Shown piece after piece: positions 1 through 16,058 of a DNA stretch of 16,058 bases. The DNA is taken from NCBI GenBank assembly GCA_002369195.1, contig DFEW01000048.1, positions 13,960 to 30,017 on the forward strand, written 5' to 3'. Every line of letters begins with the position of its first letter. Positions within the stretch are counted from its first letter, which is position 1. Source of the stretch: Christensenella sp. UBA3792 (GTDB lineage: Bacteria > Bacillota > Clostridia > Christensenellales > CAG-138). Position numbers and translations under genes: made by a program. The notes under the pieces are model-generated. The model saw nothing but the letters and a program-made list of their open reading frames with translations, did not search any database and was not told the origin of the DNA.

Positions 1-834
1 GCACGCGAGGGCGGGTACAACATCCGCGCGATGTACATCGGCGGCGGCACGCCGACCGTGCTGAGCGCCGATCAGCTCGACGCGCTGCTCGATCATTACG
101 AGGACACGTACGGCAGCTACGGCGAGGAATGCACCGTCGAGGCGGGCAGACCGGATACGATCACGAAGGAAAAGCTGCAGGTGCTCAGAAAGCACGGCGT
201 CGACCGCATCTCGATCAATCCGCAGACGATGTCGGACGAAACGCTGCAGCGCATCGGACGGCTGCATACGGCGGCGCAGATCCGCGAGGCGTTCGAACTC
301 GCGCGTTCGCTCGATTTCCGCTCGATCAACATGGACCTCATCGCCGGACTTCCTGGCGAGGGGATCGACGATATGGCAAGAACGCTCGAACAGATTCAGG
401 CGCTCGGACCGGACAACCTGACCGTGCACACGCTTGCGATCAAGCGCTCAAGTCGGCTGAAGGATCAGCTGGACCGCTATCCGCTGCCCTCGCGCGAGGA
501 CGTGGAGAAGATGATCGACATGGGCTTTTCGGCGGCGAAGGCGATGGGACTGTGGCCGTACTATATGTATCGGCAGAAGTACCAGAACGGAAACCTCGAA
601 AACGTCGGCTATGCGGCGAACGGCATGGAGTGCGTGTACAACATCGACATGATGGAGGAAACGACCTCGATCCTTGCGCACGGGGCGAACGCGATGACCA
701 AGCGCGTGTTCTATGGACAGAATCGCGTCGAGCGCATCCCGAACCCGAAGGACGTGCCGACCTACGGCGCGAAGCTCGATCTGCTCGATCGGCAGAAGCG
801 CGCGCTGTTTTCAGCGTGTCAAACCGTGGTTTGA
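1..834 (+). CDS. hemZ: HemZ-type coproporphyrinogen dehydrogenase-like radical SAM protein, 3' part
   Basis: The frame is open from base 1 and ends at TGA 832-834, so 277 C-terminal residues are visible and the N-terminus with the CxxxCxxC cluster motif lies outside. The visible part opens with YNIRAMYIGGGTPT, the strand after the Fe-S motif in HemN/HemZ proteins. It continues with TVEAGRPDTITKEKLQ, the HemZ-like variant ISINPQTM (HemN usually has a GVQSF-type motif here) and INMDLIAGLPGE. These are the later strands of a radical SAM barrel. HemZ proteins are annotated as oxygen-independent coproporphyrinogen dehydrogenases in Firmicutes, but whether they make heme here is unproven. The last residues, SACQTVV, are encoded by one arm of a 26-bp palindrome that also contains the stop, so the native C-terminus may have been altered. 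The next unit has its own promoter. Confidence 0.88.
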   Translation, partial: AREGGYNIRAMYIGGGTPTVLSADQLDALLDHYEDTYGSYGEECTVEAGRPDTITKEKLQVLRKHGVDRISINPQTMSDETLQRIGRLHTAAQIREAFELARSLDFRSINMDLIAGLPGEGIDDMARTLEQIQALGPDNLTVHTLAIKRSSRLKDQLDRYPLPSREDVEKMIDMGFSAAKAMGLWPYYMYRQKYQNGNLENVGYAANGMECVYNIDMMEETTSILAHGANAMTKRVFYGQNRVERIPNPKDVPTYGAKLDLLDRQKRALFSACQTVV

Positions 835-839
835 CACGC
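814..839. repeat. Perfect 26-bp palindrome over the hemZ stop codon
   Basis: The arm GCGTGTCAAACC (814-825) and its exact reverse complement GGTTTGACACGC (828-839) are separated by GT. After one mismatch the pairing continues for five more pairs (TTTTC 808-812 with GAAAA 841-845). The hemZ stop TGA lies inside the right arm. The stem opens with T and closes with A, the reverse of an intrinsic terminator, and no U-tract follows on either strand. It could be a REP-like interspersed repeat, an operator or a transcript-end stem. A related octamer, GTTTGACA, occurs at 1044-1051 near the next promoter. Confidence 0.8.
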
Positions 840-841
840 CG

Positions 842-1030
842 AAAAACGTCGGGAAGGGCGGCGGAAACCGTGTTATTCGCCATGAGTCTATACTAAGGTA
901 TGCGAAATGGCGGAAACGCGGTTCGTTTGCGGCGAAACAATCAAGGAAAAGGAGCATGCGCCTTTTCATCATACAAGATACATTTTCTATCTGTCGCCGC
1001 AAACAGTCCGGCCCCTTTTACGACGTTTTT
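842..1030. other. Highly structured intergenic element with two three-way junctions; possible ncRNA or MITE
   Basis: No coding gene is credible here, but nearly the whole stretch pairs. P1: AAAAACGTCG 842-851 with 1021-1030 (10 bp), then 854-858 with 1013-1017 and 862-864 with 1008-1010. P2: 866-883 with 907-923, 17 pairs (14 Watson-Crick, 3 G-U) and one bulged A. P3: GTTTGCGGCGA 925-935 with 994-1004, 11 perfect pairs. P3 encloses P4 (GAAAAGG 946-952 with 961-967) and P5 (AGATA 976-980 with 988-992). P1, P2 and P3 meet in a compact junction with linkers of one, one and three bases. A TATACT (889-894) is present but lacks a good -35, so I cannot place a promoter. I do not recognise the fold as a named RNA family. 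The strand is undecided because both strands fold. Confidence 0.6.
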
Positions 1031-1032
1031 GC

Positions 1033-1060
1033 TTGACAAGCCCGTTTGACATGGTATAAT
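1033..1060 (+). promoter_or_regulatory. Sigma-A-type promoter of the T-box/hisS-aspS-trxA unit
   Basis: Both hexamers are perfect: TTGACA (1033-1038) and TATAAT (1055-1060), with a 16-bp spacer. Transcription should begin near 1067, at the base of T-box stem I. A second TTGACA at 1046-1051 is too close to the -10 to serve it. The promoter starts three bases after the right arm of the structured element at 842-1030. Confidence 0.9.
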
Positions 1061-1066
1061 AAGCGC

Positions 1067-1294
1067 AAAGCGTTGAACGGAAGAGTACCGGTCGATTGTC
1101 CCAAAGAGAGCGTGCCCGTGGCTGAGAGGCATGCGGACGGACGGCACGGGAAGGACATCCGCAAGCTGCATGCCGGAAGAAAAAGGCATGCCGAAGACCC
1201 TTCGTTATCGGGGAAAAGCGCGCAGCAACTGCTGCGAAACAGGGTGGCACCGCGGTACTTCCGTCCCTTTTACGGGCGAAAGACCGCGTTTTTT
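1067..1294 (+). promoter_or_regulatory. T-box riboswitch leader with terminator, probably sensing tRNA-Asp
   Basis: The T-box core AGGGTGGCACCGCGG (1241-1255) is followed by a terminator, CGCGGT 1251-1256 with ACCGCG 1283-1288 and T6 at 1289-1294. Stem I folds by hand. The base is 1069-1071/1165-1167, 1073-1075/1162-1164 and CGGA 1078-1081/TCCG 1158-1161. The specifier loop has AGTA (1084-1087) facing GAA (1150-1152). The middle helix is 1088-1101/1135-1149. The AG bulge AAAGAGAG is 1103-1110 and the distal hairpin CGTGCC 1111-1116/GGCATG 1128-1133. By position relative to GAA the specifier is GAC (Asp) at 1154-1156, followed by A. The acceptor-pairing bulge is TGGC (1245-1248), which pairs with GCCA and fits the G73 discriminator of tRNA-Asp rather than C73 of tRNA-His. 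An extra hairpin (1168-1174/1185-1191) and stem III (1221-1226/1231-1236) lie between. The leader should stop transcription of the operon when tRNA-Asp is charged. Confidence 0.92.
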
Positions 1295-1321
1295 CATTGG
1301 ATATTTCATTGGGAGGTTACT

Positions 1322-2590
1322 ATGGCATACAAAGCGCCGAAGGGCACAAAGGACGTTACGCCGGAAGAGAGCTATCGCTGGCAGTATCTCGAACACACGA
1401 TCCGCAAAATCGTCAGAAAGTACGGTTTGCTGGAAGCGCGCACGCCGTGCATCGAGCATACCGAGCTGTTCTTGCGCGGCGTCGGCGACACGACCGACAT
1501 CGTGCAGAAGGAGATGTACACCTTCACCGACAAGGGCGGTCGCAGCATCACCTTAAAGCCGGAGGGAACGGCGGGCGCGGTGCGCATGTTCGTCGAAAAC
1601 GGACTGTTCTCTGAAGCGCAGCCGACCAAGATGTACTATCTGTACTGCCCGGTGTTCCGCTATGAGCGTCCGCAGGCCGGACGCCTTCGCGAGCATCACC
1701 AGTTCGGCGTCGAGATGTTCGGCACGCCGAGTCCTGCGGCGGATGCGGAGATCATTTCGATCGCGTCGGAGATCTTCGAGACGCTCGGCTGCTCGGACCT
1801 CACGATCAAGCTCAACAGCATCGGCTGCCCGAAGTGCCGCGGACGCTATCAGCAGGCGCTGAAGGAATACCTCGGCGGGCGGTACGACGAGCTGTGCGAA
1901 ACGTGCAAGACGCGCTTTGAAACCAATCCGCTGCGCATTCTCGACTGCAAGGTCGATACCTGCAAGGAGATCGTCAAGGACGCGCCGCACACGATGGACT
2001 ACATCTGCGACGATTGCCGCGCGCACATGAACGAGCTGACCAGACTGCTGGACCTTGCGGGGATCCGCTACGAAATCGATCCGATGCTCGTGCGCGGTCT
2101 CGATTACTACACCAAGACTGTGTTCGAGATCGTGTCCGGCATGCCGGGTGCGCAGGGCACGCTGTGCGGCGGCGGTCGCTATGACGGGCTCATCAAGGAG
2201 CTCGGCGGTCCCGATATGCCGGCGGTCGGCTTCGGTCTCGGCATGGAACGCCTGCTGCTCATCATGGATCAGCTCGGCGTGGAGATCAAGAAGCCGGTGC
2301 GCTATCAGGTCATGCTGATCGGGCTCGGTCAGGAGGCAAAGGACAAATGCTTTACGCTTGCGCGCGAGCTTCGCGCACGCGGCGTCTCGGTCGATTTCGA
2401 CCTGATGGACCGCAGCGTTAAGGCGCAGATGAAGTATGCCGACAAGACCGGCGCGCAGTATACGCTGGTTATCGGCGACGAAGAGCTCAAGAACGGGCTC
2501 GTCAATATGAAATCGATGATCAACGGCGGTTCGCTGATGGTGAAACTGGATGCGGCGGAAATCGCCGACTCGATCGGAAAAGAGGGATAA
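1322..2590 (+). CDS. hisS: Histidyl-tRNA synthetase
   Basis: This 422-residue class II synthetase charges tRNA-His in the cytoplasm. The ATG at 1322 follows GGGAGG with normal spacing; the open frame extends further upstream only through the T-box leader. It starts with the family signature KGTKDVTPEE (residues 7-16). The motif 2 region is CPVFRYERPQAGRLREHHQF (109-128), the histidine-binding signature is LVRGLDYYTK (256-265), and motif 3 is near AVGFGLGMERLLL (301-313). A C-terminal anticodon-binding domain follows from about residue 328. The insertion between motifs 2 and 3 carries four cysteine pairs (C169/C172, C192/C195, C209/C214, C229/C232), which suggests a metal site and resembles clostridial HisRS. 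Three bases separate it from aspS, so the two are co-transcribed. Confidence 0.97.
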   Translation: MAYKAPKGTKDVTPEESYRWQYLEHTIRKIVRKYGLLEARTPCIEHTELFLRGVGDTTDIVQKEMYTFTDKGGRSITLKPEGTAGAVRMFVENGLFSEAQPTKMYYLYCPVFRYERPQAGRLREHHQFGVEMFGTPSPAADAEIISIASEIFETLGCSDLTIKLNSIGCPKCRGRYQQALKEYLGGRYDELCETCKTRFETNPLRILDCKVDTCKEIVKDAPHTMDYICDDCRAHMNELTRLLDLAGIRYEIDPMLVRGLDYYTKTVFEIVSGMPGAQGTLCGGGRYDGLIKELGGPDMPAVGFGLGMERLLLIMDQLGVEIKKPVRYQVMLIGLGQEAKDKCFTLARELRARGVSVDFDLMDRSVKAQMKYADKTGAQYTLVIGDEELKNGLVNMKSMINGGSLMVKLDAAEIADSIGKEG

Positions 2591-2593
2591 ACA

Positions 2594-4387
2594 ATGGGTG
2601 AATTTTTAAGCGGTTGGAAGCGTACGTGCTACTGCACGGAGCTTTCCAAGGAAGATGTCGGCAGAGAAGTGACGCTGATGGGCTGGACGAACGTCCGCCG
2701 CGATCTCGGCGCGCTGATCTTTGTGCAGCTTCGCGATCGCACGGGTCTGATGCAGGTCGTGTTTGACTCGTCGACGCTCAGCAAGGAGGACTTCGATCGC
2801 GCAAGCACGATTCGGTCCGAATACGTGCTGGCGGTGCGCGGCACGCTCGAAGCGAGAACCGGCAACATGATCAATCCGAACATGAAGACCGGCGAGGTTG
2901 AAGTGAAGGTGAGTGAGTTCAAGATCCTGAGTGCAGCCGAGACGCCGCCGATCGACACGAGCGACGACTGCAACGCGGGCGAGCTTTTGCGCTTGAAGTA
3001 TCGCTATCTGGACCTTCGCCGTCCGTGCATGCAGAGAAACCTGATGATGCGCAACGAGATCACGCGCATCACGCACGAATACTTTGCGGAAAACGGCTTC
3101 CTCGAAATCGAGACGCCGATGCTCACCAAGAGCACGCCGGAAGGCGCGCGCGACTATCTGGTGCCGAGCCGCGTCCATCCGGGCAGCTTCTACGCGCTGC
3201 CGCAGAGCCCGCAGCTCTTTAAGCAGCTGCTGATGCTGAGTGGCTTTGACCGCTACATGCAGATCGCGCGCTGCTTCCGCGACGAGGACCTGAGAGCCGA
3301 CCGTCAGCCGGACTTTACGCAGATCGACCTTGAAATGTCGTTCGTCGAAGCGGACGACGTCATGGCGATGAACGAGGGCTTCTTGAAGCGCCTCTTTAAG
3401 GAAACGCTGAACCTCGACATTCAGCTTCCGCTGCCGCGCATCACGTGGCAGGACGCGATGGACCGCTACGGCTCCGACAAGCCGGACACGCGCTTCGACA
3501 TGGAGCTTTGCGACCTTTCCGACTGCGTGAAAAACTGCGGCTTCTCCGTGTTTCAGAACGCGCTTGCCGCGGGCGGTTCCGTTCGCTGCATCGTCGCAAA
3601 GGGCGCGACGTCGCACTTCTCCCGTAAGGAAATCGACGCGCTCGGCGAGTTCGTCAAGACGTATCAGGCAAAGGGCCTTGCGTGGATGAACTGGAAAAAC
3701 GAAGGCCTGCAGTCGCCGATCGCGAAGTTCCTCACCGAGGACGAGATCGAAGCGATCAAGGCAAAGGCGAACTTCGAGCAGGGCGACGTGTTGTTCATCG
3801 TCGCGGACAAGAACCCGGTCGTATGGGCGTCGCTCGGCGCGCTGCGTTTGAAGCTCGGCGACAAGCTCGGTCTCATCGATCCGAACAAGTTCAACCTGCT
3901 GTGGGTCGTCGAATTCCCGCTTTTAGAGTGGAGCGAGGAGGAGAACCGCTTCGTTGCGATGCACCATCCGTTCACGAGCCCGATGGACGAGGACCTGCCG
4001 CTTCTGGACACCGACCCCGGCAAGGTGCGCGCGAAGGCGTACGATATCGTGCTGAACGGCAACGAGATCGGCGGCGGCTCGATCCGTATCCATTCGACCG
4101 AGCTGCAGGCGAAGATGTTCGATGTGATCGGACTTTCCAAGGAGCAGGCGGAAGCACGCTTCAAGTTCCTGCTCGACGCGCTGAAATACGGCACGCCGCC
4201 GCACGGCGGACTGGCGTACGGTCTCGACCGCGTGACAATGCTGATCTGCGGCGCACAATCGATCCGCGACGTCATCGCGTTCCCGAAGGTGCAGAACGCA
4301 TCCTGCCCGCTGACGAACGCGCCCGATCCGGTCGACGCAAAACAGCTTGAGGAACTGCATATCGCGGTCGTTCCCGAGAAACAATAA
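2594..4387 (+). CDS. aspS: Aspartyl-tRNA synthetase
   Basis: This 597-residue bacterial-type class IIb synthetase charges tRNA-Asp. An N-terminal OB-fold anticodon domain covers about residues 1-130, with GWTNVRRDLGALIFVQLRDR at 30-49. The catalytic core begins near 145, with FLEIETPMLTKSTPEGARDY at 169-188, motif 2 at about 223-250 (key residues RCFRDEDLRADRQPDF), and motif 3 at about 539-553 (GLAYGLDRVTML). The bacterial GAD insertion lies in roughly 285-420. The leucine in RRDLG matches the E. coli discriminating enzyme rather than the histidine of several nondiscriminating enzymes; this is a weak hint that it charges only tRNA-Asp. The ATG at 2594 lies three bases after the hisS stop, and its Shine-Dalgarno (AGAGGGA) is inside the end of hisS. 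The upstream T-box appears to read Asp, matching this gene rather than hisS. Confidence 0.97.
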   Translation: MGEFLSGWKRTCYCTELSKEDVGREVTLMGWTNVRRDLGALIFVQLRDRTGLMQVVFDSSTLSKEDFDRASTIRSEYVLAVRGTLEARTGNMINPNMKTGEVEVKVSEFKILSAAETPPIDTSDDCNAGELLRLKYRYLDLRRPCMQRNLMMRNEITRITHEYFAENGFLEIETPMLTKSTPEGARDYLVPSRVHPGSFYALPQSPQLFKQLLMLSGFDRYMQIARCFRDEDLRADRQPDFTQIDLEMSFVEADDVMAMNEGFLKRLFKETLNLDIQLPLPRITWQDAMDRYGSDKPDTRFDMELCDLSDCVKNCGFSVFQNALAAGGSVRCIVAKGATSHFSRKEIDALGEFVKTYQAKGLAWMNWKNEGLQSPIAKFLTEDEIEAIKAKANFEQGDVLFIVADKNPVVWASLGALRLKLGDKLGLIDPNKFNLLWVVEFPLLEWSEEENRFVAMHHPFTSPMDEDLPLLDTDPGKVRAKAYDIVLNGNEIGGGSIRIHSTELQAKMFDVIGLSKEQAEARFKFLLDALKYGTPPHGGLAYGLDRVTMLICGAQSIRDVIAFPKVQNASCPLTNAPDPVDAKQLEELHIAVVPEKQ

Positions 4388-4418
4388 AACCATTGCAATC
4401 ACAGAAAGGAGAGCAACT

Positions 4419-4739
4419 ATGGCAAACATCGTAACCGGTACTCTGGACAATTTCGATTCCGTTATCAACGGCGAACTCCCCGTTCTGGTGGACTTCTGGG
4501 CAACGTGGTGCGGTCCGTGCCGCATGGTCGGTCCGTTCATCGAACAGCTTGCGGACGAATACGACGGCAAGGTGACCTTCATGAAGGTCAATGTCGATGA
4601 GGAGCCGGAACTTTGCGAACGCTATCGCGTCAGCTCGATCCCGAACCTCGTCCTGTTCAAGGACGGCGACGTCGTGGAGCAGAGCGCGGGCGCGCGCCCG
4701 AAGGCGCTGATCGCGGCAATGCTCGATCAGGTTCTGTAA
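4419..4739 (+). CDS. trxA: Thioredoxin
   Basis: This 106-residue protein is a single thioredoxin domain of normal length. The active site is WCGPC (residues 30-34, redox cysteines 31 and 34) within VDFWATWCGPC, and the cis-proline is P75 in SSIPNL. It reduces disulfides in cytoplasmic proteins. The ATG at 4419 follows AAAGGAGAG with good spacing. Only 31 bases separate it from aspS and no terminator lies between them, so it is probably the third gene of the T-box-controlled operon. That would place a thioredoxin under the control of tRNA charging, which is not a usual pairing. A hairpin at 4752-4784 follows the gene. Confidence 0.95.
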   Translation: MANIVTGTLDNFDSVINGELPVLVDFWATWCGPCRMVGPFIEQLADEYDGKVTFMKVNVDEEPELCERYRVSSIPNLVLFKDGDVVEQSAGARPKALIAAMLDQVL

Positions 4740-4751
4740 GGACATGCAACA

Positions 4752-4784
4752 ACAGCCGCGTTTCCGGTTCGGATGCGCGGCTGT
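4752..4784 (+). terminator. Hairpin after trxA, weak terminator or attenuator
   Basis: ACAGCCGCG (4752-4760) pairs perfectly with CGCGGCTGT (4776-4784), and TCCG/CGGA can pair inside the loop. The following sequence, GCGTTATTTG, is only weakly T-rich, so termination may be partial and allow read-through into the next gene, which has no promoter that I can see. Confidence 0.5.
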
Positions 4785-4803
4785 GCGTTATTTGAGGACA
4801 GCT

Positions 4804-5394
4804 ATGATCTATGACATCTCACAGCCGGTGTTCGACTGCGCCGTGTATCCGGGCGATCCCGCGCCGCAGCGGACGATGCTTTCGAGAATGGATGACGGGG
4901 ACGGATACAATCTGACCGCGTTTTCGATGTGCGCGCACAACGGCACGCACGTCGATGCGCCGCTGCACTTTCTGAAAGACGGCAAGGGCGTGGGCGCTGT
5001 TGCGCTCGAGAAGTTCATCGGTCCCGCATATGTGGGAACCGTGTGCGGAGACGTCGGCGAGCGGGAAGCGAAGGAATTGCTTGAAAGGGCGAAAAACACC
5101 TGCTCCGACGCGCAGAAGCGCATTCTCATCAAGGGCGACGCAATCGTGACGCGCGAAGCGGCGAACGTTTTTGCGGACGCACGGATCGATCTGATCGGCG
5201 TTGAATCGCAGTCGGTCGGACCGGAGGACGCGCCTGCGGCGGTGCATCTTGCGCTGCTTTCCGCACAGGTCGTGCTGCTCGAAGGGATCCGGCTTGACGC
5301 GGTGCCGGACGGCGCGTATATGCTGAACTGTGCGCCGCTGAATCTCGGCGACTGCGACGGCGCGCCGTGCCGCGCGATCCTTATGGATCTCTGA
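4804..5394 (+). CDS. Cyclase/kynurenine formamidase-family metal-dependent hydrolase
   Basis: This 196-residue protein belongs to the cyclase family (PF04199), which includes bacterial kynurenine formamidase KynB and isatin hydrolase. The metal-binding signature HNGTHVDAPLHF lies at residues 45-56, with H45, H49, D51 and H55 as likely Zn/Mn ligands or catalytic residues. H148 and E160 (in LLEGIRLD) fit the later conserved positions. No tryptophan-degradation genes are nearby, so the substrate is unknown. I chose the ATG at 4804 because GAGGA (4794-4798) sits at ideal spacing. An in-frame ATG at 4744 would run through the trxA-downstream hairpin and has no ribosome binding site. The gene may be transcribed by read-through from trxA. 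It ends just before a strong bidirectional terminator. Confidence 0.85.
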   Translation: MIYDISQPVFDCAVYPGDPAPQRTMLSRMDDGDGYNLTAFSMCAHNGTHVDAPLHFLKDGKGVGAVALEKFIGPAYVGTVCGDVGEREAKELLERAKNTCSDAQKRILIKGDAIVTREAANVFADARIDLIGVESQSVGPEDAPAAVHLALLSAQVVLLEGIRLDAVPDGAYMLNCAPLNLGDCDGAPCRAILMDL

Positions 5395-5402
5395 ACCAAA
5401 AT

Positions 5403-5445
5403 CAAAAGACGGGGGAGGCGTTTGCCTCTCCCGTCTTTGCTGTTT
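5403..5445. terminator. Bidirectional intrinsic terminator between convergent genes
   Basis: AGACGGGGGAGGC (5407-5419) pairs with GCCTCTCCCGTCT (5424-5436), 13 pairs with one G-U, closed by a GTTT loop. A-rich flank on the left (5403-5406) and T-rich flank on the right (TTT 5436-5438, TTTTT 5442-5446) let it serve both the cyclase gene and the minus-strand operon. Confidence 0.92.
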
Positions 5446-5451
5446 TTGTCA

Positions 5452-6123
5452 TCACCAGATAAAGGGGATCACCTTGTATTTCACGCGTGTTTTGTATTCC
5501 TTGTAGCCGTCGAGCCCTTCTTCGAGCACCTGTTCCTCGCTTTTCATCCGCAACGCGATGATCGGAATATACAGGAGCAGGATCGCAAAGGAGATCGGTG
5601 AGCCGAGCACGATCCCCATGGACAGGAACAGAAACAGCGTGGCGCTGTACATCGGATGCCGCACGATCCCGTAGAGCCCGGTGTCGATGACCTTCTGGTT
5701 CTCCTGCACCTCGACTGTCCGCGAAAGGTACGTGTTTTCCCGCAGGACCTCCGCATACATGAGATATGCGGCAAGGAAGACGCCGACGCCGACCCAAACC
5801 GCCCAAGCGGGCAGCACGATCCATTGAAAGCGGAAGTTCAGCCCGGCAACGATGAACGCGGCAAGGAACATGAGCCCGGACAGTGCAAGAACCGCCTTTT
5901 GTTCATTCTCCTTTTCTTTTGCGCTCAGACGCTTCTTTAAAAGTGCGGGATTTTTGAACATCATCACGATCCCGGCGATAAACATCGGCACAAACAAAAT
6001 GCCGAGAAACAGCCACGCGTTCCAATAACGCAGACTTCCCGCGGGCAGAAACAGCAAAAGCCCGATGAGAACCAGTCCCAAAAGGAACTTTGCGATCGCC
6101 TGAACAAACAGTTTTCCCGTCAT
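5452..6123 (-). CDS. Isoprenylcysteine carboxyl methyltransferase-like membrane protein
   Basis: This 223-residue integral membrane protein has about five to six hydrophobic segments (around 10-27, 35-56, 78-96, 101-121, 160-174 and 177-192). The C-terminal third carries GLYGIVRHPMYSA (149-161) and LDGYKEYKTRVKYKVIPFIW (204-223), the hallmark of the ICMT/PEMT-like methyltransferase superfamily that binds S-adenosylmethionine. The substrate in bacteria is mostly unknown; prenylated proteins are not expected, and a lipid or small thiol is more plausible. The ATG at 6123 overlaps the stop of the upstream acetyltransferase in an ATGA junction, which suggests translational coupling. The frame is open upstream of this, but that region is the coding sequence of the neighbour in another frame. 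It is the last gene of the minus-strand operon. Confidence 0.85.
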   Translation of the reverse strand: MTGKLFVQAIAKFLLGLVLIGLLLFLPAGSLRYWNAWLFLGILFVPMFIAGIVMMFKNPALLKKRLSAKEKENEQKAVLALSGLMFLAAFIVAGLNFRFQWIVLPAWAVWVGVGVFLAAYLMYAEVLRENTYLSRTVEVQENQKVIDTGLYGIVRHPMYSATLFLFLSMGIVLGSPISFAILLLYIPIIALRMKSEEQVLEEGLDGYKEYKTRVKYKVIPFIW

Positions 6124-6887
6124 ACGTCTGCCTCCCGTTCTGTGATGATGACGCGGATCGCGTCGCCGTGCTTTTTTCCAAGCTGCTTTCGGATGTCTTT
6201 CCGCACGCCGATGATATAGCAAGTATTCCCGGCCGCGTCCTTCACGCCCATATTGACGATGCTTCCGTCATAGGGAACGCCGTCGAACGTCGCATGGACC
6301 TTGACACGCCCTTTTTTGAACTCCGTGCGGATATCCCACGGAAAGATCAGGTATGCACCGCCGTTTTCCGGCGTTTCGATAAGCTCGGCGGTAAACGCAT
6401 ACTCTTTTTTTCGGTTCATGGCCATCCGGATCTCCGAGGCGTTCAGCGCAGGCAGTTCCTTTTCTTCGCCGGTCTTTACAAAACCGCACTTCTCATAGAA
6501 GCGGATCGCCCGCGCATTCTCTTTCAGCACCCAAAGCGCGATCTTCGGATATGCGGATAATTGCAAAAGTCCGGCTTCCGTCAGCTTCTGCGAAACGCCT
6601 TTGCCCCAATACTCCGGCAGAACGTACAGCGCAAAGATCATGCCTGTATCCGCTGCGTTCTGATCGCTTCCGTATCCCAGAAAGCCGATCACGCGTTCGC
6701 CGTCCTTTGCGATCAGGATATTGTCCGGCCAACGGTATGCGATCTCTTCGCACTTTTCCGGGGTGAGCTTGTCAAGGTACGACTGATCGATCAGCCCCGT
6801 ATACGCCGCATGCCAGCTCGCCCAATGCACGTATGCTTTGCCGCGGATCTCTCCGTCGGTTTCCATTTTCCTGATTTCGATCTCCAT
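6120..6887 (-). CDS. GNAT acetyltransferase fused to a DUF1905 domain
   Basis: The product has 255 residues and two domains. Residues 1-158 form a GNAT N-acetyltransferase: acetyl-CoA loop LPEYWGKGVSQKL (90-102), followed by VLKENARAIRFYEKCGFV (120-137), the typical last strand and helix. Residues 163-255 match DUF1905 (PF08922): AELIETPENGGAYLIFPWDI (167-186), RVKVHATFDGVPYDGS (194-209), GVRKDIRKQLGKKHGDAIRV (227-246). DUF1905 is a small beta-barrel of unknown function. The acetyl acceptor cannot be inferred. The ATG at 6887 follows a GAGG site on the minus strand and lies eight bases from the stop of the preceding GNAT gene. Its own stop overlaps the start of the methyltransferase gene. Confidence 0.88.
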   Translation of the reverse strand: MEIEIRKMETDGEIRGKAYVHWASWHAAYTGLIDQSYLDKLTPEKCEEIAYRWPDNILIAKDGERVIGFLGYGSDQNAADTGMIFALYVLPEYWGKGVSQKLTEAGLLQLSAYPKIALWVLKENARAIRFYEKCGFVKTGEEKELPALNASEIRMAMNRKKEYAFTAELIETPENGGAYLIFPWDIRTEFKKGRVKVHATFDGVPYDGSIVNMGVKDAAGNTCYIIGVRKDIRKQLGKKHGDAIRVIITEREADV

Positions 6888-6895
6888 ACAGCACC

Positions 6896-7354
6896 TCACC
6901 GGAGCGACATAACGTAGATCTGACAGGGGTTCCACTCGTCCCAGAGCGTCGGAAACACCTCGAATTCCCTGAACCCCAAGCTGAGATAGAACAGGTTTGT
7001 GCGGTCGTACTCCTCGTATCGGCCCATCTGCACGGTCTTGACCTGCAGAAAGGAGTAGCCCCGCTCCGCTGCGATCGCCTTTGCCGCCTGAAAGAGCGCG
7101 GTGCCGATCCCTTTTCGATGATACTCCTTCAAAACGCCCATCACGGCAAGCTCGACCGTATCCCTGCCGGTCTGCTTGAGGCACAAAAATCCGTTCGGCA
7201 CGTCGTTTTCCGTAGAAGCGATCATAATCTCGTCCGCGCTCTCCTTGATATAGCTTTCCCGCGCCTCCGGGATCCCGAACCATTCGGGAAGCGCTTCGAG
7301 GATCAGCCGCGCGATCCGGCTCTTTTCTTCGGCTTCAGGGACGATCCATATCAT
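6896..7354 (-). CDS. GNAT-family N-acetyltransferase
   Basis: This 152-residue protein is a single GNAT domain. The acetyl-CoA binding loop is MGVLKEYHRKGIGTALF (72-88), with R80, G82 and G84 in the R-x-G-x-G part. The C-terminal signature is NLFYLSLGFREFEVFPTLWD (120-139). The FEVFPTLWDEWNPC ending is common in a set of small Firmicutes acetyltransferases. The start at 7354 follows GGAGG six bases upstream on the minus strand, within the 3' end of the preceding gene; the two reading frames overlap by 20 bases. Acceptor unknown; small-molecule detoxification is a typical guess but nothing here shows it. Confidence 0.88.
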   Translation of the reverse strand: MIWIVPEAEEKSRIARLILEALPEWFGIPEARESYIKESADEIMIASTENDVPNGFLCLKQTGRDTVELAVMGVLKEYHRKGIGTALFQAAKAIAAERGYSFLQVKTVQMGRYEEYDRTNLFYLSLGFREFEVFPTLWDEWNPCQIYVMSLR

Positions 7355-7835
7355 TGCAAACCTCCGGTTTTCCTTTGACAAACAGCGGCATGTCATATTC
7401 ATCCACGCCGTTTTCGATGAATCCGAGCGATTTCCAAAACCGCACGGACGCTTCCTTTTCGCTGTTCAGCTCGTACCATTCGGTGCCGTCCGCCGCCGCA
7501 TACCGTGTCAGCGCTTCAAAGCAGTCGTGCCCCGTTCCGTTCCCGCGAAAGGCGAAAAAAACCCAGAAGTCGAGGATGAAGCATTTTCCGCCCTCGTCCT
7601 CATAGATGCACCAGGACGCCGCGCCGATCCGCGCCCCGCCACGCAGAAAGTACGCGATATGATGGCGGTTCCGCTCCCGCCTCATATGCGCCTCAATGAT
7701 CCCGCGGTATTCGCCGCCGGAAAAGTATGCGATATCCTCGTCATCGGAAATGATCCCATCATCGATCAGATACCGGATATGCGCGTCCCAGAACGCCGGA
7801 AGCGCCTCCGGCGCGATCTCTTCGATCCCGATCAT
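7335..7835 (-). CDS. GNAT-family N-acetyltransferase, first gene of the minus-strand operon
   Basis: This 166-residue protein has a GNAT core: FILDFWVFFAFRGNGTGHDC (86-105), where R97, G98, G100 and G102 form the acetyl-CoA loop, and ASVRFWKSLGFIENGVDEYDM (129-149) as the closing element. The segment before it, GARIGAASWCIYED (67-80), is the usual substrate-side strand. The ATG at 7835 has a GAGAGG ribosome binding site, and a promoter lies just upstream. Its 3' end overlaps the next acetyltransferase by 20 bases in a different frame. It is divergent from iscR. I cannot name the substrate. Confidence 0.87.
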   Translation of the reverse strand: MIGIEEIAPEALPAFWDAHIRYLIDDGIISDDEDIAYFSGGEYRGIIEAHMRRERNRHHIAYFLRGGARIGAASWCIYEDEGGKCFILDFWVFFAFRGNGTGHDCFEALTRYAAADGTEWYELNSEKEASVRFWKSLGFIENGVDEYDMPLFVKGKPEVCNDMDRP

Positions 7836-7852
7836 AACGACCTCTCTGCTTT

Positions 7853-7881
7853 GTTTTGATCCAGTATATCACGGATCGCGC
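7853..7881 (-). promoter_or_regulatory. Promoter of the acetyltransferase/methyltransferase operon
   Basis: On the minus strand, GTGACA (7876-7881, five of six to the -35 consensus) and TATACT (7853-7858) are 17 bp apart. Transcription should start near 7846, just upstream of the GAGAGG site of the first GNAT gene. It is divergent from the iscR promoter about 45 bp away. Confidence 0.72.
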
Positions 7882-7920
7882 CGGCTGTCACGCGGAAAGT
7901 ATATTTTCAAAAGGCGAGTA

Positions 7921-7955
7921 AAATACTTGACTTTTGGGCAGAATATCTGTAAGAT
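7921..7955 (+). promoter_or_regulatory. iscR promoter with a candidate IscR operator
   Basis: TTGACT (7927-7932) and TAAGAT (7950-7955) have a 17-bp spacer. ATACTTGACT (7923-7932) matches all ten positions of the left half of the E. coli type 1 IscR site consensus (ATASYYGACT); the right half (GGCAGAATAT) matches only partly. A small dyad, CAGA-ATA-TCTG (7939-7949), fills the spacer. Autorepression by the Rrf2 protein encoded downstream is a reasonable inference. Confidence 0.7.
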
Positions 7956-7984
7956 AAATCCGAGTGAAACGGTAGGGATTTAAG

Positions 7985-8431
7985 ATGAAGTTTTCAACCA
8001 AAGGCACATACGGTTTGAGAGCCGTCGTCGAGCTGGCGAAGCATTACGGGGAAGGTCCCGTATCGCTGTCGGCGGTGGCGGCGGAGCAGGGCATTTCGGA
8101 GGCGTATCTCGAACAGCTGATGCGCTCGCTGAAGAATGCCGAGCTCGTGACGACCGTGCGCGGCAAGACGGGCGGCTATGCGCTGAACAAGGCGCCGTCC
8201 GAACTCTCCGTCGGAGAGGTGCTGCGCGCATTGGAGGGCAGCACGGACGTGGTCGGGTGCGTCGGCACCGAAGGAAACGTCTGCGAAAACGCCTGCACCT
8301 GCTCGGCGCGTCCGCTGTTTCTGAAGCTGCAGAGCCGCATCAATGCCGTACTGGATGAAACGACCATCGGCGAACTTACCGAAGATCATATCGAACAGAA
8401 AAAGAGGATCGAACATGCACGTTTATCTTGA
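7985..8431 (+). CDS. iscR: Rrf2-family Fe-S regulator, IscR-like
   Basis: This 148-residue transcription factor begins MKFSTKGTYGLRAVVELAKH, the canonical Rrf2 start. The winged helix-turn-helix is at about 25-65, with ISEAYLEQLMRSLKNAELV and the wing VRGKTGGYALNK (58-69). Cysteines C92, C100, C104 and C106 lie where IscR holds its cluster ligands, though the spacing (7, 3 and 1 residues between) differs from E. coli IscR (C-x5-C-x5-C). It probably senses Fe-S cluster status and controls the isc genes. It is the first gene of the operon and overlaps iscS by 17 bases. The candidate operator overlaps its own -35 box. Close relatives include CymR, a cysteine-metabolism regulator that lacks the cysteines, so the cysteines favour IscR. 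Confidence 0.9.
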   Translation: MKFSTKGTYGLRAVVELAKHYGEGPVSLSAVAAEQGISEAYLEQLMRSLKNAELVTTVRGKTGGYALNKAPSELSVGEVLRALEGSTDVVGCVGTEGNVCENACTCSARPLFLKLQSRINAVLDETTIGELTEDHIEQKKRIEHARLS

Positions 8432-9590
8432 CAATGCGGCAACCACCAAGGTGCTGCCCGAGGTCATCGAAGCGATGATCCCGTACTACAGCGAGTTTTA
8501 CGGCAACCCGTCGAGCTTCCACAGCTTCGCGCGCGACGCGCACAAGGGGCTGGACGAAGCGCGCAAGACGGTTGCAAAGTGCCTGAACGCAGCGAACCCG
8601 TCGGAAATCTATTTCACCGGCGGCGGCAGCGAAGGCGATAACATGATCCTGCGCGGCGTGGCGCAGGCGTATCGCAAGAAGGGCAACCACATCATCACGT
8701 CGAAGATCGAGCACCATGCGATCCTGCACACCCTGCAGGAGCTGGAGGACAAGGGCCTTGCGACGGTCACGTACCTCGGCGTCGACGAAAACGGTCTTGT
8801 CGATCCCGAAGCGGTGCGCGCCGCGATCCGTCCCGAGACGATCCTCGTTTCGATCATGGCGGCGAACAACGAGGTCGGCACCATCGAACCGATCAAGGAG
8901 ATCGGCGCGGTCTGCCGCGAGGCGGGCGTGCTGTTCCACACCGATGCGGTGCAGGCGGTCGGTCACATTCCGATGGATGTACAGGACATGAACATCGACC
9001 TTTTGACGCTCACGGCGCATAAGTTCCACGGTCCCAAGGGTGTCGGCGCGGTCTATATCAAAAAGGGCGTGCGCGTTCCCGCGATGATCACCGGCGGCGG
9101 TCAGGAGAACAAGAAGCGCGCGGGCACGGAGAACGTGCCGGGCATCGTCGGTCTTGCGAAGGCGCTGGAGATCCAGACGGCGAACATGGAAGCGAACATG
9201 CAGAAGATGACCGCGCTTCGCGACAAGCTGATCGCGGGCGTGGAGGAGCGGATCCCGTCCGTGCATCTCAACGGACATCGCACGCAGCGGCTTCCGAACA
9301 ACGTCAACTTCGGCATTCGCTACATCGAAAGCGAAAGCATCCTGCTGATGCTCGATCTCAAGGGCATCGCGGCGTCGTCCGGCTCGGCATGCACGTCCGG
9401 TTCGCTCGATCCGTCGCACGTGCTGCTCGCGATGGGCATCTCGCACGAGGAAGCGAACGGCTCTCTGCGCATGACGCTTTCGGAGTTTACGACCGAAGAA
9501 GAGATCGACTATGTGCTCGACGTTCTGCCGCCGATCGTGCAGCGGTTAAGAGATATGTCACCGATTTATCCGAAGGGAGGAGAACAGTAA
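8415..9590 (+). CDS. iscS: Cysteine desulfurase, NifS/IscS type
   Basis: This 391-residue PLP enzyme moves sulfur from L-cysteine to IscU, leaving alanine. MHVYLDNAATTKVLPEV starts the protein. The PLP lysine is K203 in LTAHKFHGPKG, H100/H101 in SKIEHHAIL stacks on the cofactor, and the active cysteine is C326 in SSGSACTSGS within a long flexible loop typical of group I desulfurases. The length is normal. I chose the ATG at 8415, which follows GAGG (8404-8407) and lies inside the end of iscR; an upstream in-frame ATG at 8343 is within iscR and unlikely. It is followed directly by iscU with the stop and start sharing one base. Gene order iscR-iscS-iscU is the usual clostridial arrangement. Confidence 0.95.
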   Translation: MHVYLDNAATTKVLPEVIEAMIPYYSEFYGNPSSFHSFARDAHKGLDEARKTVAKCLNAANPSEIYFTGGGSEGDNMILRGVAQAYRKKGNHIITSKIEHHAILHTLQELEDKGLATVTYLGVDENGLVDPEAVRAAIRPETILVSIMAANNEVGTIEPIKEIGAVCREAGVLFHTDAVQAVGHIPMDVQDMNIDLLTLTAHKFHGPKGVGAVYIKKGVRVPAMITGGGQENKKRAGTENVPGIVGLAKALEIQTANMEANMQKMTALRDKLIAGVEERIPSVHLNGHRTQRLPNNVNFGIRYIESESILLMLDLKGIAASSGSACTSGSLDPSHVLLAMGISHEEANGSLRMTLSEFTTEEEIDYVLDVLPPIVQRLRDMSPIYPKGGEQ

Positions 9591-9991
9591 TGCAGTATTC
9601 GGAAAAGGTTTTGGATCATTTTCAGCATCCGCGCAACGTCGGCGAGATCCCCGATGCAAGCGGCGTGGGCACGGTCGGCAACGCCAAGTGCGGCGACATC
9701 ATGCAGATGTTTTTGAAGATCAACGACGATGAGATCGTCGAGGACGTCAAGTTCAAGACCTTCGGCTGCGGCGCGGCGATCGCGACGAGCTCGATGGCAA
9801 CCGAAATGATCAAGGGCAAGCCGCTTTCGGAGGCGGAAAAGCTCACGAATGAAGCGGTGGTCGAGGCGCTCGAAGGGCTTCCGCCGGTGAAGATTCACTG
9901 CTCCGTGCTTGCGCAGGAAGCGGTGCAGGCAGCGATCGCGGACTACCGTGCGAAAAAACAGCAAAAAGAGGAAGCCGCCAAGACGGAATAA
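9590..9991 (+). CDS. iscU: Fe-S cluster assembly scaffold, NifU/IscU N-terminal type
   Basis: This 133-residue scaffold builds Fe-S clusters using sulfur from the desulfurase upstream. It begins MQYSEKVLDHFQHPRNVGEI, the family N-terminus. The three ligands are C34 (AKCGD, followed by the conserved D36), C60 (FGCGAAIA) and C104 (KIHCSVLA). The Lys/Glu-rich C-terminal tail (121-133) extends beyond the fold. The start overlaps the iscS stop as TAATG, with GGGAGGA (9575-9581) as ribosome binding site, indicating translational coupling. Clostridial operons often continue with mnmA; here a 49-residue membrane peptide follows instead. Confidence 0.95.
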   Translation: MQYSEKVLDHFQHPRNVGEIPDASGVGTVGNAKCGDIMQMFLKINDDEIVEDVKFKTFGCGAAIATSSMATEMIKGKPLSEAEKLTNEAVVEALEGLPPVKIHCSVLAQEAVQAAIADYRAKKQQKEEAAKTE

Positions 9992-10041
9992 ACGCCTGCA
10001 AACCTTCGCATACTAATCGCAAAAAAGAAAGAGGTGATCGG

Positions 10042-10191
10042 ATGCGAATGGCAATGATGGGTATCGGACTGGCGGTCGGCGCTGCAGCGGCGGCAACCGC
10101 GATGTGCACGCTCTATCCCGACATACCGCGTCGCATGAAGCGGGACGGGAAAAAGGTGTTTACGAAAGCGCAGCGCATGATGCACATGTAA
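10042..10191 (+). CDS. Small single-pass membrane protein, 49 residues, unknown
   Basis: The ATG at 10042 follows GAGGTG (10031-10036) at five-base spacing. The product starts MRMAMMGIGLAVGAAAAATA, a Gly/Ala-rich hydrophobic helix of about 18 residues, continues through MCTLYPDIPRR, and ends in a strongly basic tail with three lysine/arginine clusters and the terminal sequence QRMMHM. Methionine is unusually frequent: 9 of 49 residues. It lies 50 bases after iscU with only a weak barrier between, and a strong terminator follows its stop, so it is probably the last gene of the isc operon. I do not recognise a family. The layout (one helix, then a basic amphipathic tail) resembles small YtxH-like or membrane-anchoring peptides, but this is only a resemblance. 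Confidence 0.7.
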   Translation: MRMAMMGIGLAVGAAAAATAMCTLYPDIPRRMKRDGKKVFTKAQRMMHM

Positions 10192-10193
10192 TG

Positions 10194-10224
10194 AAAAAAG
10201 GAGGCAGCCGCTGCCTCCTTTTTT
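10194..10224 (+). terminator. Strong intrinsic terminator of the isc operon
   Basis: GGAGGCAG (10200-10207) pairs perfectly with CTGCCTCC (10211-10218) around a CCG loop. Six A residues before and six T residues after (10219-10224) extend the stem and supply the U-tract. It begins three bases after the stop of the 49-residue gene. Confidence 0.95.
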
Positions 10225-10243
10225 GCTGAATCGTAAAAAACAC

Positions 10244-10272
10244 TTGAACGCATTTGTATGTAACGTTATAAT
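10244..10272 (+). promoter_or_regulatory. Promoter of the C1 peptidase gene
   Basis: TTGAAC (10244-10249) and a perfect TATAAT (10267-10272) have a 17-bp spacer. Transcription should start near 10279, giving a leader of about 48 bases to the start codon at 10327. Confidence 0.85.
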
Positions 10273-10326
10273 ATCCTTGAAATTGATCGGTGATTCGTGT
10301 GCTGGGCATACGGAAGAAGGGAACAC

Positions 10327-12858
10327 ATGAAAAAGAGACTGTTTTGTCTGGTTTTGAGCATGCTGATGCTGGCTGTTCTGCTGCCGGTGAGCGCATCCGC
10401 GGATGAACCGCAGACGACCGCGCTGCCGCAGAGGGACAATTACGGGTACATCCCCGCAAAGATCCCCGGCGGACGCACCGTTACGGAAGCGTACGAAAGC
10501 GGCGATATGCAAACGTACAATGCGCTTGCGGGCAGGTTCGCAAAGCGCGATCCGCTGCCGTCGCGCTATGACAGTCGCGATTATGATTACGTGACCGCCG
10601 TGCGCGATCAGAATCCCTACGGCACGTGCTGGGCGCATGCGGCGATGGCGAGCGTCGAGAGCTACATGATCAAGCACGGCGTTCCGGTTGGCAAGGGACA
10701 GACCGCGACGTCGCGGATCAATCTGTCCGAGCTGCAGCACGCGTTTTTCAACTATACCTACGCTTACGACGCCGAAGGCATGCTGACCGGCGACAGGACC
10801 ATGCCGATGGGAACCTGCCTCGATCTGGGCGGCAACGGCGAAATGTCCGCATATACGCTGATGCGCTGGACGGGCGCGGCGAGCGAATCGGATTTTGAGC
10901 TTGCATACCGCAATGCGGATACCGTCAACAGCGACGGGCTCGACAGCAAGTATGCCTACGGCTCGAACGTCTGCCATGTGCAGAACTCGGAGTGGATCCC
11001 CGGCAAGGACATCGATGCGGTCAAGCGCGCGATCATGGAGTACGGCGCGGGCAACATCAGCTACTATGAGACCGGAAACGCGTATACTTACATCTGCAAC
11101 AACGGCGAGAACCTGTACGGCAATCACGCGATCACCGTCGTGGGCTGGGACGACAGCATTGCGCCGTCGCAGTTCGCGCCCGATCAGCCGCAGTCGCCGG
11201 GCGCATGGATCTGCAAGAACAGCTGGGGCACGTACCTCTTTGAGGACGGCTATTGCTATATCTCGTATGAGGACGCGTCCGTCGTGGGCGACCTGATCTA
11301 CTTCTACGATGCGGAGCCGATCGACAACTACGATCACAACTACCAGTATGACGGCACCTGCAATCCGACCGGCTACGTGTGGATGGAAAGCGGCGGTCAG
11401 GCGGCGAACGTGTTTACCGCAAAGGGAGACGAGCTTTTGAAGGCGGTTGCGTTCTGCTCGTTCGATGAAGCGCTGACCTATGAGGTCTCGATCTACGTGA
11501 ATCCGTCCGCAGGCAATCCGTCTTCCGGCAAGCTTGCGGCAACCAAGAGCGGTTATGTGACGTTCCCCGGCTACTACACCGTCGAGCTCGACGCGCCGGT
11601 CGCGCTGAACGCGGGGGACACCTTCGCGGTCGTCGTGCGGGTGGCGGCGCAGGACGGGTATGTGTTTGTGCCGTGCGACCAATCCGGCTACATCAGCTGG
11701 TGCTCCTGGACGCACACGGATCACGGCAACAGTTCCTTCTATAAACGGTCGGACAGCTCGTCATGGTCGGACTGCCCGGGCAACGGCGACTTCCGCATCA
11801 AGGCCTACACGGCGGACGCGCCGGCATCGACGCCGACCCCGACGGCAACGCCGACCCCGACGGCAACGCCGACCGCAACTCCGACGGCAACCCCGATTGC
11901 AGAACCGACGGAAACGCCGACGGATCAGCCCACGGCAGCCCCGACCGAGACGCCCACATCCACACCGGATGCGGCTGTCAATGGCACGGTCGAGTGGAAC
12001 AAGAGCGACGTGCAGTTCAAGGGCACGACCGCGTACGTGATGTACGACGGTACGACGCATACACCGCGCTTCACCGTGAAGGACGAGAACGGCAGCGTGA
12101 TCGACCCGTCCATGTACGATTACGAGTACAAAGAGAACACGAAGGCCGGTACCGGCTATGTGATCGTGACGTTTAAGAACGGATTTACGGGAACCTGTCA
12201 GGGCAGTTTCAAAATTTATCTGCCCGCGACGACCCAGACGACTGTCGAGAACGTCGACGAGGGCATCAAGCTGACCTGGGCGCCGGTCGAAGGCGCTGCG
12301 GGCTATGTCATTTACAGACGCGCTTGGAGCAGCACCACCAACGGCTGGACGACCTTCGCGCGGTGGAACAATACGACCGATACGACCTATATCGACGGCG
12401 TCGATGCGGCGCACAAGGTCTATGCGGGCACGCGCTATCAGTACGGCGTGAAAGCATACTTTGCGCGGCGGCTCGATCCGATCGCGAACATTGAGATCGG
12501 CGGCAATGTCAATGAGCCGTCCGGCAATTTCAATCTCGGCATGGTCGGTCCGCTGAAGACCACGGTGCGCATCACCTCCCGCGTGCTGAACAGCGTGACG
12601 GGCGGATCGAAGCAGCTGACGGTCAAGTGGGCGGGCAGTTCGAACTTCACCGGCTACGAGGTACAGGTTGCGACGAATGCGAGCTTTACCAAGAATGCCG
12701 TGACCGTGAAGATCGCCGGCGCCAAGACGTATCAGACGAATGTGTCGGGACTCAAAGCCAGGACGACCTATTACGTCCGCGTACGCTCGTATCACGAATT
12801 CGAGGGCATGACGTACTACGGCGGCTGGTCGAACGTGAAGAGCGCAAAGACAAAGTAA
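10327..12858 (+). CDS. Secreted C1-family (papain-like) cysteine peptidase with lectin-like, Pro/Thr linker and Ig/Fn3 modules
   Basis: The product has 843 residues. A signal peptide covers 1-25 (MKKRLFCLVLSMLM start, cleavage near ASA-DE). The peptidase domain is about 75-330: Q95 (oxyanion hole), C101 in NPYGTCWAHAA, H267 in GNHAITVVGWD and N298 in CKNSWGTYLF are the expected catalytic residues. A lectin-like domain, found next to such peptidases in Clostridia, spans about 335-495. A Thr/Pro/Ala linker covers 502-547. A repeat of the kind seen in clostridial surface proteins (YDGTTHTPRFTVKDENG, then KAGTGYVIVTFKNGFTGT) is at about 551-632, and two Fn3-like domains at about 637-715 and 745-843. 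There is no LPXTG signal or anchor, so it is probably released or held non-covalently. The start at 10327 follows AGAAGGGA; an upstream in-frame ATG at 10297 would spoil the signal peptide. Confidence 0.9.
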   Translation: MKKRLFCLVLSMLMLAVLLPVSASADEPQTTALPQRDNYGYIPAKIPGGRTVTEAYESGDMQTYNALAGRFAKRDPLPSRYDSRDYDYVTAVRDQNPYGTCWAHAAMASVESYMIKHGVPVGKGQTATSRINLSELQHAFFNYTYAYDAEGMLTGDRTMPMGTCLDLGGNGEMSAYTLMRWTGAASESDFELAYRNADTVNSDGLDSKYAYGSNVCHVQNSEWIPGKDIDAVKRAIMEYGAGNISYYETGNAYTYICNNGENLYGNHAITVVGWDDSIAPSQFAPDQPQSPGAWICKNSWGTYLFEDGYCYISYEDASVVGDLIYFYDAEPIDNYDHNYQYDGTCNPTGYVWMESGGQAANVFTAKGDELLKAVAFCSFDEALTYEVSIYVNPSAGNPSSGKLAATKSGYVTFPGYYTVELDAPVALNAGDTFAVVVRVAAQDGYVFVPCDQSGYISWCSWTHTDHGNSSFYKRSDSSSWSDCPGNGDFRIKAYTADAPASTPTPTATPTPTATPTATPTATPIAEPTETPTDQPTAAPTETPTSTPDAAVNGTVEWNKSDVQFKGTTAYVMYDGTTHTPRFTVKDENGSVIDPSMYDYEYKENTKAGTGYVIVTFKNGFTGTCQGSFKIYLPATTQTTVENVDEGIKLTWAPVEGAAGYVIYRRAWSSTTNGWTTFARWNNTTDTTYIDGVDAAHKVYAGTRYQYGVKAYFARRLDPIANIEIGGNVNEPSGNFNLGMVGPLKTTVRITSRVLNSVTGGSKQLTVKWAGSSNFTGYEVQVATNASFTKNAVTVKIAGAKTYQTNVSGLKARTTYYVRVRSYHEFEGMTYYGGWSNVKSAKTK
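11830..11967 (+). repeat. Thr-Pro linker repeat within the peptidase gene
   Basis: Degenerate tandem DNA encodes TPTPTATPTPTATPTATP and onward (residues 502-547). The 18-bp unit ACGCCGACCCCGACGGCA occurs twice exactly (11830-11847 and 11848-11865) and then decays into six- and twelve-base variants. Such linkers separate catalytic from binding modules in secreted proteins and can vary in length by slippage. Confidence 0.9.
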
Positions 12859-12894
12859 CGGCGCGCGTGTGACGCCCCAAAGTTTTCACATTCG

Positions 12895-12929
12895 AAATAC
12901 TTGACGAACTGCCGCTTATTTCGTATAAT
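12895..12929 (+). promoter_or_regulatory. yajC promoter
   Basis: TTGACG (12901-12906) and a perfect TATAAT (12924-12929) have a 17-bp spacer. The 11 bases AAATACTTGAC (12895-12905) are identical to those at the iscR promoter (7921-7931). The ribosome binding site AGGAAAGGA (12942-12950) precedes the ATG at 12960. Confidence 0.88.
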
Positions 12930-12959
12930 AAGGGAAGTCACAGGAAAGGATCAAAACAT

Positions 12960-13355
12960 ATGTTTCTGAATGCAGCAATTTCCATTATGAATGCAGACGT
13001 TTCCGGTCTGAGCTGTCTCTCCGGCGCATCCGGCTCTTCGTCGGGCGGCGGCCTCGGCGGCAGCTGGACGACGCTCCTGCTTCCGATCGCGCTGGTTGTC
13101 GTCATGCTCGTCGTCATGATCATCCCGCAGCGTCGCCGCGATAAGAAGGTCAAGGATATGCTCGGCTCGCTCAAGCAGGGCGACCGTGTCCGCACGATCG
13201 GCGGCATCTACGGCACGATCTCTTCGATCAAGGATGATGTCATCGTCCTGTCCGTCGGTCCCGACAAGGTCAAGCTGGTCTTTGCACGCGGTGCGATCTC
13301 TCAGGTCGAAGATGCGGGCGTCGAGAATACCATGAACGAAGAAGTGCACGACTGA
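12960..13355 (+). CDS. yajC: Preprotein translocase subunit YajC
   Basis: This 131-residue protein has one membrane helix (about 37-55, WTTLLLPIALVVVMLVVMII) followed by PQRRRDKKVKDMLGSLKQGD and VRTIGGIYGTISSIKDDVIV, the YajC signature. YajC associates with the SecDF accessory complex of the Sec translocon. The N-terminal segment before the helix (about 35 residues, Gly/Ser-rich, GASGSSSGGGLGGS) is longer than in typical YajC, which has roughly 10-20 residues there. A downstream ATG at 12987 would shorten it only slightly, and the Shine-Dalgarno favours 12960. The gene has its own promoter and terminator, so it looks monocistronic apart from possible read-through into the transglutaminase gene. 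secD/secF are not seen in the window. Confidence 0.93.
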   Translation: MFLNAAISIMNADVSGLSCLSGASGSSSGGGLGGSWTTLLLPIALVVVMLVVMIIPQRRRDKKVKDMLGSLKQGDRVRTIGGIYGTISSIKDDVIVLSVGPDKVKLVFARGAISQVEDAGVENTMNEEVHD

Positions 13356-13372
13356 TTGAAAGTTGCATCACG

Positions 13373-13398
13373 GCCCGGAAGCGATTCCGGGCTTTTTT
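13373..13398 (+). terminator. Intrinsic terminator after yajC
   Basis: GCCCGGAA (13373-13380) pairs perfectly with TTCCGGGC (13385-13392) around a GCGA tetraloop, followed by T6 (13393-13398). The next start codon is only five bases beyond the T-run. Confidence 0.95.
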
Positions 13399-13403
13399 GA
13401 CGG

Positions 13404-15458
13404 ATGGAAGAAGCGGTAAAACAATCGAAGAAGCGGAAAGGACGCGCGTGGATATGGATCGCGGCGGCTTTTCTTGTGCTGCTCGCCGCCGTGCTGATCC
13501 ACTATCGCGGCGTGCGCCCGATCGTGACGGTCGAGTACGGCGCGTTCGTGCGGGCGGAAGATTTCACCTCGCGCGAGGCGTCGCTTGAGACCGAGGGCGA
13601 GCGCCCGACGCTCGGCTGGCATGTGCTGGATCTGCATCTCGGCGCGCCGACGCCGGTGCTGCTGCACGTGAGGGACAGCATTGCGCCGACGGCGGAACCG
13701 TTCGGTCACGAGGTCGCGGTCGGCAAGGCGTACGGACCGGACGCGTTTGTGCGCAACATCAAGGATGCCGACGTCGTGCGGCTGACCTTTGCGCAGCAGC
13801 CGGACTTTTCGGTCGAGAATGAAACCGACGCCGAGATCCTGCTGTCGGATTCCTCAAATAACCAAAGCCGTGTGCGTGTGCACATTTCGGTGCGCGCGAC
13901 ACATCCGCTTGTGACGCTCGAAGCGGGCGCGGACGCGCCGACGGCGGAGGCGTTCTTGCTCGACGGCGTGCGCGGCACGCTGGACGAACCGATCCCGCAG
14001 GCGCGCATGCACCATACCGGCACGGTTCCGGTTGCGGTCACGACGGACGAAGGATTGCATTCGACCGCGACGCTTAAGATCGTCGACACCGTTGCGCCGG
14101 TCGCGAACGGTACGCTGCTGCACCTGCTGCCGAACGAAACGGCGGCGCCGCAGGATTGCGTGACGGACGTGCGGGACGAAACCGACCTTGCGTATCGCTT
14201 TTTAGACGAGCCGGACTATGCGCGGCGCGACGTGCAGGAACTGACCGTGCGCATCACGGACGAAGGCGGCAACGAGACGGACGTGGAGGCGTCGATCCTC
14301 ATTTCCGGCGTGCATCCGAAGGTGGTGGAGGTGCGGACGGAAGCACTGAACGCGTCGGACTTCGAGAACGAGGAGGGCGACGAGATCACGGTCGCGCCGT
14401 TCGAACCGCGCGTGCCGGGCACGTATCCGGTCCGGATCGTGACAAACGGCGTGGAACAGACCGTTGCGGTGACCGTCGTCGATACGACCGCGCCGACGAT
14501 CGTGCCGACGGAGCTGAAGCGCGGGGACGTGTTCTATGCGCAGCATGCCTATGCGCCGGAAACGTTCTTCACGGCGAGCGATATTTCCACCCTGACGCTG
14601 CGCTACGAGACCGAACCGGACTGGCAAAGCGCGGGCGATCAGACGGTCACGGTCGTTGCGGAGGACGCGTACGGCAACAGCGCGACGCTTTCGCGCACGG
14701 TTCGCTTGACGGCGGATGCGACGCCGCCGCACATTTACGGCGTGATCGACCGCATCTGCTACGTGAACGAGCCGATCGCGTACTTTAAGGAAGTCTTTGC
14801 CGAGGACGAAACGGACGGGCGCGTGGGCATTACCGTGCAGTCCGAGGTTGTGACGTATCAGGAGGGCACGTACACGGTCACGTACCGTGCGCAGGACCTC
14901 AGCGGCAACGAAACGGTGACGACCTGCACGTATACGCTGATTCAGCAGACGGTGACGGAGGAGGAGCTCAAGGCGATCGCGCAGTCTGTCATGGCAGAGA
15001 TCACCACGCCGGACATGGTCGACGTCGAAAAGCTGCGGGCGATCTTCGATTATGTGCGCAAGCATATTGTGTATGTGAACGGCTCGAACGACAACTATAC
15101 CGACTGGCGCAAGGCGGCGTACGACGGGTTCACCTACGGCAAGGGCGACTGCTACAACATTTATGCCGTGACCCGCGCGCTGCTCGATGAGACGAACATT
15201 TCGTATCAGTCGGTCGAGCGCATCAAGACCTATGTGCGGCGCACGCGCCACTACTGGGTGAACGTCAACGTCGGCACCGGCTGGTATGTGTTCGACCCGA
15301 CGTGGACGCCCAAGCACAAGGCGGAATGCTTCATGTGGACCAAGCGTCAGTGCAATTCGTTCCGGCTCTACTGGTATTACGACGAATCCAAATACCCGCC
15401 GCTCGCGACCGAGCCGTTCGACTACGAAGCAGTGCGCAACATGCAGCGCAATCCGTAA
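13404..15458 (+). CDS. Membrane-anchored protein with Ig-like repeats and a C-terminal transglutaminase-like domain
   Basis: The product has 684 residues. A basic N-terminus (KQSKKRKGR) precedes one membrane helix (about 15-32), so most of the protein lies outside the cell. Four Ig-like modules follow, marked by repeated boundaries: VRDSIAPTAEP (89-99), IVDTVAPVANG (226-236), VVDTTAPTIVP (358-368) and TADATPPHIYG (436-446). The last one (GTYTVTYRAQDLSGNETVT) resembles the DUF5011/HYR-type bacterial Ig fold. The C-terminal domain (about 517-670) is a transglutaminase core with C583 (KGDCYNIYAV), H616 (RTRHYWVNV) and D631 (YVFDPTW) as the catalytic triad. It may cross-link or cleave cell-wall or surface substrates. 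The only plausible start is ATG 13404, because TGA 13398-13400 is in frame just upstream, yet there is no Shine-Dalgarno and a terminator directly precedes it. Confidence 0.87.
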   Translation: MEEAVKQSKKRKGRAWIWIAAAFLVLLAAVLIHYRGVRPIVTVEYGAFVRAEDFTSREASLETEGERPTLGWHVLDLHLGAPTPVLLHVRDSIAPTAEPFGHEVAVGKAYGPDAFVRNIKDADVVRLTFAQQPDFSVENETDAEILLSDSSNNQSRVRVHISVRATHPLVTLEAGADAPTAEAFLLDGVRGTLDEPIPQARMHHTGTVPVAVTTDEGLHSTATLKIVDTVAPVANGTLLHLLPNETAAPQDCVTDVRDETDLAYRFLDEPDYARRDVQELTVRITDEGGNETDVEASILISGVHPKVVEVRTEALNASDFENEEGDEITVAPFEPRVPGTYPVRIVTNGVEQTVAVTVVDTTAPTIVPTELKRGDVFYAQHAYAPETFFTASDISTLTLRYETEPDWQSAGDQTVTVVAEDAYGNSATLSRTVRLTADATPPHIYGVIDRICYVNEPIAYFKEVFAEDETDGRVGITVQSEVVTYQEGTYTVTYRAQDLSGNETVTTCTYTLIQQTVTEEELKAIAQSVMAEITTPDMVDVEKLRAIFDYVRKHIVYVNGSNDNYTDWRKAAYDGFTYGKGDCYNIYAVTRALLDETNISYQSVERIKTYVRRTRHYWVNVNVGTGWYVFDPTWTPKHKAECFMWTKRQCNSFRLYWYYDESKYPPLATEPFDYEAVRNMQRNP

Positions 15459-15473
15459 CGCGAAGGCATACGG

Positions 15474-15510
15474 GTCCGCACCCCCGCATACAATCGGACA
15501 AAGGGGGTGC
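15474..15510 (+). promoter_or_regulatory. Hairpin or pseudoknot that sequesters the ribosome binding site of the TIGR04086 gene
   Basis: GCACCCCC (15478-15485) is the exact complement of GGGGGTGC (15503-15510). The right arm contains most of the Shine-Dalgarno AAAGGGGGTG (15500-15509). GTCC (15474-15477) can also pair with GGAC (15496-15499); together the two helices have the crossing order of an H-type pseudoknot. No U-tract follows, so it is not a terminator. Control of translation is an inference. Confidence 0.5.
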
Positions 15511-15515
15511 AAAGA

Positions 15516-15914
15516 TTGGGTTCCTACTCGCATCGAAAAAAGCAGAAGATTCCCTGGCGCGTTCCGCTCAAGGGCGCATTGTTTGCGATCCTTGCGGCGG
15601 TCGCGCTGATTCTTCTTTTGACCTTATTTGTGTATCTGGGCTGGCTCGGCGAAGGCGCGATTCCGATCGGCAATACCGTAATCAAGGTGCTTGCGGCGGC
15701 GCTTGCGGGCTGGATCGTCGGCAGAAGCCGCCTGCGCATCGCATGGTGGTGCGGCGCGGTCGCCGCGGCGCTGGCGACGCTCGTCCTCTGGGCGGGTATG
15801 AGCCTGTATCTCGGCGAATGGAATCTTTCGTGGGGACTGTTCGCGGATCTTTTGATGAGCGTCGCGATCGGCGGCGCGATCGCCGCGCTGCTGCTGCGCC
15901 GCAAACCGGCCTGA
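15516..15914 (+). CDS. TIGR04086/YrzE-like four-helix membrane protein
   Basis: The product has 132 residues with a TTG start, or 135 if the GTG at 15507 is used. I prefer TTG 15516 because the near-consensus Shine-Dalgarno AAAGGGGGTG (15500-15509) lies six bases upstream; the GTG would overlap it. A basic head (SHRKKQKIPWR, 5-15) precedes four hydrophobic helices at about 21-43, 51-69, 76-97 and 105-127, and the protein ends LLLRRKPA. Size, topology and a position just downstream of yajC fit the TIGR04086 family (YrzE in Bacillus), found across Clostridia and of unknown function. In many Clostridia this gene sits between yajC and the SCIFF peptide genes; here the transglutaminase gene intervenes. 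A hairpin covers its ribosome binding site. Confidence 0.78.
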   Translation: MGSYSHRKKQKIPWRVPLKGALFAILAAVALILLLTLFVYLGWLGEGAIPIGNTVIKVLAAALAGWIVGRSRLRIAWWCGAVAAALATLVLWAGMSLYLGEWNLSWGLFADLLMSVAIGGAIAALLLRRKPA

Positions 15915-15930
15915 ACCAATCCGAACGATA

Positions 15931-15956
15931 AAGGGGCTGTTAGCAGCCTCTTTTTT
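15931..15956 (+). terminator. Intrinsic terminator after the TIGR04086 gene
   Basis: AGGGGCTG (15932-15939) pairs with CAGCCTCT (15944-15951), eight pairs with one G-U, around a TTAG loop, followed by T6 (15951-15956). A second T-run (15961-15966) lies beyond. Confidence 0.9.
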
Positions 15957-15968
15957 CGCGTTTTTTCG

Positions 15969-15997
15969 TTGCAAACCGGGGAAATTCATGATAATAT
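15969..15997 (+). promoter_or_regulatory. Probable promoter of the gene entering at the right edge
   Basis: TTGCAA (15969-15974) and TAATAT (15992-15997) have a 17-bp spacer within the AT-rich stretch GATAATATAAAAT. The exact -10 is uncertain because GATAAT and TATAAA overlap it. A strong Shine-Dalgarno, AGGAGGA (16013-16019), follows. Confidence 0.5.
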
Positions 15998-16026
15998 AAA
16001 ATGTACGATCATAGGAGGAACATGCG

Positions 16027-16058
16027 ATGAAAAAACGAATCTGCATCTTACTGGCAGT
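16027..16058 (+). CDS. Start of a gene cut by the window edge, probably secreted or membrane protein
   Basis: The ATG at 16027 lies seven bases after AGGAGGA. The ten complete codons read MKKRICILLA, a basic start followed by hydrophobic residues, as in a signal peptide or first membrane helix. An ATG at 16022 stops after two codons and is excluded. Too little is visible to identify the protein. Confidence 0.7.
   Translation, partial: MKKRICILLA

Follow-up and report, generated by a model that had tools for sequence, protein, structure and literature searches.

A dispersed, probably MITE-like element with a conserved branched fold lies, in many of its copies, between duplicated terminator hairpins in Christensenella sp. 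UBA3792 and its relatives

Bacterial MITEs such as QMITE2 and the BOX, RUP and SPRITE elements are described, in the passages at hand, as short, non-coding and dispersed sequences with terminal inverted repeats and direct repeats, the latter measuring 7-9 bp in QMITE2; they can yield stable folded transcripts, and some forms, such as SPRITE, lie near terminators (PMC10969869). Longer target duplications are given for the long-duplication subgroup of the IS1202 group, namely 16-28 bp in one paper (PMC10132070) and 24-29 bp in a second (PMC10045372), the ends being of the type 5'-TGT...ACA-3'; the available passages of these two papers report no targeting of terminators. According to excerpts from two further papers, terminator hairpins and further inverted repeats, with no sequence consensus, serve as insertion targets for IS1272/TnSha1 of the IS1182 family, and IS1272 deletes or replaces part of the hairpin without a target duplication (PMC4923244, PMC5678879). 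The B. cereus repeats bcr1-bcr18 are, in the portion of the source at hand, lineage-restricted and dispersed sequences of 100-400 bp with mobile features, bcr1 reaching up to 130 copies per genome; their mobility is tied to a TTTAT motif and to events resembling site-specific recombination, and not to terminators as in the element described here (PMC6542083).

This element, which we call family A, is like the MITEs in being short, non-coding and dispersed, and in having inverted-repeat ends, direct repeats and a strong predicted fold. Unlike the MITEs as portrayed in that source, it has a covarying three-way junction and an extra 5' hairpin formed from one terminal repeat, and it duplicates a whole terminator hairpin. 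Its duplications of 14-34 bp, mostly 18-28 bp, are close in length to those of the long-duplication class set out for the IS1202 group, but CAG precedes TGTC at the left end and the repeats abut CAG...CTG, so that the ends are not those given for IS1202. As described for IS1272/TnSha1, family A inserts in terminator hairpins; however, the hairpin is duplicated and not partly deleted or replaced without duplication, as the excerpts on IS1272 have it. REP/RAYT or IS200/IS605-type elements have a Y1 transposase and make no target duplication, and the duplications of family A speak against membership. In full-text literature with few subscription journals, no paper was recognisable by title or abstract as describing family A or an element that duplicates whole terminators.

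The window, a stretch of 16,058 nucleotides from Christensenella sp. UBA3792, contains a copy of family A whose parts are listed in Table 1. Positions 842-1030, which the original prediction had described as folding almost completely into a branched structure, reach -82.6 kcal/mol on the + strand (z -8.40) and -68.8 kcal/mol on the - strand (z -5.25), and on either strand 0 of 200 shuffles folded as well. In the minimum-energy fold P2 (866-883 with 907-923) shows the 17 bp and the one bulge ascribed to it, with an inner stem of 887-893 with 898-905, and P3 (925-935 with 994-1004) the 11 bp enclosing two small hairpins (946-967 and 976-992). P1, proposed as 10+5+3 bp, is present as a helix, but its pairs (842-865 with 1007-1030) amount to 22 bp including bulges; likewise, the three-way junction stands, with linkers of 0, 1 and 2 bases and not of 1, 1 and 3. 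The bounds of the whole element were set by 12 empty hemZ-hisS sites and by the edges of copies with duplicated targets elsewhere. Because the last 6 bases of the P1 consensus are absent, the right boundary can be placed only to within a few bases. Positions 1026-1030 (TTTTT) match the empty site of relatives and are probably flanking DNA that pairs with P1 by chance. That the stretch could not be matched to 6S RNA, tmRNA, RNase P or a known riboswitch agrees with Rfam 15, which gives no match over the element at the gathering score, the T-box leader being the sole match in the window. At E values up to 10, a single weak match at chance level appeared over the element, and in five related loci no known RNA family was found at the gathering score.

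Table 1. Coordinates of the family A copy and of neighbouring features in the window
Feature	Position	Strand	Basis or remark
Whole inserted element (family A copy), ~214 bases	812..1025	+	CAGCGTGTCAAACC marks the left edge (812); the right edge lies close to ACGACG (1025)
5' terminal hairpin, perfect 12-bp palindrome GCGTGTCAAACC/GGTTTGACACGC	814..839	none	Part of the element; window sequence, and in related copies the hairpin likewise precedes the branched body by 2-3 nt
hemZ stop codon TGA	832..834	+	Inside the 5' hairpin of the element
P1, 5' strand	842..865	+	Minimum-energy fold; covariation
P1, 3' strand	1007..1030	+	Minimum-energy fold and empty-site comparison
P2 and its terminal hairpin (CTATACTAAGGTATG)	866..923	+	Minimum-energy fold; covariation
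P3 (GTTTGCGGCGA/TCGCCGCAAAC) enclosing two hairpins	925..1004	+	Minimum-energy fold; P3 pairs covary
T-box leader upstream of hisS, neighbour outside the element	1064..1271	+	Rfam RF00230, 114.6 bits

Elsewhere in the window, 10297-12858 and 13404-15458 encode large secreted-type proteins, one a papain-family peptidase with lectin-like and fn3 domains and the other a transglutaminase-core protein with Ig-like repeats. An isc-type gene run (Rrf2 regulator at 7985-8431) lies between these genes and the hisS-aspS block.

Comparison with congeners identified the site at which the window copy arrived. Among 20 hemZ-hisS loci compared, 12 keep hemZ next to hisS and none of these carries the element, the distance from the expected hemZ end to hisS being 267-271 nt in these 12 congeners vs 486 nt in the window; in 7 of the 20, hisS does not follow hemZ in the available stretch. 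Homologous hemZ-hisS intergenic regions, where relatives of a structured RNA had been expected, are thus empty in 12 of 12 syntenic cases. Neither does the element lie 3' of the hemZ stop, as originally placed, since that codon sits within its 5' hairpin. The C-terminus of HemZ reads ...KRALFSACQTVV in the window and ...RALFLQ or LFLP in relatives, the element having replaced the last hemZ codons and supplied a new stop. This insertion at the hemZ 3' end lies outside any terminator, and the window copy has no flanking direct repeat of at least 11 nt. At the remaining one of the 20 hemZ-hisS loci (L296, genome G002) a different insertion of ~540 bp is found, which ends in TCTGACACCCTTTCTGACTAAGACAGTC and is flanked by a non-palindromic 24-nt repeat. 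At surE in the window's genome, a family A element lies between two copies of a 24-nt terminator palindrome, and a single terminator stands there in each of the four relatives in which the upstream gene is retained (L331, L332, L336, L344); since terminator sequences differ among species, this comparison is an argument from synteny. The site of the copy in L019/L191 is a 17-nt gene gap in L156, and the L133 intergene, which carries a different terminator, gives no clean orthologous counterpart to the site in L044.

The branched fold with its three-way junction is kept by compensating mutations across copies. In an alignment of 30 copies, from which incomplete copies and repeats (L005, L024, L031) were left out, the proportion of paired cells is 91.8% (87.1 after shuffling, 37-52 after sliding), and both sides have changed in 27 of the 52 pairs (11.1 after shuffling). 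In 104 matches fitted to the structure of the model (100 chosen loci, 99 distinct rows, incomplete copies included) the values are 93.7% (shuffled 86.2; slid 34-52) and 40 of 52 pairs (shuffled 23.9), the shuffled and slid controls leaving the relatedness among copies in place in both sets. The covariation count covered the pairs of P1, P2 and P3 without the hairpins inside P3, which come from single folds. Neither of the outcomes named beforehand as telling against a real structure, a folding energy no better than that of shuffled sequence or a lack of homologous structures with compensating changes, was observed. One copy in the window's own genome (L003) folds differently, with z -1.78, no better than most shuffles.

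Of 126 copies, 107 fold more stably on the + strand than on the - strand (mean -89.0 vs -81.6 kcal/mol; shuffled difference -2.0), and G-U cells outnumber A-C cells by 265 to 92. Because this excess, counted per pair, is only 19 to 11 (p = 0.20, not significant), strand polarity of the fold is likely but unproven. The + strand advantage hints at action as RNA or as single-stranded DNA, the two forms first proposed for the stretch, and together with the covarying junction it makes a structured single strand likely. TTGACA in the 5' hairpin and TATACT in P2 were considered as a promoter within the body and rejected, the spacing judged by eye being far from 17 bp. Strong covariation and a better folding + strand would also suit a family of structured RNA genes, regulatory or housekeeping, that spreads by ordinary duplication or recombination at terminators and has the flanking terminators as part of its transcription unit. 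We regard such a family as improbable in view of the distribution and the flanks of the copies.

In the window's own genome, BLAST of the stretch found five places, and a covariance model (R1) built from the 30 copies gave nine rows, one of which is the antisense of a tandem pair and two of which are partial. Among relatives, 23 of 101 genomes match by BLAST. With at most 24 candidates per genome scored, the model has matches in 34 of 103 family genomes and 2 of 26 genera, namely in 22 of 23 genomes of the window's genus and 12 of 12 of one other genus, and none in the other 24 genera of the family. When three genomes were searched more fully, 65, 37 and 49 matches came out, a few of which are one place counted once per strand. 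Scanning named genomes for a pattern returned 87 stretches; of the 80 listed, 79 belong to MAGs labelled as uncultured Clostridia, Clostridiales or Bacillota, many of them bearing ruminant names, and the remaining entry is Geobacillus. The searches of phage, plasmid and viral-contig collections gave no DNA match. Judged by these sequence matches, the element occurs in two related groups of ruminant-gut bacteria. It is dispersed, its copies are lineage-specific and it is not a single-locus RNA; the match count of 0 to 65 among congeners and the empty syntenic hemZ-hisS sites both argue against an RNA gene family.

Several copies show irregular arrangements. Tandem copies with a period of ~183-190 bp occur at G000:C12:37515-37888 and in genome G112 (contigs C67 and C80). 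Two copies of genome G007 (L033 and L181) have a common right flank and different left flanks, by recombination between copies or as an assembly chimera. Extra short hairpins are present in P2 or P1 of L024, L258, L234 and L235, often with ..AACGAAGCG..GCGAAGTGG...

Complete family A elements measure ~224 bp and have imperfect terminal inverted repeats, CAGCKTGTCAAAA on the left and CAGNCTGTCGTAAAA on the right (read inward); the left repeat makes up the 5' hairpin, which is followed by the conserved branched body P1-P2-P3. In many copies the palindromic hairpin CAGCKTGTCAAA...TTTGACAMGCTG stands 2 nt upstream of P1. It was found at 43 sites in 15 of 23 genomes of the window's genus, most of the inspected sites lying directly 5' of the body and directly 3' of a terminator-like palindrome, and its two variable positions are paired in every case, as G with C or as T with A. 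The element is short and free of a transposase, and in 13 of 16 distinct cases with duplicated targets the insert measures 221-227 bp between the same two ends. This constancy of length and ends calls for end recognition. It therefore weighs against passive spread as folded single-stranded DNA, in which lagging-strand template switching at hairpins would copy the element and duplicate the terminators with no dedicated enzyme. Insertions of palindromes into palindromes are common, as in the extra P1/P2 hairpins of L024 and L234/L235 and the second cassette family found in hairpin loops (see below), and would be in line with such a process, which we nevertheless consider the least probable of the explanations.

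Many copies lie between two copies of a whole intrinsic-terminator hairpin. For flank counts we kept copies that had both ends and no less than 80 nt of left or 70 nt of right flank (126 of 207 after deduplication), the loci being those returned by the searches and not a random sample. Direct repeats measuring 14 nt or more were present at the element ends in 23 of 57 copies with the 5' hairpin (0 of 1118 shuffled flank pairs) and in 1 of 69 copies without it (0 of 1352), leaving 34 of 57 and 68 of 69 copies, respectively, with no such repeat. A target duplication of the kind known from MITEs is thus found in the family and is missing from the window copy. Of the 23 direct-repeat copies, 22 have a terminator-like hairpin adjoining each side. 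Among all 126 copies the right end borders on a hairpin in 47, immediately 3' of the body as might be expected of an RNA gene, and the left end in 31, against 0.96% of 1254 control positions. The T-rich tail of the target can be on either side of the element, so that its orientation is free, and the flanking hairpins are identical to each other at a site and differ between sites, both of which argue against a gene that carries terminators of its own. Scanning the collected loci for direct repeats that border CAG...CTG gave 20 rows: 15 belong to family A, one more is a family A copy with a nested cassette, 1 is a like-ended element with another body and 3 are unrelated; in the 16 distinct cases the repeats span the range of lengths given above.

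It had been argued that a simple MITE would form one long hairpin and that branching therefore spoke against a MITE. The findings do not support this argument: the repeat is dispersed and mobile, its terminal inverted repeats are imperfect, and it has target duplications. Multiple genomic copies with target duplications had been named as a sign of a mobile element and covariation among copies as a sign of an RNA; both were found, the covariation in dispersed and not in syntenic copies, and therefore mobile element and structured RNA are not mutually exclusive here. The comparisons establish that the element was mobile over evolutionary time, with defined ends, duplication of whole hairpins and conservation of its fold.

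Retroposition could produce duplications of variable length if a reverse transcriptase copied the folded RNA into terminator hairpins in a SINE-like manner, with nicks at the hairpin bases. The spread of 14-34 bp, a structured body without an ORF and the + strand polarity would fit, and group IIC introns are described, in the passages available, as structured RNA mobile elements that integrate next to a DNA stem-loop (PMC10190682). Constant ends and inverted-repeat-like termini, however, are what DNA transposition gives, and we hold retroposition to be very improbable. Rfam has no match to a group II intron RNA core in the window or in five related loci. We know of no long target duplication made by group IIC introns.

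Among the searches for DUF772, for DDE_Tnp_1 and for the right end, all carried out in genomes that are incomplete MAGs, no autonomous relative with matching ends was found. An IS1182-type partner was rejected, as DUF772 transposases occur in just 3 of 23 genomes of the window's genus and have different ends; an IS4-type partner was likewise dismissed, with DDE_Tnp_1 in 1 of 10 genomes. In the 23 genomes of the window's genus, the exact right end CTGTCGTARAAGGGG was found in no other element. The locus L250 was considered as an autonomous version and rejected, its extra 1.2 kb being a nested cassette of a second mobile family, family B.

Family B has the left end GAGCTATTCTCTAAAGGGTGG, the right end CCCCCTTGACARANNNCCTNYGAA and seemingly a 3-bp GAA duplication. 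It occurs at L250:3060-4323 and also in L307-L310, L313-L319, L321, L322 and L324, its sites being loops of terminator hairpins or, within family A, the P1/P2 junction; P2 comes next after 12 of 30 right ends inspected. The cargo consists of single diverse genes, among them a histidine phosphatase (PF00300, L105), a nucleotidyltransferase-like protein with a weak match (L141) and, named by eye, GNAT-like (L137) and ion-channel-like (L135) proteins. No transposase was seen in the family B cassettes inspected. At L182:1348-1630 a 235-bp element (1372-1606) has like ends (CAGCGTGTCAAAAAA ... TTTTTAGACAGACTG) around an unrelated structured body and has the 24-bp palindrome CACCTTCCCCTCAAGGGGAAGGCT on either side; L087, L233, L151 and L193 share parts of its body.

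We conclude, with a probability of roughly 0.72, that the window stretch is a copy of a non-autonomous, MITE-like element, family A, that is moved in trans by an enzyme cutting at the bases of terminator hairpins. A recombinase or transposase supplied in trans would recognise the element ends and attack the extruded or single-stranded terminator hairpin at both stem bases with staggered cuts, and fill-in would then duplicate the 14-34 bp palindrome. The branched fold may be needed as a single strand, either a folded DNA substrate or an RNA, for recognition by this machinery. Since an intact hairpin is kept on each side, the neighbouring genes would be insulated and insertion would come at a low cost.

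A bolder proposal, which we consider doubtful, is that the element is mobile as a folded nucleic acid and represents a new class, in which a dedicated machinery inserts a three-way junction, as RNA or single-stranded DNA, into terminator hairpins and also moves structured bodies with like ends. If this is true, duplication of the whole hairpin preserves the transcription stops on both sides, and the same machinery moves other like-ended structured bodies, such as the 235-bp element in L182.

In the window, the element has altered the annotation of the hemZ 3' end. More generally, strong covariation in a bacterial intergenic region need not indicate a cellular RNA gene. As far as the sources at hand go, few mobile elements are known to target terminator hairpins, and IS1272/TnSha1 damage the hairpin in doing so. 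An element that duplicates the hairpin would be able to persist between genes at little cost, and the conservation of its branched fold gives a concrete starting point for working out how structured non-coding elements are recognised and moved.
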